Part shown: one piece after another, positions 1 through 64,000 of the stretch
How positions within the stretch are numbered: position 1 is the stretch's first letter
Layout: the number at the start of each line of letters is the position of its first letter
Assembly: GCF_000972785.3 (NCBI RefSeq)
Contig: NZ_CP011253.3
Span: forward strand, 2,046,001-2,110,000
Direction of reading: 5' to 3'
DNA length: 64,000 nucleotides
From: Pandoraea oxalativorans
GTDB taxonomy: Bacteria; Pseudomonadota; Gammaproteobacteria; Burkholderiales; Burkholderiaceae
Made by a program: the position numbers and the translations under genes
The notes under the pieces: generated by a model
The model's database searches: none
What the model saw: only the letters and a program-made list of their open reading frames with translations
What the model was told of the DNA's origin: nothing

Positions 1-432
1 GCCGGCGACTGGCCGAGTCAGCTCTCGGGCGGTCAGCGTCAGCGCGTGGCGCTGGCGCGTGCGCTGGTGCACCAACCCGATCTGTTGCTGCTCGATGAGC
101 CGCTCGGCGCGCTCGACGCGCTCACCCGCATCGAAATGCATGCGCTGATCGAGCGCCTGTGGCGCGCGCACGGTTTCACGGCGCTGCTCGTCACGCACGA
201 CGTGCAGGAGGCGGTAGCGCTGGCCGATCGTGTCGTACTCATCGAACAGGGGCAACTGGGGCTCGATCAGACGGTGTCGCTGGCACGTCCACGAGCCCGC
301 GGAAGCGCCGAATTCGCGGGGCTCGAAGCACAGGTGCTGGCGCGCGTACTGCAAACCGAGGTCGCGCCGTCCTCGCATGCGCCGGTCCCCGAGCCGCTGT
401 GGCCGGCGGCGACCGTGCGGTGGGCGATCTAA
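1..432 (+). CDS. ssuB: ABC transporter ATPase, aliphatic sulfonate type (C-terminal part)
   Basis: The gene is cut by the left edge; the frame is open from base 1 and stops with TAA at 430-432. The visible part holds the ABC signature LSGGQRQR, Walker B LLLLDEP followed by the D-loop GALD, and the switch histidine in [10 protein letters not shown]. Walker A lies outside the window. This motif spacing and the short C-terminus fit the SsuB/TauB/NrtD branch, which energises import of sulfonates at the inner membrane. The permease and binding-protein genes would lie further left. The substrate is inferred from family resemblance only. Confidence 0.75.
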
Positions 433-507
433 CCGCATTTCTACCCGCGTCCCGACGCGCTTATCTACGACTACTCGATCACATCTTTTCGAACACAGGA
501 GTTCATC

Positions 508-723
508 ATGGGTATCACCGCCATCAACGTGCGCAACCAGTTCAAGGGCCGTATTCGCGAGATCCTGCGCGGTCCAGTGCTCTCGGAAGTGGACGTCGAG
601 ACGCCGAGCGGCATCGTCACGTCGGTCATCACCACGCGCTCGATCGACGAACTGCGTCTGGATGTCGGCTCCGAGGTCGTGGCGCTGGTCAAGGCCACCG
701 AAGTGTCGCTCGCGAAGCTTTGA
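508..723 (+). CDS. Molbindin-like TOBE-domain protein
   Basis: This 71-aa protein consists of one TOBE/Mop domain: an N-terminal NQFKGRI strand, a central TPSG turn, and the G-S-E-V-x-A-L-V-K-A-T-E-V segment near the end that is typical of molybdate- or tungstate-binding molbindins. An AGGA ribosome site lies about 8 nt before the ATG. It follows the ssuB-type ATPase by 75 bp in the same direction and is probably cotranscribed. A role in oxyanion storage or sensing is family knowledge; the ligand cannot be told from sequence. Confidence 0.8.
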   Translation: MGITAINVRNQFKGRIREILRGPVLSEVDVETPSGIVTSVITTRSIDELRLDVGSEVVALVKATEVSLAKL

Positions 724-852
724 CGAGTTGTCCGTCCCGCTTTTCCTGAGGCGTCGGCCTGCATCGGGCGCGCGCGGGGGCGACGTCCCGATGCAGGTTT
801 CAGGAAATTCCGAGTCCCGTCTCGGACTGTGCCGCGAATGCACGCACTCGGC

Positions 853-861
853 TGATATAAT
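853..861 (+). promoter_or_regulatory. Extended -10 promoter of gltX
   Basis: TGATATAAT is a perfect TATAAT with the TGn extension; no good -35 is visible. Transcription would start near 868, leaving a leader of about 85 nt before gltX. Confidence 0.55.
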
Positions 862-953
862 GACGGCTTCCAAATGTTGGTGACCCGCCTGCGCGAATCC
901 CTCCGCTGCGGGCGTTTTTGTTTGTCGCCAACGCGATGCACCGAAGCCAAACC

Positions 954-2345
954 ATGACCACTGTCCGCACCCGCTTTGCGCCTAGCCCGACCGGTTTCAT
1001 CCATCTGGGCAACATCCGTTCCGCTCTCTATCCGTGGGCCTTCGCGCGTCACAACAACGGCGCGTTCGTGTTGCGCATCGAAGACACCGATCTCGAGCGC
1101 TCTTCGCAGCAGGCCGTGGACGTCATTCTGGAAGGCATGGAATGGCTCGGCCTCGATTACGACGAAGGTCCGTTCTATCAGATGCAGCGCATGGATCGCT
1201 ATCGCGAAGTGCTGGAGCAACTGAAGGCGGGCGGTCACGTCTATCCGTGCTACATGAGCATGGAGGAACTGGACGAACTGCGCGAGCAGCAACGCGTGCG
1301 TGGCGAGAAGCCGCGTTACGACGGTCGCTGGCGTCCGGAACCGGGCAAGCTGTTGCCCGAGCCGCCGGCCGGCGTGCAGCCGGTGCTGCGCTTCAAGAAC
1401 CCGCTGACGGGCAGCGTCGTGTGGGAAGACGCGGTCAAGGGGCGCATCGAAATCTCGAACGAAGAGCTCGACGATCTGGTGATCGCGCGTCCCGACGGCA
1501 CGCCGACGTATAACTTCTGCGTGGTGGTCGACGACATCGACATGGACATCACGCACGTGATTCGTGGCGACGACCACGTGAACAACACGCCGCGTCAGAT
1601 CAACATCTTCGAAGCGCTGGGCAAGCCGTGGCCCGTGTACGCGCATTTGCCCACGGTGCTCAACGACCAGGGCGAGAAGATGTCGAAGCGCAACGGCGCG
1701 ATGAGCGTCGTGCAGTACCGGGAAGAAGGCTATCTGCCGGAAGCCGTGGTGAACTATCTGGCGCGTCTGGGCTGGGCGCACGGCGACGCGGAAGTGTTCT
1801 CGCGCGAGCAGTTCGTGGCGTGGTTCGATCTGGAACATCTCGGCAAGTCGCCCGCACAGCACAACCCGGAAAAGCTTCAGTGGCTGAACAATCAGTATCT
1901 GAAGCAGGCGGACAACGATCGTCTGGCCGGGCTGACCGAGCCGTTCCTGCAAAAGGCGGGCGTCTCGATCGAGGGCGGTCCGTCGCTGGCCGGTGTCGTC
2001 GGTCTGTTCAAGGATCGCGCCAACACGATCAAGGACATCGCGGCCAGCGCCGAGATGTTCTACCGTGCACCGGCCCCGTCTGCGCAAGACATGACGCAGC
2101 ACATGACCGACGCCGCACGCGCTGCCGTGAAGGATCTGGCGGCTGCGCTGGCTGCGTTGCCCGAATGGAAGAAGGATGCCATTTCGCCGGCGTTCAAGGC
2201 CACGCTCGCGCAACACGGCATGAAGATGCCGCAACTCGCGATGCCGGTGCGTCTGCTCGTCGTAGGCACCACACACACGCCGGCCATCGACGCCGTGCTG
2301 GAACTGCTGGGCCGCGACGCAGTGCTGGCGCGTCTGTCTGCCTGA
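954..2345 (+). CDS. gltX: Glutamate--tRNA ligase
   Basis: GltX charges tRNA-Glu with glutamate in the cytoplasm. The 463-aa product has the class I signature near the N-terminus ([16 protein letters not shown], with HLGN as the HIGH motif) and EKMSKRNG as the KMSKS loop in the middle. Length is normal. The frame stays open 12 codons upstream, but the ATG at 954 gives the family's standard [12 protein letters not shown] start, so I chose it. It is a single gene with its own extended -10 promoter, and a bidirectional hairpin terminator follows at 2401. Confidence 0.97.
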
Positions 2346-2400
2346 CCGGTTCGAGGTCATTGCGCGAGATTCATGCGCGGCTACGGCGGCGCTGGAAATA

Positions 2401-2437
2401 AAAAACCCCGGGATGCGTGAGCATCGCCGGGGTTTTT
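2401..2437. terminator. Bidirectional rho-independent terminator
   Basis: A-run, stem CCCCGG/CCGGGG around a short loop, then TTTTT. It separates the convergent gltX and suhB genes and can serve both. Confidence 0.85.
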
Positions 2438-2482
2438 ACTGGGGACGCCGCCAGTGCCGCGTCCCTGATGTCTCGCAGGGAT

Positions 2483-3346
2483 TTACGCCTGCGAGCTACC
2501 TTCCGCGGAGACGGAGAGCGTGCCCGTCTTGGCCGACGGGGCCGGGCGCTTCGTGAGCGAATAGCCTTCGAGCAGCTTGACCATCTGTGCGTAGATCTTC
2601 GGGTTGCCCGCGAGGATTTCGCCTTCGAACAGGAAGTCGGATTCGCCCGTGTAGTTGCCGACCAGACCACCGGCTTCGGTGATCAGCAGGCTACCGGCGG
2701 CCATATCCCAGGGGTTCAGACCTTGCTCGAAGAAACCGTCCATGCGGCCGGCGGCGACGTTGGCCAGATCCAGTGCGGCAGCGCCCGGGCGACGGATGCC
2801 AGCGCAATGCTCGGTCATCGTGCCGAACATCTTCAGGTAGTTTGCCACGCCTTGCAGATCGCGGAACGGGAAGCCCGTGCCGATCAGGCCGTCGGCCAGA
2901 CGATCTCGGCGCGAGACGCGAATACGCTTGCCGTCGAGGAATGCGCCGCGGCCGCGCGAGGCGGTAAACAGTTCGTTGCGGGTCGGATCGTAGATCACGG
3001 CTTGCGAGACGACGCCCTTGTGGGCGAGGGCAATCGACGTGCAGTAGTAGGGCAGGCCGTGGATGAAGTTGGTGGTGCCGTCGAGCGGATCGATGATCCA
3101 CTGGAATTCCGAGCCGGAGTTGCCGTGCTCTTCGCCCGATTCTTCGGCGAGGATGGCGTGGTCGGGATAGGCTTCGAGGAGGACGCCGATGATCGCTTGC
3201 TCTGCCGCTTTGTCCACTTCCGTTACGAAGTCGTTGTGCTGCTTCTTGCTGACCTTGACGGTATCGATGTCGAGGGAGGCTCGGCTGATGATGGTGCCGG
3301 CGCGGCGCGCGGCTTTCACCGCGATATTGAGCATGGGATGCTGCAT
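2483..3346 (-). CDS. suhB: Inositol-1-monophosphatase family protein
   Basis: A metal-dependent phosphatase of the inositol monophosphatase family, 287 aa. It shows the metal-binding motif LAEESGEE, the diagnostic [12 protein letters not shown], and the C-terminal [15 protein letters not shown]. In Escherichia coli SuhB also acts with the NusA/NusG antitermination complex on rRNA operons; that role is family knowledge. ATG at 3346 is preceded by an AGGA-like site. It is convergent with gltX and divergent from trmJ. Confidence 0.93.
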
Positions 3347-3782
3347 GACAGATTCCTGTTAAGGCCATCGCTCGCGAGACGCGCGACCCCCATTGGGCCG
3401 GTCGGCAAGCGTGGCAGACAAAGCGAACAAATTGAGCAAGAGCGATGCCCCGACAAGCGCCGCGCACGATGTGGCGGCTCGTTTGCAGGGGCGAAAACGC
3501 GTATTTTAGCAAAAATGCGGCGGGCGCGCTTCGGAACCTGTTTGTTCTGACCCTTTTTGCAGTTTTTGCGCCATGTCATGGTGGGTCGGCAGCGCTGTCG
3601 GCGGATGTTCGTCGGGCATTACGGCGGCATCACGGTGAGCATTACGGAGGCATCATGTCCGGCGTTGCCCTCCGTCGCGCCGAATAAGGCAAAATAGCGC
3701 CGTTGTGCGCTGTCGCAGGCTCCTGCGCTGCGCGTCGTTTCCGCTCCCGCTCCCGCTCCCGATCCCCGTCCATTGCCGTCTC
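3347..3782. other. suhB-trmJ divergent intergenic region
   Basis: 436 bp without a recognised gene; it must hold both divergent promoters. A 17-bp direct repeat with one mismatch occurs at 3616-3632 and 3639-3655 (GCATTACGGCGGCATCA and GCATTACGGAGGCATCA). A 10-codon ORF with a good GGAGG site runs 3655-3687 (MSGVALRRAE), possibly a leader peptide. A CT-rich stretch (3736-3775) sits just before trmJ. Confidence 0.5.
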
Positions 3783-4601
3783 ATGTCACAGTCTGCTGCG
3801 TCCGCTCCCCATTCCCCCTCGTCGTTGTTCGATCAGGTGCGTTTCGTGCTCAACGAGACGAGCCATCCCGGTAACGTCGGCTCGGCCGCGCGTGCGATCA
3901 AGACGATGGGTTTCGGCCGCTTGGTGCTTGCCGCGCCACGCGCCGGGGCGGACGTGCTGCGCGATCCGGAAGCCATCGCGCTTGCCAGCGGCGCCGACGA
4001 CGTGCTCGCCAACACGCTGATCGTGCCCGATCTCGTCGCGGCATTGCAGGGCGTGAGCTGGGCCGTGGCGCTCTCCGCGCGCTCACGCGAGTACGGACCG
4101 CCGAACGCCGAGCCGCGCGAGAGTGCGGCCATCGCCGTGCAACATGCGGGGCAGGGCGAAGCTGTGGCGTTCGTGTTCGGCAGCGAGCGTACCGGTTTGT
4201 CGAATGCGGATGTGGACCGCTGCAACGCGCTCGTGCACATTCCCGCGAACCCGGTGTATAGCTCGCTCAACCTTTCGCAGGCGGTGCAACTGATCGCCTG
4301 GGAAATGCGCATGGCGTGCCTGGCGCAGGCGCGCGGCGACGCGCCACAGGTCGTGACGGTGGCGACGCCGCTCGCCGATGCTGCGTCGCATGACGCACTG
4401 GCAACACGCGACGACGTCGAAGGCATGCTCACGCATCTGGAGCGTGCGCTCGTCGAACTCGATTTTCTCGACCCCGACAATCCCAAGAAGTTGATGACGC
4501 GATTGCGTCGTCTGTTCGCGAAGAGCCATCTGGAGCGCGAAGAGGTCAACATCCTGCGCGGCATCTCGAAGCACATTCTGGAGCGCAAGGTGCGCCGCTG
4601 A
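3783..4601 (+). CDS. trmJ: tRNA (cytidine/uridine-2'-O-)-methyltransferase TrmJ
   Basis: A SPOUT-class methyltransferase expected to 2'-O-methylate position 32 of tRNAs using SAM. The 272-aa product opens with VLNETSHPGNVGSAARA and has the trefoil-knot motifs FGSERTGLS and IPANPVYSSLNLSQAV that bind SAM. The frame extends 26 codons upstream from a non-ATG codon, but those codons are low-complexity (alternating L and P), so the ATG at 3783 is preferred. It is followed by cysE in the same direction, as often in Burkholderiaceae. Confidence 0.92.
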   Translation: MSQSAASAPHSPSSLFDQVRFVLNETSHPGNVGSAARAIKTMGFGRLVLAAPRAGADVLRDPEAIALASGADDVLANTLIVPDLVAALQGVSWAVALSARSREYGPPNAEPRESAAIAVQHAGQGEAVAFVFGSERTGLSNADVDRCNALVHIPANPVYSSLNLSQAVQLIAWEMRMACLAQARGDAPQVVTVATPLADAASHDALATRDDVEGMLTHLERALVELDFLDPDNPKKLMTRLRRLFAKSHLEREEVNILRGISKHILERKVRR

Positions 4602-4907
4602 TTGCTGCAATTCTCGCGAAAACGCCCTACAATCGTCAGTCATATACTTATACGCTTTTCGCGGATATGAATCGTTTGCGCCAGCGTTGCGCCGCCTCTC
4701 TGCCTTACCACGTCCACTGTTGTTAGCCCTGCGCTGACCTGCGGGATGCATTGCTTCGTCGGCGTGCGTCACCGCTTCGCCACTTCGCAATGCACCGCCG
4801 CCACGGCCGCCGCACTGCATTCCCGTACTCCCGGAATCACCCGCTAATACGCGACGATCCGTCCCCAAGACGGCCGGACGCCGCATGACAGGACAGAACT
4901 CAGGCTT
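4602..4907 (+). other. Intergenic region upstream of cysE
   Basis: 306 bp with no coding signal. TACAAT at 4628-4633 with a weak TTGCTG 19 bp upstream is a possible promoter, and CATATACTTATACG follows it. No riboswitch or terminator was recognised. Confidence 0.4.
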
Positions 4908-5726
4908 ATGTTCACTCGTCTTCGCGAAGATATCGCCGCCATCCGGCAAAAGGACCCCGCTGCCCGTAGCAACTGGGAAGTCTTCACTTGCTACCCCGGG
5001 CTGCATGCCGTGATGTTGCATCGGGTGGCGCATCGCTGCTGGACGGCGGGTTTCAAATGGAGCGGACGCTACATCTCGCAATACGCTCGCTTTCTGACCG
5101 GCATCGAGATTCATCCGGGGGCGACGCTTGGCCGGCGCGTCTTCATCGATCACGGCATGGGCGTGGTGATCGGGGAGACGGCGGTGATCGGCGACGACTG
5201 CACGATCTATCAGGGCGTGACGCTCGGCGGCACGTCGCTCACGCGCGGCGCAAAGCGTCACCCGACATTGGAGGCGGGGGTGATCGTCGGTGCGGGGGCG
5301 AAGGTGCTCGGTGGCTTTACGGTGGGCGAGGGCGCGAAGATCGGCTCTAACGCGGTGGTCGTCAAACCGGTCCCGGCGGGTGGCACGGCGGTGGGCAACC
5401 CGGCGCGCGTCGTGCGGCCCGGTGCACCGCGCGAAGGCGCAAAGGTTGGCGAGGGCGAGTGTCAGCCGGGTAAGGCGAATCAGCCGAATAAGGCGAATCA
5501 GCCCGAAACGCCGGAGTTCTCGGCCTACGGCATTACGCCCAACGCCGATGACCCGGTCTCGCTTGCGATTCACGGCCTGATCGAGAACGCCACGGAGCAG
5601 TCGCACAAGATCGATGTCATGGTGGCGGCGCTCAACCAACTCGGCGCGCATCTGGAAGCGCTCGGCGCGAGCAAGATCGACACGGCCGAGTTGCGCAAGT
5701 TAGGCAAGGAAATTCAGGACATGTGA
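4908..5726 (+). CDS. cysE: Serine O-acetyltransferase
   Basis: It acetylates L-serine with acetyl-CoA, the first step of cysteine synthesis. The 272-aa protein has a short helical N-terminus, then left-handed beta-helix hexapeptide repeats (about residues 65-165) with [19 protein letters not shown] carrying the catalytic His-Asp pair, and GNPARVV closing the helix. This is the short EpsC/CysE form. A variable linker with two KANQP repeats leads to a ~70-residue helical tail ending KLGKEIQDM, longer than in E. coli. The C-terminal region is where CysE is normally docked by cysteine synthase; whether this tail does so is unknown. Confidence 0.93.
5471..5506 (+). repeat. 18-bp in-frame tandem repeat within cysE
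   Basis: Two near-identical 18-bp units (TAAGGCGAATCAGCCGAA, then the same with one late change) encode NK/KANQP units in the linker before the CysE tail. The copy number could vary between strains without breaking the frame. Confidence 0.75.
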
Positions 5727-5760
5727 CGTGGTGGGGCGTTTCGTCGTCACCGATTCAAGC

Positions 5761-5792
5761 AAAAACGGCTCGTTTGGCAACGAGCCGTTTTT
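5761..5792. terminator. Bidirectional terminator between cysE and lpxH
   Basis: AAAAACGGCTCG, 8-nt loop, CGAGCCGTTTTT: a perfect 12-bp stem including the A/T tails, placed between convergent genes. Confidence 0.9.
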
Positions 5793-5804
5793 ACGTTGCA
5801 ACGC

Positions 5805-6650
5805 TTATGTCGCGGAGGGGGCAAGGTCGACGGCCCGCAAGCCGTGCGTGTCCCACTGCAGATAGCCGCCGCGTGGCGGGTCCACATCGAATTCCCAGTC
5901 GGGCAGGACCCAGCGTATGCGTCGCCCGTCGACGTGACGTGCCGGACGATGCGTGTGACCGTGCACCAGCGTGCGCTCGCCCGCGGCGTCGAGCAGCGTC
6001 GCGATGGCATGGGCGTTGGCGTCGGCGTAGGCCATGCGATGTGCGCCCTTGGCGGCGCTGCGTCGGCGGATGCGATCTGCAATCCTCATGCGCACGCGCA
6101 GCGGCAACGTCAGGAAAAAGGCTTTACCGAGCGGCGAGTGCGCGACGCGGCGAAAGCGCTGATAGCCCACATCGTCAGTGCATAACTGGTCGCCGTGGCT
6201 GAGCACGAGCGCCTGACCGAGAAACGAGAACACGCAGGGATCGTCGAGCATGACCGCGCCTACCGCCCGCGCGAAGCGCTTACCGAGCAGGAAGTCGCGA
6301 TTGCCGCGCATCACCGCGATGGGCACACCGCTGGCCGAGAGTTCCGCCATCGCAGCCGTCATGCGGCGCGCGAACACGCCGAGCGGTTCGCTGGCTGGCG
6401 TGGCGGGAGCAGGCGCATGTCCGCTGGTGCGGTCGGCGTCGAGCATATCGTCGCCTATCCAGTATTCGAACAGATCGCCGAGGATGAAAAGGATGGACGC
6501 TTCACGCGCGGGACCGCGGAGGAAGTCTTCGAAGACTTGCACCGTCCGCGGCAGGGCCGGCGAGAGGTGAAGATCGGAAATGAAAAGCGCGGGCCCGTCG
6601 CCCCGTGGTGTCACGGGGCATTGCGGGCACCGCGCAGTCGATACTGGCAT
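5805..6650 (-). CDS. lpxH: UDP-2,3-diacylglucosamine diphosphatase
   Basis: LpxH hydrolyses UDP-2,3-diacylglucosamine to lipid X in lipid A synthesis at the inner membrane face. The calcineurin-type phosphoesterase motifs are all visible: FISDLHLSP (DxH), LGDLFEYWIGDD (GDxxE/D), MRGNRDFLLG (GNRD), LSHGDQLC and VHGHTHRPA (GHTH). At 281 aa it is about 40 residues longer than the E. coli enzyme; the excess is an N-terminal Pro/Cys-containing stretch and an Ala/Pro insert around residues 77-88. It is the last gene of a leftward group with ppiB (27 bp gap). Confidence 0.93.
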   Translation of the reverse strand: MPVSTARCPQCPVTPRGDGPALFISDLHLSPALPRTVQVFEDFLRGPAREASILFILGDLFEYWIGDDMLDADRTSGHAPAPATPASEPLGVFARRMTAAMAELSASGVPIAVMRGNRDFLLGKRFARAVGAVMLDDPCVFSFLGQALVLSHGDQLCTDDVGYQRFRRVAHSPLGKAFFLTLPLRVRMRIADRIRRRSAAKGAHRMAYADANAHAIATLLDAAGERTLVHGHTHRPARHVDGRRIRWVLPDWEFDVDPPRGGYLQWDTHGLRAVDLAPSAT

Positions 6651-6677
6651 CGAGTGTCGCAGTTCGCGTGAGGGCGC

Positions 6678-7172
6678 TTACGCGACGATCACAGCCTTCT
6701 CGATCACGACGTCGTCGACCGGCACGTCCTGGTGGAAGCCCTTCGAGCCGGTCTTCACGCCCTTGATGGCGTCAACCACTTCCTGGCCTTCGACGACCTT
6801 GCCGAACACGGCGTAACCCCAGCCTTGCGGCGTGGGCGAGCTGTGGTTCAGGAAGTCGTTGTCGTTCACGTTGATGAAGAACTGGGCCGTGGCCGAGTGC
6901 GGATCGTTCGTGCGGGCCATGGCCAGCGTGTACTTGTCGTTCTTCAGGCCGTTGTTGGCTTCGTTTTCGATGGTTGCTTCGGTCGGCTTTTGCTTCATGC
7001 CAGCTTCGAAACCGCCACCCTGAATCATGAAGCCGTTGATGACGCGATGGAACACCGTGCCGTCATAGAAACCGTTCTTGACGTAGTTCAGGAAGTTCTC
7101 GACCGTCTTCGGTGCCTTGGCAGCGTCGAGTTCGATGCGAATGACGCCGTGATTGGTGTGCAGTTCAACCAT
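6678..7172 (-). CDS. ppiB: Cytoplasmic peptidyl-prolyl cis-trans isomerase B
   Basis: A cyclophilin of 164 aa without a signal peptide. It has the active-site segment [13 protein letters not shown] (catalytic Arg), the substrate-binding TAQFFINV and the core motif FGKVVEG. It catalyses proline isomerisation during folding in the cytoplasm. An AGAAGGAA ribosome site precedes the ATG. It lies 45 bp downstream of its exported paralogue ppiA and is probably cotranscribed, which suggests a tandem duplication with a signal peptide on one copy. Confidence 0.95.
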
Positions 7173-7217
7173 GATGCTTTCCTTCTAATGAAATGGTCCC
7201 GGCGGGCCGGAGGATTT

Positions 7218-7823
7218 TCAGCGTTTGACGACGCTGGCCGATTCGATCACGACCGTCGTGGCGGGCACGTCGGAATACATGCCCTTGCGGGTCGTGGCCA
7301 CACCCTTGATCTTCTCGACGGTGTCCATGCCGGACACCACCTTGCCGAATACCGTATAGCCGAAGCCATCCGGGTTGGGGTAATCCAGTGACGCATTATC
7401 CTTCACATTGATAAAGAATTGCGCGGTCGCGGAGTTCGGATCGGAGGTGCGCGCCATGGCGATGGTGCCGATGGTGTTCTTCAGGCCGTTCTTCGATTCG
7501 CTGGGAATCGCGGCGCGCGTGGGTTTCTGGTCCATGTTCGGGGTGAAACCGCCGCCCTGAATCATGAAGCCGTTGATCACGCGATGGAAGATCGTGCCGT
7601 TGTAGAAGCCATCGTTGACGTACTGAAGGAAGTTCTCGACCGTCTTCGGTGCAGCCTTCGGGTTGACTTCGACCACGAAATTGCCGAGCGACGTCTTGAA
7701 TTGCACCTGCGGCTGCGCGCTTTGTGCAAAGGCCGGCAGGCTCGTGCCGCTCAGGACTGCGGCCGCTGCCACGGTGGCAACGCCACCGAGCATGGCGCGA
7801 CGCAGGCGATTCGGAAAGGACAT
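7218..7823 (-). CDS. ppiA: Periplasmic peptidyl-prolyl cis-trans isomerase A
   Basis: A cyclophilin of 201 aa. The N-terminus (MSFPNRLRRAMLGG, a hydrophobic core, then PAFAQ) is a clear Sec signal peptide with cleavage after AFA near residue 33. The mature part carries [21 protein letters not shown] and FGKVVSG as in ppiB, so it is a secreted folding catalyst for the periplasm. AGGGAGA precedes the ATG. It sits between the TPR gene and ppiB in a leftward group. Confidence 0.94.
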   Translation of the reverse strand: MSFPNRLRRAMLGGVATVAAAAVLSGTSLPAFAQSAQPQVQFKTSLGNFVVEVNPKAAPKTVENFLQYVNDGFYNGTIFHRVINGFMIQGGGFTPNMDQKPTRAAIPSESKNGLKNTIGTIAMARTSDPNSATAQFFINVKDNASLDYPNPDGFGYTVFGKVVSGMDTVEKIKGVATTRKGMYSDVPATTVVIESASVVKR

Positions 7824-7887
7824 GCGTGTCTCCCTGTATCGATGAGAAGGGGGAAGGTGGAACGGAGTTCGAGTCGCTGCCCGGGGC

Positions 7888-8628
7888 TTAGTTGCCCGAC
7901 TTGCCGATGTTTTTCACGGCCGCGTCCTCGCCCGGCTTTTGCGGCGACGGCGTCTGACCGACAGGCGCGGCGCGTTGCGGGCTCAGCATATTGGACAGCA
8001 GCTTTTCGCGGTTCGACACGCGAGCGGTCGGCGCGAGCTTCAGAGATTTCTGATAAGTCTGCTGCGCGAGCTTGGCGTAGACGTCGCCCAGATTCGAATA
8101 CGCGGTCGCGAAGTTCGGGTTATTGCGAATCGCGCTCTCGAGTGCGGCACGGGCCTTGTCGTACTCGCCGGCCTGCGCGTAGAGCGCGGCCAGGTTGTTG
8201 AACGGCTCGGGCAGTTCCGGGAAGTCCTGCGTGAGCGCCGTGAAGGCGTCGATGGCTTCGGCATTACGGCCCATTTCCATCAGCACACGACCGCGCGTGA
8301 AGCGCACCTGCGCGTCGCGCGGGTACTGTTTCAGATGCTCGTCGATCTTAGTCAGGGCGTCGTTGAACTTGTCTGCTTCGACCAGCTTGTTGATGGCCGA
8401 TTCGCTCGCTTGTTGCGGCGTTTGCAGCGGCGCGGGCGGGGGCGGATCGGTAATGGCCTGCGCGCCTGCGGGCAGTGCGAACAGCGCGCTGGCCACGCCG
8501 AGCGTCGCGGCCGCAAGCGTGAGTGCGCGTGCGCTGCGCGTGACAGCGGCGAGCGGGCGCACATGAGAAAGAAGGCGCGAAGGAACGTGCGTCAGGGGAG
8601 ACAAAAGTGACCGGCTTCGTTGCGTCAT
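7888..8628 (-). CDS. Exported tetratricopeptide repeat protein
   Basis: A 246-aa protein with a long Arg-containing n-region, a hydrophobic stretch and an ALPAGAQA signal cleavage site, followed by four or five TPR-like helical pairs (for example GEYDKARAALESAIRNNP, then AYSNLGDVY). A Pro/Lys-rich tail follows. TPR domains mediate protein contacts; the partner is unknown. I chose the ATG at 8628 (MTQRSRS) over an upstream TTG at 8661 because neither has a clear ribosome site and ATG is stronger. It is the first gene of the leftward group with ppiA, ppiB and lpxH and divergent from cysS. Confidence 0.75.
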   Translation of the reverse strand: MTQRSRSLLSPLTHVPSRLLSHVRPLAAVTRSARALTLAAATLGVASALFALPAGAQAITDPPPPAPLQTPQQASESAINKLVEADKFNDALTKIDEHLKQYPRDAQVRFTRGRVLMEMGRNAEAIDAFTALTQDFPELPEPFNNLAALYAQAGEYDKARAALESAIRNNPNFATAYSNLGDVYAKLAQQTYQKSLKLAPTARVSNREKLLSNMLSPQRAAPVGQTPSPQKPGEDAAVKNIGKSGN

Positions 8629-8665
8629 AGTGGGTGCTTGGGATGCCTGAGAGGTGCGCAAGAGA

Positions 8666-8674
8666 TGCTATACT
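8666..8674 (+). promoter_or_regulatory. Extended -10 promoter candidate for cysS
   Basis: TGCTATACT fits an extended -10 (TGnTATAAT). It lies in the divergent region shared with the TPR gene. The leader before cysS would be about 180 nt. I see no clear T-box or hairpin in it. Confidence 0.45.
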
Positions 8675-8860
8675 CGGCCGCATTCTAACAAAACACCTGC
8701 GCCCGGCCCGCGCCATTTCTCGATGTGGCGGTGGAGGCGGTTCGCAGGTTCGTTTTTTCTACCGCACGGCGCGCAGCCCGCCTCGCGATATCGCTCTCGT
8801 TTCACACGGGGATATCGTCGCAGCGTCCAGCGCTGTTGCCGCCCGGTCAAGCGCATATCT

Positions 8861-10264
8861 ATGGATTCACTCCGTGTCTACAACTCGCTCGCGCGAGATA
8901 AACAGCCGTTCGCACCCCTCGTTCCCGGCGAAGTTCGCATGTATGTCTGTGGGATGACGGTGTACGACTACTGTCACATTGGTCATGCGCGCGTGATGGT
9001 GGTGTTCGACATGGTGCAGCGCTGGTTGCGCACGCTCGGCTATCGCGTGACGTACGTGCGCAACATTACGGATATCGACGACAAGATCATCAAGCGCGCG
9101 GTCGAGAACGGCGAAACCATGCGCGACCTGACCACGCGTTTCATTGCTGCGATGCACGAAGACGCCGATGCGCTCGGCGTTCAGCGTCCCGACCATGAGC
9201 CGCGTGCGACCGACTTCATTGCGCAAATGGTCGACATGATCGGCACGTTGCAACGCAACGGCTATGCCTATCAGGCCGAAGACGGCGACGTGAACTATGC
9301 CGTGCGCAAGTTCTCGACGTACGGCCAGTTATCGGGCAAGTCCATCGAAGACCTGCGCGCGGGCGAGCGCGTGGCGGCCAACACGGCAAAGCAGGATCCG
9401 CTCGACTTCGTGTTGTGGAAGCGCGCGAAGGACACCGAGCCGGAAGAGTCGAAGTGGGCGTCGCCGTGGGGCGCTGGCCGTCCTGGCTGGCACATCGAGT
9501 GCTCGGCCATGAGCTGCCAGTTGCTCGGCAACCATTTCGACATTCACGGTGGCGGCGCGGATCTGCAATTCCCCCATCACGAAAATGAGATCGCGCAGAG
9601 CGAAGGGGCGACGGGCGAGACGTTCGTCAATTACTGGATGCACAACGGCTTCGTGCGCGTGGACAACGAGAAGATGTCCAAGTCGCTCGGCAACTTCTTC
9701 ACCATTCGTGAAGTGCTGGCGAAGTTCGACGCGGAAGTCGTGCGCTTCTTCATCTTGCGCGCCCAGTATCGCAGCCCGCTCAACTACAGCGATGCCCATC
9801 TGGACGATGCGCGCGGCGGTCTGACGCGGCTGTACACGGCGCTCAAGGATGCGGCGGGCGACGGTGCGCCGCTGGACTGGAGCGAGCCGTTCGCGCAGCG
9901 ATTTGCCGCGGCGATGAACGACGACTTCAACACGCCGGTCGCCATCGCCGTGCTCTTCGAGCTGGCGGGTGAAATCAACAAGCAGCGCAATCCTGTGCTG
10001 GTGCGTCAGTTGCAGGGGCTGGCGGCGACGCTGGGCCTGCTCGGCCGCGATCCGCAGTCGTTCCTGCAAGGGGCGACGGGTGGCGAGGATGCGGGTGATG
10101 GAGACGCGTTGCGTGCTTCGGTCGAGGCGCGTATCGAAGCGCGTGCCCAGGCCAAGCGTGATCGTAATTTTGCGGAAGCCGATCGTATTCGTGCCGAATT
10201 GCTGGCCGAAGGGGTCGTGCTGGAAGACCGTCCCGGAGGCGCCACCGAATGGCGTCGTGCCTGA
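8861..10264 (+). CDS. cysS: Cysteine--tRNA ligase
   Basis: CysS charges tRNA-Cys. The 467-aa protein has the Zn-binding cysteine in [17 protein letters not shown] (which also contains the HIGH motif), HIECSAMS, the zinc/ATP-site [15 protein letters not shown], and EKMSKSLGN. The frame is open 69 codons further upstream, but [12 protein letters not shown] at 8861 is the family start. The next gene begins 26 bp downstream, which suggests cotranscription with the DNA glycosylase. Confidence 0.97.
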
Positions 10265-10290
10265 GCGCGACGCATCGAGGCAAAACACTC

Positions 10291-11451
10291 ATGGTGACTC
10301 GTAAATCCGTAGCCGCGAAGGTCCCAACCGGGACCCCGTCGGCGAAGCGTTCGGCAAAAGGTTCGACGACGGCGAAGCCGGTGTCGGCATCGGTCGACGG
10401 CGCGCGTCGCAGTCCGCTGAAGTCGACCGGCTCGATCGCATCCGCGACGCGAACGACGGCCATCAAGCCGACAACCAAGCCGACAGGCAAGCCAGCGGCG
10501 AGCAAGACCGCCAAGGCGCCTGCGAAGACGTCCGGCGTGGGTGCAGCCCGCAAGGCGTCGGTGTCGAAGGCCGGGAAGGTGGAGAAGGTTGCGAAGGCCG
10601 GACCCGTCGTGGCAAAGAAGGCGGCTTCGAAGCTGCCGGTGAAGACGCCTGTGAAGCCGTCGCGCAAGACCGCCGTGAAACCGGACGCGTCCAGCGCTGC
10701 CACTACGCGGCGCGTTATCGCCAAGCGCGACGGTGAGACGCGCATCGTTACGCCGGAGATCGAACGTCTCGAACATGAGGTAGTCGAGCAGGCGGTGACG
10801 GGCGTAGTGCCTTTGCCGGTTGCGCCCGACGCAACACGTCCCGACTTCTGGGATCAGGCGTGCGCCGATCTCATGAGGCGCGACCGGATTCTCAAGAAGC
10901 TGATTCCTCAGTTTGGCCCCGCGCATCTGACCGGACGTGGCGAGCCGTTCGTCACCCTCGCGCGCTCGATCGTCGGGCAGCAGATTTCCGTGAAGGCGGC
11001 GCAGGCGGTGTGGGATCGTGTCGTGGCGATTTGCCCGAAGCTTTCGCCGTCGCAGTTCATCAAGGCGGGGCACGATGCGCTCGCCGGCTGTGGGCTGTCG
11101 CGTCGCAAGGCCGAGTACATTCTCGATCTGGCGACGCATTTCAAGTCCGGCGCCTTGCACGTGGATGCGTGGGCAAGCATGGACGACGAGGCGGTCATTG
11201 CCGAACTGACCGGTATCCGTGGGATTGGCCGGTGGACGGCGGAAATGTTCCTCATGTTCAACCTGCTGCGTCCCGACGTTCTGCCGCTCGACGATGTCGG
11301 GCTTATCAACGCCATCAGCGTCAACTATTTCAGCGGCGAGCCTGTCACGCGAAGCGAAGCACGCGAAGTCGCTGCCAACTGGGAGCCCTGGCGCTCCGTC
11401 GCCACGTGGTACATGTGGCGGAGTCTCGAACCAGTGCCGGTCGAATATTGA
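10291..11451 (+). CDS. AlkA-type DNA-3-methyladenine glycosylase with histone-H1-like N-terminal tail
   Basis: A base-excision repair glycosylase of the HhH-GPD superfamily. From about residue 183 (RPDFW) the protein looks like AlkA/MAG: TLARSIVGQQISVKAA, the helix-hairpin-helix LTGIRGIGRWTAEMFL, and LPLDDVGL with the catalytic Asp near residue 335. It should remove alkylated purines. The first ~145 residues are quite different: Lys, Ala, Thr and Pro-rich with AKP/KTP-type units, like bacterial histone-H1 (AlgP/HctB) tails. This basic tail probably binds DNA nonspecifically. It is 386 aa in all and follows cysS closely. Confidence 0.85.
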   Translation: MVTRKSVAAKVPTGTPSAKRSAKGSTTAKPVSASVDGARRSPLKSTGSIASATRTTAIKPTTKPTGKPAASKTAKAPAKTSGVGAARKASVSKAGKVEKVAKAGPVVAKKAASKLPVKTPVKPSRKTAVKPDASSAATTRRVIAKRDGETRIVTPEIERLEHEVVEQAVTGVVPLPVAPDATRPDFWDQACADLMRRDRILKKLIPQFGPAHLTGRGEPFVTLARSIVGQQISVKAAQAVWDRVVAICPKLSPSQFIKAGHDALAGCGLSRRKAEYILDLATHFKSGALHVDAWASMDDEAVIAELTGIRGIGRWTAEMFLMFNLLRPDVLPLDDVGLINAISVNYFSGEPVTRSEAREVAANWEPWRSVATWYMWRSLEPVPVEY

Positions 11452-11628
11452 TCGATACCGATCATTTACGGTTTCTATAGACGTGAGGACGTATAATCCG
11501 CGTCCAATCCGTCTCATCCAGTCATTTTTGACGGCTATTGCGGATCGACGGGCGATGAAAGTTGCCTATCTCATCCGGGTAGACGTTACCGGCGGTACAA
11601 TACGCTGCCGCATTTCCGGGGAAACCTG

Positions 11629-12597
11629 ATGAAGAACACCTTTTTGGATTTTGAACAGCCGATCGCCGAACTCGACGCGAAGATTGAAGAGTTGCGCTTC
11701 GTGCAAGACGATTCAGCCGTCGATATTTCCGAAGAGATCGAGCGCCTCTCCAAGAAGAGCCAGCAGCTCACCAAGGACATTTACGCAAACCTGTCACCGT
11801 GGCAGGTTTCGCAGATCGCACGCCATCCGCAGCGTCCTTATACGCTCGATTACATCCGCGACATCTTCACCGACTTTCATGAGCTTCATGGCGACCGTAC
11901 CTTCTCGGACGATCACGCCATTGTGGGCGGCATGGCTCGCTTTAATGGCCAGGCCTGTATGGTCATCGGTCATCAGAAGGGTCGCGACACCAAAGAGCGC
12001 GCCATGCGCAACTTCGGCATGCCGCGTCCGGAAGGCTATCGCAAGGCCTTGCGCCTGATGAAGATGGCGGAGAAGTTCGGTCTTCCGCTCTTCACGTTCG
12101 TCGACACGCCGGGTGCCTATCCGGGCATCGATGCCGAGGAGCGCGGTCAGTCGGAAGCCATCGGTCACAACCTGTACGCGATGACGGAACTCAGAACGCC
12201 GATCATCACCACGATCATCGGTGAGGGTGGTTCGGGCGGCGCGTTGGCCGTGGCGGTTGCCGATACCGTCATGATGTTGCAGTTCTCGACGTATTCGGTG
12301 ATTTCGCCGGAAGGTTGCGCATCGATTCTTTGGAAGAGCGCGGCGAAGGCCCCTGAGGCTGCCGAGGCGTTGGGCCTGACGGCACATCGTCTGAAGGCGC
12401 TGGGTCTGATCGACAAGATCGTCAACGAGCCGCTGGGTGGCGCGCAACGCGATCCGCTCGGGATGGCCGGTATGCTCAAGCGTGCGCTGGCCGACTCGCT
12501 GCGTCAGTTCCAGGGCATGAGCCATAAGGAACTGCTTGAGCGTCGTTTCGAGCGCCTGATGAGCTATGGCAAATTCAAGGAAGCCGGCGCGAAGTAA
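11629..12597 (+). CDS. accA: Acetyl-CoA carboxylase carboxyltransferase subunit alpha
   Basis: With AccD it transfers the carboxyl group from biotin to acetyl-CoA, giving malonyl-CoA for fatty-acid synthesis. The 322-aa product shows the standard N-terminus ([18 protein letters not shown]), [17 protein letters not shown], the oxyanion motif [10 protein letters not shown] and [11 protein letters not shown]. Length is normal. A TACAAT box at 11596-11601 lies 28 nt before the ATG. The tilS frame begins around its stop codon. Confidence 0.97.
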
Positions 12598-12631
12598 AGC
12601 GCGTGCCGATGCGTCGTCGCCCGTGGTGGCG

Positions 12632-14173
12632 ATGACGCCGAATCCGATGCCTCATCACGAATCCTCTGCTGCCGCGTTCGCATCTGCCCGATGCGACGCG
12701 GCAGTTGCACATGTGGACGTCGCTTTACGTCTTGCGTTAAGTATTGCACTGACGGCGCACGTCCTGCCCCCTCGCGAAACTGTCTCATCGCCCACGCCAC
12801 GTCTCGCACTCGCGCTCAGTGGCGGCCTCGATTCGATGGTGCTGCTCGATGCATTGGCGCATTGGGTGCAAAAGCGCCGCGAAACCGGGGCGTCGGGCGA
12901 AGCGGTCGAGGCGATGCCGCAGCCGCTGGCCATCCACGTCCATCACGGGCTTTCCGAGCATGCCGACGACTGGCTCGCCGTGTGCGAGCGCGAGGCGCGC
13001 CTGCGTGGATTTGCCTTCGAAGCGCGGCGCGTGAGTGTGCCGACCCATGCGCGACAAGGCATCGAGGGTGCGGCGCGTGCGGCGCGCTACGAAGCGCTCG
13101 CGTCGACCTGTCTGGCGCATAACGTCGGGTGTTTGCTGACGGCGCATCACGCCAACGACCAGGCGGAGACCGTGCTGTTGCAGATGCTGCGCGGTGCCGG
13201 ATTGCCGGGCGTCGCCGCGATGGCATTGGAAGGTGTGTTGCCGGTTGTTGGGCGTGGCTCGGATCGTGTGCGTCTGTTGCGTCCGCTGCTCGACGTGTCG
13301 CGCGAGACCCTGCGTGCGTACGCGAAGGCGCGATCGCTGACGTGGGTCGAGGATCCGTCCAACGAAGACCGTCACTATTTGCGCAATGCGTTGCGTCACG
13401 ACGTGATGCCTGCGATTGCGTCGCACGTGCCTGCTTATCGCGAGACCCTGGCGCGATTTGCGCGTCATGCTGCGCAGGCGCAGACGTTGCTCGACCAATT
13501 GGCGCAGATCGATTTCGAGAGGGCGCGTGCGTCGACTGCGAATGGCGACGAGCGTTTGCAGCGCACGCATTTGCAGGGTCTTGACGCTGCACGTCTGGCG
13601 AACTTGCTGCGTTACTGGGCGGCACGTCGCGGGCTGGCGACGCCACCGGAAGCGCGTCTGGATGAATGGGTGCGTCAGATTCGCGATGCGCAGCCGCAGG
13701 CGTCGCTCGAATTGCCGCATGGTGAAGCGGTGTTGCGTTTGTATCGCGACGAATTGCAGTGGACGGCGATCTACGAGACGGCGGATCCGGACGATGTGGC
13801 GTCCGACGTCGTGTTGCGTTGGGCGGGCGAGCGAGCGTGGCATTTACCCCAGTGGAAGGGCAGTATCGTTTTCACGCCGTTGGGCGACGATGAAGAAGTG
13901 ACGGGAAGCATCGACGAGGGGGTATTGCGCGCATCCGCGTTGGTGGCAAGGGCGAGGATGGGTGGCGAGCGCTGGCGGGAACATGCGCAGGGGCATTCGC
14001 GGTCGCTGAAGCATTGGTATCAGAGTCGGGGTGTTGCGGCGTGGTCGAGAAACGTGCCGATCGTGTGGCAGGGGGGGGCAATTGTTTTCGTCCCGCGGCT
14101 TGGTATCGACGGCGCGGCGCAACGGGAGGCGGGTGGCAAGCGATGGGCGATGGCGTGGCGAGACGAGGCGTGA
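12632..14173 (+). CDS. tilS: tRNA(Ile)-lysidine synthetase
   Basis: TilS attaches lysine to C34 of the tRNA-Ile with anticodon CAU, so that it reads AUA. The N-terminal PP-loop ATPase signature SGGLDSMVLLDAL, then HHGLSEHADDW, AARYEAL and LTAHHANDQAETVLLQ are all present. A middle TilS domain and a C-terminal domain with LKHWYQSRGV follow. The start is uncertain: the frame is open to an ATG at 12566 inside accA, ATG 12632 gives MTPNPMPHHES, and ATG 12647 is also possible; none has a good ribosome site. Confidence 0.9.
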   Translation: MTPNPMPHHESSAAAFASARCDAAVAHVDVALRLALSIALTAHVLPPRETVSSPTPRLALALSGGLDSMVLLDALAHWVQKRRETGASGEAVEAMPQPLAIHVHHGLSEHADDWLAVCEREARLRGFAFEARRVSVPTHARQGIEGAARAARYEALASTCLAHNVGCLLTAHHANDQAETVLLQMLRGAGLPGVAAMALEGVLPVVGRGSDRVRLLRPLLDVSRETLRAYAKARSLTWVEDPSNEDRHYLRNALRHDVMPAIASHVPAYRETLARFARHAAQAQTLLDQLAQIDFERARASTANGDERLQRTHLQGLDAARLANLLRYWAARRGLATPPEARLDEWVRQIRDAQPQASLELPHGEAVLRLYRDELQWTAIYETADPDDVASDVVLRWAGERAWHLPQWKGSIVFTPLGDDEEVTGSIDEGVLRASALVARARMGGERWREHAQGHSRSLKHWYQSRGVAAWSRNVPIVWQGGAIVFVPRLGIDGAAQREAGGKRWAMAWRDEA

Positions 14174-14235
14174 GCCGGTGCGAGCTTCGATAAAAGATAT
14201 GACGAGGTTAGTGGTGGGATCCGGGCGTTTGAGGG

Positions 14236-14303
14236 GCGGGGATTGGTGGCGCCCTGGCGTAGCGACTTTCAGTGGAGCCTAGCCGGGTGCTGCCAATCCC
14301 CGC
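14236..14303. repeat. Inverted repeat with 15-bp arms
   Basis: GCGGGGATTGGTGGC at 14236-14250 and GCTGCCAATCCCCGC at 14289-14303 pair at 13 of 15 positions around a 38-nt loop. It has no T-run, so it is not a typical terminator. It could be a tilS mRNA end structure or a small repetitive element. Confidence 0.6.
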
Positions 14304-14361
14304 GGCCCGGAAGGTAGCGAGGGCTGGGCGGGCGGATGCCGGAGCGAGGGGCCTGAGTGTT

Positions 14362-14388
14362 CCAAGGCCCAAGGCCCAAGGCCCAAGG
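14362..14388 (+). repeat. 7-bp tandem repeat (CCAAGGC)
   Basis: CCAAGGC occurs three times in tandem, followed by a partial CCAAGG. The array is noncoding and looks like a slippage-prone microsatellite. Confidence 0.8.
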
Positions 14389-14632
14389 AAATGGAGCGGA
14401 GCCTGAAGAGAAACGAGCCACCGCCGACTAAAACTTCCGCGAAATTCAGCATAACGTGCTGTCGGATGCGGCTTCGTGGGTTCATCGCAGCGCAATGTGC
14501 GTCAAACCGACGCCAACGCGATACATTCGTGCGATAATCAAAAGTTCCGCGAATCGAAACGTCACCGATATCCATGAAGGGGTATCCGCGCAGGATTCAT
14601 AAACGGTTTTAAATCAATGTGTTAGCAATGTT

Positions 14633-15883
14633 ATGGCTCTGATCGTACACAAATACGGCGGCACGTCGATGGGCTCGGTGGAGCGCATCAAGAACGTCGC
14701 CAAGCGCGTGGCCAAGTGGCATAAGGCCGGTCACAAGATGGTGGTGGTGCCGTCGGCGATGTCCGGCGAGACCAATCGTCTGCTGGGTCTGGCCAAAGAG
14801 ATTTCGGCCAATCCGGATCCGCGCGAACTCGACGCCATTGCCGCCACGGGCGAGCAAGTGAGCGTTGGCCTGCTGGCAATGGCCCTCAAAGAGGCCGGCG
14901 TCGATGCCGTGAGCTACGCCGGCTGGCAAGTACCGATCAAGACCGACAGCGCTTTCACCAAAGCGCGCATTTCGGAAATCGACGACAAGCGCGTCATGGC
15001 CGATCTCGATGCTGGCCGCGTGGTCGTCATCACCGGCTTCCAGGGGATCGATCCGAACGGCAATGTGACCACGCTCGGTCGCGGCGGCTCGGACACCTCG
15101 GCGGTGGCGGTCGCGGCCGCCCTCAAGGCCGACGAGTGCCTGATCTACACCGACGTCGATGGCGTGTACACGACGGACCCGCGTGTGGTCGACGAGGCTC
15201 GCCGTCTCGACAAGGTGACCTTCGAAGAGATGCTGGAAATGGCCAGCCTCGGTTCCAAGGTGCTGCAGATCCGCTCGGTGGAATTCGCTGGCAAGTACCA
15301 AGTCAAGACTCGCGTGTTGTCGAGCCTGACCGACCCGATGATCGCGCTCGACGAAGAAGCGCGCTCGGGCACGCTGATTACTTTTGAGGAAGACGAACAA
15401 ATGGAAAAGGCCATCATCTCGGGTATCGCATTCCAGCGCGACGAGGCCAAGATCACCGTGCGTGGCGTGCCGGATCGCCCGGGCATTGCGTACCAGATTC
15501 TCGGCCCGATCGCCGACGCGAACATCGATGTCGACATGATCATCCAGAACCTGAGCGTCGAGGGTAAGACCGACTTCACGTTCACCGTGCCGCGCGGCGA
15601 CTACCAGCGCGCCATGACGCTGCTGCAAAGCGACGTGCAAGGCCATATCGGTGCGGCCGAAGTCCTCGGCGACCCGAAGGTGTCGAAGGTGTCGATCGTC
15701 GGCGTGGGCATGCGCTCGCACGTGGGTATCGCCAGCAAGGCGTTCCGCACGCTGTCGGAAGAGGGTATCAACATCCAACTGATCTCCACGTCCGAAATCA
15801 AGATCTCGGTGCTGATCGACGAGAAGTACATGGAGCTCGCCGTGCGCGCGCTGCATAAGGCGTTCGAACTCGATCAGGCGTGA
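14633..15883 (+). CDS. lysC: Aspartate kinase
   Basis: It phosphorylates aspartate at the head of the lysine, threonine and methionine pathway. The 416-aa protein has KYGGTSMGS (kinase start), TGEQVSVGLLAMAL, GRGGSDTSAVAVA and TDVDGVYTTDPR, then two ACT domains for feedback inhibition (VRGVPDRPGIAYQI and VSIVGVGMRSHVGIA). This monofunctional alpha/beta form is normal in length. An internal ATG at 15401 with GAGGAAG 7-8 nt upstream would give the ACT-only beta polypeptide MEKAIISGIAF..., as known in Bacillus and Corynebacterium. It is followed by tRNA-Ser. Confidence 0.96.
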   Translation: MALIVHKYGGTSMGSVERIKNVAKRVAKWHKAGHKMVVVPSAMSGETNRLLGLAKEISANPDPRELDAIAATGEQVSVGLLAMALKEAGVDAVSYAGWQVPIKTDSAFTKARISEIDDKRVMADLDAGRVVVITGFQGIDPNGNVTTLGRGGSDTSAVAVAAALKADECLIYTDVDGVYTTDPRVVDEARRLDKVTFEEMLEMASLGSKVLQIRSVEFAGKYQVKTRVLSSLTDPMIALDEEARSGTLITFEEDEQMEKAIISGIAFQRDEAKITVRGVPDRPGIAYQILGPIADANIDVDMIIQNLSVEGKTDFTFTVPRGDYQRAMTLLQSDVQGHIGAAEVLGDPKVSKVSIVGVGMRSHVGIASKAFRTLSEEGINIQLISTSEIKISVLIDEKYMELAVRALHKAFELDQA

Positions 15884-16078
15884 ATCGGCGTAAGTGACGG
15901 TTGACGATCGTAGCGATGGCACGCCGTCGCTTCGGATGGCAAAAAGACGTGCCGCATGTGAGCGTGATGCATGCGGCGCGTAACGGAATTTTCGGGCAGC
16001 GATGCGGGAAAATTCCCGTGTACGTGTCGAGTGCATGACAGGTACGCAAAAAAAGTTGGGTTTCGATGCGGATAATGT

Positions 16079-16107
16079 TTGACGGCATCGAGAACAGCCG
16101 GTAGTAT
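16079..16107 (+). promoter_or_regulatory. Sigma-70 promoter of tRNA-Ser
   Basis: TTGACG at 16079-16084, a 17-bp spacer, then TAGTAT at 16102-16107. Initiation near 16114 leaves about 37 nt of 5' leader before the tRNA. Confidence 0.75.
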
Positions 16108-16150
16108 CACGGTCTCGTTGCATCACCTCCCTGGTGCGACGACAAGTTTG

Positions 16151-16244
16151 GGAGACGTGGCCGAGAGGTCGAAGGCACTCCCCTGCTAAGGGAGCATCTG
16201 GGCCAAAACCTGGATCGAGGGTTCGAATCCCTCCGTCTCCGCCA
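16151..16244 (+). tRNA. serX: tRNA-Ser (anticodon GCU)
   Basis: The acceptor arms GGAGACG and CGTCTCC pair, with discriminator G and an encoded CCA. The anticodon stem CTCCC/GGGAG holds loop CTGCTAA, so the anticodon is GCT, reading AGC and AGU. A long variable arm (class II) and GGTTCGAATCC T-loop are present. It lies between lysC and the FKBP gene. Confidence 0.95.
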
Positions 16245-16261
16245 AGTCGCCTTGGCGGAAC

Positions 16262-16300
16262 ACCCCCGGCTCTTCGCGGAGAGCCGGGGGTTTTTTCTTT
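16262..16300 (+). terminator. Terminator after tRNA-Ser
   Basis: CCCCCGGCTCT and AGAGCCGGGGG form a perfect stem, followed by TTTTTTCTTT. Confidence 0.92.
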
Positions 16301-16365
16301 CCAGAGTTCGCGCGTTGGCGATACCTCGCGCGTCGATATCCTCTCTTCTTCGAGCGAGAACAACC

Positions 16366-16707
16366 ATGTCGACTGTCACTACCGATTCCGGCCTGCAATA
16401 CGAAGACCTGCAAGTGGGCGATGGCGCTGAAGCCACCCCGGGCAAGACCGTGACCGTGCATTACACGGGCTGGCTCACCGACGGCAAGAAATTCGATTCC
16501 AGCAAAGACCGTAACGATCCGTTCGCCTTCGTGCTTGGCGGCGGCATGGTGATTCGCGGTTGGGACGAAGGCGTTGCCGGCATGAAGGTCGGCGGCAAGC
16601 GCAAACTCATTATTCCGGCCGAACTTGGCTACGGTGCACGCGGCGCAGGCGGCGTGATTCCGCCGAACGCCACCCTGGTCTTCGAGGTCGATCTGTTGGA
16701 CGTCTGA
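16366..16707 (+). CDS. FKBP-type peptidyl-prolyl cis-trans isomerase
   Basis: A minimal, single-domain FKBP of 113 aa without a signal peptide, so cytoplasmic. It shows [27 protein letters not shown], the [16 protein letters not shown] active-site region, [17 protein letters not shown] and the closing FEVDLLDV. All the hydrophobic pocket residues of FKBP12-like enzymes appear to be there. The open frame runs back through the terminator and is not used; the ATG at 16366 gives the compact domain. Terminators on both sides make it monocistronic. Confidence 0.93.
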
Positions 16708-16760
16708 AGCATCGAAACGCCGCCCGAACCACACTGAGGCGGCACAGTCGAAGCAACAGA

Positions 16761-16800
16761 CACCCCCGGTGCCTCGCAGGCACCGGGGGTGTTGTCTTTT
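16761..16800. terminator. Terminator after the FKBP gene
   Basis: ACCCCCGGTGCCT with AGGCACCGGGGGT forms a long perfect stem around a 4-nt loop, followed by GTTGTCTTTT. Confidence 0.85.
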
Positions 16801-16862
16801 GGAGTTCAAATACATGTGTGCCGACGTCACGAGCGTGGGTCGCACAAAGGAGCCTTTACGAG

Positions 16863-18113
16863 GTGTCTCACTCTGTAAGTCCGCTGTCCCCCAGGTCGCC
16901 CGTCTCGAGATTCTGGTTTCCCTTTTCGCTGGTGCTTTTCGAGTTCGCGGTCTACATCTCCAACGACATGATCATGCCCGGCATGCCGCTCGTCACGCGC
17001 GAGTTCGGCGCGTCTGCGGAAATGACCACGCTGGCGCTGACCGCCGCCATGCTCGGCAACGCGAGTCTGCAATGGCTGCTGGGCCCGCTCGCCGACCGCT
17101 TCGGTCGCCGTCGTGTGCTGCTTTGTGGCCTTGTCATGTTCATCGTCGCGTGTCTGGCGGTGCATTACGTGCAAACGATGCCGCAGTTCATCGCGCTGCG
17201 CTTTCTGCAAGGTATGGGCTGCTGCTTCGTGCTGACGGTGGGGTACCCGACGGTGCATGAAGCGTTCGAGGAGAAGACCGCCGTGCGTGTGATGGCGCTC
17301 ATGGCGAACGTGTCGCTGCTCTCACCGCTGTTCGGGCCGCTCGCGGGTGCTGCCGTCGTGTCGTTCTGGCCGTGGCGCAGCATTTTCTGGCTGATTGCCA
17401 TCGTCGCGGTGTTCTCGTTCGTCGGGTTGTATCGCACGATGCCCGAGTTGTCGCGTCACGATCGTAACGCGCTGAACGCGAGGCAACTTTGGGCCGGCTA
17501 CAAGCTGCCGCTTTCCAGTGGACGGTTCTGGCGCGGCGCGGTGCTCACGGGGCTGGCGGTGACGCCATTGCTCACGTGGATCGCGCTCGGGCCGGTGTTC
17601 CTGATCGAGCGCGCCGGGCTGTCGCAGATGCAGTACGCCATGCTGCAAGTGCCGGTGTTCGCGGCGCTGATTCTCGGCAACGTGCTGCTCGCGCGTCAGG
17701 TGGGGCGCTGGTCGAACGGGCGTCTGCTGGCGACCGGCGTGGCGGCCATGCTGATCGGTGCGGCAGTGTCGCTCGTCGGCACCGCCATCCTCGCGCCGGG
17801 CTATCCGGCGCTGCTGATCGGCACGACGCTGCACGCGTTCGGCATGGGCATGTGCTACGGCGTGGTGTATCGCCAGTCGCTGTTCGCCGTCGACAGTCCC
17901 AACCGGGCGACGGTCGCAGGCATGCTCAGCATGATCACCATCGTCGTGGCCGTGGCCGTCATCGAAGCGATGAAGTTCGCCTACCTGCATTTCGGCGATG
18001 CCGCGCTGGGCATCGGTGCGATGCTGGCGGCGGCGCTCGTCGCGGTGCTCGCGGCGAATTTCGTCCCGCCGCCGACGCAAGACGCGCTCGCGCAGCCCGC
18101 ACGAAAGGCGTAA
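16863..18113 (+). CDS. mdfA: MdfA-type multidrug MFS exporter
   Basis: A 12-helix major facilitator of 416 aa. The first helix, VLFEFAVYISNDMIMPGM, carries the acidic residue in the EF..YI.NDMI context that marks MdfA/MdtM. It is followed by the loop 2-3 motif A region LLGPLADRFGRR and RFLQGMGCCF in helix 4. Such proteins exchange cationic or neutral drugs for protons at the inner membrane; the substrate here is unknown. The GTG at 16863 is chosen because AAAGGAG lies about 10 nt upstream; the frame continues upstream through the terminator and is not coding. It is monocistronic and convergent with the LpxO gene. Confidence 0.85.
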   Translation: MSHSVSPLSPRSPVSRFWFPFSLVLFEFAVYISNDMIMPGMPLVTREFGASAEMTTLALTAAMLGNASLQWLLGPLADRFGRRRVLLCGLVMFIVACLAVHYVQTMPQFIALRFLQGMGCCFVLTVGYPTVHEAFEEKTAVRVMALMANVSLLSPLFGPLAGAAVVSFWPWRSIFWLIAIVAVFSFVGLYRTMPELSRHDRNALNARQLWAGYKLPLSSGRFWRGAVLTGLAVTPLLTWIALGPVFLIERAGLSQMQYAMLQVPVFAALILGNVLLARQVGRWSNGRLLATGVAAMLIGAAVSLVGTAILAPGYPALLIGTTLHAFGMGMCYGVVYRQSLFAVDSPNRATVAGMLSMITIVVAVAVIEAMKFAYLHFGDAALGIGAMLAAALVAVLAANFVPPPTQDALAQPARKA

Positions 18114-18139
18114 TGCCGACGGTTTCATTCGTCACAATG

Positions 18140-18175
18140 AAAAACGCCAGCGAAGACGATTTCGCTGGCGTTTTT
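18140..18175. terminator. Bidirectional terminator
   Basis: AAAAACGCCAGCGAA, a short loop, TTCGCTGGCGTTTTT: a perfect stem between convergent genes. Confidence 0.92.
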
Positions 18176-18210
18176 CGTGTGGGTGACGGATGCCCCGTCA
18201 ACAACCGCGA

Positions 18211-19107
18211 TCAACCATGCGCGCGTTCGTCGGCGACCGTTTCCGCATGCGTGTCTTTCGCCGCACCGCTCTGGGCGGGTGGGGTGCCGGATGGTGCGCC
18301 CGATGGCGATGCAGACGTGGCTGTCGATGCCGTTGGCGTGGGCGTGGGCGTCGCGTAATAGTCGCGCTCCCACTTCTCGTGATTGGTCTTGGCTTGCTGC
18401 AACTCCGGTGTGAGCGGGGCAAACGACAGCAGCAGTTTGTTGAGCCATGAGACAGGTGCTTTGCAAGGACGCTCGAAGTCGACGAACAGCACCACGCGCG
18501 TCTCGTCGGTGTCGTTGTGCACCTGATGCTCATAGGCGTCGTCGAAGATCACGGCGCGATTCGCCTGCCAGACATAGCGTTGTCCATCGACCTCGATCCA
18601 GCACTTCTCGCGCTCGCGCGGCACTTTCAATGCCAGATGCAGCCGCAGCACACCGTTGTACGGGCCGCGATGCAGCGGAATCTTCTTGCCCGGCGACAGA
18701 ATCGAGAAGAAAGCCGTGCGAAGGCCCGGAATGCCGTCGAGGGCGGCGGCAGTCGCGGGGCAGCGGGCGAGGTTGCGCTCGGCACGCATGCCGTAGCCGA
18801 GGAAAACGAATGTCTGCCACTGGTGGTCTTGCGTGATGGTGGCGACGTCGGGAGAGATCTCGTGGAACGCGGGCAGGCGCCCCGGTGTGGCGAGCACGGC
18901 TTCGAGTTCGCGGGCGATGGCCGGTGCCTGGGCCTCGATCGCTTCGACCCAGGGGAACTGGGCGTTATCGAAAATGGGCTTGTCGCCAACCAGCGAGTGA
19001 CGGGCAATACTCCGTTGCGCCGCTTCCACACACTGAAAGAAAAATCTGGCGAGCCAGCGGGGCAGGGTACGGTTGGGGTTCTGCGCGGGCGATCGTGTGG
19101 CACTCAA
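18211..19107 (-). CDS. lpxO: Aspartyl/asparaginyl beta-hydroxylase, LpxO-like
   Basis: An Fe(II)/2-oxoglutarate dioxygenase of the AspH/LpxO family. The core motifs are visible: FSILSPGKKIPLHRGPYNG with the metal-binding His, LRLHLALKVP, CWIEVDGQRYVWQ, and FDDAYEHQVHNDTDETRVVLFVD with the second His. LpxO adds a 2-hydroxyl to lipid A acyl chains, which is the likely role; peptide hydroxylation is an alternative. The start is TTG at 19107 with GGAGG 6 nt upstream; a longer frame exists but lacks such a site. A Thr/Pro/Ser-rich tail of ~45 residues follows the domain. Confidence 0.78.
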   Translation of the reverse strand: MSATRSPAQNPNRTLPRWLARFFFQCVEAAQRSIARHSLVGDKPIFDNAQFPWVEAIEAQAPAIARELEAVLATPGRLPAFHEISPDVATITQDHQWQTFVFLGYGMRAERNLARCPATAAALDGIPGLRTAFFSILSPGKKIPLHRGPYNGVLRLHLALKVPREREKCWIEVDGQRYVWQANRAVIFDDAYEHQVHNDTDETRVVLFVDFERPCKAPVSWLNKLLLSFAPLTPELQQAKTNHEKWERDYYATPTPTPTASTATSASPSGAPSGTPPAQSGAAKDTHAETVADERAHG

Positions 19108-19344
19108 CGTCGGCCTCCAGGGCGGAAATGAGGGAACCGGGCCGCCGAGCTTGTGTCTTTCAGTGCGGTGAACGCCGGGCTTTTGGGTACAATTGTCGCG
19201 CGGTCCGGCCGTGACGCCAAGCCTCATGCGGGAAATGTGCGTGAGGGCGTGGTTACGGGATGTTTCTGGCGGATCGAAGGGGCGGGGCTGGATGCGTCCG
19301 GACCCCGGGGCAGGCTGGCGCTGGCCGACCAACACAGGAGACGC

Positions 19345-21408
19345 ATGAACGCGCGCACAACACGGCATCCACACATGAACCGGGGCTCGCTCCACAGTTT
19401 CGTGACCTCTATGGCGTCATCGCTTCTCCCGACGCCGCGCGCCGATCTTGCCGTTTCTTCCGTTCGCGCCGTGCGCTTCGGCTTCCGGCGCATTTCCCGA
19501 GTGCTCACGGTGTCGCGCACTGCGCCCGTCGCAGCGGCACTGGCTGCCGGTCTGCTGGCGACGTCCCCGGCGCACGCGAAGTACGCCATCGCCCAGTACG
19601 GTGAGCCGAAGTATCCGCAGGGGTTCACGCACTTCGATTACGTCAATCCCGATGCGCCGCGCGGCGGCACGTTGACGCTCGCGAACCCCGACCGTCGCAC
19701 CAGCTTCGATAAATTCAATCCGTTCACATTGCGAGGCACGTCTGCGCCCGGCGTGTCCGGCCTCATGTTCGAGACACTCGGTATCGGCAGCGCCGACGAG
19801 CCTGCGACCGTCTACGGTCTGCTGGCCGACGACATCGCCGTTGCACCCGACGGCGCCTCCGTCACGTTCCACCTCAACCCGGCGGCGCGGTTCAACAACG
19901 GCGACCCGGTCACGGCGCAGGACGTCAAATATTCCTTCGACACATTGATGAGCCCGCAGTCGGCACCCGGTTTCAAGGTGATGCTCGCCGATGTGAAGGG
20001 CGTGAGCGTGCTCGACAACGGTCGTGTGCGGTTCGATTTCAAGCGCGTGAGCCCCGATTTGCCGCTGCTCGTGGCGACGGTACCCGTCTTCTCGCCCAAG
20101 TGGAGCGTGGGGGCGGACGGCAAGAAGAAGGCCTTCGATGCGCTGACCTTCGAGCGTCCGGTGGCGAGTGGTCCCTATCTGATCGAATCGTACGACGGCG
20201 GACGTCGCATCACCTTCCGGCGCGACCCGAAGTATTGGGGCAACGACCTGCCGGTGCGACGCGGCACCTACAACTTCGAGCGCATCGTCTACAAGCTGTA
20301 CTCCGACGACATCGTGCGGCTCGAAGGCTTCAAGGCGGGCGAGTTCGACGCGATCACCGAATACCGTGCCCGGAGTTGGGTGCGCAGTTACGTCGGCAAG
20401 CGCTTCAAGGACGGTGAGCTGATCAAGCGTGAGTTCTCGCATCACAACGCGGCGGGCATGCAGGGTTTCATCGTGAACACGCGTCGCGACTTGTTCAAAG
20501 ACGTGCGCGTGCGCAAGGCGCTCGATCTCGCGCTCGACTATCAGTGGCTTAACCGTCAACTGTTCTACAACCAGTATCAGCGCATCTACAGCTACTTCAC
20601 GAACAGCGACCTCGCCGCACGCGGCATGCCCGGCGAGGCGGAGTTGAAACTGCTCGAACCGCTGCGCAAGAAGCTCGACCCGGCGGTATTCGGGCCGATG
20701 GTCGTGCAACCGACGACGACGCCTCCCGCGAGCCTGCGCGACAATCTGCGCGAGGCGCGCGAACTGCTGGCGCAGGCGGGCTGGACGTACCGCGACGGTG
20801 CGCTGCGTAATGCGAAGGGCGAACCGTTCGTCTTCGAGTTTCTCGACGATGGCGGGGCGATGGGACCGGTGGCGTCGGCCTATGCCCGCAATCTCGCGAA
20901 GCTCGGCATCACGCTCAATTTCCGTCAGAGCGATTTCGCGCTCTATCAAAAGCGCATCGAGACGTTCGACTTCGACATGATCTCGCTGCGCTATCCCGAT
21001 TCGCAGATTCCCGGCACCGAACTGCTGGACCGCTTCGGCAGCCAGTCGGCGAACGTGGATGGGTCGGATAACGTGATCGGCCTGAAGGATCCGGCGGTCG
21101 ATTCGCTGCTTGGCAGCCTCGTGCGCGCGCATACCTACGACGATCTCGTTGCCGCCGCGCGTGCGCTCGACCGGGTGCTGATGCACGGCTATTACATCGT
21201 GCCGCACTGGTTCTCGTCGACGCATCGCATGGCGTTCAAACGCAATCTGCAATTCCCGGAGAAACTGCCGTTGTACTTCACCGCCGAAGGCTGGCTCGTC
21301 TCGATGTGGTGGGATGGTGGCGCGAACGCGGCGAAGGGTGAGCCGCAAGGCGCGTCCGCCTCGGCAACTTCGGCAGCTTCAGCAGCTTCGAAAGGAGCGA
21401 CCCGTTAA
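19345..21408 (+). CDS. yejA: Oligopeptide ABC transporter substrate-binding protein YejA
   Basis: A family-5 extracellular solute-binding protein of 687 aa feeding the YejBEF peptide importer (microcin C and short peptides in E. coli). It shows YAIAQYGEPKYPQGFTHFDY just after the signal cleavage site SPAHA, NPDAPRGGTL, and HHNAAGMQGFIVNTRR. The ATG at 19345 has CAGGAGA upstream; the signal peptide core then lies unusually far in (about residues 58-78), so an internal start such as the ATG at 19411 (MASSLLPT) is possible. The Ala/Ser-rich tail is atypical. First gene of yejABEF. Confidence 0.92.
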   Translation: MNARTTRHPHMNRGSLHSFVTSMASSLLPTPRADLAVSSVRAVRFGFRRISRVLTVSRTAPVAAALAAGLLATSPAHAKYAIAQYGEPKYPQGFTHFDYVNPDAPRGGTLTLANPDRRTSFDKFNPFTLRGTSAPGVSGLMFETLGIGSADEPATVYGLLADDIAVAPDGASVTFHLNPAARFNNGDPVTAQDVKYSFDTLMSPQSAPGFKVMLADVKGVSVLDNGRVRFDFKRVSPDLPLLVATVPVFSPKWSVGADGKKKAFDALTFERPVASGPYLIESYDGGRRITFRRDPKYWGNDLPVRRGTYNFERIVYKLYSDDIVRLEGFKAGEFDAITEYRARSWVRSYVGKRFKDGELIKREFSHHNAAGMQGFIVNTRRDLFKDVRVRKALDLALDYQWLNRQLFYNQYQRIYSYFTNSDLAARGMPGEAELKLLEPLRKKLDPAVFGPMVVQPTTTPPASLRDNLREARELLAQAGWTYRDGALRNAKGEPFVFEFLDDGGAMGPVASAYARNLAKLGITLNFRQSDFALYQKRIETFDFDMISLRYPDSQIPGTELLDRFGSQSANVDGSDNVIGLKDPAVDSLLGSLVRAHTYDDLVAAARALDRVLMHGYYIVPHWFSSTHRMAFKRNLQFPEKLPLYFTAEGWLVSMWWDGGANAAKGEPQGASASATSAASAASKGATR

Positions 21409-21410
21409 TC

Positions 21411-22466
21411 ATGTGGTCCTACATACTCAAACGACTGCTGATCATGATTCCGACGTTGCTCGGCGTGATTACGCTGACCTTCGCGGTGATTCAGTTCGTC
21501 CCCGGCGGCCCCGTCGAGCAGGTGATGCTCGAACTCAAAGGGCGTGGCGGCGGTGGCGAGGCCAGCGGGGGCGGAGGCGGCAGCGACTATCGCGGACGTC
21601 GCGGCATCGACGCCCAACAACTCGCCCAGATCAAAGCACTCTACGGTTTCGACAAGACGCCGATGGAGCGTTACTGGCTCATGCTCAAACGCTTCGCGCG
21701 CTTCGATCTCGGGCAGAGCTACTTCCATCACCAGAGTGTGTGGTCGCTGATCGTCTCGAAGCTGCCGGTGTCGATTTCGCTGGGACTATGGACGTTCTTC
21801 CTCACTTACCTGATATCGGTGCCGTTGGGTATCGCCAAGGCGGTGCGCAACGGGTCTCGCTTCGATACGCTTACGAGTCTGGTCGTGCTGGTGGGCTACG
21901 CCATCCCCGGCTTCGTGCTCGGCGTCTTGCTGCTGGTGCTGTTCGGCGGCGGCACCTTCTGGCAATTGTTCCCATTGCGCGAACTCGTCTCGGATAACTG
22001 GAGCGACCTGTCGTGGCCAGCGAAGATCATGGACTATCTGTGGCACATCACGTTGCCGGTGACGGCGTCCGTGGTCGGTAGCTTTGCCGTCATCACCATG
22101 CTGACGAAAAATGCATTCCTCGACGAAATCCGCCGTCAGTACGTGCTGACGGCGCGCGCTAAAGGTTTGTCCGAGCGCAAGGTGTTGTTCAAGCACGTGT
22201 TCCGTAATGCGCTGATTCCGCTTATCACCGGTTTCCCTGCTGCATTCATCGGCGCGTTCTTCGCGGGCAGTCTGCTGATCGAGACGTTGTTCTCGCTCGA
22301 CGGGCTCGGCCGTCTGTCGTATGAATCGGTACAGCGCCGCGACTATCCGGTCGTGCTCGGTTCGCTGTATCTGTTCACGCTCATCGGGCTGGTGACCAAG
22401 CTCATCTCCGACCTCTGCTACGTGCTGGTCGATCCGCGTATTCAATTCGATCGAGTGGAGCACTGA
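21411..22466 (+). CDS. yejB: Peptide ABC transporter permease YejB
   Basis: An inner-membrane permease of 351 aa in the OppB/DppB family. It starts MWSYILKRLLIMIPTLLGV, has six predicted helices, and carries the EAA loop TARAKGLSERKVLFKHVFRNA that contacts the ATPase. A Gly-rich periplasmic insert (GRGGGGEASGGGGG) lies at about residues 43-60, where YejB proteins are variable. It begins 2 bp after the yejA stop, so translation is likely coupled. Confidence 0.94.
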   Translation: MWSYILKRLLIMIPTLLGVITLTFAVIQFVPGGPVEQVMLELKGRGGGGEASGGGGGSDYRGRRGIDAQQLAQIKALYGFDKTPMERYWLMLKRFARFDLGQSYFHHQSVWSLIVSKLPVSISLGLWTFFLTYLISVPLGIAKAVRNGSRFDTLTSLVVLVGYAIPGFVLGVLLLVLFGGGTFWQLFPLRELVSDNWSDLSWPAKIMDYLWHITLPVTASVVGSFAVITMLTKNAFLDEIRRQYVLTARAKGLSERKVLFKHVFRNALIPLITGFPAAFIGAFFAGSLLIETLFSLDGLGRLSYESVQRRDYPVVLGSLYLFTLIGLVTKLISDLCYVLVDPRIQFDRVEH

Positions 22467-22467
22467 C

Positions 22468-23562
22468 GTGACCCGATCCGCCACGCCATCGCAACGCCCG
22501 ACGTCCTATACCGCATCGCGCTCACCGCGCTGGCGTGTCTGGCGGCGCTTTCGCAGCCACCGGCTCGGTTACTGGAGCCTTGTCGCCTTCGTCGTGCTGT
22601 TCGGCATCAGCCTGTTTGCCGAAGTCATCGCCAACGACAAACCGTGGGTCGTGCGCTACGAGGGGCAGTGGTACTTCCCGCTGGTGAAGACGTACCCCGA
22701 AGCGACCTTCGGCGGCGACTTCCCAACGCCGACGGACTATCTCGATCCGTTCATCGAAGACCGCATTCGCGCGGGCGATAACTTCGCGATTTATCCGCCG
22801 GTGCGCTACAGCTACGACACCATCAACTACTTTGCAAAGGTGCCGAACCCGGCGCCGCCGTCGTCCGAAAACTGGCTCGGCACGGACGATCGTGGCCGCG
22901 ACGTCTTCGCGCGGCTGCTCTATGGTTTCCGGCTATCCGTGATCTTTGCACTGGCGCTCACCGTCTCGGGCACACTGCTTGGTATGCTCGCCGGTGCGGT
23001 GCAGGGCTTTTACGGCGGACGCATCGACCTCACGTTGCAGCGACTGATCGAAATCTGGGGATCGTTGCCCGAGTTGTATCTGCTCATCATCTTCGCGTCG
23101 ATCTTCGAGCCGCATTTATGGCTGTTGTTCGTGCTGCTGTCGCTGTTCGGCTGGATCGGACTGTCCGACTACGTGCGGGCCGAATTCCTGCGTAATCGTC
23201 AGTTGGATTACGTGCGCGCGGCGCGGGCAATGGGGCTGTCGAACTGGCAGATCATTCGACGTCACGTATTGCCCAACAGCATGACGCCGGTGATCACGTT
23301 CCTGCCGTTCCGTATGAGCGGGGCGATTCTGGCGCTGACCAGTCTGGACTTCCTCGGGCTGGGTGTGCCGCCGCCGACACCGAGCCTTGGCGAACTGCTC
23401 AACCAAGGCAAGGCGAATCTCGACGCGTGGTGGATTTCGCTGGCGACGTTCGTCGTGCTCGTACTGACGTTGTTGTTGCTTACGTTCATGGGAGACGCCT
23501 TGCGCAATGCGCTCGACACGCGTGTCGCGGACAAGCAGGCCGCGGCCGGGGGGGCGATGTGA
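22468..23562 (+). CDS. yejE: Peptide ABC transporter permease YejE
   Basis: The second permease, 364 aa, OppC/DppC type. It has an N-terminal helix, a long periplasmic loop (about residues 60-140), LGTDDRGRDVFARLLYGFR, and the EAA loop AARAMGLSNWQIIRRHVLPN. It begins with GTG 1 bp after the yejB stop. It forms the transmembrane channel with YejB. Confidence 0.94.
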   Translation: MTRSATPSQRPTSYTASRSPRWRVWRRFRSHRLGYWSLVAFVVLFGISLFAEVIANDKPWVVRYEGQWYFPLVKTYPEATFGGDFPTPTDYLDPFIEDRIRAGDNFAIYPPVRYSYDTINYFAKVPNPAPPSSENWLGTDDRGRDVFARLLYGFRLSVIFALALTVSGTLLGMLAGAVQGFYGGRIDLTLQRLIEIWGSLPELYLLIIFASIFEPHLWLLFVLLSLFGWIGLSDYVRAEFLRNRQLDYVRAARAMGLSNWQIIRRHVLPNSMTPVITFLPFRMSGAILALTSLDFLGLGVPPPTPSLGELLNQGKANLDAWWISLATFVVLVLTLLLLTFMGDALRNALDTRVADKQAAAGGAM

Positions 23563-25154
23563 ACGCGCCGCTCCTCAGTATCGAAAATCTCTCGGTGCGC
23601 TTCGGCGACACCGAAGCCGTGAAGGATGTGAGCCTTGCCATCGAGCGCGGCGAGCGGGTCGCGCTCGTCGGCGAATCGGGCTCGGGCAAGAGCGTGACGG
23701 CGCTCGCCATTCTGCGTCTGTTGCAGGACGCGCAGATTCAGGGGCGCATTCTGCTCGACGGCGTGGATCTCGCGTCGGTGAGCGAGCGCGAAATGCGCGG
23801 GCTGCGCGGCAACGACGTCGCCATGATCTTCCAGGAACCGATGACGGCGCTCAATCCGCTCTATCCGGTCGGTGAGCAGATTGCCGAAGCGCTGGAGCTG
23901 CACGAAGGGCTGTCCAAGAAGGACGCCAGGTCGCGTGCCATCGAACTGCTGCGCCGCACGGGCATTCCCGAGCCGGAGCGTCGCGTGTCGCATTTCCCGC
24001 ATGAGCTCTCGGGTGGTCAGCGCCAGCGGGCCATGATCGCGATGGCGCTTGCCTGTCGTCCCAAGCTGTTGCTGGCGGACGAGCCGACCACGGCGCTCGA
24101 CGTCACCATCCGCGCGCAGATCATCGAATTGCTACTGGAGTTGCAGCGCGATGCCGCCGAGAAGCGCGGCATGGCGGTGCTGCTCATCACCCACGATCTG
24201 AATCTGGTGCGCCGCTTCGCGCAGCGTGTGGCGGTGATGGAGAAGGGCGTGCTGGTCGAGTGCGCCGACACGGAGACGCTGTTCACGAATCCGCAGCATC
24301 CGTATACGCGCAAGCTCATCGACAGCCGTCCGCAGCGGGAGATTCATCCGGTGCTCCCGATCGCGCCGGTGTTGCTCGAAGGGCGGGGCGTGACGGTGGA
24401 CTATGCGACGGCGCAGCCGGGCGTGCGCGGCTGGTTCCGGCGCGGTCGATTCCGGGCAGTGCATCCGGTCGATTTGTCGCTGCGTCAGGGCGAGACGCTC
24501 GGGGTGGTCGGCGAGTCGGGGTCGGGCAAGACGACGCTGGCGATGGCCATGCTCGGACTTCAGCACACGAGCGCGGGGCAGATCGAGTTCCAGGGCGAGC
24601 CGCTGGCGTCGTATCGCGGCACGAAACAGCGCACCTTGCGCTCACGCATGCAGATCGTGTTTCAGGACCCGTTCGGCTCGTTGTCGCCGCGCATGACGAT
24701 CGAGGAAATCGTGGGCGAAGGGTTGGCGTTACATCGCCCGCAGATGAGCGAAGACGAGCGGCGGGCCAAGGTGGCGGAAACGCTGCGCGAAGTCGGCATC
24801 GACGCGCGCGCCATGTCGCGCTACCCGCACGAGTTTTCCGGTGGTCAACGGCAACGGATTGCCATTGCCCGCGCGCTTATCGTCGATCCGCAAATTCTCG
24901 TGCTCGATGAGCCAACGAGCGCGCTCGACGTGTCGATTCAGCAGCAGGTACTCCATCTGCTGGCCCAATTGCAGATCAAGTACAACCTGAGTTACCTCTT
25001 CATCAGCCACGATCTGGCGGTCATGCGGGCGATGGCGCACCGGGTTCTGGTGTTCAAGGACGGCCATCTGGTGGAGCAGGGCGATACGGAATCGGTATTT
25101 TTTGACCCGCAGAACGCCTACACCCGGGAGCTGGTTGCGGCGGCCATGCTGTAG
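23559..25154 (+). CDS. yejF: Peptide ABC transporter ATPase YejF (double domain)
   Basis: A 531-aa fused double ATPase. Domain 1 has Walker A GESGSGKS, signature LSGGQRQR and Walker B LLLADEP; domain 2 has [16 protein letters not shown] and [11 protein letters not shown], each followed by an H-loop (LITHD, FISHD). It powers the YejABE importer. The GTG at 23559 overlaps the yejE stop by 4 bp (GTGA), giving [15 protein letters not shown]; a longer reading frame starts 44 codons earlier inside yejE but has no support. Last gene of the operon. Confidence 0.94.
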
Positions 25155-25169
25155 GTCCGTGTCATTGCC

Positions 25170-25183
25170 GTGAAACGTCACAT
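25170..25183. promoter_or_regulatory. Upstream copy of a GTGA-ACG-TCAC palindrome
   Basis: GTGAAACGTCACAT resembles the reverse complement of the element at 25279-25293 with one extra A. It lies about 100 bp upstream of the NlpC/P60 promoter and may be a second binding site for the same regulator. Confidence 0.4.
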
Positions 25184-25270
25184 AACGTCGCAGAACATCG
25201 GCTAAATCGCAAACGCTTGATTGTTAATGAAAATTTCCTGATTGCGCTGATTGTTTTTTTCTATTACCTT

Positions 25271-25299
25271 TTGACATCATGTGACGTTCACATTACTAT
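25271..25299 (+). promoter_or_regulatory. Sigma-70 promoter with embedded operator
   Basis: TTGACA at 25271-25276, a 17-bp spacer, TACTAT at 25294-25299. The spacer contains ATGTGACGTTCACAT (25279-25293), a palindrome with 6-bp arms. A repressor bound there would block RNA polymerase. The surroundings are AT-rich. The transcript would have a ~170-nt leader before the NlpC/P60 gene. Confidence 0.7.
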
Positions 25300-25476
25300 C
25301 GCGTACCAATTAAGTTGATTATTCAACGAGTTAACCGGTCTCGTCAGAGGTCGGTTCATGCAACAAGTTCGGCGGTGGGTCAGCCGGGCGTGACTCGAAG
25401 GTTTTCAACACAGCAGCATTCTGTTGCAACTGACGAGCTACTTATCGGCCATCCGACTCAACCAACCCGGCAACCA

Positions 25477-26178
25477 ATGCAGACGAAACCTCCGCGCACC
25501 CGCAAGACACTCCTTCTCGCGTTCACTGCCGCTGGCCTCGTCACCGCCTCGTTGACGGCGAAGGCTGACGACTACAACAATGGCCCGACCGCCGCAGCCC
25601 GCGCTGCCGCAGCGGCCATTCAAGCCAGCAACGCTTCCCCGAACACCGCAAACGTTACCACCGTGCCCACCGACGCTGCTCAGCCGGTCGTCGAAGAGTC
25701 GCGTGTGCAACGTGCGCAGAAGCTGCTGTCGAATGTGACGGACAAGGCGTCGGACGTCGTGCTTGGCGCGCTGAACTACATCGGCGTTCGTTACAAGTAC
25801 GGTGGCAACACGCCGGACAGCGGTCTGGATTGCAGCGGCTTCGTGCGCTATGTGTTCCAGGACACGCTCAATTTCATGCTGCCGCGCCGCTCGGAAGAAA
25901 TGAGCCAGGTGGGCGAGCGCATTGCCAAGACCGATTTGAAGCCGGGCGATCTGGTGTTCTTCAACACCATGCGTCGCAGCTTCTCTCACGTCGGTATCTA
26001 TATTGGCGGCGACAAGTTCGTGCACGCCCCGGCAACGGGCGGCAAGATCCGCGTGGAAGACCTGCGCGAATCGTACTGGTCGGCCCGCTACAACGGCGCT
26101 CGCCGTGTCGAGACGCTCAAGGCCAGCGCCGAACTCACGCGCGTCGAGCAGCTCTTCAAGAACGACCACCCGATGTAA
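25477..26178 (+). CDS. Secreted NlpC/P60 family peptidoglycan hydrolase
   Basis: A 233-aa cell-wall endopeptidase, expected to cleave D-Glu-meso-DAP bonds in stem peptides. A signal peptide (residues 1-30, ending near LTAKA) precedes an Ala/Asn-rich linker and the NlpC/P60 domain: YKYGGNTPDSGLDCSGFVRY with the catalytic Cys, GDLVFFNT, FSHVGIYIGG with the catalytic His, and the third polar residue in FVHAPATGG. The ATG at 25477 is chosen over an upstream TTG because it puts the signal peptide at the N-terminus. Monocistronic. Confidence 0.9.
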   Translation: MQTKPPRTRKTLLLAFTAAGLVTASLTAKADDYNNGPTAAARAAAAAIQASNASPNTANVTTVPTDAAQPVVEESRVQRAQKLLSNVTDKASDVVLGALNYIGVRYKYGGNTPDSGLDCSGFVRYVFQDTLNFMLPRRSEEMSQVGERIAKTDLKPGDLVFFNTMRRSFSHVGIYIGGDKFVHAPATGGKIRVEDLRESYWSARYNGARRVETLKASAELTRVEQLFKNDHPM

Positions 26179-26220
26179 GTCGTCGATTCCCGCGAACAGC
26201 GCGGGGTTCGACGCAACTGA

Positions 26221-26248
26221 AAATGCCGCCCATAGGGCGGCATTTTTT
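26221..26248. terminator. Bidirectional terminator
   Basis: AAATGCCGCC, a 4-nt ATAG-type loop, GGCGGCATTTTTT, between the convergent NlpC/P60 and patatin genes. Confidence 0.9.
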
Positions 26249-26362
26249 ATTGGGCGCGAGCAGCGGGCGCGTTGCGCCGGGCGTCATATGCCTTCAGGAG
26301 GCGACGTTTCGCCGTGCGGGTGGCGCGCGCCGCCGATCCGACCGACGGGCGGCGCATCGTGC

Positions 26363-27622
26363 TTAGCGTAAGGCCTGCGGCATGCCTTTAGGCGCTTCCG
26401 ACTGGGCGTCGGCCAGTTTGCGCTGGATCTCCGGCCACATCCTGGCGACGGCTTCCTCGCCCGCCAGAATCGCCCGGTTGCGCCCCTGGAAGTCCGAAGC
26501 CGCCATCTTCGCCAGCGACGGACGAATGACGACGTCCGCATTCTTCTCCAACTCGTATTGCTTGGTCGACTGTCCCATGATCGTAAACGTCTGCGTCAGG
26601 ATGTCGAACTGGCCTTGCGTGGCCTGCGCCGTCGGATTGGCCGAGATGTCGACGGCAATGACAAAGTCCGCCCCCATCTGACGCGCATACTCCGCCGGTA
26701 CCGGCGCAACGAGCCCGCCGTCGACGTAATCGCGGTTGCCGATATGCACCGGCTCGAATACGCCCGGCACGCTGCTCGACGCACGCACCGCTTGCCCGGT
26801 GTTGCCGCGACGGAACAGAATCGGCGCGCCGCTCTGCAAATCCGTGGCGACGATGCCCAACTGGCGCGGCATCTGCTCGATCGTGCGGTCCTTGAGCACC
26901 TTGTTGACGTACGACTGGAGCGCCTCGCCGCGCAACATGCCGCGCGAGCGGAACGGCATCGTCCAGTCGCTGATCGAGGCCTCGTCCATCGTCGATGCCA
27001 GACGGTTCAGCTGAAAGCCGTTCAGGCCCGAGGCGTACATCGCCCCCACGACGCTCCCGGCACTGGTGCCGACCACGATATCGGCATGAATCCCGCGGGC
27101 TTCGAGTGCCTTGATGACACCGACGTGTGCGAAGCCGCGTGCGGCCCCGCCACCGAGCGCCAGACCGATCTTGAGCGGACGGATGACCTTGGGCGGGGTC
27201 ATGGGCGTGACGGGTATCGTCGGCGTCTGAGCGACCGGCGGGACCGTCGTGGTCGGCGCCGGGGAGGACGTGTCTTGCGAAACGGTCGGCGGTGCGCTGG
27301 CACACCCGGCAATCAGGGCGGCCACGGCGAGCGCGGCGAAGGAGGTGCGCGCGGTTCGTGCGGGACTTGGCCTGCGTGAGCCACTGATCTGGCGGGCAGA
27401 CGCGGGGGCGGGCACGGACACAACGGGGGCATCGGCGGCTGCGGACTTCGCAGCGCGACGCAAAATAGAGATCGACGACAACAAGGGGAAACTCCGGCAG
27501 GGCAGGACAGACGCGCACGGCACCTTGAATCGTTGTGATGGGGCGGCCGGTGCGTCGACGCGCAATTTTACGGCGATTGGAGCGTCGAGGACACCGATCG
27601 GTTCACTTTTCGAGGGTGTCAT
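26363..27622 (-). CDS. Patatin-like phospholipase lipoprotein
   Basis: A serine lipase-type protein. The patatin motifs are complete: oxyanion hole GGGAARG, nucleophile GTSAG, and catalytic Asp in YVDGGLVAP. An upstream hydrophobic segment ends in LIAGCAS, a lipobox, so the mature protein is likely lipid-anchored; a Thr/Pro-rich linker follows. It resembles the RssA/YchK family but is exported. The start is uncertain: ATG at 27622 places the lipobox about residue 100, while a TTG near 27489 with GGAG upstream would give a more normal signal. A lipid-acyl hydrolase role is inferred. Confidence 0.82.
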   Translation of the reverse strand: MTPSKSEPIGVLDAPIAVKLRVDAPAAPSQRFKVPCASVLPCRSFPLLSSISILRRAAKSAAADAPVVSVPAPASARQISGSRRPSPARTARTSFAALAVAALIAGCASAPPTVSQDTSSPAPTTTVPPVAQTPTIPVTPMTPPKVIRPLKIGLALGGGAARGFAHVGVIKALEARGIHADIVVGTSAGSVVGAMYASGLNGFQLNRLASTMDEASISDWTMPFRSRGMLRGEALQSYVNKVLKDRTIEQMPRQLGIVATDLQSGAPILFRRGNTGQAVRASSSVPGVFEPVHIGNRDYVDGGLVAPVPAEYARQMGADFVIAVDISANPTAQATQGQFDILTQTFTIMGQSTKQYELEKNADVVIRPSLAKMAASDFQGRNRAILAGEEAVARMWPEIQRKLADAQSEAPKGMPQALR

Positions 27623-27773
27623 CAATGGAAGGTGACCTGATGCGGAACCTTTGACGAAGTGCTCCGTCCTATCTGCCGTTACCTGCGTGGTTCCGCGCCA
27701 CCTCTCGTCGCCGTTCGGCATCTCTCCTCTCCCCGCGATTTTCCCGTCCCCGATAGTGAATATGTGAATCAAT

Positions 27774-27792
27774 GCGAATGGGAATCGTTTGC
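27774..27792 (+). promoter_or_regulatory. Fur box
   Basis: GCGAATGGGAATCGTTTGC matches 12 of 19 positions of the Fur consensus (GATAATGATAATCATTATC) and keeps its AAT...AATC.TT core. It lies 66 bp before the iron-binding protein gene. Confidence 0.65.
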
Positions 27793-27857
27793 GTTGGTAA
27801 GGATTTTTCATTATCCTGTTCCTCTCTGTAAAACCATGACTGCGAGGGGAATAGCCC

Positions 27858-28913
27858 ATGAAGGCGAAGACGATCGGCAAACTGGCGCGACTGACGGTGC
27901 TCGGCACCGCAATGTCCGCAGCATTCGGCGCGCAAGCGGACACTCATGGCGTGCTGAATCTGTACTCGGCACGTCACTACCAGACCGACGAGCAGCTTTA
28001 TGGCACGTTCACCAAGCAGACCGGCATCAAGATCAATCGCATCGAGGCAGACGACGCAGCGCTGCTGGAGCGTCTGAAGAACGAAGGGGCGAAGAGCCCG
28101 GCAGACGTCATCCTCATGGTCGACGCGGCGCGTCTGGCGAAAGCGGACGAAGCCGGTCTGTTCCAGCCGACCAAGTCGGCCACGCTCGACGCGCGTATTC
28201 CGGCCAAGCTGCACGCTGCGAGTTCGAAGGCGGGCACGGATTGGTACGGCTTCTCCACGCGTGCGCGCGTTATCGTCTACAACAAGGACAAGGTCGATCC
28301 GAAGACGGTGCAGACGTACGCGTCGCTGGTCGATCCGTCGCACAAGGGGCAGGTCTGCACGCGCTCGGGATCGCACCCGTACATGCTCTCGCTGGTGGGC
28401 GCGCTGGTCGCACGTGAAGGTGCGCAGGCGACCCAGAAGTGGGCGGAAGGCATGGTGGCAAACTTCGCTCGTGCGCCGCGCGGTGGCGACACCGATCAGA
28501 TCAAGGCCGTGGCGACGGGCGAGTGCGGCGTAGCGCTTGCCAACTCCTATTACTACGTGCGCATGGCGCGCTCGGATAAGCCGGAAGACAAGGCGCTCAT
28601 GTCGAAGGTCGGTTTCATCTGGCCGGATCAGGCGGGCAAGGGCACGCATGTGAACGTGGCGGGGGCGGGCATTGCCAAGCACGCGCCGAACCACGCGAAT
28701 GCCGTCAAGTTCCTCGAATATCTGGCGAGCGACGAAGCGCAGCAATACTTCGCCAACGGCAACAACGAGTGGCCGGCCGTGCCGACGACGAAGGTCGACA
28801 ACGCGGCGCTCGCCGCCCTCGGCGAGTTCAAGGCGGAAGACGTGCCCATCGGCACGATCGCCAAAAATCTGCCGGAAGCCCAGCGCATTCTCGATCGTGC
28901 GGGCTACAAGTGA
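27858..28913 (+). CDS. Fe(3+) ABC transporter substrate-binding protein
   Basis: A periplasmic ferric-iron-binding protein of the FbpA/FutA/AfuA family, 351 aa. A signal peptide (cleavage near GAQA) precedes VLNLYSARHYQTDEQLY, the typical start, and the paired tyrosines in ANSYYYVR that ligate iron. Closing segments such as GNNEWPAVP are also typical. A Fur box precedes it, consistent with iron starvation control. No permease or ATPase gene is adjacent, so it must work with a transporter encoded elsewhere. Confidence 0.9.
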   Translation: MKAKTIGKLARLTVLGTAMSAAFGAQADTHGVLNLYSARHYQTDEQLYGTFTKQTGIKINRIEADDAALLERLKNEGAKSPADVILMVDAARLAKADEAGLFQPTKSATLDARIPAKLHAASSKAGTDWYGFSTRARVIVYNKDKVDPKTVQTYASLVDPSHKGQVCTRSGSHPYMLSLVGALVAREGAQATQKWAEGMVANFARAPRGGDTDQIKAVATGECGVALANSYYYVRMARSDKPEDKALMSKVGFIWPDQAGKGTHVNVAGAGIAKHAPNHANAVKFLEYLASDEAQQYFANGNNEWPAVPTTKVDNAALAALGEFKAEDVPIGTIAKNLPEAQRILDRAGYK

Positions 28914-28953
28914 TGCGGTGATGGGAAGGGCGTCGTGAGGTCATGACGTCCTG

Positions 28954-28992
28954 AAAAAACGGGCGCCGGAGAGAGTCCGGCGCCCGTTTTCG
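28954..28992. terminator. Bidirectional terminator
   Basis: AAAAAACGGGCGCCGGA and TCCGGCGCCCGTTTT form a long perfect stem around a short loop. Confidence 0.92.
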
Positions 28993-29051
28993 TTTGAGGC
29001 GTTGCTCGCTCATGACGTCGATCGTGCGATGCCCGACGACGCCATGCCAGT

Positions 29052-30083
29052 TCACTCTTCCAGCAGATCGCCTTCTTCGCCCGGCTGGTACATGTGGTAA
29101 TCGCCCGTGGCGTAGACACCCTTGTAGGCCGTCGACGATGCGGCTTCGGCATCCTCGTCGTCATCGGTCTCGATGGGGTGCGTCTCGGCAATACGAAGCG
29201 ATTCGCGCACCTGCGGCGGTTCGCATTCGGCGATCAGACGCAGCGCCTCGGCTTCGTCGTCCGCCACGACGTCGTAAGTGGTCACGAACTCCGGGGCGGG
29301 GCCATCCGGATCTTCGTCTTCCAGCGGCTCGTACCATTGGCCTTCCACGATCAGATGCATCGCGCGGGCGGTGTCCGACTGTTCATTGCGGGCGGCGCGC
29401 AGGGCCCACAGGGCGGCATCGCTCCATTTGTAGCGTTGCACGGCTTCCAGGGCGGTCGCGAGTGCCTTGTCGCGATCGCCCGATTGCTTGTAGGCGTGCG
29501 AAAGCTCGGCCAGTACGTCGGCCATCGAGACGTTGCTGCCTTCTTCGTCGTGTTCCTGCGTGCGCAGCGCTTCGTAAGTGGCGATGGCCGCCTTCGGTTC
29601 GCCCTGTGCGTTGAGCAGGTGCATGCGCAGTGCGATGGCGTTCTCGATGAAGGCGCGTCCAGTCTGGGCGAGATGCGGGCTTTCGAGCGTGCGGTCGAGG
29701 CGTGTTTGTGCGGCTGCGAAATCGCCCTGGCGGGTGAGGGCGTTGGCGTGATTGAAGTCGACGATGACGAGGTCCTCATCCGGCGCGCAATTGCCTGCGG
29801 CCTCGTAGGCTTCGATGGCGGCGGGGAAGCGTCCGAGATCGGAGCGATAGTTGCCGAGCAACTGCCAGAGCAGCCAGACGCCGGGTGCGTGGGCGACACC
29901 GGCTTCGAGGACCGTCACTGCCTGTTCCATTTCGTCCATGTCGGCGTAGGCCATTGCCTGCACCTCATAGGCGCCCGAGTACTGCATCGACTCAAGCCGT
30001 TTGCCGATCTCCAGGGCCGTTTCGGGATCTCCGGCTTCCAGGTGGGCGAAGGCTTCCGCCATCAATTCGTCTTTCTCGGACAT
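29052..30083 (-). CDS. Cytoplasmic TPR-containing protein
   Basis: A 343-aa protein without a signal peptide. It is built of helical pairs resembling TPRs (for example LGRFPAAIEAYEAAGNCAP and SGDRDKALATALEAVQRY) and ends in an acidic tail. AGGAGA lies 8 nt before the ATG at 30083 (MSEKDELMAEAF). It is probably a protein-interaction scaffold; I do not recognise a specific family. A terminator separates it from rho upstream, so it has its own promoter. Confidence 0.75.
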   Translation of the reverse strand: MSEKDELMAEAFAHLEAGDPETALEIGKRLESMQYSGAYEVQAMAYADMDEMEQAVTVLEAGVAHAPGVWLLWQLLGNYRSDLGRFPAAIEAYEAAGNCAPDEDLVIVDFNHANALTRQGDFAAAQTRLDRTLESPHLAQTGRAFIENAIALRMHLLNAQGEPKAAIATYEALRTQEHDEEGSNVSMADVLAELSHAYKQSGDRDKALATALEAVQRYKWSDAALWALRAARNEQSDTARAMHLIVEGQWYEPLEDEDPDGPAPEFVTTYDVVADDEAEALRLIAECEPPQVRESLRIAETHPIETDDDEDAEAASSTAYKGVYATGDYHMYQPGEEGDLLEE

Positions 30084-30261
30084 TCCAATTTCTCCTTCGG
30101 GAACCGCTTTGGGGGAAGGCGTACCGGCGGCAAGCGCACGGTATCGTCCCATCATATAACAGGCATCGTGACAGCCAGCATCGTCGCAGCGCGATGTAAT
30201 GCGTGGGCGGCACGGCGGGGTGGTCGGGGGCAGGGGGGGCACGCGCCGCAGCGGTGCAATG

Positions 30262-30294
30262 AAAAAGCCGCGACGGCGTGTCGCGGCTTTTTTC
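30262..30294 (-). terminator. Terminator of rho
   Basis: AAAAAGCCGCGAC and GTCGCGGCTTTTTT form a perfect stem 30-60 bp past the rho stop. Confidence 0.9.
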
Positions 30295-30322
30295 GTGATG
30301 CGCTGGCGTGGGATCGTAACGA

Positions 30323-31585
30323 TCAGCCGCCGCGGCGCATCAGGTCGAAGAACTCGGCGTTGTTCTTCGTCTGCTTGATCTTGCCAAGCAGGAATTCCAT
30401 GGCTTCGGCTTCGTCCATATCGTAGATGAGCTTGCGCAGCACCCAGATCTTTTGCAGGATTTCCGGCTTGATCAGCAGCTCTTCGCGACGCGTACCCGAC
30501 TTGTTCAGGTTGATCGACGGATAGACACGCTTTTCCGCCAGGCGACGCTCAAGGTGCACTTCCATGTTGCCGGTGCCCTTGAATTCTTCGTAGATCACGT
30601 CGTCCATGCGGCTGCCGGTTTCGATCAGCGCCGTGGCGATGATCGTGAGCGAGCCACCTTCTTCGACGTTACGCGCAGCACCGAAGAAGCGCTTCGGGCG
30701 TTGCAGCGCGTTGGCGTCCACACCGCCGGTCAGCACCTTGCCCGATGCCGGGATCACGGTGTTGTAGGCGCGGGCCAGACGCGTGATCGAGTCCAGCAGA
30801 ATCACCACGTCTTCTTTCATTTCGATCAGGCGCTTGGCCTTCTCGATGACCATTTCCGCAACCTGAACGTGACGCGTGGCCGGTTCGTCGAACGTCGACG
30901 CGATCACTTCGCCGCGCACCGAACGCTGCATTTCCGTCACTTCTTCCGGGCGCTCGTCGATGAGCAGCACGAAGAGCTTGGCTTCCGGATGGTTGGCCGT
31001 GATCGCGTGGGCGATGTGCTGGAGCATCACGGTCTTACCGGACTTCGGCGAAGCGACCAGCAGACCGCGCTGGCCCTTGCCGATCGGGGCGATCATGTCG
31101 ATGATGCGGCCCGTCACGTTCTCTTCGCCGCGAATGTCGCGCTCGAGCAGCAGCGGCTTGTTCGGGTGCAGCGGCGTGAGGTTCTCGAACATGATCTTAT
31201 GTTTCGAGGCCTCGGGCGGGTGGCCGTTGACTTTGTCGACCTTCACCAGCGCGAAATAACGTTCGCCGTCTTTCGGCGTACGCACTTCCCCTTCGATCGT
31301 GTCGCCGGTATGCAGGTTGAAGCGGCGGATCTGCGACGGGCTGATATAGATGTCGTCCGTGCTGGCCAGATACGACGTCTCGGGCGAGCGCAGGAAACCG
31401 AAGCCGTCCGGCAGCACTTCGAGCGTACCGTCGCCAAAGATGGTTTCGCCGGACTTTGCGCGCTTCTTAAGAATGGCGAACATCAGCTCCTGCTTGCGAA
31501 GGCGGTTGGCGTTCTCGATTTCGAGACCGTTCGCCATTTCTAGCAGCTCGGAGACGTGCTGGGACTTTAGTTCGGATAAATGCAT
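30323..31585 (-). CDS. rho: Transcription termination factor Rho
   Basis: A hexameric RNA helicase that ends transcription at unstructured C-rich RNA. The 420-aa protein has the N-terminal helical domain ([19 protein letters not shown]), the RNA-binding cold-shock domain ([13 protein letters not shown]), Walker A SPKSGKT, Walker [16 protein letters not shown], and the Q- and R-loops ([20 protein letters not shown]). A longer frame of 9 codons exists, but the ATG at 31585 is the conserved start. A TATAAT promoter lies upstream with an 80-nt leader, and trxA lies behind it. Confidence 0.98.
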
Positions 31586-31671
31586 ACGGAGGTGCCGTCC
31601 GCTGGACGACAAGTGGATGATCAGGGAAAAGTGAGCGAACGCTCGAAGAACTTTGGGGTGCTTTTGGGCGG

Positions 31672-31699
31672 ATTATATAGCAAGCAGCGTCAGGCGCAA
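31672..31699 (-). promoter_or_regulatory. Promoter of rho
   Basis: On the minus strand TTGCGC, a 16-bp spacer, then TATAAT. Initiation near 31665 gives a leader of about 80 nt, in line with the autoregulated rho leaders known in other bacteria. Confidence 0.6.
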
Positions 31700-31772
31700 G
31701 CACTGTGCCGCTTGGCCCGTGCCGGGGTGTCGTACTGCGGCGACAAAGGCCCCGGCACTTGCCGTCGACGTT

Positions 31773-32099
31773 TTACAGATTGCCGTCGAGGAACGAGGTC
31801 AGTTGCGACTTCGACAGGGCGCCGACCTTTTGGGCGGCGACAGCGCCGTTCTTGAACAGAATCAGCGTCGGGATGCCGCGAATGCCGAACTTGGCCGGCA
31901 CGCCCTGGTGCTCGTCCACGTTGATCTTGGCGATCTGCACCTTGTCGCCGTATTCCTTCGACACTTCGTCGAGGATCGGGGCGATCATCTTGCAGGGGCC
32001 GCACCATTCTGCCCAGAAGTCGAGCAGCACCGGCTTGTCGGATTTCAAAACGTCCGCGTCGAAGCTGGCGTCGGTGATGTGCTTGATAGTTTCGCTCAT
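31773..32099 (-). CDS. trxA: Thioredoxin 1
   Basis: A cytoplasmic disulfide reductase of 108 aa. It has the redox site [14 protein letters not shown], the buried Asp in VLLDFWAE, cis-proline [11 protein letters not shown], and length equal to the family. It lies upstream of rho in the same direction, the trxA-rho pair being common in proteobacteria. Confidence 0.97.
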
Positions 32100-32387
32100 G
32101 AGAATTGTTGCCTCGTCTGACTATTCGGAAACGTCCGATGAAAATGGCGCCATACGCCGCTTGTTTTCACCGACGCTGGAGATGTCACCCAGCTTTCGCG
32201 GGCGTGCATTCTCCATATGGAGGCTGCAATCGCGGGCTTCAATAGCGTTCGCCAATGCAGTTTGTGCTCATCTTAGCGGAAATTGCCAACGCTTGCGCGC
32301 GCTGCTCCCACGCGCGGCGACGCGCCCGCGAGCGCTTGCCGTCCCACTTTCTTGCGCGTCGGGCTTCTGTTGACGCGTCGACTCTGA

Positions 32388-32393
32388 TAGAAT
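32388..32393 (+). promoter_or_regulatory. -10 element of ffs
   Basis: TAGAAT lies 8 bp before the RNA start; a weak TTCTGT is 17 bp upstream. The rest of the ~290 bp between trxA and ffs shows nothing else recognisable. Confidence 0.55.
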
Positions 32394-32400
32394 CTCTCCC

Positions 32401-32498
32401 TGACGGGCCTCCTCGCATGGTGGCGCGGCCAATCTGGTCAGGTCGGGAACGAAGCAGCCACAGCCGTTTTCTACCAGTGCCGAGGGTCAGGCTCGTCA
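32401..32498 (+). ncRNA. ffs: 4.5S RNA of the signal recognition particle
   Basis: The domain IV core GGTCAGGTCGGGAACGAAGC with its flanking AGCC matches the universally conserved Ffh-binding loop (E. coli GGTCAGGTCCGGAAGGAAGCA). The ends TGACGGGCCT and AGGCTCGTCA pair. At about 98 nt it is slightly shorter than the E. coli RNA (114 nt). It lies before dnaX, an arrangement also seen elsewhere in betaproteobacteria. Confidence 0.93.
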
Positions 32499-32809
32499 CC
32501 TACCTCCTTGTTTTATCGATGTTCCTCGCGCGTTCTGCGCACTCACGATTTCCCTTGAAGCCTCGTCGCGTTGCCTCATTGTCGATGGACGGGATACGTT
32601 CGTCGTCGGCTTTGCCATATCGGTTGTGATGACGACGCTCGTCGTGTCCCGCGTCTCGCGTGGTCTCGACGGGCTTGGTAGAATCGCCCAACATTTTTTT
32701 CTATCGCACCGATAGCCTGTCGAATCTGGCAGGAAAATCGGCCCGAACGACGTCCGATCGGGCGTTGACATCGGTGCGGAAGCCCAACGCCGAACTGTTA
32801 CAATTTGGC
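32499..32809 (+). other. ffs-dnaX intergenic region
   Basis: 311 bp with no gene. A small hairpin (CTATCG/CGATAG at 32700-32714) follows a T-run. TGTTACAAT at 32796-32804, an extended -10, ends 5 bp before the dnaX ATG. Confidence 0.5.
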
Positions 32810-34747
32810 ATGACCTATCAAGTACTCGCGCGCAAATGGCGCCCCAAAGGCTTCTCGACCCTGGTGGGCCAGGAGCATGTCGTGCGTGCGTTGACGCACG
32901 CGCTCGAGCAACAGCGCCTGCACCACGCCTATCTGTTTACCGGCACGCGCGGCGTCGGCAAGACGACGCTTTCGCGCATTCTGGCCAAGGCGCTCAATTG
33001 CGAGACGGGGATCACGGCGGAACCTTGCGGCGTCTGTAAGGCGTGCAAGGCCATCGACGAAGGGCGCTTCGTCGATTACGTCGAAATGGACGCGGCCTCG
33101 AACCGTGGCGTCGACGAAATGACGTCGCTGCTCGAAAAGGCGGTCTACGCACCGGCGGACGCGCGCTTTAAGGTCTACATGATCGACGAAGTGCACATGC
33201 TCACCGGGCACGCCTTCAACGCGATGCTCAAAACGCTCGAAGAGCCGCCCGCGCACGTCAAATTCATTCTCGCGACGACCGATCCGCAGAAGATTCCGGT
33301 CACCGTGCTGTCCCGCTGTCTGCAATTCAATCTGAAGCAGATGCCGGCAGGCCATATCGTGTCGCACCTCACGAACATCCTCGGCGAAGAAGGGATCGAG
33401 AACGAACCTCAGGCATTGCGCCTGCTCGCCAAGGCGGCGGGCGGCAGCATGCGCGACGCGTTGTCGCTCACCGATCAGGCCATCGCCTACGCTGCCGGAC
33501 CGCTCACCGAGACGGCCGTGCGCGGCATGCTCGGCGCAATCGATCAGAGCGTGCTGGTGCGTTTGCTCGACGCGCTCAAAGACGAGTCGCGTACCGATCT
33601 GCTTGCGATTGCCGACGAAATGGCCGAGCGCAGTTTCTCGTTCGCGTCAGGGCTGCAGGATCTCGGCAGCCTGCTCCACAAGATCGCATTGGCGCAATAT
33701 GCGCCGCAGGCCGTGTCCGACGACTGGCCCGAAGCGGCAGACGTGCGACGTCTGGCCGAAGCGCTGTCGCCCGAGGCGGTTCAGCTCTATTACCAGATCG
33801 CCACGCGTGCGCGAGGCGAACTCGGTCTGGCGCCCGATGAATACACCGGTTTCTCGATGGCGCTGTTGCGCATGGCGGCGTTCACGCCGCTGCTCGCGGG
33901 CGGCACGCTCGCCGAGCCGCCGACGCCACAGGCCGCAGGCGCGGCGCGGGCGATGCCTGCCACCGCGTCGGCCGCGCCAGCCCCTTCGCGTGCCCCGATG
34001 GGGGGCGAGCCGGCACCGCGCGCATCGGCCGCGCCGTCCGCACCTGCTGCCGGATCGGCGGCACCGGCAGCACAGCCGGAAGCGCGCCGCGCACCGGCCG
34101 CACGCAGCAGTGCACCGACCGACGGTGCGCCGATGTCGCCTGCCCGTGCCGCACTCGCTGCGCTGAACGCGGGACGTAAGGGTACGGCAGGGCGCACCGG
34201 CGGTGCGACCAACGCCAATCGCGCTGGTACGGCGAGGGCGTCGGACGAAGCCCCGGCCGGTGCCGATCCGGAGCCCGAGCCTGCGGCATCTGCGGGGGCG
34301 TCAGCTGCTGCACCCACCCCGGCGGCGGCACCGCGCGCCTGCGTCTATCGCGAAGCCGACGGCGTCGCCCCGGTCTTTAAGGGTGAGTGGCCGGCACTGG
34401 CCGCGGAAATCCCGGCACGGGGTCTCGCACAGCAATTGGCCTTCCAGAGCGAACTGACGGAAGTGGCGGGACGCGCCTTGCACCTACGCGTGCCGCTGCG
34501 CCAACTGGCGGATGCGGCGACCACCGACAAACTACGTCAGGTGCTTTCGGAGCACTTCGGTGGCGACGTGCAACTGCACGTCGAACTGGGACAGGTCGGG
34601 ACCACTGCCGCTTCGCTGGCGGCGCAAGCCGCCGCGGCGCGGCAGCGGGCGGCCGAACAGGCGATTGCCGACGATCCGCTCATGCGCGAGCTGATCGAGG
34701 AATTCGACGCCCAGATCCTTCCGGGAAGCATTCGCCCGGTACAATAA
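32810..34747 (+). CDS. dnaX: DNA polymerase III subunits gamma and tau
   Basis: The clamp-loader ATPase of the replisome, 645 aa. It has [20 protein letters not shown], Walker [10 protein letters not shown], the zinc-binding cysteines in [18 protein letters not shown] and the SRC motif LSRCLQFN. An Ala/Pro-rich linker (about residues 365-510) leads to the tau C-terminal domain. No A-rich slippery site for gamma production was seen. The ATG at 32810 has no ribosome site; TGTTACAAT just upstream suggests a leaderless mRNA. It heads dnaX-ybaB-recR. Confidence 0.96.
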
Positions 34748-34896
34748 GCAAGTTCGCTTTCGCAAAAGGACGACGGTTTTTCGAATCCTTCGTCCTAAAC
34801 GCGCGTTTGGTATGTTCCCCTCATCAGGACGGGCCCCGAACGCGCTGCGTGCAAAGCACCCACCCGGCACCCCACACGATTTATTCAGGAGTCAAG

Positions 34897-35223
34897 ATGC
34901 TGAAAGGAAACATCGCGGGTCTGATGAAACAGGCTCAGCAAATGCAGGAAAACATGAAGAAGGCGCAGGAGCAACTGGCTCAGATCGAAGTCGAAGGTCA
35001 GTCGGGGGCGGGGCTCGTGAAGGTCGTGATGACCTGCAAGAACGATGTGCGTCGCGTGACCATCGATCCGAGCCTGCTGGCCGACGACAAGGACATGCTG
35101 GAAGATCTCGTGGCCGCCGCGTTCAACGACGCCGTGCGCAAGGCCGAAGCCACCGCGCAGGAAAAGATGGGCGGTCTCACCGCCGGTCTGCCGCTGCCGC
35201 CGGGCTTCAAGATGCCGTTCTGA
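34897..35223 (+). CDS. ybaB: Nucleoid-associated protein YbaB/EbfC
   Basis: A small 108-aa DNA-binding protein. It has the family start [17 protein letters not shown], a coiled-coil N-terminal half, the central [19 protein letters not shown] and the C-terminal [16 protein letters not shown] lies 5-6 nt before the ATG. The dnaX-ybaB-recR order is conserved across many bacteria. Confidence 0.95.
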
Positions 35224-35257
35224 GTCTCGCCTGTCAGCTTCCATAGAAAGACGACGC

Positions 35258-35860
35258 ATGCCCCAGCTCCAGCTCTCGAGCCTGCAGGAACTCGTCGACG
35301 CCTTGCGCGCGTTGCCGGGTGTCGGCCCGAAGTCCGCCCAACGTATCGCCTACCATCTGCTGCAACGTGACCGCAAAGGCGCGGTGCGTTTGGGCGAGGC
35401 GCTGGTGCATGCCTCCGAGCAGATCCGCCATTGCGCGCGCTGCAATACCTTTACCGAAGTGGAAATCTGCGAGACGTGCCTCGATCCCGAGCGCGACACG
35501 AGCCTGCTCTGCGTGGTGGAAACGCCCGCCGATCAGAACATGCTTGAGCAGACGATGACCTTCAAGGGTCTGTATTTCGTCCTGATGGGCCATCTGTCGC
35601 CGCTCGACGGCGTGGGGCCGGGCGAGATCCATTTCGAGCAACTGATTCGCCGCGCCACCGACGGCGTGGTCAAGGAAGTGGTGCTCGCCACCAACTTCAC
35701 CAACGAGGGCGAAGCCACGGCCCATTACATCGGACAGACGCTCAAGGCGCGCGGTTTGCGTGTCAGTCGGCTCGCGCGAGGCGTGCCGGTCGGGGGCGAA
35801 CTGGAGTATGTGGACGCAGGCACAATCGCCCGCGCGGTCCTCGACAGGCATACGCTCTGA
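35258..35860 (+). CDS. recR: Recombination protein RecR
   Basis: A 200-aa DNA-clamp protein that acts with RecO to load RecA on gapped DNA. It has the N-terminal Hh[16 protein letters not shown], the four-cysteine zinc motif [16 protein letters not shown] and the Toprim domain beginning [10 protein letters not shown]. It lies 34 bp after ybaB and is probably in the same operon. Confidence 0.96.
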
Positions 35861-36110
35861 GCATGACGCGGACGTGACGCCATGCGCCTTTGCGCGTAGG
35901 TACTCGTACTCTCATCCAATCGGATTAGCTGTATTCGCTATATCTGGGCCTACCCCCGTCCCCTAGACTGAATCTGCCGACTTGGGGACCCAACAACACG
36001 GGGAACACCATAACTCCCGGGCGGCGTGGGGCCGTATAACCTGTTGTGCATATACCGGTCTGAGACCCAATAATTTGCGCGCAGGCACTGCTTAGGCAGG
36101 GAGTTAAGGT

Positions 36111-37469
36111 ATGGCTAACGATACCGGGCGCACCCTGATTTACGCTTCCCGAAAGCACAACGACGGTTTGCTGTCGTTTTTGGGAGAGCAAGGCTGGCAA
36201 GTCGTGCCGGCCAAGAGCGCCAGCGACGTCGGTCGCATTCTCAATCCGGGGGTCACCAGCGCAGCACTCATCGACCTGGCGAGCGGTTATAGCGACCGCG
36301 AGATGGGCGCGTTCGAGTCCTGCATGCAACCGGCCACGGTCGGCTGGGTTGCCGCGACAAATCCCGAACAACTTTCGACGACGTCGATCCGTCGCCTCAT
36401 TCGCGACTATTGCTTCGACTACGTCAACGTGCCTTGCACGAACGACCAGCTCGCGCATTCGATCGGGCATGCCTGGGGCATGGCGTCGCTGTGTGAAGTG
36501 CCGATCATCACGCCGCAAGTCGGTGGCGATCAGGAAATGGTCGGCACATGCGAAGCGATGCAGCAACTCTTTCGCACCATTCGCAAAGTGGCCAACACCG
36601 ATGCCCCGGTCTTCATCTCGGGCGAGTCGGGCACGGGCAAGGAACTGAGTGCAGTGGCGATCCACGAGCGCTCGTTGCGCGCGAAGGGGCCATTTGTTGC
36701 GATCAACTGTGGCGCGATTCCACCGCACCTGATGCAGTCCGAACTATTTGGCTACGAGCGGGGGGCCTTTACCGGCGCCAACGCGCGTAAAGTCGGGCGT
36801 GTCGAGTCCGCCAACGGCGGCACGCTGTTCCTCGACGAAATCGGCGATCTGCCCATCGAGAGTCAGGCGAGCCTGCTGCGTTTCCTGCAGCAGGGCGCGA
36901 TCGAGCGTCTGGGCGGGCACGAAGTCATTCCGGTCAATGTGCGCATCATTTCCGCGACGCACGTCGATCTCGAGACGGCCGTGAAAGAAGGGCGCTTCCG
37001 CATGGACCTGTTCCATCGTCTGTGCGTGTTGCGCGTGGATGAGCCGCCGCTGCGCGCGCGCGGGCAGGACATTGAGATTCTTGCCCATCACGTGCTCCAG
37101 CGTTTCAAAGGCGACAACCATCGCAAGATTCGCGGCTTCACGCAATGCGCGGTGCAAGCGATGTACGAATATCACTGGCCGGGCAACGTGCGCGAGTTGA
37201 TCAACCGCGTTCGCCGGGCCATCGTGATGGCCGATAGCCGCATGATTTCGGCTAAGGATCTCGACCTTCTGCCGTGGGTGCCGACGCTGGTGCGCACGCT
37301 GGAGGAAATTCGCGCGGAGGCCGAACGAACGGCCATCGAGCAAGCGTTGCTGCGCCATTGTCACCGACTGACGGATGTGGCTGCAGAGCTGGGAATCTCG
37401 CGCATTACGCTGTACCGCCTCATGTGCCGGTACGGATTGCGCGGCGACGAATCGGGCGTGCCGGCCTGA
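36111..37469 (+). CDS. VpsR-like sigma-54-dependent transcriptional activator
   Basis: A 452-aa enhancer-binding protein. Residues 1-~140 form a degenerate receiver-like domain of the VpsR type, with no clear phospho-acceptor pocket. Then comes the AAA+ domain: Walker A GESGTGKE (171-178), GAFTGA for sigma-54 contact (218-223), Walker B TLFLDEIGDLP. A C-terminal Fis-type HTH includes VAAELGISRITLYRLM. VpsR and Burkholderia BerB/FleQ relatives respond to cyclic di-GMP and drive matrix genes; by analogy it should activate the sigma-54 promoter at 38122, 0.65 kb downstream. GGGAG and TAAGG lie before the ATG. Confidence 0.85.
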   Translation: MANDTGRTLIYASRKHNDGLLSFLGEQGWQVVPAKSASDVGRILNPGVTSAALIDLASGYSDREMGAFESCMQPATVGWVAATNPEQLSTTSIRRLIRDYCFDYVNVPCTNDQLAHSIGHAWGMASLCEVPIITPQVGGDQEMVGTCEAMQQLFRTIRKVANTDAPVFISGESGTGKELSAVAIHERSLRAKGPFVAINCGAIPPHLMQSELFGYERGAFTGANARKVGRVESANGGTLFLDEIGDLPIESQASLLRFLQQGAIERLGGHEVIPVNVRIISATHVDLETAVKEGRFRMDLFHRLCVLRVDEPPLRARGQDIEILAHHVLQRFKGDNHRKIRGFTQCAVQAMYEYHWPGNVRELINRVRRAIVMADSRMISAKDLDLLPWVPTLVRTLEEIRAEAERTAIEQALLRHCHRLTDVAAELGISRITLYRLMCRYGLRGDESGVPA

Positions 37470-37489
37470 TATCTTCTGGCGAAGAGAGA

Positions 37490-37528
37490 GCGACCGTCCT
37501 GCGATGAGCAGGGCGGTCGTTTCTTTTT
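37490..37528 (+). terminator. Terminator of the sigma-54 activator gene
   Basis: GCGACCGTCCTGC, loop GATGA, GCAGGGCGGTCGT (one G-U pair), then TTCTTTTT. Confidence 0.8.
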
Positions 37529-38121
37529 GGGCTCCTGAATATCGTGCGCTCGACGCGCCGTGCAAGGGTCTGCGAGATGCGCCGACCGATGCGTCCGTAT
37601 GGCGTGAAAACATCGCGCATCAAACGCAATTTCCCCCTCCCGTTTTGCCCCGCCGTCGCATTTTGCGACTGCTGCCATCGCCAATAACGACGGGCGATTC
37701 CGGGCATTCCCATGGTGTCTCTCGACGCTGCCGTTTCATACGCTTTGCGTTACCTCAAGTTTCGAAATATCGCGTGCGAGGGTTGTCCCGAACACACATC
37801 AAAGATGAAACATCCGGGGGGAAAAACGCGGCTTCGAAAAAATCGCGCGACTGTGACGGACCTGTGTCGTTTCGTTCCGGCCCTAACAATCTGCCGCAAT
37901 TCTGTCACGCGAGACCCTTGTGAACAGGGCGTTTTCGGCATGCGTCGCTGCTCGCGCCGATATCGTTCGTAGTTCGGAATGTTTGGGTTGTGCGCCGATG
38001 GTGTGACAAGCGGTGCCTGAACGCCCCCACGTATCAATGCTGAAACGTTTTCGGCCACTCGTCCCGGCGTGCCAGCGAGACTGAAAATTTAACGTCAATG
38101 TTTTCAAACACTTAAACCGGG

Positions 38122-38137
38122 TGGCACGGAAGTCGCT
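38122..38137 (+). promoter_or_regulatory. Sigma-54 (-24/-12) promoter
   Basis: TGGCACGGAAGTCGCT has the invariant GG and GC separated by 10 bp and matches TGGCAC-N5-TTGCW except for one base (TCGC). Transcription would begin near 38148, giving a leader of under 20 nt that still contains AAGGAGG before the ATG at 38167. Confidence 0.8.
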
Positions 38138-38166
38138 TTGTTGGTCCGGGCAAGGAGGACACAGCG

Positions 38167-38709
38167 ATGCGAATTCTCACCACCGAAATGCAGTACCGCG
38201 TACGACACGGTGCAGGCGCACTGAGTGCGGCCATCGTTGTGGCGCTCGGACTGTGTGCTGCACCGGCGCAAGCGCAGGACAACATCTCCCGCTCGCCGCT
38301 CATGCAGTTGGCAATGCTCACCGGCTCGATGGTGCCGGCATCGTTTATGACGACGTCGCTGCCCACCGCCTCGATCTCCGATGCGGATGTCGCCGTCGCG
38401 GCCCCGGTCGCCGACGCTGTGGTGCCGGAGCAAGCACCCGCAGTGGCGGGCAACGACGACAGTCGGACCGTGGGCGCCTCGGGCATGCCGCTCGCTGCCG
38501 CCCGTATCGACGACGAACAACTCGGAAGCCAGCGCGGCCGCAATTTGCAGGGCGCCGCGATGGTCAAGTCGCCCGGCATGGCACTCGCCAATGGTGTGAC
38601 GTTGTGGGACGAACTGCCCGGTGGTATCACGCCGACGCCGCGTCCGCAGCAACTGTCGAACGGCGTGGGCAATGTCCAGGTGACGCGTGTGACCTACACC
38701 ACGCGGTGA
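38167..38709 (+). CDS. Exported protein with LWDE motif, first gene of the Fap-like locus
   Basis: A 180-aa protein with a clear signal peptide cleaved after AQA near residue 36. The mature part is rich in Ala, Val and Pro, with ALANGVTLWDELPGG near residue 140-155 and a C-terminal GVGNVQVTRVTY that echoes the amyloid repeat. The A-N-x-V-x-LWDE segment recurs in the protein at 44536-44961. AAGGAGG lies 8 nt before the ATG, and the sigma-54 promoter lies immediately upstream. I do not recognise a known family; a periplasmic accessory to amyloid export is inferred from position. Confidence 0.75.
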   Translation: MRILTTEMQYRVRHGAGALSAAIVVALGLCAAPAQAQDNISRSPLMQLAMLTGSMVPASFMTTSLPTASISDADVAVAAPVADAVVPEQAPAVAGNDDSRTVGASGMPLAAARIDDEQLGSQRGRNLQGAAMVKSPGMALANGVTLWDELPGGITPTPRPQQLSNGVGNVQVTRVTYTTR

Positions 38710-38714
38710 TCGAC

Positions 38715-39218
38715 ATGACCCAACTCTCATTCTCGCCCGCTGTGTTCGCCACGTTGCTCGTGGCGCCCGCACCGGCCGTACTCCCGGGTCAGGCCAAGGC
38801 CGAACCGGCGACCCCGGGCGACATCGTGATCGAGCGCAACATCGGCCCGCGGATTGCCTATCGCGGCCTGCCGCGCGAAGAAAACCCCATCGGTCTCGCC
38901 GTTCCGGCGTTCCCCGCGGGGCCGTTCAACACGGCGATGGGCGCGGTGACGGCGGTGACGGATAACGAACTGACGGCGCATGCCTCCGCAGGGCTCGTTA
39001 CGGGCGCCGTGCGCTCGGGGATGGACCCGGTGATGGGTGTGCTCGTGGGCAACGCCCGTGGCGGCAATGGCTTGAACACCAGCAACGGTGTCGGCGGCGG
39101 TTTCGCGGCGGGATCAGCCGGCGGCGGTATCGGCAGCATCGGCACGCTCGTCCCGTCGGTCATCAATTCGGCGCTGGCGCCGCTCTCGACGCTGGGTGCA
39201 GCAGGAGCCGCGAAATGA
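38715..39218 (+). CDS. Small exported protein of the Fap-like locus
   Basis: A 167-aa protein with a hydrophobic N-terminus ending at a GQAKA cleavage site but lacking the usual basic residues. The mature part has IERNIGPRIAYRGLP and a Gly/Ala/Asn-rich C-terminal half (NGVGGGFAAGSAGGG). A GTG at 38706 overlaps the previous stop (GTGA) and is an alternative, coupled start; no ribosome site is visible for either. Its stop overlaps the next ATG (ATGA). By order it could stand in for FapA, but I see no sequence proof. Confidence 0.65.
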   Translation: MTQLSFSPAVFATLLVAPAPAVLPGQAKAEPATPGDIVIERNIGPRIAYRGLPREENPIGLAVPAFPAGPFNTAMGAVTAVTDNELTAHASAGLVTGAVRSGMDPVMGVLVGNARGGNGLNTSNGVGGGFAAGSAGGGIGSIGTLVPSVINSALAPLSTLGAAGAAK

Positions 39219-39865
39219 GCGCACATCGCAACCCCAGGGGTATTTCGCACGCCCTCTCGCTGGCTGCCGCTGCGGCGCTGACGTTCGCGAGCGGCATGTC
39301 GCAGGCACAGGACATCTGGATCACGAACGGTGAGCTTCTCGGCACGCACGCCACCATCGAGAACGGCGCTGCGGTCGGTGTGGCCGGCGCGCTCGGGGTG
39401 AATCAGGCGGCGGGTGTGAATAACGTGCAGGCAAACAGCACCGTGCTTTCCAACGGCGGCGGGCTGACGGTCGGCACGTCGAGCACGAATCAACAGGCAC
39501 TCGTCACGACGACGACGGGCGCTGCCAGCGCCGCAATTCAGGGCAATGCATTTTCAGGCACCTCGGGGGTGACGCAAGTCAACCAGGCGAGCGGTGCCGG
39601 CAATCTTCAACGCAACGCGACCGTCATTGTGACTGGCGATGCGTCTGGAGTGGCGAGCGTATCGGATACGGCACTATCCGCTGCGATCTCCAAGGGTGGC
39701 CCGACTGGCCACAACAACCTCAACGATCAGTTCCGCACGGCGTCCATTTCCGGTGACGCCTTCCGCGGGGTGAGCGGTGTGTTGCAAGTGAACCAGTCGG
39801 CTGGGATAGGCAATGTAACCGCAAATGTTTTTGTGCTCCGTCCCCCGGCGGGCACATCTTTTTAA
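39215..39865 (+). CDS. fapB: FapB-like minor amyloid subunit
   Basis: A 216-aa exported protein (signal cleaved after SQA near residue 31). The mature part has three copies of a degenerate repeat: LGVNQAAGVNNVQANS, TQVNQASGAGNLQRNA and LQVNQSAGIGNVTANV, each about 60-70 residues apart. The pattern V-N-Q-x-x-G-x-x-N-x-x-x-N resembles the Fap and, more loosely, the curli repeats that stack as amyloid beta-strands. Its ATG overlaps the preceding stop. Size and place fit FapB, the nucleator in Pseudomonas. The role is inferred. Confidence 0.7.
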   Translation: MSAHRNPRGISHALSLAAAAALTFASGMSQAQDIWITNGELLGTHATIENGAAVGVAGALGVNQAAGVNNVQANSTVLSNGGGLTVGTSSTNQQALVTTTTGAASAAIQGNAFSGTSGVTQVNQASGAGNLQRNATVIVTGDASGVASVSDTALSAAISKGGPTGHNNLNDQFRTASISGDAFRGVSGVLQVNQSAGIGNVTANVFVLRPPAGTSF

Positions 39866-39895
39866 CTGGGTAACTCTCTCGTCAAGGAGATGGTC

Positions 39896-41272
39896 ATGAA
39901 AACGAAAGCAATTGCAGCGGCTGCACTGCTGGTAGCAACGGGAACCGCCATGGCTTCCCCCAATCACCAGCAATATAGCTTCTCGTTCATCGGCAACGAG
40001 ACCAACGTTCTGAACCTGGTCGGCATTTTCGGTCTGGTCGGTATTCGCGGCTGCGTCACGGTGGACAACACCGGCAACGCCGTCGTGCAAAGCAACCAGA
40101 GCGTCGACGTGCACCACGTCAACCTGAAGGGACCGCTGCTTGGCAGCTATGCCACCGGCAAGGTGACGTACGGCGTCGATTCGAAGACCACCACGGTTTC
40201 GAATCAGGGCAGCGCATACCTTCTGGCTGGCAAGACGGAAACGCACTTCGACAACACCACGTCTTGGGTGAACGCGTCGGCTAACGGCCATCTGAACACG
40301 AGTCAGGCCTTCCAGGCCGGCGCAGCCTATGTTGCCGGACAGTCGAGCTCCGGCTCGGGTGGCTTCGTTGCGGGTGGCGGGTATCAATACTCGAACATCG
40401 CCGGCGGCGGAGGCATCATCGGTGGTGGCGTGATTCCGATTCCTGGTGGCCTCGCGCTCTACGGCGGCTACCTGGCTGGCAACTTCGGTGCAGGTCAGGC
40501 CTCTGCCTGGGGCGGTTATGCCTACGGTCAGCAGTCGCAACAGGCCGCCGGGTTCCTCGCAGCGGGCTTCCTGAACACGCAGAAGAGCTTCGATGCGGCT
40601 TTCCACGCAGTCGTGAACCACGGCAGCAGCTCTGTCGAGAGCGATTCCGTCGCGGCAGCGGCATTGTGGGGCTTCACCAATACGTTCACGAAGTCGACCA
40701 CCTGGGCGAAGGGCGCGATCACGTATCACGTCAACACGGCGCAGTACCAGACGATGGGCGCAACGCTCGGCAGCGGCGCATTGGCTAACGCCAACGGCAA
40801 CGTCGGTGTGAACGTGGCAGCAGGTGCCGACAACGCTCAGGCCAACAACGTCGCGATCGCTTCGCTCAATGCTCAGCCGGTGTATGCCTCGGCTCAGGTG
40901 TTTGCGAACCAGTCGTCGAAGGGGTCGGCCAGCCTCTCGCAGTTCCTCGTCAACGCCAGCGTGGGTGACGGCGCACTTGCCAACGCCAGCGGCAACGTCG
41001 GCGTGAACGTGGCTTCGGGTATCGGCAACGTGCAGGGCAACAGCATGGCGGCGGCAGTGTCGCAGTCGAGCGGCTGGTACAAGGGCGGTGCAGCCAATGC
41101 AACGGCTCAAACCGACCAGTCGGCCAGCATGAAGGCTTCGGGTGACTTCGTCGCCAATGCCTCGCTCGGCGCCGGTGCTCTGAAGATGGCAACGGGCAAC
41201 GTGGGTGTGAACGTGGCAGCCGGTATCGGCAACGTTCAGGCCAACAGCCTGTCGATCTCGGCAATCAAGTGA
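39896..41272 (+). CDS. fapC: FapC-like major amyloid subunit
   Basis: A 458-aa exported protein (signal cleaved near MASP, residue 20). The first 280 residues include a Gly/Ala/Tyr/Gln-rich part (GGGGIIGGG, GGYLAGNFGAGQASAWGGYAY). The last 165 hold three copies of GNVGVNVAxGxxNxQxN at residues 301, 366 and 434, spaced 65-68 residues, each preceded by a LGxGALxxAxG segment. Cysteine is nearly absent. These repeats closely resemble the FapC fibre repeats I recall. AAGGAGA lies 6 nt before the ATG at 39896 (a second ATG at 39890 overlaps the ribosome site). A terminator follows. Confidence 0.8.
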   Translation: MKTKAIAAAALLVATGTAMASPNHQQYSFSFIGNETNVLNLVGIFGLVGIRGCVTVDNTGNAVVQSNQSVDVHHVNLKGPLLGSYATGKVTYGVDSKTTTVSNQGSAYLLAGKTETHFDNTTSWVNASANGHLNTSQAFQAGAAYVAGQSSSGSGGFVAGGGYQYSNIAGGGGIIGGGVIPIPGGLALYGGYLAGNFGAGQASAWGGYAYGQQSQQAAGFLAAGFLNTQKSFDAAFHAVVNHGSSSVESDSVAAAALWGFTNTFTKSTTWAKGAITYHVNTAQYQTMGATLGSGALANANGNVGVNVAAGADNAQANNVAIASLNAQPVYASAQVFANQSSKGSASLSQFLVNASVGDGALANASGNVGVNVASGIGNVQGNSMAAAVSQSSGWYKGGAANATAQTDQSASMKASGDFVANASLGAGALKMATGNVGVNVAAGIGNVQANSLSISAIK

Positions 41273-41279
41273 TGTAGCT

Positions 41280-41313
41280 AACCGGTCCGGGCGTCTTCCC
41301 GGACCGGTTTTTT
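41280..41313 (+). terminator. Intra-operon terminator after the major subunit
   Basis: AACCGGTCCGGG, loop CGTCTT, CCCGGACCGGTT, TTTTC: a perfect 12-bp GC-rich stem. It ends 13 bp before the C39 peptidase ATG. It should stop most transcripts and let the subunit be made in excess of the export genes. Confidence 0.88.
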
Positions 41314-41326
41314 CATGAGGTGTGTC

Positions 41327-42037
41327 ATGAATGATGCGCGTCGTGCCGTAGTACGGATCGCTACTGTTTGCGCTCTGGCGTGCGCAAGCGTGGCCGGGCA
41401 CGCGCAGTATGCATCGGTGAGCCTGGAGTCTTCGACCGGTGTACCGGCGGTCAAGAAGATGCGCTCGTTCAAATCGATGCACTACGTGAATCTGGTCCAG
41501 CAGGAGTACGACTTCAGTTGTGGTTCCGCAGCACTGGCAACGCTGCTGCGTTATGGCTACGGGATCAACATTCCCGAGACCGAAATGATTCAGCGAATGA
41601 TGGCGTTCTCCAACCCGGACACCGTCATCAAGAACGGCTTCTCGATGCTCGACATGAAGAAATTCGTCGAGACGTTAGGGCTCGAGGGGCGCGGCTTCAA
41701 AGTGGATGTCGGTGCGCTGTACGACCTGAAGATCCCGGTCATCGCGCTCATCGATGTCAACGGCTATCAGCACTTTGTGGTCATCAAGGCAGCGAAGGAC
41801 GGACGTGTGTTCGTGTCCGATCCGGCGCTGGGCAACCGCATTATCGAGCAGGCCGATTTTGCCAAGCAGTGGAATGGCTTGGTGCTGGCGGTCATCGGCA
41901 AGCCGTTCCTGGAGGATTCACCGCTGCTCAAAGGAAACGAATCCCTGGCTGCCAAGTTGCGCGATGGCGCGCTGGCGACCGGGACGTCACCGACCCCGAT
42001 GGTGGACTTCGGCATCATCCGGGCGGACCTGTTTTGA
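41327..42037 (+). CDS. fapD: C39-family peptidase, FapD-like
   Basis: A 236-aa exported cysteine peptidase. A signal peptide (to GHAQ, residue 26) precedes the C39 domain. The catalytic set is intact: Gln59 in QQEYDFSCGSAAL, Cys65, His149 in YQHFVVIK and Asp165 in VSDPALGN. FapD is needed for Fap export, so this enzyme probably processes a subunit or an export factor in the periplasm. The ATG at 41327 has GAGGTG upstream; an ATG at 41315 lies inside that site. Downstream of the terminator. Confidence 0.85.
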   Translation: MNDARRAVVRIATVCALACASVAGHAQYASVSLESSTGVPAVKKMRSFKSMHYVNLVQQEYDFSCGSAALATLLRYGYGINIPETEMIQRMMAFSNPDTVIKNGFSMLDMKKFVETLGLEGRGFKVDVGALYDLKIPVIALIDVNGYQHFVVIKAAKDGRVFVSDPALGNRIIEQADFAKQWNGLVLAVIGKPFLEDSPLLKGNESLAAKLRDGALATGTSPTPMVDFGIIRADLF

Positions 42038-42049
42038 GATCAGACCATC

Positions 42050-42799
42050 ATGAATCGATACGTCCCGATGCTGGCCATCCCGTTGTTTGCAAGCGCCGTG
42101 CCGGCGTTCGCGTCCAACGTGGTGCCCGAGGGCTGGACGCCTGTGAGCGATGAAGTGCTTTCGCACGCGACCGGCAAGTACGCACAACAGAACATGATCT
42201 CGGGCTTTCAGCTCGTGATGCAGTCGCAGTGGCAGATGCCCACCGGCGCGAGCCTGCTCGCCACCGGCGTGCTTGGCGTGAACCAGGGGCAGGTGCAGAC
42301 CGGCTCGTCGACGGTCGTCATCCCGGGCGTCGTGAATGCCGTCGCACCGACCACGCAAGCGGTGACCGGCACCGCCAATGCACTGGTCAACGGCGTCGCA
42401 CAGATTACGCAGGTTGCGGGCGATGCCAACAACGCGCTGAACAAGGCCATCATCCAGTACGGTCCGGGCGTGTCGCTCGCGCTGCTGGTACCCATCAGCA
42501 ACAAGTCGACGAGTAACTCCAGCACCACGGTCGGCAACCTGAGCGCGAGCGTGGCGATCAGTTCGGCCGGTATGCAGCTCTCGCTCAACACCCCGAACGG
42601 CAATCTTGGACAAAGCATTGCCGGCGGCGCAGGGGGCGCCATGAACCAGATCATGCAGGTCGTGCAGGTGGCAGGGAATGCACAGCAAGTCATGAACACC
42701 ATGCAACTGAGTCTGCAGACCAGTGCGCTGACGTCGGGCGGACTACGTCAGCTCGGCATTCAGAACGCGATGGCGAATATGGTCGCCATTCGGCGTTGA
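42050..42799 (+). CDS. FapE-like exported protein
   Basis: A 249-aa protein with a signal peptide (cleaved near AFAS, residue 22). The mature part starts VVPEGWTPVSDEVLSHATG and contains GVLGVNQGQVQTGSS and QVAGDANNALNKA, then NGNLGQSIAGGAGG: Asn/Gln/Gly-rich segments akin to the subunit repeats. It lies 12 bp after the peptidase, where fapE lies in Pseudomonas, and has similar size. It may be a minor fibre component. The name is by position; sequence alone is weak. Confidence 0.6.
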   Translation: MNRYVPMLAIPLFASAVPAFASNVVPEGWTPVSDEVLSHATGKYAQQNMISGFQLVMQSQWQMPTGASLLATGVLGVNQGQVQTGSSTVVIPGVVNAVAPTTQAVTGTANALVNGVAQITQVAGDANNALNKAIIQYGPGVSLALLVPISNKSTSNSSTTVGNLSASVAISSAGMQLSLNTPNGNLGQSIAGGAGGAMNQIMQVVQVAGNAQQVMNTMQLSLQTSALTSGGLRQLGIQNAMANMVAIRR

Positions 42800-43182
42800 T
42801 GGCATGGACGGCACTCAGTGCATCGAGTGCGCGTGAACGCATTTGAAGTGAACGGAAGTGAAAGGTAAGGCGCAGCAAGCGAAGTGACGGCGTCGTGGTC
42901 GATGCATTCGGTGCGACGCCGGCAGCAACGTCCGGCAGATCTTTGTCGGACGCCATGACAACTAGACGTGGGGCGCCGCCGCAAAACACTCGCGGCGTAC
43001 AAGAAGGTGATGTCGGCAGGGCCCGGGCAGGGTGCATCGACAATGCTCTTGACGCTTTCGATCTCTGTCTCGTGTTCCGTACGCATCACCCCGCAGTCGA
43101 GCAGCAAGGACAACCGTTGTTGCAACACGTGTTTGTTGGATTGCGCGCGGACACCCGTCCGCTTTTTCACCCGGGGGGGATC
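42800..43182 (+). other. Intergenic region before the fapF-like gene
   Basis: 383 bp with no credible gene. GAAGTGAACGGAAGTGAA at 42846-42863 is a short direct repeat, and CGCCGC...GCGGCG (42974-42996) can form a hairpin. TTGACG at 43052 is a possible -35 but no good -10 follows. It lacks a clear sigma-54 site. Confidence 0.45.
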
Positions 43183-44514
43183 ATGAACACTCACCGCTTT
43201 TTTCCCGTTGCCGCTATTCCGTTGGGGGTACTGCTTTTCACGCTATCGGCCCAGGCTCAGGAGCATACGGACCCATCGCCGGATAACCGTCTCCAGATGT
43301 TGATGGACATGGTTGACCGGCAGCAGCGGGAAATTTCTTCTCTGAAGCAGCGCCTCACGGATATCGAGATGGCGCAACGCGGTCGCGGTCTGACCGCGTG
43401 GGATACCGCGCAGATCGCGCAAGTCTCGCCGGGCGATGGCTCGGCCGCCGGCTCTGCGGGCACGCCCGGTGGCGGCGCTGCCGGGGCTGCCGGACCTACC
43501 TCGGCCACGCCTATCGGCGAGACGCAGCAGATGCAGAAGAGCGAGACCGAATCGCAACGCACGCCTGCGGAAGAAGCGGTCGTTCAGGCGCAGCACGCGC
43601 CGTTGTTCGACCGCAAGCTCACCATCGATGCCGGTATCAGCTACAGCTACTACGACCGGCGCCAACTGGTGCTGAGCGGCTTTCTCGCCCTCGACGCCAT
43701 CTTCCTCGGTCAGTTGAACCTCGGCCAGACCAAGGCCAACGTGTGGACGTTCGACGTCAACACGCGTTACGGCGTGACCGACCGGTTGAGCGTGGCGTTC
43801 GATGTGCCGTACCTGTATCGCAACTCGGACTTCATCTCCGGCGGGGTGGGCGGTGCGGCGTCGTCTATCAGCGATATCAGCAAGAACTCGGCGAATATCG
43901 GCGACGTGAACGCGTCGTTGTACTACCAGCTCATGAAGGAAAACGCCAACTGGCCCGATATCGTGGCGTCGTTGCGCGTGACCGCACCGACCGGCACGTC
44001 GCCGTTCGGCATCAAGCTGGGTACGCCCGATCCGACGAACAACAACCTCACGACGCCGTCGCGGTTACCCACGGGTAACGGCATCTGGGCGATCACGGCT
44101 GGCCTGTCGTTCCTGCGCACCTACGACCCGATCGTGTTGTTCGCGAACGTGGCGTACACGTACAACGTGGCGAAGACGTTCGACGACATCTCGACGATCG
44201 AAGGCGTCGTGCAGCCTGCCAAGGTCAAGCTTGGCGACATCGTGCAGGTCGGGGCGGGGATGGCATTGGCGCTCAATGACAAGACGGCGCTGTCGATCTC
44301 GTATTCGACGGCAATCTCGCGTGCAACGAAGACGGCTTCTCCGGGCGGCCCGTGGACCACGGTGGCAGGCAGTACGACCAATGCGGCGTCGCTCAACTTC
44401 GGCATCAACTACGCCATCAACAAGCATTGGACGGTCAACGGTTACGTCAACGCTGGCATGTCGCCGGACGCACCGAACTACGTGATCGGGGTGCGTTTCC
44501 CGTACACGTTCTGA
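43183..44514 (+). CDS. fapF: FapF-like outer-membrane amyloid exporter
   Basis: A 443-aa outer-membrane protein. A signal peptide (cleaved after SAQA, residue 25) precedes a coiled coil (about residues 35-65, MLMDMVDRQQREISSLKQRL), a Gly/Ala/Ser linker, and then a beta-barrel rich in alternating aromatic residues (for example ISYSYYDRRQLVLSGF) ending in the terminal aromatic PYTF. This is the layout of FapF: a coiled coil gating a secretion barrel. It also resembles phenol-degradation MetA-type barrels. GGGGGGA lies before the ATG. It is convergent with the next gene. Confidence 0.75.
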   Translation: MNTHRFFPVAAIPLGVLLFTLSAQAQEHTDPSPDNRLQMLMDMVDRQQREISSLKQRLTDIEMAQRGRGLTAWDTAQIAQVSPGDGSAAGSAGTPGGGAAGAAGPTSATPIGETQQMQKSETESQRTPAEEAVVQAQHAPLFDRKLTIDAGISYSYYDRRQLVLSGFLALDAIFLGQLNLGQTKANVWTFDVNTRYGVTDRLSVAFDVPYLYRNSDFISGGVGGAASSISDISKNSANIGDVNASLYYQLMKENANWPDIVASLRVTAPTGTSPFGIKLGTPDPTNNNLTTPSRLPTGNGIWAITAGLSFLRTYDPIVLFANVAYTYNVAKTFDDISTIEGVVQPAKVKLGDIVQVGAGMALALNDKTALSISYSTAISRATKTASPGGPWTTVAGSTTNAASLNFGINYAINKHWTVNGYVNAGMSPDAPNYVIGVRFPYTF

Positions 44515-44535
44515 GGCTTGAGCGGTTAGGAGAAA

Positions 44536-44961
44536 TCAGCGAGCGGCGGCAGACCCCATGCGGCCGCTTGCGTTGACCTTGAGGTTCGTGGCCATCATGC
44601 CGGTCGTCTGCGGCATCGAGGAAGCGGCAATGGTCGTACGCGGCTGCGCCGTGGCAGGCAGCGACGCCTGAGTCGGTTTGGGTGAAGGGGCGGGTGGAAT
44701 CACTTCGTCCCAGAGACGAACGTTGTTGGCGACGGTCGCCGTCGAATTGACGGGTGCAATGCTGGTCGGACCAGCGTGACCGATGCTGGTGACGAGACTT
44801 CGCGATACGTTGGCGGCGTGGGTGCTGGCGAGCAAGGCGTCGCTCACTGTCGCCGGGATGCCGCCCACGCCGATGACGTCGGCCTGTGCGGTACTCGCAA
44901 TGCACGCGGCGGCAAGACAAAACACCGCACGGCGCGTTGTGCTGACGGAAATCTTGAACAT
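44536..44961 (-). CDS. Exported LWDE-motif protein, paralogue of the first locus gene
   Basis: A 141-aa protein with a signal peptide cleaved after AQA (about residue 27). It carries ANNVRLWDEVIPPAPSPKP, matching ANGVTLWDELPGG...PTPRP in the 38167 gene product; the rest is Ser/Thr/Ala-rich. The C-terminus is not shared. It lies on the opposite strand, 21 bp from the fapF-like stop, and is divergent from the LuxR-type regulator. Function unknown; the shared motif suggests a common binding partner. Confidence 0.7.
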   Translation of the reverse strand: MFKISVSTTRRAVFCLAAACIASTAQADVIGVGGIPATVSDALLASTHAANVSRSLVTSIGHAGPTSIAPVNSTATVANNVRLWDEVIPPAPSPKPTQASLPATAQPRTTIAASSMPQTTGMMATNLKVNASGRMGSAAAR

Positions 44962-45328
44962 GGCGTGCCCCCCGGCCTCCGCTGACTGTCCTCTCAGACT
45001 TTTTGTATTTTATTGCGTCGGATGGGAAAAGAAAGGGAAAAAAGTAATAGCGGAATTTCCGAAATTTGAGTAAATAATTTACGCAAATTGCGGAATGTCG
45101 CGTTGAGGCAACAGGGATAAGGCTCCGCGCGAAACCGATTCGCCGCCATGCGGGCTAAGCGCATAAACTGCCTTGAAAGCAAGATGACGCCTTATGTGTA
45201 AACCGCGACAGAGGCTGGAGGATTCCTTCGGTTTTTGTCCTGTTAAAAACAACGCTAAAGGCGCGTACGTTCGAAAAAGAAAGCGGGGCGGCGGCGTGGG
45301 GATGCCGACCGGAATGACAGGGGAAATC
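44962..45328. other. AT-rich divergent regulatory region
   Basis: 367 bp between the divergent LWDE gene and the LuxR gene. It is markedly AT-rich from about 44998 to 45090 and contains the 27-bp palindrome. Both promoters must lie here; no strong -35/-10 pair was fixed. Confidence 0.6.
45063..45089. promoter_or_regulatory. 27-bp palindromic operator candidate
   Basis: AATTTGAGTAAAT-A-ATTTACGCAAATT: 12 of 13 base pairs are symmetrical around position 45076. It is probably the site for a dimeric regulator, perhaps the neighbouring LuxR-type protein. Confidence 0.65.
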
Positions 45329-46054
45329 ATGCGTGTGCTGGTCCTTGGAGAGGCTGCCGCCTGGCTGAGCGGCCTCCAGATCGCGTTGCAAACCGAAGCG
45401 AGCGCGACGCCACCGGTCTTGCGTCACGTCGATAGCGTGGCGACGCAGGACTGGGTATGGCTGCGCGAGTTGCCTTCGCGTCGTGCGCTCGTACTCGATG
45501 AGTCCGTGGCGCGTACACCCGCGCTCGACACCTTGTGCTCGGCGGCCGCCGAGTGTGTTCCGCCCGTGCCGGTCATCGTCGTCGGCGATGCGGGTTTTCC
45601 CGATGAGATCATCCGCTGGCTACAAGCGGGCGTCACGGCGTGTCTGCCGTGGCCGAACTCGGTGGCGCGTATTCGTTCGGTGTTCGACCTGGCGTTCTCC
45701 GGCGGACGCTTTGTGCCGGAAGAAGCGCTCTCGGCGCTGCTGGTGCTGTGGCGCCAGGAGGCTTTGGGCGAGGCGCTGCCGCTTTCCCGTCTGCCGGTGT
45801 TTCCGTTGGGCGGGGACAAGGCGACGCAACTGGCCGAGTCTGCATTGCTGGGCATCTCCCAGCGGCAATACGAAATTCTGGCGTTGCTCTCCCGAGGACT
45901 GTCCATCAAGACCATTTGCCAGCAGCTCGTGATCTCGGAAGGCACGGCGAAGACGCACGTCTCGGCGCTTTACCGACGTCTGGGGGCGCGCAATCGCGGC
46001 GAGGCCATTTATATTGCAGCGCAACGTGGCGCGCGTCATCTGTTCGAGACGTGA
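45329..46054 (+). CDS. LuxR/CsgD-like transcriptional regulator
   Basis: A 241-aa DNA-binding protein. The N-terminal half is a degenerate receiver: MRVLVLGEAA in place of the acidic pair, one Asp at residue 57 in LVLDES, and no conserved Lys. The C-terminal HTH (ISQRQYEILALLSRGLS, then VISEGTAKTHVSALYRRL) is of the LuxR/NarL family. CsgD, the curli activator, has the same plan. AGGGGA lies before the ATG at 45329; the open frame upstream is AT-rich and unlikely to be coding. It probably controls the amyloid locus. Confidence 0.8.
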   Translation: MRVLVLGEAAAWLSGLQIALQTEASATPPVLRHVDSVATQDWVWLRELPSRRALVLDESVARTPALDTLCSAAAECVPPVPVIVVGDAGFPDEIIRWLQAGVTACLPWPNSVARIRSVFDLAFSGGRFVPEEALSALLVLWRQEALGEALPLSRLPVFPLGGDKATQLAESALLGISQRQYEILALLSRGLSIKTICQQLVISEGTAKTHVSALYRRLGARNRGEAIYIAAQRGARHLFET

Positions 46055-46112
46055 TCGACCGCCGACTGGCATGCCCCGCCGTATCGACGCTGAGTTGTCT
46101 CTGAGGTGCCGC

Positions 46113-46145
46113 GGATTCGTCGCGGATTCGTCTCGGATTCGCCTC
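46113..46145 (+). repeat. 11-bp tandem repeat, three copies
   Basis: GGATTCGTCGC, GGATTCGTCTC and GGATTCGCCTC follow one another directly. Confidence 0.8.
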
Positions 46146-46185
46146 TGAGTTGGCGCAATCGTCGGAATCGACGACGAACTGCATC

Positions 46186-46205
46186 GGAATCGTCCGGAAT
46201 CGTCC
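46186..46205 (+). repeat. 10-bp tandem repeat, two copies
   Basis: GGAATCGTCC occurs twice without a gap, with a third degenerate copy (GGGATTGCCC) after it. Confidence 0.7.
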
Positions 46206-46353
46206 GGGATTGCCCTTGGGGCTATTGGCCGATCGCAGACTGCCGAATTACTATACGAACTTCATTTGCCACCCATATGCCCGGATGCGGTCGTCATGGC
46301 AGCGTCCCCCACTCGACGGTGATGGCCGTCGACGAGGCTCAGGAGTCCAAGCG

Positions 46354-47691
46354 TTGTCCAAGTCGTCTACGCCGTTCGCATCCACTACGCCGCAGGGCGC
46401 CCATGCGCCTGAGGCACCCGCCAACCAGTCTTCCGACGCGTCTCGTCAAACTCCCGAATCGGCCAATGCGGCCAGGCCACCGCTCGGTATGCCCGGTTTC
46501 GGCGCGCTCGCCGGCGTGAAGGTGCTCGAACTCGGCACGCTCATCGCCGGTCCGTTCGCGGCACGCATGCTGGGCGAGTTCGGCGCCGAGGTCATCAAGA
46601 TCGAAGATCCGCAGCACGGCGATCCGTTGCGCAAATGGCGCAAATTGCATCCCGACGCAGGCGGCACGTCGCTGTGGTGGGCCGTGCAGGCGCGTAACAA
46701 GAAGTCGGTGACCATCAACCTGAAGTCGCCGGAAGGTCAGGCCATCGTGCGCAAGCTCGCGGCGCAGGCGGACATCGTCGTCGAGAACTTCCGCCCCGGA
46801 TTACTGGAACGCTTCGGATTGGGCTACGAACAGTTGTCCGCCGACAATCCCGGGCTGGTGATGGTGCGCCTGTCCGGTTACGGTCAGACCGGCCCGTATC
46901 GCGACCGGCCGGGGTTTGGCGCAATTGCCGAGTCGATGGGCGGATTGCGGCATATCACAGGCTATCCGGAATTGCCGCCGCCGCGCATCGGCATTTCCAT
47001 CGGCGACTCGATTGCCGCGCTGCATGGTGTGATCGGCGCGATGATGGCGCTGCACCACCGCAACGTGAATGGCGGGCGGGGGCAGGTCGTCGACGTCGCG
47101 CTTTACGAAGCCGTCTTCAACCTGATGGAGAGCGTGGTGCCCGAGTACAGCGTTGCCGGGATGGTGCGCGAGCGCACCGGGGCGTCGCTGCCGGGCATCG
47201 TGCCGTCGAACACCTATCCGTGCGCTGACGGCATGATCGTCGTGGGCGGTAACAGCGATCCGATTTTCAAGCGGCTGATGCACGCGATTGGTCGCGCCGA
47301 TCTGGCGGAGGACCCGGGTCTGGCGCATAACGACGGTCGCGTGCCGCGCACGCAGGAAATCGACGACGCCATCGGCGGCTGGACGCAAACGCGTCCCATC
47401 GACGAAGCGTTGGCGGTGCTGCAGGGTGCGGACGTGCCCGCGAGCCGCATCTACACCGTGGCCGACATGTTCAAGGATCCGCAGTTCATCGCGCGCCAGA
47501 TGATCCAGCGTCATACGTTCCCGGATGGCACGCCGATCGATCTGCCAAACATCTCGCCGAAGCTCTCGCAGACCCCCGGGCAGACCCAGTGGCTCGGCCC
47601 GGAACTCGGCGCACACACGGACGAAGTGCTTGGGCAACTGGGTTATGATGCCGGGCAAATCAAAGCATTGCGCGAGAGCGGCGTCATCTGA
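46354..47691 (+). CDS. CaiB/BaiF family CoA-transferase
   Basis: A class III CoA-transferase, 445 aa. It has VKVLELGTLIAGPFAARML, GAEVIKIE, NKKSVTINLKSPEG, the ENFRPG loop, and the catalytic Asp around residue 247 in GQVVDVALYEAVF. It moves CoA between carboxylic acids; the substrate is unknown. The start is a TTG at 46354 with AGGAG 8 nt before it; 35 low-complexity Ser/Pro/Ala residues precede the domain. It lies 108 bp before the importer genes, so it may handle the acid they import. Confidence 0.88.
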   Translation: MSKSSTPFASTTPQGAHAPEAPANQSSDASRQTPESANAARPPLGMPGFGALAGVKVLELGTLIAGPFAARMLGEFGAEVIKIEDPQHGDPLRKWRKLHPDAGGTSLWWAVQARNKKSVTINLKSPEGQAIVRKLAAQADIVVENFRPGLLERFGLGYEQLSADNPGLVMVRLSGYGQTGPYRDRPGFGAIAESMGGLRHITGYPELPPPRIGISIGDSIAALHGVIGAMMALHHRNVNGGRGQVVDVALYEAVFNLMESVVPEYSVAGMVRERTGASLPGIVPSNTYPCADGMIVVGGNSDPIFKRLMHAIGRADLAEDPGLAHNDGRVPRTQEIDDAIGGWTQTRPIDEALAVLQGADVPASRIYTVADMFKDPQFIARQMIQRHTFPDGTPIDLPNISPKLSQTPGQTQWLGPELGAHTDEVLGQLGYDAGQIKALRESGVI

Positions 47692-47799
47692 CACGGCACT
47701 ACGCGCAAAGCGCTACGGGCGCGGCAAGGACTGCGGCCCGTCATCAAGCACGTCGAACTCACAAAGAAAGAACGCTGCAACCACGGAGACAACAACACC

Positions 47800-48831
47800 A
47801 TGCAAAGACGTCAATTCGTCACGGCACTGGCCGCGACCGGCCTGATCGGCGCAGGCATTCGCCCCGGCTTCGCGCAAAACAAGCTTGAGAAGACGAAGGT
47901 CGCGATTGCGGTCGGCGGCAAGAACCTGTTCTATTACTTGCCGCTCACGATTGCCGAACGCCTGAACTACTTCAAGGACGAAGGGCTCGACGTTGAAATC
48001 TCGGACTTTGCCGGTGGCTCCAAAGCGCTGCAAGCGCTGGTCGGCGGCAGCGCCGATGTGGTGTCGGGGGCTTACGAGCACACGATTCTGTTGCAGGCGA
48101 AGAACCAGTACATCCGCGCATTCGTGCTGCAAGGCCGCGCGCCGCAGATCGTGTTCGGCGTGTCGAACAAGACGATGCCGAACTACAAGTCGATTGCCGA
48201 CCTGCGTGGCAAGAAGATCGGCGTGACGGCGCCGGGGTCGTCGACCAACATCATGGCGAACTTCGTCCTGGCCAAGGGCGGTATCAAGCCCAATGAGGTC
48301 GCGTTCGTCGGCGTGGGGGCGTCGTCCGGGGCACTTGCCGCGATTCGCTCGGGCAACGTCGATGCCATCGTCAACCTCGACCCGGTCATCACCATGCTGG
48401 AGCGCGACAAGGAGATCCGTGTGATCTCGGATACGCGCACGCTCAAGGAGACGGTCTCGGTGTTCGGCGGCAATATGCCCGCCGGTTGTCTCTACACCAA
48501 CGAGTCGTTCATCCAGAAGAATCCGAATACGACGCAAGCGCTGACCAATGCGATGGTCCGTGCGCTGCGCTGGCTGCAGACTGCCGGACCGGGCGACCTT
48601 ATCAAGACGGTGCCTGAAGCGTATCTGCTGGGCGACCGCGCGCTGTACCTCGATGCCTGGGGCCGAGTGAAAGAGGCGATCTCGCCCGACGGCCTGATTC
48701 CGGCGGATGGCCCGGCGACGGCGCTGCGCACCTTGCAGGCGTTCGACGAGACGGTCAAGGGCAAGACGATCGATCTGTCGAAGACGTTCACGAACGAATT
48801 CACGAAGAAGGCCGACGCCAAGTACAAATGA
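47800..48831 (+). CDS. ABC transporter substrate-binding protein, nitrate/sulfonate/taurine type
   Basis: A 343-aa periplasmic binding protein of the SsuA/TauA/ThiY fold. The N-terminus MQRRQFVTALAATGLIGAG with RR is a possible Tat or Sec signal. It has FKDEGLDVEI, the SKALQALVGGSADVVSG loop and LRGKKIGVTAPGSSTNI. The ligand is not clear from the sequence; aromatic or organic acids are possible. It overlaps the ATPase gene by 4 bp (ATGA) and heads a three-gene importer. Confidence 0.87.
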   Translation: MQRRQFVTALAATGLIGAGIRPGFAQNKLEKTKVAIAVGGKNLFYYLPLTIAERLNYFKDEGLDVEISDFAGGSKALQALVGGSADVVSGAYEHTILLQAKNQYIRAFVLQGRAPQIVFGVSNKTMPNYKSIADLRGKKIGVTAPGSSTNIMANFVLAKGGIKPNEVAFVGVGASSGALAAIRSGNVDAIVNLDPVITMLERDKEIRVISDTRTLKETVSVFGGNMPAGCLYTNESFIQKNPNTTQALTNAMVRALRWLQTAGPGDLIKTVPEAYLLGDRALYLDAWGRVKEAISPDGLIPADGPATALRTLQAFDETVKGKTIDLSKTFTNEFTKKADAKYK

Positions 48832-49643
48832 TGACTGCGCCGGCTCTGAGTTTCGACAGCATTACGTGCACCTTCGTCGCCCGCGACGACCGTTCGACGC
48901 GTTATACGGCCGTGGCCGACACGTCGCTCGACATCGCGCCGGGCGAGTTCGTTTCGGTCGTCGGGCCGACCGGGTGTGGCAAATCCACGTTGCTCAATGT
49001 GGCCGCGGGTTTGCTCACCCCGTCTTCCGGATCGATCAAGGTCTTCGGTGAACCGCTCAAGGGCATCAATTCGCGTGCCGGATACATGTTCCAGGCCGAA
49101 GCGTTGATGCCCTGGCGCAACGCGATCGACAACGTGACCGCGGGGCTGGAGTTTCGCGGTGTCGCGCCGGAAGAAGCGAAGGCGCGCGGACATGAATGGC
49201 TCAAGCGCGTGGGTCTGGGCGGTTTCGGCGATCGATATCCGCATCAGCTCTCCGGCGGCATGCGCAAGCGTGTGGCCATGGCACAGACGCTGATCCTCGA
49301 TCCCGACATCATCCTGATGGACGAACCGTTCTCGGCACTCGACATCCAGACGCGTCAGCTCATGGAAAACGAGTTGCTGGATCTGTGGGCCGCCAAGCGC
49401 CGTGCCGTGCTGTTCATCACGCACGACCTCGATGAGGCGATTGCGTTGTCCGACCGGGTGGTGGTGCTGGCCGCAGGGCCGGGTACGCATCCGATCGGGG
49501 AGTTCCGGATCGATCTGCCGCGTCCGCGCGACGTGGCGGAAATTCGTAACCATCCGCGCTTCACCGAGTTGCACGCCCAGATATGGGATGTGCTTCGCGA
49601 GGAAGTCCTCAAGGGCTACGCACAACAGTTAAAGGCGGTCTGA
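48828..49643 (+). CDS. ABC transporter ATPase, nitrate/sulfonate/taurine type
   Basis: A 271-aa ATPase with Walker A VGPTGCGKST, signature LSGGMRKR, Walker B IILMDEPFSALD and H-loop LFITHDLDEA. It pairs with the binding protein and the permease for import. The ATG overlaps the binding-protein stop (ATGA); a second ATG follows directly. Confidence 0.93.
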   Translation: MMTAPALSFDSITCTFVARDDRSTRYTAVADTSLDIAPGEFVSVVGPTGCGKSTLLNVAAGLLTPSSGSIKVFGEPLKGINSRAGYMFQAEALMPWRNAIDNVTAGLEFRGVAPEEAKARGHEWLKRVGLGGFGDRYPHQLSGGMRKRVAMAQTLILDPDIILMDEPFSALDIQTRQLMENELLDLWAAKRRAVLFITHDLDEAIALSDRVVVLAAGPGTHPIGEFRIDLPRPRDVAEIRNHPRFTELHAQIWDVLREEVLKGYAQQLKAV

Positions 49644-49649
49644 GTGGTC

Positions 49650-49772
49650 ATGTGGCAAATCGCCGGCATTCTCACGGTCTCGCTGAACTGGCTGAACTGG
49701 CCGGGGTGGCTTGATTGGATGGACTGGTTCGATTTGCCGGACGGCTTTGGCCTGTTCGACTGGCTGGTCTGA
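49650..49772 (+). CDS. Candidate Trp-rich microprotein
   Basis: A 40-codon frame between the ATPase and permease genes, the 174-bp gap. It starts MWQIAGIL and contains seven Trp, five of them three residues apart (W14, W17, W20, W23, W26) with Asn/Asp between: NWLNWPGWLDWMDWFD. GTG at 49644 is an alternative start with AAAGGCGG upstream. It resembles no protein I know. It may be a membrane-surface microprotein, a leader peptide sensing Trp, or a repeat-born chance frame. Confidence 0.35.
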   Translation: MWQIAGILTVSLNWLNWPGWLDWMDWFDLPDGFGLFDWLV

Positions 49773-49817
49773 TGACCGGTCCGGCCGCACGTCTGATATT
49801 CCCGGAATTCGTTCGTC

Positions 49818-50636
49818 ATGCGTAATCGTTCCATCATGCGGCACCTGCGCCTGTGGCAATGGCTGCTGCTGGTCGTGGCATTTCTCGTCTGGTATGTCCT
49901 CACCAGCCCGACGCTGCTGCCCGCGTTCTATTTCGATAGCCCCGATAAGGCGGCGTTCTTCTTTGGGGAGCCGCAGAAGGTGCTGCTCCAGATCTGGCAG
50001 TGGTTCGCCAGCGGGGAGATTTATCTGCATCTGGGCGTCACGTTGCTCGAGACCGTGCTGGCGTTCGCCATCGGTACCGTGTTCGGACTCGGCGTGGGGC
50101 TTTGGCTGGCGCTTTCGCCGAGCGCTGGCGCGTTGCTCGACCCGTACATCAAGGCGGCCAATTCCATGCCCCGCGTGATTCTCGCGCCGATCTTCGGCGT
50201 GTGGTTCGGGCTCGGTATCTGGTCGAAGGTGGCGCTGGGGGTGACGCTGGTGTTCTTCATCGTCTTCTTTAACGTTTACCAGGGCGTGAAGGAAGTCAGC
50301 CCCGTGGTGCTCGCCAATGCGCGGATGCTGGGTGCCAATCAACGTCAGTTGTTGCGCCGTGTGTATTTGCCCAGTGCAACCAGTTGGGTCTTCTCCAGTC
50401 TCCACAACTCGGTCGGACTCGCGTTCGTCGGTGCGGTGGTGGGCGAGTATCTGGGGTCGTCGCGCGGCGTCGGCTACCTGATCTTGCAGGCCGAAGGCAC
50501 ATTCGATATCAACGCGGTGATCGCCGGGGTGCTGATTCTTACGGCCTTTGCGCTGGTGCTCGATGGACTGGTCGGCGTTGTGGAGCGGCGACTGCTGGTC
50601 TGGCAACCGCAAGCCGGAGAGACGGAGAAGATGTAA
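49818..50636 (+). CDS. ABC transporter permease, nitrate/sulfonate/taurine type
   Basis: A 272-aa inner-membrane permease with six predicted helices. It has the LLETVLAFAIGTVFGLGVG helix, NSMPRVILAPIF and the EAA loop NARMLGANQRQLLRRVYLP. It completes the importer with the two upstream genes. A second ATG (49836, MRHLRLWQW) is also possible. The gap of 174 bp before it is longer than usual for such operons. Confidence 0.92.
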   Translation: MRNRSIMRHLRLWQWLLLVVAFLVWYVLTSPTLLPAFYFDSPDKAAFFFGEPQKVLLQIWQWFASGEIYLHLGVTLLETVLAFAIGTVFGLGVGLWLALSPSAGALLDPYIKAANSMPRVILAPIFGVWFGLGIWSKVALGVTLVFFIVFFNVYQGVKEVSPVVLANARMLGANQRQLLRRVYLPSATSWVFSSLHNSVGLAFVGAVVGEYLGSSRGVGYLILQAEGTFDINAVIAGVLILTAFALVLDGLVGVVERRLLVWQPQAGETEKM

Positions 50637-50737
50637 CCGGATGTGACGGTATGGCGCCATGACGCGAGCGGGATACAACGCCATCGATGCCTTGACGGCG
50701 TCATATCCGAGCACCTTTCCTCGGTTACAATTGCCGC

Positions 50738-51499
50738 ATGCGAATCCTGCTCAGCAACGACGATGGGTATCAGGCGCCAGGCCTGGCCGCGCTCTACGAA
50801 GCGTTGGCGCCGCTTGGCGACATTACCGTGGTGGCGCCCGAACAGAACTGTAGCGGTGCGTCCAATTCTCTGACCCTGCAACGGCCGCTTTCTGTCTTCA
50901 AAGCGCCCAACGACTTCACTTTCATCAACGGCACGCCGACCGACTGCGTCCACGTGGCGTTGACCGGACTGCTCGACGAGCGGCCCGATATCGTGGTCTC
51001 CGGCATCAACAACGGCCAGAACATGGGCGAAGATACGCTGTACTCCGGTACGGTGGCGGCGGCGACCGAGGGCTTCCTGTTCGGGATCCCTTCGTTTGCC
51101 TTCTCGCAAGTCAATAAAGGCTGGGATCATCTCGACAGCGCTGCCCGTGTGGCGCGCGAGGTGATCGAGCGCTATATGGAGCGGCCGCTGGGCGCGCCCT
51201 TCTTGTTAAACGTCAACATTCCCAATTTGCCGTACGCGCGCCTCAAGGGCGCGTTGTCGACGCGTCTTGGGAAGCGACATCAATCGCAGCCGGTCATCCG
51301 TCAGGTGAATCCGCGCGGCGAAGCGATTTACTGGATCGGTCCGGCTGGCGACGCGCGCGACAGCAGCGAAGGCACCGACTTCCATGCCGTGGCGCACGAT
51401 TACGTCTCGGTCACCCCCTTGCAACTGGATCTCACGCATACCGCACGACTTGGCGTCGTGCACGATTGGCTGGCCAGCGCAGGGGTGGCCCAACGATGA
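50738..51499 (+). CDS. surE: 5'/3'-nucleotidase SurE
   Basis: A metal-dependent phosphatase of 253 aa acting on nucleoside monophosphates. The family start [15 protein letters not shown] holds the metal-binding Asp pair; [19 protein letters not shown] and [20 protein letters not shown] follow. There is no ribosome site; TACAAT ends 6 bp before the ATG, hinting at a leaderless mRNA. It heads surE-pcm-nlpD-rpoS, the order found in many proteobacteria. Confidence 0.96.
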
Positions 51500-52683
51500 C
51501 GACACCGCCGAAGCGTTTTCCTCTCCCTCTGGCCGAAGTGATGACCCGCCGGCAGCGCAAAGCGCCGGTGCTCGACAAGGCGTCGCGCGCGAGCCCGGCC
51601 GGTGCGCCGCCCGCCGCGATGACGCGTGGTACGTCGCAAGCGAATCAGGGAAGTGGGAAGACGCCGACCGGCGGTAACAGTCACAATTTGCGGGCGGCAT
51701 CGACGCCGATGGCGGGGGCTTCTGCGCGCCCGGCTGGCGCGCAGACCTCGCACGCGGTCGTGCCGAAGGGGGTGGCGCGGCGGGCCGCCGCGCCGCACGC
51801 GCAACCTGCACCGCACGTCTCGCACGTCGTTAAGCACGCACCGAAGCCGGTGGCCAAGGCGCACGGCGCGGGCGTCGCCCAGAAGGGCGGTGTCGTCGGT
51901 GGTGTTGTGGGCAAAGGCACAGTCAAGACGACGGCAAGGACGGCCACGACGCAAGTCGGGACGGCCAAGCCGTCAGCGGGCGTCGGCGCGGGAGCCATCG
52001 TGCGCACGAATACCGCGTCGGTCCTGAATTCGCCGGAGGGCATCGGACTGACGTCGGAGCGCGTGCGTGCACGCATGGCTGAACGCGTCGCGGCATCGGG
52101 CGTCGAACACCCGGGCGTACTGGCGGCGCTCGCCACTGTGCCACGTCATGGCTTTGTGGACGCCGCGCTTGCCAATCAGGCTTACGAGGACGCGGCGCTT
52201 CCCATCGGTCATGGGCAGACGATCTCGAAGCCATCGGTCGTGGGGCGCATGATCGAGTTGCTGCTCGCGAGCGGACGTCCGCTCGAAAAGGTGCTGGAAA
52301 TCGGGACCGGATGCGGCTATCAGGCGGCGGTGTTGTCGTGTGTTGCACGGGACGTGTACTCCATTGAGCGGGTTCGTCCGTTACATGAACGTGCCAAAGC
52401 CAACTTGCGTCCGTTGCGCGTGCCGAACATCCGACTGCATTACGGCGATGGACGGCTCGGATTGCCTGCGGTCGCGCCGTTCGACGGCATCGTGATCGCT
52501 GCCGCCGGTCTGGAAATTCCGGACGCGCTGGTCGATCAGTTGGCCGTCGGCGCACGGCTTGTCGCCCCGGTGGGCGGCGAGCAACAAATTTTGACCCTCA
52601 TCGAGCGCATCGGTGCGCGCCAGTGGCGCGAGACGCAGCTTGATAGGGTGTTATTCGTCCCCTTAAAATCGGGCATCATTTAA
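51496..52683 (+). CDS. pcm: Protein-L-isoaspartate O-methyltransferase with long N-terminal extension
   Basis: Pcm methylates isoaspartyl residues in damaged proteins using SAM, starting repair. From about residue 179 ([20 protein letters not shown]) the protein is a normal Pcm: [25 protein letters not shown] in segments, SAM motif [13 protein letters not shown], and the end [11 protein letters not shown]. The first ~178 residues are Ala/Pro/Gly/Lys-rich, low complexity and not part of the enzyme. The ATG at 51496 overlaps the surE stop (ATGA). Confidence 0.92.
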
Positions 52684-52714
52684 GCCCGTCGGGCCTATTC
52701 TGCGGAGGAATTGA

Positions 52715-53554
52715 GTGAATTTGCGAGCGGGTTTCCAACAACGCGTCGCCAGTGTCCTGTTGCTGAGCATGCTGGCAGCGTGCGCATCGCGACAAGTCGG
52801 GGCGCCGGTCGTCGACCGTACCGTAGGCGGTACGACGACCGACAGCAGTCTGCCGGGCGCGACTGCGCCGGTGATCGACAATACGCCGGTGCCGCCGGGT
52901 TTCTATCGCGTTAAGCCGGGCGACCGCCTATATCGCATCGCGCTGGAGAACGGGCAGAACTACCGCGATATCGCGCGCTGGAACAACATCCAGAACCCGG
53001 ACCAGATCGAGGTCGGTCAGGTATTGCGCGTGAAGCCGCCTGCCGGCGACACCGGCACGCCGCTGCCGCCGCCGGTGGCCAGCACGCCGCCGAGCAATGG
53101 CAGCAGCCCGGCTGCCGTGCCGCCTGCCGTGGTGCCGCCGCCTGCGACGTCGTCGAACGCTACCGCGCCTTCGGCGGTCTCCAGCGGTGCGCTCCAATTG
53201 TCGTGGCCGGCCGCCGGTAGCGTCATCGGCCACTTCGACGACTCGAAGAACAAGGGCGTGAATATCGGTGGCAAGGTCGGCGACGCCGTCTTTGCCGCAG
53301 GCGCGGGCAAAGTCGTGTATTCGGGGGCGGGTCTGCGCGGCTATGGCAACCTCGTCATCATTAAACACGACGGCACCTTCTTGACGGCGTATGCGCACAA
53401 CAGCAAACTGTTGGTCAAGGAAGGCGACTCCGTGACGCGGGGTCAGAAAATTGCCGAAATGGGTAACTCGGATGCGGATCGCGTGATGCTGCATTTCGAG
53501 GTACGTAAGGATGGCAAGCCTGTGGATCCGGAGAAGTATTTGCCGCCTCGATAA
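52715..53554 (+). CDS. nlpD: Lipoprotein NlpD, LysM and degenerate LytM domains
   Basis: A 279-aa envelope lipoprotein. The lipobox LSMLAACAS gives Cys25; a LysM domain ([18 protein letters not shown]) binds peptidoglycan; a Pro/Ser linker leads to a LytM domain. Its first metal site is altered (NKGVNIGG rather than HxGxD), so it is probably catalytically dead and acts as an amidase activator, as E. coli NlpD does for AmiC. The GTG at 52715 has GGAGGA upstream. It lies just before rpoS, whose promoter is inside nlpD in many species. Confidence 0.93.
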
Positions 53555-53571
53555 AAAATAGGCAGGGTCGA

Positions 53572-54669
53572 ATGCTCAAGAGAAAGCGTCGCACTTCGCA
53601 AGAGGAAGACCTCGCTGTCCCGGAGTCCGATCAGGAAGCAGACGATCGGCAATCCCGGCAGGACGAGGACGTGGACGACGCTTTCGACGAGCGCGAGGCG
53701 GAGGATGACGACGCCTCGCCGTCCGATGCCGGGGAAGAGGGTTCAGCCTCTTCCGCCACCGGACGCAAACGCAAGTCCGCCGACGCCGACGACTTCGGCA
53801 CCGTGCTGCAGGCCGAACTCACGGCCGACACCGTTCAGCACTATCTCAATCGCATCAGTGTCAAACCGCTGCTAACGCCCGCGGAGGAGCTTGATTACTC
53901 CACGCGCGCGCAAGCGGGCGAATTCGCGGCGCGTCAGGTCATGATCGAGCGCAATCTGCGGCTCGTCGTGAGCATCGCCAAGGGATACCTCAATCGTGGC
54001 GTGCCGTTGCTCGATCTGATCGAAGAGGGCAATCTCGGCCTGATGCACGCCATCGAAAAGTTCGATCCAGGGCGCGGTTTCCGTTTCTCGACGTACGCCA
54101 CCTGGTGGATCCGTCAAAGCATTGAACGCGCCATCATGAATCAGGCGCGTACGGTGCGTTTGCCGGTGCATGTCATTCGCGAACTCAATCAGGTGTTGCG
54201 CGCGAAGCGTCACCTTGAGAAAAGTGCCGCTTATGTCGATGCGGGCGAGCAGCGCGACGCGCGCATCGAAGACATCGCCGACTTGACGGGGAAGACGCCC
54301 GAGGAAATCACCGACATTCTTGCGCTCAACGAGCATGTGGCGTCGCTCGACGCGCCGCTTGACATCGACCCCGGCAGCAGTCTGCTCGATCTGCTTTCCG
54401 ACGATCGCAGCGAGGCGCCGGAACACGAGGTGCAGCATCGCGAACTGGAAGACCTCATGCGGCTATGGTTGTCGCGTCTGTCGACCAAGCATCGCTATGT
54501 CATCGAACGCCGGTTCGGACTCAACCGTGTCGAGCCTGCGACGCTGGAAGAACTGGCGGACGAAATGGGCCTCACGCGTGAGCGCGTGCGCCAGATTCAG
54601 CAAGAGGCGCTCGTGAAGCTCAAGCGCTATTTCGCCTCGAATGGCGTGCGCAAGGACGCGGTGCTCTGA
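53572..54669 (+). CDS. rpoS: RNA polymerase sigma factor RpoS
   Basis: The stationary-phase and stress sigma factor, 365 aa. It has region 1.2 ([16 protein letters not shown]), region 2 ([52 protein letters not shown]), region 3 ([10 protein letters not shown]) and region 4 ([19 protein letters not shown]). The first ~75 residues are strongly acidic and Ser-rich, longer than in E. coli. It lies 17 bp after nlpD. Confidence 0.96.
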
Positions 54670-54776
54670 TCGTCGGTGCACCACCGTCGCGTGCATGGCC
54701 GTCACTTGTTGCTCATTTCTCTGATGCATCGGCGCCGAATGCCGATGTTTTCTGATTTTTTCTTCTGATTTTCATC

Positions 54777-55553
54777 ATGCCATCTCCCGTTCTCGTCTTC
54801 GATATTGAAACGATCCCCGATGTCGATGGCCTTCGCAGGCTTGAGCCCGCGTACGCCGGGCTGTCGGACGACGCTGTTGCCGAAGCGGCATTTGCTGCCC
54901 GTCGCGAAAAAGTGGGGCACGACTTTTTGCCGCTGCATTTGCAGCGCGTCGCGGCGATCTCCTGTGTCTTTCGCGACCGCGATGGCTTTCGTGTGAAGTC
55001 GCTGGGCACGCTGGAGGACGGGGAGGGTGCGCTGGTGTCCGGTTTCTACCGAACGATCGAAAAGTATGCCCCGCAACTCGTGTCGTGGAACGGCGGCGGT
55101 TTCGACCTGCCCGTGCTGCACTATCGCGCCATGATTCACGGGATTTCCGCGCCGCGATACTGGGACCTGGGCGAGGACGATCGCGAGTTCAAATGGAACA
55201 ACTACATCAGCCGTTATCACCAGCGCCATCTGGACCTGATGGATGTGCTCGCCATGTATCAGGCGCGCGCAAACGCACCGTTGGACGATCTCGCGAAACT
55301 GTGCGGTTTTCCGGGCAAGCTCGGCATGGACGGCAGCAAAGTGTGGGAGGCGTATCGCGACGGCAAACTCGAAGAGATCCGCAATTATTGCGAGACCGAC
55401 GTAGTCAATACGTATCTGGTCTATTGCCGGTATCAGCTAATGCGCGGCGGCTTGCGTCAAGCTGAGTACGAGCAGGAAATCGAATTTGTGAAGCGGTCGC
55501 TTGAGCAGGAGCCTGCTGCGCACTGGAAGGAGTATCTCGGCGCCTGGGGGTAA
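54777..55553 (+). CDS. PolB-like 3'-5' exonuclease family protein
   Basis: A 258-aa protein of the predicted DnaQ-superfamily exonucleases related to family-B polymerase proofreading domains. The acidic metal ligands are visible: VFDIETIPD (DxE), SWNGGGFDLPVL (second Asp), YHQRHLDLMDVL, and YCETDVVNTYLVY (the last Asp). It should degrade single-stranded DNA or RNA; its physiological role is unknown. It lies about 107 bp after rpoS and 65 bp before rlmD. Confidence 0.85.
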   Translation: MPSPVLVFDIETIPDVDGLRRLEPAYAGLSDDAVAEAAFAARREKVGHDFLPLHLQRVAAISCVFRDRDGFRVKSLGTLEDGEGALVSGFYRTIEKYAPQLVSWNGGGFDLPVLHYRAMIHGISAPRYWDLGEDDREFKWNNYISRYHQRHLDLMDVLAMYQARANAPLDDLAKLCGFPGKLGMDGSKVWEAYRDGKLEEIRNYCETDVVNTYLVYCRYQLMRGGLRQAEYEQEIEFVKRSLEQEPAAHWKEYLGAWG

Positions 55554-55618
55554 TCCGTCTCACTTGCGGACGAATCGATTAAAATGCCGGGTTTGCTGTC
55601 GCACATGAGAACAAAGAC

Positions 55619-57154
55619 GTGACCCGCTCCTCCCGAAACTCCTCGCGCGGCCAGCCCAGTGCCGAGCCCGGCATTATCGATATCGAATCGCTCGACATGG
55701 AAGCGCGCGGCGTTGGCCGTACCGCGCCGGAGGGCGGGCCGGGTACGCCGGAATTCAAGCCCGGCAAGGTCATTTTCGTCGAAGGCGCACTGCCCGGCGA
55801 GCGCGTCACGTATCTGAGCTATCGCCGCAAGCCCAAATTCGAGCAGGCAGAAACGGTGAGCGTCCTTCGGTCGAGTCCGATGCGTGCCAAACCGCAATGC
55901 CCGCATTTCGGCAAGTGCGGGGGATGCTCGATGCAGCATCTGGAGCCGCGCGCGCAGATCGCCATCAAACAACGTGTTCTTGAGGACAACCTCGCCCGAC
56001 TCGGGAAAGTGAAAGCCGAGGCGATGCTTCGTCCGATTCAGGGCCCCGACTGGGGTTACCGCTTCCGCGCTCGCCTGACGGTGCGCTATGTGCCCAAGAA
56101 GGGCGGTGTGCTGATCGGTTTCCATGAGCGCAAGAGCAGTTACGTCGCCGATATGGACTCGTGCGAAGTGTTGCCGCGCCACGTGTCGGACATGCTGGTG
56201 CCGCTGCGTCGTCTGGTCGAATCATTATCGATTCGTGAGCGTCTGCCGCAAATCGAACTGGCGATCGGTGCCGATGTCACGGCGCTCGTGCTGCGCATTC
56301 TCGAACCGCTGACGCCTGCGGACGAAGACATTCTCCGTGCGTTTGCGGACGCGAATCACGTCCAGTTCTGGGTTCAACCGAAGGGGCCGGACACGGCAGT
56401 TCCGTTCTATCCGCTTGAGCCGGAACTCCATTACACGCTGCCGGAATACCAGATCCGGATGCCGTTCAAGCCGACGGACTTCACGCAGGTCAATCATCAG
56501 ATCAACCGCGTGCTTGTGCATCGTGCCCTGCGTCTGCTCGCGCCTCAGTCGAACGAGCGCGTGCTCGATCTGTTCTGCGGGCTGGGCAACTTCACGTTGC
56601 CGCTGGCGCGTCGTGCCGGCACGGTGATGGGCATTGAGGGCAGCACGGCATTGACCGAACGCGCACTGGCCAACGCGCAACGCAACGGCGTGGCCGAGCG
56701 GACCGAGTTCGCGTGCCGCAATCTGTTCGACATCACGGCGGACGATATGCGCGCGCTCGGCGCGTTCGACCGCTACCTGATCGATCCGCCGCGCGAAGGT
56801 GCACTGGCCGTGTCGAAGGCGCTGGCCGAACTGGCTCAGCAAGGGTACGAGGGGCTGCCCAAGCGTATCGTGTACGTTTCTTGCAGCCCGGCAACCTTGG
56901 CGCGCGACGCCGGTTTGCTGGTGCACGAGGCTGGATATCGTTTGACGCTTGCGGGTGTGGTCAACATGTTCCCGCACACCTCGCACGTAGAATCGATGGC
57001 CGTATTCGAGCACGAGAGCATCGGGCAGCCTTGGGTGCCCCGCGTGCGCATGTCGGAGGATGCGGAGGATGTCGTCGAGGGTGCTGCCGACGAGGGTGTC
57101 GAGGCGATTGCCGGTGCGACCGGTGGCGACGGCGTGATCCACGAGAACGCCTGA
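55619..57154 (+). CDS. rlmD: 23S rRNA (uracil-1939-C5)-methyltransferase RlmD
   Basis: A SAM-dependent rRNA methyltransferase of 511 aa. It has a TRAM-like N-terminal domain, the Fe-S cluster cysteines in [18 protein letters not shown] motif [16 protein letters not shown], and the nucleophilic Cys in [18 protein letters not shown] at 55619 is the start. The C-terminal ~45 residues are acidic and Gly/Ala-rich, beyond the enzyme fold. A terminator follows. Confidence 0.93.
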
Positions 57155-57244
57155 ATATTTGCAGACGGGCTCGGATAGGTTGGGATGGTGGGGATATCCT
57201 GCGCCGTGCGGGCGACGCTCCACTGCGAATCCGAGTCCCCAAAG

Positions 57245-57276
57245 AAAAAGCCAGTCCCGAAGGACTGGCTTTTTTA
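57245..57276. terminator. Bidirectional terminator
   Basis: AAAAAGCCAGTCC, loop CGAA, GGACTGGCTTTTTT, between convergent rlmD and the BI-1 gene. Confidence 0.92.
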
Positions 57277-57333
57277 TCGCTGCTGGTCAGCGCCGCTGGC
57301 GGACGGGCTGGCCGCCGACCGTTGGCTCTGCGC

Positions 57334-58035
57334 TTAGTTGCGGTTGCCGCCGAACACGCCGAGGATGGCGAGCAGGTTGGTGAAGATGTTGTACAGGTCA
57401 AGGTAGATCGCGAGCGTCGCGGTGACGTAGTTCGTTTCGCCGCCGTTCACCACGCGCTGTACGTCGAACAGGATGTACGCCGAGAAAATCGCGATGGCGA
57501 GGACCGAGACCGTCAGCATCAGCGCCGGCAGATGCAGCCAGATGTTGGCGATCGAGGCGAGCAGGATCACGATCACGCCCATGAACAACCACTTGCCCAG
57601 GCCGCTGAAGTCGCGCTTGCTGACCGTTGCCACCGTTGCCATCACGGTGAAGATCACGGCCGTGCCGCCGAATGCCAGCATGATGAGCGATGCGCCGTTC
57701 GAAAAGCCCAGCACGAAGCTCAGCAGGCGCGTGAGCATCAGGCCCATGAAGAACGTGAAGCCCAGCAGCAGGGCCACGCCGACGCCGCTATTCTTGAAGC
57801 GCTCGATCGCGAACATGAAGCCGAAAGCAATCGCGAGGAACAGAATAACGCTGACCATCGGGCTGCCCGCGAACAACGCGAAGCCATAAGTCACACCCAG
57901 CCAGGCGCCCGCAATCGTCGGCAGCATCGACAGTGCGAGCAGCCAATACGTATTGCGCAGCACCTTGTTGCGCACCTGAGCGGTCGCGACGCCCCCCGTT
58001 CCGCCGTAGCCGAAGCGTTGGAAATCCTGGTTCAT
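57334..58035 (-). CDS. Bax inhibitor-1/YccA family membrane protein
   Basis: A 233-aa integral membrane protein with seven predicted helices. It belongs to the BI-1/YbhL/YccA family, with RNTYWLLALSMLPTIAG and the closing YLDLYNIFTNLLAILG with its conserved acidic residue. Related proteins leak calcium or protons or modulate FtsH; the role here is unknown. It has no partner genes and is divergent from ndk. Confidence 0.9.
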   Translation of the reverse strand: MNQDFQRFGYGGTGGVATAQVRNKVLRNTYWLLALSMLPTIAGAWLGVTYGFALFAGSPMVSVILFLAIAFGFMFAIERFKNSGVGVALLLGFTFFMGLMLTRLLSFVLGFSNGASLIMLAFGGTAVIFTVMATVATVSKRDFSGLGKWLFMGVIVILLASIANIWLHLPALMLTVSVLAIAIFSAYILFDVQRVVNGGETNYVTATLAIYLDLYNIFTNLLAILGVFGGNRN

Positions 58036-58443
58036 ATATTGTGTTCTCCGTGGTCGTTGTGCCTGTTGGCGGGGCCGGCAGGCGCCTGATGACGCATACG
58101 ATGACCGGCAACCCTTGCCGGTGAATCCCTCGCAGCCGTTGGTCTAGCTTGTCGCCGAAGTGCAAGGATACCGAAATCTCCTGCGCAAAACGCTCGGACG
58201 ATTCTTGAAATCTCGGGGCAAAAGTCCCAATTTCAATCGGTCGTCGCGCTCGTCAACCCTCCCATCGAGGGAAGGCGCTGGAATCACACCCTTGTGTCAA
58301 CTTCGCGAAAAGCCGGATCGTCCCGGCCGTCCTGCGTTTGAGCGGTACGCGCACTGTAGGTTCCGTCCCCATCATAACAGCCTTCGTGCTACAATTACGG
58401 GTTCATGTTGGTTATATAACTGCTTAATTTTTTGGAGTTTTTC
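58036..58443. other. BI-1 / ndk divergent intergenic region
   Basis: 408 bp with no gene. The ndk side holds an extended -10, TGCTACAAT (58387-58395), about 50 bp before the ATG, and an AT-rich stretch (58408-58435). The rest is unremarkable. Confidence 0.5.
58387..58395 (+). promoter_or_regulatory. Extended -10 promoter of ndk
   Basis: TGCTACAAT fits TGnTATAAT with one change; no -35 is evident. Confidence 0.5.
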
Positions 58444-58869
58444 ATGGCAGTCGAACGCACTTTGTCGATTATCAAGCCCGATGCCGTTGCTAAGAACGTG
58501 ATCGGCCAGATTTACAGCCGCTTCGAAGCCGCCGGCCTGAAGATCGCCGCTGCCAAGCTGGTGCACCTGTCGCGCGCTGAAGCCGAGCAGTTCTACGCCG
58601 TGCACAAGGAGCGCCCGTTCTTCAAGGATCTGGTCGACTTCATGATCTCGGGCCCCGTGATGATCCAGGCACTCGAAGGTGAAAACGCCATCGCGAAGAA
58701 CCGCGAACTGATGGGCGCCACCGATCCGAAGAAGGCAGAGAAGGGCACGATTCGCGCCGACTTCGCCGACAGCATCGACGCCAACGCCGTGCACGGTTCG
58801 GACGCTGCAGAAACGGCCGCTGTGGAAGTGGCTTTCTTCTTCCCGGGCATGAACGTCTACTCGCGCTAA
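58444..58869 (+). CDS. ndk: Nucleoside diphosphate kinase
   Basis: Ndk moves the gamma phosphate from NTPs to NDPs. The 141-aa protein starts [15 protein letters not shown], has [14 protein letters not shown], and the phospho-histidine His117 in NAVHGSD. Length is normal. GGAG lies 6 nt before the ATG at 58444; a TTG 12 nt upstream is not used. It heads ndk-rlmN-rodZ-ispG-hisS. Confidence 0.97.
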
Positions 58870-58928
58870 GCCGCGTATAGTCGCTCAATCGCAGGAAGTT
58901 ACCGAAGGGATGTTGACGGACCAGGGCC

Positions 58929-60050
58929 ATGACCAACCTTACGAATCTGCTTGATTACGATCCGGACGGTCTGGCCGCCTATTGCGGCACGCTCGGCGAA
59001 AAGCCGTTCCGTGCTCGCCAGCTCCAGCGTTGGATCCACCAGATGGGCGCCGCCGATTTCGACGGCATGACCGATCTGGCCAAGTCGCTGCGCGAGAAGT
59101 TGAAAACGCGCGCGCACATTGCCGCGCCTGCCGCCATCACCGACCATCTGTCGGCGGACGGTACGCGTAAATGGCTGCTGGACGTGGGCAACGGCAATGC
59201 CGTCGAGACTGTCTACATCCCTGAGGAGACGCGTGGCACGCTTTGCGTTTCGTCGCAAGCGGGCTGCGCTGTCAATTGCCGGTTCTGTTCGACCGGTAAG
59301 CAGGGTTTCTCGCGCAATCTGTCGCTTGGCGAAATCATCGGTCAGTTGTGGATGGCCGAGTTCGCATTGCGCCGCGATCTGGGGCGCGAAGGTAAGAACG
59401 AGCGTGTCATCACCAACGTGGTGATGATGGGCATGGGCGAGCCGCTGCTCAATTTCGATAATGTGGTCGGCGCCATGCGCCTGATGCTCGACGACAACGC
59501 CTACGGGTTGTCGCGTCGTCGTGTGACCTTGTCGACGTCCGGGGTGGTGCCGATGATGGATCGCCTGGGCCAGGAGCTGCCCGTGGCGCTTGCCGTCTCG
59601 CTTCACGCGCCGAACGATGCGCTGCGCGATGTGCTCGTGCCGCTGAACAAGAAATATCCGTTACGCGAACTGATGGGCGCGTGCGAGCGTTACCTGGAAG
59701 TGGCGCCGCGCGATTTCATCACGTTCGAGTACTGCATGCTCGACGGTGTGAACGACACCGAAGCGCATGCGCGCGAGCTTGTCGCATTGACGCGCGACGT
59801 GCCGTGCAAATTCAACCTGATCCCTTTCAATCCGTTCCCCGAATCCGGTCTGCTGCGCTCGAAGGATCCGCAAATCAAGCGATTTGCGCAGATTTTGCTC
59901 GACGCAGGCCTTGTCACGACGGTGCGCAAGACGCGCGGTGACGACATCGACGCCGCCTGTGGACAGCTGGCCGGCGAAGTGCAGGATCGCACGCGGCTTG
60001 CACAGCGCGGCAAATTCGGGAAAATCGCGGTCGAGGTGCGTAGCGTATGA
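58929..60050 (+). CDS. rlmN: Dual-specificity RNA methyltransferase RlmN
   Basis: A radical-SAM enzyme that adds C2-methyl groups to A2503 of 23S rRNA and A37 of some tRNAs. The 373-aa protein has the CxxxCxxC cluster at Cys113, Cys117 and Cys120 ([12 protein letters not shown]), [12 protein letters not shown], and the second catalytic Cys in AACGQLAG near the end. It follows ndk by 59 bp. Confidence 0.96.
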
Positions 60051-60311
60051 GGCTGCGCATGGGCGGGCGTGGACCGTGGCGAGGGCCGTCGGCCCCGCAC
60101 GTGCCATGCCTTGCGTCGGATCAGTCGTGCACTAAAGCATTCCTTGCGCGGGGCGCGTTTCGCGTTCCGCGCAATTTCGTCAGTGACATGCAAAATCGCC
60201 CGATGCGCCGCGCAGATCTGCACGCCGCGCGCACGGGGGACGATGTAGCGAAACTGTCGCGAGCATATCCTCAGCCGCTGCGGGCGGCTGCTTACGAACG
60301 GGGGCGTATCG

Positions 60312-61394
60312 ATGGATAACCAGAATCAGGCGGATGCAGGCGGACAAACCGGGGCTCAAGGCCAGGGCTTGCCGCAGGGAGCACCTGCCGGATGGGCTGA
60401 GCTGGGTGCGCAAGTGGGTGCGCAACTGGCCGCTTTGCGCGAGAAGCGCGGCATGTCCATTGAGGACGTATCGGCGCGTTTGAAGGTCTCGGTGCAGAAG
60501 CTCAAGCGTCTCGAAGCCGGTGAGTGGGATGCCTTGCCGGAAATGCCGTTCATTCAGGGCGTGGTGCGCAGCTACGCGCGCATGGTCGGGGGCGATCCCG
60601 AACCGATGATCGAGTCGCTGCGTCGCGTGAGCGGCACGGCGCCGGTCCCCATCGATATTCCACAACCGCAGTCCGGGCAGCCGAGCATCCCGAAGAGCCC
60701 GGTCCGTTTCCGCTCGCCGGTCGCAGCATCTCAGGCCAAGTGGCCCTGGGCACTGGCTGCGCTGGTCGTGATCGCGGGCGCTGCATGGTACTTCGGTAAT
60801 GCCCACAAGGCTGGGCGCGGCAGCATCGAGGCGGCTGACCTAGCAAGCGGCGCGTCGGCACAAGGTGGGGCAGACGCCGTTGAGCCAGCGAGCCAACCGG
60901 TGGTCGCCGACGTTAACGGCACGCCGCCGGGGGCAGAAGGCGGCGCTGCCACGAACGTCGCCAATGCGACGAACAACGGTAATACGGAAAGTACGGTCAA
61001 TAACGCATCGGCCAGTGCGGCCGCTGCAGGCCCGGGCCTGATCGCCGCAGTCGATCCGACGCACGTGGTCGCCGGGATCGCGAGTGCCGCAGCCGCGACG
61101 AGTGTGGCCGCGCCTGCGGCCCCGGCGAAGGCGTCGAGCGCCGGTACGCCGGGTAATGGCAAGATTGCGTTGCATCTGAAGGCAGATAGCTGGGTGGAAG
61201 TGCGTTCGAAGGACGGCAAGGTGCTGTTCTCCCAACTGATGCGTGCAGGTGCCGAACAGGAAATTACGGGCGATGCGCCGCTTAAGATCGTTGTGGGTAA
61301 CGTCGCGGGCGTCGAATCGCTGGAATTCAACGGTCAACCGGTCGAGATCAAGTCCCGCAATGCGGGCAACGTGGCGCGTTTGACGCTCCAGTAA
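60312..61394 (+). CDS. rodZ: RodZ-like cytoskeletal/HTH membrane protein
   Basis: A 360-aa protein with an N-terminal HTH (GAQLAALREKRGMSIEDVSARL, in segments), a single membrane helix (about residues 140-160, WPWALAALVVIAGAAWYF), a long Ala/Asn-rich periplasmic linker and a C-terminal DUF4115 domain (LKADSWVEVRSKDGKVLFSQL in part). RodZ links MreB to the elongation machinery and shapes rods. It lies 261 bp after rlmN and 18 bp before ispG. Confidence 0.9.
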   Translation: MDNQNQADAGGQTGAQGQGLPQGAPAGWAELGAQVGAQLAALREKRGMSIEDVSARLKVSVQKLKRLEAGEWDALPEMPFIQGVVRSYARMVGGDPEPMIESLRRVSGTAPVPIDIPQPQSGQPSIPKSPVRFRSPVAASQAKWPWALAALVVIAGAAWYFGNAHKAGRGSIEAADLASGASAQGGADAVEPASQPVVADVNGTPPGAEGGAATNVANATNNGNTESTVNNASASAAAAGPGLIAAVDPTHVVAGIASAAAATSVAAPAAPAKASSAGTPGNGKIALHLKADSWVEVRSKDGKVLFSQLMRAGAEQEITGDAPLKIVVGNVAGVESLEFNGQPVEIKSRNAGNVARLTLQ

Positions 61395-61412
61395 GACCGA
61401 AAGAGGGTAATC

Positions 61413-62693
61413 ATGGCTTCTGTAGAATGCATGCCGATCATCGGTGGTCCGGCACCCCGCCGTCAGTCCCGCAAGGTCGGGATTCGCTGGGGCGGCCAAC
61501 TGGTGACGGTTGGCGGCGATTCGCCGATTCGCGTGCAATCGATGACCAACACCGACACGGCGGACGTGATCGGCACGGCGATTCAGGTCAAGGAGCTGGC
61601 GCAGGCCGGCTCCGAACTCGTGCGGATTACGGTGAATACGCCGGAAGCGGCGGCTGCCGTGCCGCATATCCGTGAGCAACTCGATCGCATGGGTGTGATG
61701 GTGCCGCTGGTGGGCGACTTCCATTACAACGGCCACAAGCTGCTCGCCGACTATCCGGAATGCGCCGAGACGCTGTCGAAATACCGCATCAACCCGGGCA
61801 ACGTCGGGCAGGGCGCCAAGCGCGACACGCAGTTCGCGCAAATGATCGAGATGGCGATCAAGTACGACAAGCCGGTGCGTATCGGTGTGAACTGGGGCAG
61901 CCTGGATCAGTCGTTGCTCGCTCGCATCATGGACGAAAACGCCGCACGTGCCACACCGTGGGACGCGCAAAGCGTGATGTACGAAGCGCTGATCACGTCG
62001 GCGCTCGAATCGGCCGAACTGGCGCAGCGCGTGGGTCTCGCGGCCGACAAGATTCTGCTGTCGTGCAAGGTCAGCGCAGTGCAGGACCTGATTGCGGTGT
62101 ACCGCGAACTGGCCAAGCGTTGCGACTATGCACTGCACCTCGGTTTGACCGAAGCAGGCATGGGCTCGAAGGGTATCGTGGCCTCGACGGCCGCGCTGTC
62201 GGTGCTGTTGCAGGAAGGCATCGGCGACACGATCCGTATTTCACTGACGCCGGAGCCCGGCGGCGCGCGCACGGGTGAAGTCGTCGTGGCGCAGGAAATC
62301 CTGCAGACGATGGGCCTGCGTGCGTTCGCGCCGATGGTGATTGCTTGTCCGGGTTGTGGCCGTACGACGAGCACGGTGTTCCAGGAACTGGCATCGAATA
62401 TTCAGACATACCTGCGTGAACAAATGCCGGTGTGGAAGGCTCAATATCCGGGCGTCGAGAATATGAACGTCGCGGTCATGGGCTGCATCGTGAACGGTCC
62501 GGGCGAATCGAAGCACGCGAACATCGGCATCAGCTTGCCGGGTTCGGGGGAATCGCCGGCTGCGCCAGTTTTCGTCGACGGCGAAAAGGTGCGCACGCTG
62601 CGTGGCGATCACATCGCCGAGGAATTCCAGCAGATCGTCGACGATTACGTGAAGACGCATTACGGTCAGGCCGAAGGTGCAGTGGCTGCCTAA
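61413..62693 (+). CDS. ispG: 4-hydroxy-3-methylbut-2-en-1-yl diphosphate synthase
   Basis: IspG converts the cyclic diphosphate MEcPP to HMBPP in the non-mevalonate isoprenoid pathway. The 426-aa protein has [24 protein letters not shown], and the [4Fe-4S] cysteines in ACPGCGRTT and [16 protein letters not shown] precedes the ATG. It lies between rodZ and hisS, the usual place. Confidence 0.97.
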
Positions 62694-62776
62694 GTCGGCA
62701 TGCGCGGGCTTGCGCAGAGCGCGCCGACACACCGTAAGCAGCACGTCGCAGGGACGCAGGCAGAACACAAGAGAAT

Positions 62777-64000
62777 ATGACTGACGCAAAGAAGAATCGC
62801 CTCGCCAAACTGGCCGGGGTCAAAGGCATGAACGACATCCTCCCGCAGGACGAAGCCCTGTGGGAGTTTTTCGAGGAGTCGGTACGCGCCATGTTGCGCG
62901 CCTACGGCTATCAGCAGATCCGTACGCCGATCCTCGAACAGACCCAACTGTTCACGCGCGGTATCGGTGAAGTGACGGACATCGTCGAGAAAGAGATGTA
63001 CAGCTTCACCGACTCGCTCAACGGCGAACAACTCACGATGCGTCCGGAAGGCACGGCGGCAGCAGTTCGCGCAACGCTCGAACACAATCTGCTGTACGGT
63101 GGCCCGAAGCGTCTGTGGTACTTCGGCCCGATGTTCCGTCACGAGAAGCCGCAGCGCGGCCGCTATCGTCAGTTCCATCAGGTCGGCGTGGAAGCGCTCG
63201 GTCTGGCGGGCCCGGATGCCGACGTCGAAATCATTCTGATGTGCCAGCGTCTGTGGGACGATCTCGGTCTGACCGGTATCCATCTCCAGTTGAACTCGCT
63301 GGGACAGGGCGAAGAGCGCGCGCGTCACCGTGCCGATCTGATCGCCTATCTCGAAAAGCACGTCGATCTGCTGGACGAGGACGGCAAGCGTCGCCTTTAT
63401 ACCAACCCGCTGCGCGTGCTCGATACGAAGAACCCGGCGATGCAGGAAATGGTCGAAGGTGCGCCGAAGCTCATCGACTATCTCGGCGAAGCGTCGATCA
63501 AGCACTTCGAGGGCGTGCAGTCGCTGCTCAAGGCCAACAACATCCCGTTCACGATCAATCCGCGTCTCGTGCGCGGTCTGGATTACTACAATCTGACCGT
63601 GTTCGAGTGGGTGACGGACAAGCTGGGTGCACAGGGCACGGTCGCCGGTGGTGGTCGTTACGACCCGCTGATCGAGCAACTGGGTGGCGATGCTACGCCG
63701 GCGTGCGGTTGGGCGATGGGCGTCGAACGTATTCTCGAACTGCTGCGCGAAGACGATCTCGTGCCGCAGGCCGAAGGGGCTGACGTCTACGTCGTGCACC
63801 AGGGCGAATCGGCCGTGGCCCCGGCGTTGATTGCAGCAGAGCGCATGCGCGATGCCGGTCTGAACGTCGTGTTCCATTGCAGTCCGGACGGCAACGGCAG
63901 CAGCTTCAAGTCGCAAATGAAGCGCGCGAACGCAAGCGGTGCCAACTTCGCCGTCATCATCGGTGAGAACGAAGTGGCGTCGGGCACTGCCGAAGTCAAG
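62777..64000 (+). CDS. hisS: Histidine--tRNA ligase (partial, right edge)
   Basis: HisS charges tRNA-His. The visible 408 codons contain motif 1 region ([16 protein letters not shown]), [13 protein letters not shown], motif 2 ([17 protein letters not shown]), the histidine-specific [13 protein letters not shown], and motif 3 ([13 protein letters not shown]). The frame remains open at the right edge, and the last ~35 residues are missing. ATG at 62777, 83 bp after ispG. Confidence 0.97.

Follow-up and report, generated by a model that had tools for sequence, protein, structure and literature searches.

A Fap operon of Pandoraea oxalativorans whose C39 peptidase FapD may recognise a leader-like segment shared by FapE and a small LWDE protein

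The closest described system to the locus reported here is the fapABCDEF operon of Pseudomonas, and Pandoraea was already named among the carriers of Fap in a 2018 review. The roles of FapA to FapF come from the Pseudomonas literature. Transferred to the present locus, they would make FapC the major and FapB and FapE the minor subunits, exported through FapF to give surface fibres, with FapA acting as chaperone and FapD as a periplasmic C39 peptidase. The role of FapD has been an open point of this pathway: in the available text of two reports (PMC5557850, PMC6173800), its catalytic Cys is required for secretion of FapC, no substrate is known (it is given as undetermined), N-terminal FapE peptides are absent in mass spectrometry, and the Fap proteins are said to be without canonical C39 sequences. 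The leader pattern of C39 substrates is described in the available part of PMC6363468 as Leu at -12, Glu at -8, Leu at -7 and Val at -4, with GG, GA or GS. Among regulators, BerB of B. cenocepacia drives a matrix regulator from the sigma-54 site TGGCACGTAAATCGCT, while VpsR of V. cholerae acts without RpoN, according to the available text of PMC5552954.

As seen in Table 1, positions 38167-44514 of the window (the whole 64,000-nucleotide stretch of Pandoraea oxalativorans DNA that was analysed) hold what is, by its sequence, a complete fap operon of a known kind, with an LWDE gene first and then fapA-B-C-D-E-F in order on one strand (38715-44514). From two exported repeat proteins, an intact C39 peptidase, a second Asn/Gln-rich exported protein and a barrel that begins with a coiled coil, the preliminary description had proposed a divergent Fap-like system with two extra LWDE proteins and regulators of its own. 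All of these parts were recovered, with two regulators and a coiled-coil-like N-terminal stretch on the barrel. The assignment to Fap is borne out by the family matches, by the order of the genes and by the predicted fold, and FapA, which had not been named, was added. In the search against the Fap families of NCBIfam that had been suggested as a check, each product matched the Fap family of its own name best, with the genes in the expected order, a result far above chance.

Table 1. Features of the fap locus, in positions of the window
Feature	Positions	Strand	Evidence or remark
VpsR-type sigma-54 enhancer-binding activator (fap-linked EBP)	36111..37469	+	Pfam Sigma54_activat 8e-69, VpsR domain 7e-22, HTH_8
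Putative activator site	38031..38051	+	palindrome GTATCA-N4-TGAAAC then GTTTT
Putative sigma-54 promoter (-24/-12)	38122..38137	+	TGGCACG-N4-TCGCT; 91 bp start-to-start from palindrome
LWDE protein, 180 aa	38167..38709	+	signal peptide, variable linker, C39-type leader segment, LWDE motif
Leader segment IDDEQLGSQRGR of LWDE protein, residues 114-125	38506..38541	+	hhalign to FapE
VTLWDE motif, residues 144-149	38596..38613	+	TLWDE invariant in 22/22
FapA, chaperone-like	38715..39218	+	NCBIfam NF058617 4e-7
FapB, minor fibre subunit/nucleator, three repeats	39215..39865	+	NF058557 2e-23
FapC, major fibre subunit	39890..41272	+	NF058558 3e-18; PDB 9nqd/9u4u by sequence, 9u4u by fold
FapD, periplasmic C39 peptidase	41315..42037	+	NF058616 1e-59; fold; invariant Q63, C69, H153, D169
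FapE, minor exported subunit	42050..42799	+	NF058559 6e-13
Leader segment VSDEVLSHATGK of FapE, residues 32-43	42143..42178	+	soon after signal peptide
FapF, outer-membrane exporter	43183..44514	+	NF058560 1e-111; PDB 5o65 FapF 7e-79
Second LWDE protein, 141 aa	44536..44961	-	convergent to fapF; its leader-like segment has Ala at -2
LuxR-type regulator	45194..46054	+	Pfam GerE 1e-12; beside fap only in Pandoraea among loci compared

The word divergent is fair, as none of the six Fap products reaches its curated NCBIfam cut-off. The FapF cut-off is passed by 0 of 369 genomes of a class sample, 17 of which match at E<=1e-50, suggesting that these cut-offs may be tuned to Pseudomonas; the locus is filed under Fap by its gene content and order, and not as an NCBIfam equivalog. 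Shared with Pseudomonas are the six genes in order, a three-repeat FapC, a C39 FapD and a FapF barrel matching the solved structure. In contrast to the Pseudomonas operon as described, Pandoraea has an LWDE gene at either end, one ahead of fapA and another beyond fapF, as well as a linked VpsR-type activator and a long N-terminal half of FapC. A putative pilus system, Fil, also has a C39 peptidase (FilB) and a barrel (FilC), which FapD and FapF match at 4e-37 and 2e-12; however, the Fap models are far better, and FapB, FapC and FapE gave no Fil match in NCBIfam. Beyond the Fap operon itself, attention goes to its extra parts, above all the small, undescribed LWDE protein and the shared segment.

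The three repeats of FapB are of the V-N-Q-x-x-G-x-x-N-x-x-x-N type. Those of FapC, of the G-N-V-G-V-N type, lie in the C-terminal half (residues about 288-459), with the G-N-x-G-x-N ... N-x-Q-x-N columns invariant across all three in 34 FapC; FapB is an internal homologue of this Asn/Gln-repeat protein. A predicted structure had been proposed as a check on the product placed at 39896, and the sole PDB match of the FapC model at E<=0.001 was the FapC structure of Pseudomonas sp. UK4. The repeat part, mostly at pLDDT 70-90, matches 9u4u, and the N-terminal half is mostly below 50 (residues 1-57 and 87-277). Residues 143-443 of FapF match the FapF crystal structures, as expected of the barrel. 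As a Fap system, the operon would be expected to form fibres of FapC that resist SDS and dissolve in formic acid.

The N-terminal half of FapC is indeed long, but the claim that it sets the protein apart from short FapC holds only in part. Lengths of 368-481 aa are usual in loci with LWDE, and 377+/-143 aa is given in the available text of a published survey (PMC3792158); in the Burkholderiaceae loci that lack LWDE, FapC measures 259-286 aa in 8 of 9. A long FapC was considered as a partner of LWDE and rejected, since one locus without LWDE (L070) encodes 474 aa and class-wide loci also break the rule. The C-terminal C-X-X-C motif, which marks Pseudomonas-type FapC in the available text of PMC5135000, is absent from Pandoraea FapC, whose sole Cys is residue 55.

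FapD has a signal peptide (judged by eye) and the catalytic Cys and His. Q63, C69, H153 and D169, which we take to be the C39 catalytic positions, are invariant in 31/31 aligned FapD. Its model, of modest quality (mean pLDDT 66), matches the peptidase domains of PCAT1, ComA and LahT and the leader-bound peptidase 6mpz. At E<=0.001 the source genome contains a single FapD-like C39 match.

It is fairly probable that the FapD of this Fap operon recognises a leader-like segment of FapE and of the LWDE protein, and that the operon is run by sigma-54 and the VpsR-type activator. FapD would recognise [hydrophobic]-x-[D/E]-x-x-[L/M]-x4-G-[K/R/G], situated near the signal peptide in FapE and mid-chain in the LWDE protein. 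A cut at or near this segment would license FapE for export and would free the C-terminal part of the LWDE protein. The shared segment looks like a candidate for the target that this peptidase has so far lacked.

Several lines of evidence bear on the segment. D115, L119 and G124 are invariant in 22/22 LWDE proteins, as are D34, G42 and K43 in 18/18 FapE, with L37 nearly so. The pattern [LIVMAF]x4[LM]x4G[KR] occurs within the first 140 residues of 110/112 FapE, the other two being truncated reads, and the Pseudomonas FapE P0191 carries IQDDELSQLRGR. A search for FapE on plasmids gave no match. The best local alignment of LWDE and FapE profiles is the leader segment itself (E 7.7e-5 and 3.7e-5), a score reached by 0/150 column-shuffled FapE profiles; for the other five Fap proteins (FapA to FapD and FapF) and for the activator, E did not improve on 0.002. 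Away from the segment, a weak similarity (E 0.0008) connects FapE with FapB in Asn/Gln-rich stretches. It could be argued that this is an ordinary fap operon, its first small protein a fast-evolving by-product and the likeness of the segments chance, and most LWDE columns do vary (mean column identity 30%). However, 12 columns are invariant across the 22 sequences, and synonymous codons vary at the LWDE motif (each of two sets draws on all six Leu codons), which shows selection at the protein level. Chance is already disfavoured by the shuffles, the codon evidence and the co-loss described below, and is very improbable.

The hydrophobic residue at -12, Leu/Met at -7 and Gly at -2 were found in 110/112 FapE and 44/44 LWDE proteins, and hydrophobic -12, Leu -7 and Gly -2 are shared with C39 double-glycine leaders (6mpz; PMC6363468, available part). 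Unlike that system, Fap has a periplasmic peptidase, Sec-exported substrates and common Lys/Arg at -1. Position -1 of FapE is not Gly, Ala or Ser but Lys in 82 and Arg in 26 of 108, although Lys/Arg is set by the search pattern and one case falls on a spurious stretch; in the LWDE proteins it is Arg 27, Gly 14, Thr 2 and Ser 1 (n=44). Position -4 is often Gln or Ala. The segment therefore appears to resemble, rather than to be, a canonical double-glycine leader, and cleavage could take place at another position, or the segment could serve binding only. At the segment FapF, too, aligns weakly with the LWDE profile (E 0.002; pattern in 10/71 against 4.1 in shuffles), so FapE is perhaps not the sole carrier. 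FapA was considered as a third carrier and rejected: the pattern is frequent (28/60 against 1.5 in shuffles, e.g. VSDTDLTNAHGS), but profile comparison with FapE or LWDE lends no support. Published peptides of Pseudomonas FapA show no sign of processing. Second clusters of FapF and C39 type (L086-L089, with some 30% identity to FapF) were examined as relatives. No FapE-type segment was found in them, and hence it does not accompany every pairing of FapF with a C39 peptidase.

Where Fap is missing, the LWDE motif stays and the segment is mostly lost: it is present in 44/44 loci with FapD versus 3/49 without, and as the FapD-free genomes are related these are not 93 independent events. The activator tree requires the FapD label to change at least 4 times. 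The 3 matches include two that were counted although one lies in the signal-peptide region (L137) and the other looks incidental (L158); FapD-free genome L133 retains the segment. It has disappeared from a second LWDE copy in the Fap-positive genome L131; this copy was omitted from the FapD-free set because a fap operon lies elsewhere in that genome. The 44 loci omit L057, which carries LWDE, and L093-L095, and two loci without LWDE (L148, L168) were dropped, reducing 51 to 49. A fap-type FapD was found in 0/51 LWDE-without-FapD genomes, compared to 9/9 controls.

Whole operons were lost together, the only other fap matches in 11 FapD-free loci (about 15 kb each) being fapB-like, and the co-loss therefore does not single out FapD. 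The segment could instead mark proteins for docking to or export by FapF, or be bound by a chaperone, and would then disappear once any Fap partner was gone, and FapE is by the literature exported through FapF. Yet FapB and FapC are also FapF-exported, and D..[LM].{4}G[GKRS] occurs in only 1/68 and 2/71 of them (0.9 and 3.5 in shuffles); moreover, -12, -7 and -2 are the positions that C39 peptidases read, and the genome has its single FapD-like match. Such a role is unlikely. Recognition by FapD is the preferred reading, and as the segment is C39-like, occurs in nearly all FapE examined and is lost from LWDE proteins with the fap operon, the FapD question becomes testable by short peptides.

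The activator contains a VpsR domain, a sigma-54 AAA+ domain and a Fis-type HTH; the first two are shared with BerB and VpsR, and the VpsR domain was found in 4/5 further activators checked (L102 was without it at E 1e-5). In its own genome the best paralogue scores 249 bits versus 1029 for itself. Relatives with 52-67% identity over >=90% of the length stand beside fap in 31/36 other Burkholderiaceae loci; none was found within the fetched stretch of 4/36 of these and of 3/17 class-wide loci. The LuxR-type regulator had no match in 36 non-Pandoraea fap loci. Upstream of the operon and beside the activator gene, the promoter anatomy is conserved, a palindrome preceding the sigma-54 site by 91 bp. 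When up to 2 mismatches are allowed, the palindrome has no second match in the window (0.01 expected); it is the sole exact match in the 6.5 Mb genome, with two others at 2 mismatches, and it occupies the same position in other genera. Taken alone, the sigma-54 site does not exceed chance, as the window holds 5 matches with 1 mismatch or none where 3.9 are expected; the case for it comes from spacing and conservation, and it is close to the BerB site TGGCACGTAAATCGCT. Unlike BerB and VpsR, the Pandoraea activator is linked to fap and has a dedicated palindrome. It presumably binds there, sigma-54 RNA polymerase would then switch the operon on, and c-di-GMP control or binding may be expected from its family. 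The fixed palindrome and sigma-54 site are a likely switch for Fap in Burkholderiaceae.

The LWDE protein has no family in Pfam or NCBIfam and no PDB relative by sequence. Its gene lies upstream of fapA in 27/36 other Burkholderiaceae fap loci fetched and precedes the fap genes in 3/15 more distant loci scanned (L093-L095), and it would be a seventh, overlooked component of many fap operons. However, genomes that lack a fap-type FapD still keep both LWDE and the palindrome/sigma-54 promoter. In one genus, 21 genomes had the palindrome pattern and no LWDE profile match; 20 were fetched (G222 was omitted), and an LWDE protein is encoded in 20/20 palindrome-anchored loci, all without FapF. For 19 of these proteins a crude hydropathy test showed no clear signal peptide. 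Since LWDE proteins persist without Fap, they have a further role, and release by FapD is not their sole one. There is a considerable chance, somewhat short of even, that the LWDE protein is an independent product of the activator/sigma-54 circuit, heading the operon as both are matrix genes and having gained the leader segment as a secondary adaptation. Against this, it heads the operon in Fap-positive loci, again in the distant L093-L095, and a hydrophobic N-terminal stretch is kept in 42/50 other FapD-free LWDE proteins, so export may still matter. A wider proposal is offered as tentative and on balance doubtful: that LWDE is a new small-protein family and core output of this circuit in Burkholderiaceae, kept with its motif after loss of fap and, in one genus, of the signal peptide, and wired to FapD in Fap carriers by the C39-type leader as a released matrix peptide or a regulator of fibre building.

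The second LWDE protein has Ala at -2 in 17/18 Pandoraea, the 18th not being matched by the pattern. It aligns with the LWDE family by profile comparison (hhalign, E 7e-9 and 9e-10) and was recovered in its own genome by the family profile (E 0.0015).

The locus, part of a Pandoraea chromosome, had been read in the preliminary description as a Fap-type amyloid system, and this reading was correct. Against NCBIfam, each of the six fap products matched its own model with the order kept (E 4e-7 to 1e-111), though none exceeded the curated cut-off. FapF aligned with the solved FapF barrel (E 7e-79), and two FapC structures aligned with the repeats of FapC. The structure prediction suggested for the major subunit, FapC, also bore the reading out: the AlphaFold model has a mean pLDDT of 50 and is confident in two regions, the repeats (pLDDT mostly 70-90 at residues about 281-459) and a few residues at 61-80, and FapC structure 9u4u was the single PDB entry that it matched at E<=0.001. 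The FapD model is modest (mean pLDDT 66), and its 22 PDB matches at this threshold were PCAT1, ComA and LahT-type peptidase structures; Q63, C69, H153 and D169 were unchanged in 31 of 31 sequences. Fap in Burkholderia has been published since 2013 (PMC3792158), and Pandoraea is listed among Fap carriers (PMC6173800). The operon is therefore a new representative of an established type and, as a Fap operon, the locus is ordinary.

Features of the locus in window coordinates
Feature	Position	Remark
recR		before the activator gene; named by eye
VpsR-type sigma-54 activator	36111-37469	after recR
Palindrome	38031	putative activator site; 91 bp from the sigma-54 site
Sigma-54 site	38122	putative promoter
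LWDE-fapA-fapB-fapC-fapD-fapE-fapF	38167-44514	single strand
Second LWDE gene	44536-44961	faces the LWDE-fapA-F operon
LuxR-type regulator	45194-46054	beyond the second LWDE gene

All 18 loci named by the FapF search were from Pandoraea (identity 93-100%), and all of them had matches to all ten genes in the same order. FapF was present in 31 of 32 Pandoraea genomes, once as a fragment; the remaining genome measures 1.2 Mb. At window 38706-38714, an in-frame GTG lies three codons 5' of the fapA ATG and overlaps the LWDE stop, and by coupling the start of fapA may instead be at 38706.

The top local profile alignment between the LWDE protein and FapE fell on the leader segment (E 7.7e-5 and 3.7e-5), pairing L-D-D-x-x-L-x-x-Q-R-G of LWDE with V-x-D-x-V-L-x-x-Q-T-G-K of FapE, a score that was not attained by any of the 150 FapE profiles with shuffled columns. 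Comparisons of the LWDE profile with FapA, FapB, FapC, FapD, FapF and the activator all had E values of 0.002 or higher; the lowest came from FapF, at this same stretch of LWDE. Of 112 FapE proteins, 110 had the pattern [LIVMAF]x4[LM]x4G[KR] within their first 140 residues, the other two (L067, P0170) being truncated sequences; a narrower search window gave 108 of 112, one on a spurious stretch. A stricter version of the pattern, requiring Asp at -10, was found in 65/70 FapE, 34/44 LWDE, 28/60 FapA, 10/71 FapF, 2/71 FapC, 2/65 activator, 1/68 FapB and 0/70 FapD sequences, with 0.9 to 4.1 in shuffled controls. Compared to C39 double-glycine leaders, the segment fits well at -12, -7 and -2 but poorly at -1, the FapE residue there being Lys or Arg. 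Two papers have considered GG or GA motifs of these exported proteins, FapE or FapF, as possible FapD sites (PMC5557850, PMC5135000).

Many Burkholderiaceae genomes without fap-type FapD (E below 1e-80) retain the promoter and LWDE gene, and also, wherever the fetched sequence was long enough, the activator. Fap-type FapD was found in 0 of 51 genomes of this FapD-free set vs 9 of 9 controls; a distant C39 relative (E 1e-33 to 1e-36) was present in 6 of the 51. The leader pattern stood ahead of LWDE in all 44 proteins from FapD carriers vs 3 of 49 others (Fisher 2e-23, kinship ignored and no tree correction applied). On the activator tree of 43 rows, the FapD label must change 6 times, and well-supported branches force 4 of these changes. 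Three cases are contrary: L133, a locus without FapD, retains the segment; L131, the second of two LWDE copies in a genome with Fap, has lost it; and in 17 of 18 Pandoraea the residue at -2 of the LWDE paralogue is Ala. This natural experiment ties the leader segment to Fap. Because the operon was lost as a whole, it points to Fap as a whole and not to FapD alone, and a tie to FapD itself would run only through the resemblance to C39 sites. Additionally, fapB-like matches lie 3' of LWDE with the rest of the operon absent in L125, L126, L127 and L130, and weakly in L124 and L131; such remnants are as expected of deleted fap loci. Internal stops were seen in several LWDE genes of FapD-free genomes.

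The palindrome and sigma-54 site stand 91 bp apart in the window and in all 18 named Pandoraea loci. Regular-expression searches recovered both from 21 of the 27 non-Pandoraea loci that have LWDE; the spacing was 91 bp in 20 of these and 92 bp in the other. Of all 70 upstream regions scanned, 57 contained the sigma-54 pattern and 45 the palindrome. Of 396 family genomes, 191 contain the joint pattern, none of them more than twice, and a reversed control pattern was absent from all 396; the palindrome occurs exactly once in the window's own 6.5 Mb genome. Among the 36 non-Pandoraea Burkholderiaceae loci, 25 (L050-L061, L063-L068, L076-L080, L083, L084) have fap flanked by two VpsR-type-like activators, the first upstream and divergent, the second downstream of fapF, and at least one such activator was found in 14 of 17 class-wide loci. 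BerB, a c-di-GMP-binding activator of B. cenocepacia, uses a similar sigma-54 site (PMC5552954), and we infer that c-di-GMP may control the window's activator. At position 1884 of L135 (G117 contig 3, a genome without fap-type FapD), a second palindrome and sigma-54 site precede an exported-looking protein of 722 aa and a frame resembling GlmS, identified by eye; this is possibly a further activator target.

The LWDE gene adjoins fapA in 27 of the 36 non-Pandoraea Burkholderiaceae fap loci fetched and is not at fapA in nine (L062, L069-L073, L075, L081, L082). The region 5' of the first fap gene could be scanned in 15 of the 17 class-wide loci, in some over a short length only, and three (L093, L094, L095) carry an LWDE gene directly behind a sigma-54-like site; the L094 protein is identical to P0262, named Sulfuriflexus. 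No Pfam or NCBIfam model of the family and no relative by sequence in the PDB were found in the searches. Among the best 120 of 567 homologues, all organism names inspected were Paraburkholderia, Burkholderia or Trinickia and nearly all annotations 'hypothetical protein'. M1, D115, L119, G124, T145-E149, P156, P160 and Q171 are invariant in 22 aligned members. All six Leu codons occur at the motif in each of two sets, and the Asp and Glu codons vary, indicating conservation at the protein level. This is a new small-protein family tied to the activator/sigma-54 circuit.

In one genus (g10), 21 genomes had the palindrome pattern and no LWDE profile match; 20 were fetched, and all 20 encode an LWDE protein just 3' of the palindrome, 64-66 aa long in 16. 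In 19 of these 20, a crude test of hydropathy detected no hydrophobic stretch as strong as a signal peptide, compared to 5 of 44 LWDE proteins of FapD carriers and 8 of 50 from other FapD-free genomes. No FapF was found in g10 genomes at E<=1e-20. Therefore, the LWDE motif has a role needing neither Fap nor, perhaps, export.

No description of the LWDE protein, the leader segment or a fap-linked activator was found in the open-access listings and passages searched. The lasting value lies in a specific, cheap test of FapD's target and in the small-protein family linked to the circuit.

Second, distant FapF and C39 clusters were also observed in L089 (G028 contig 2) and L086-L088, at about 30% and 35-43% identity, one of them in a Pandoraea genome that also carries fap. 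An exported-looking protein of about 400-454 aa lies near three of the four (L086, L087, L089).
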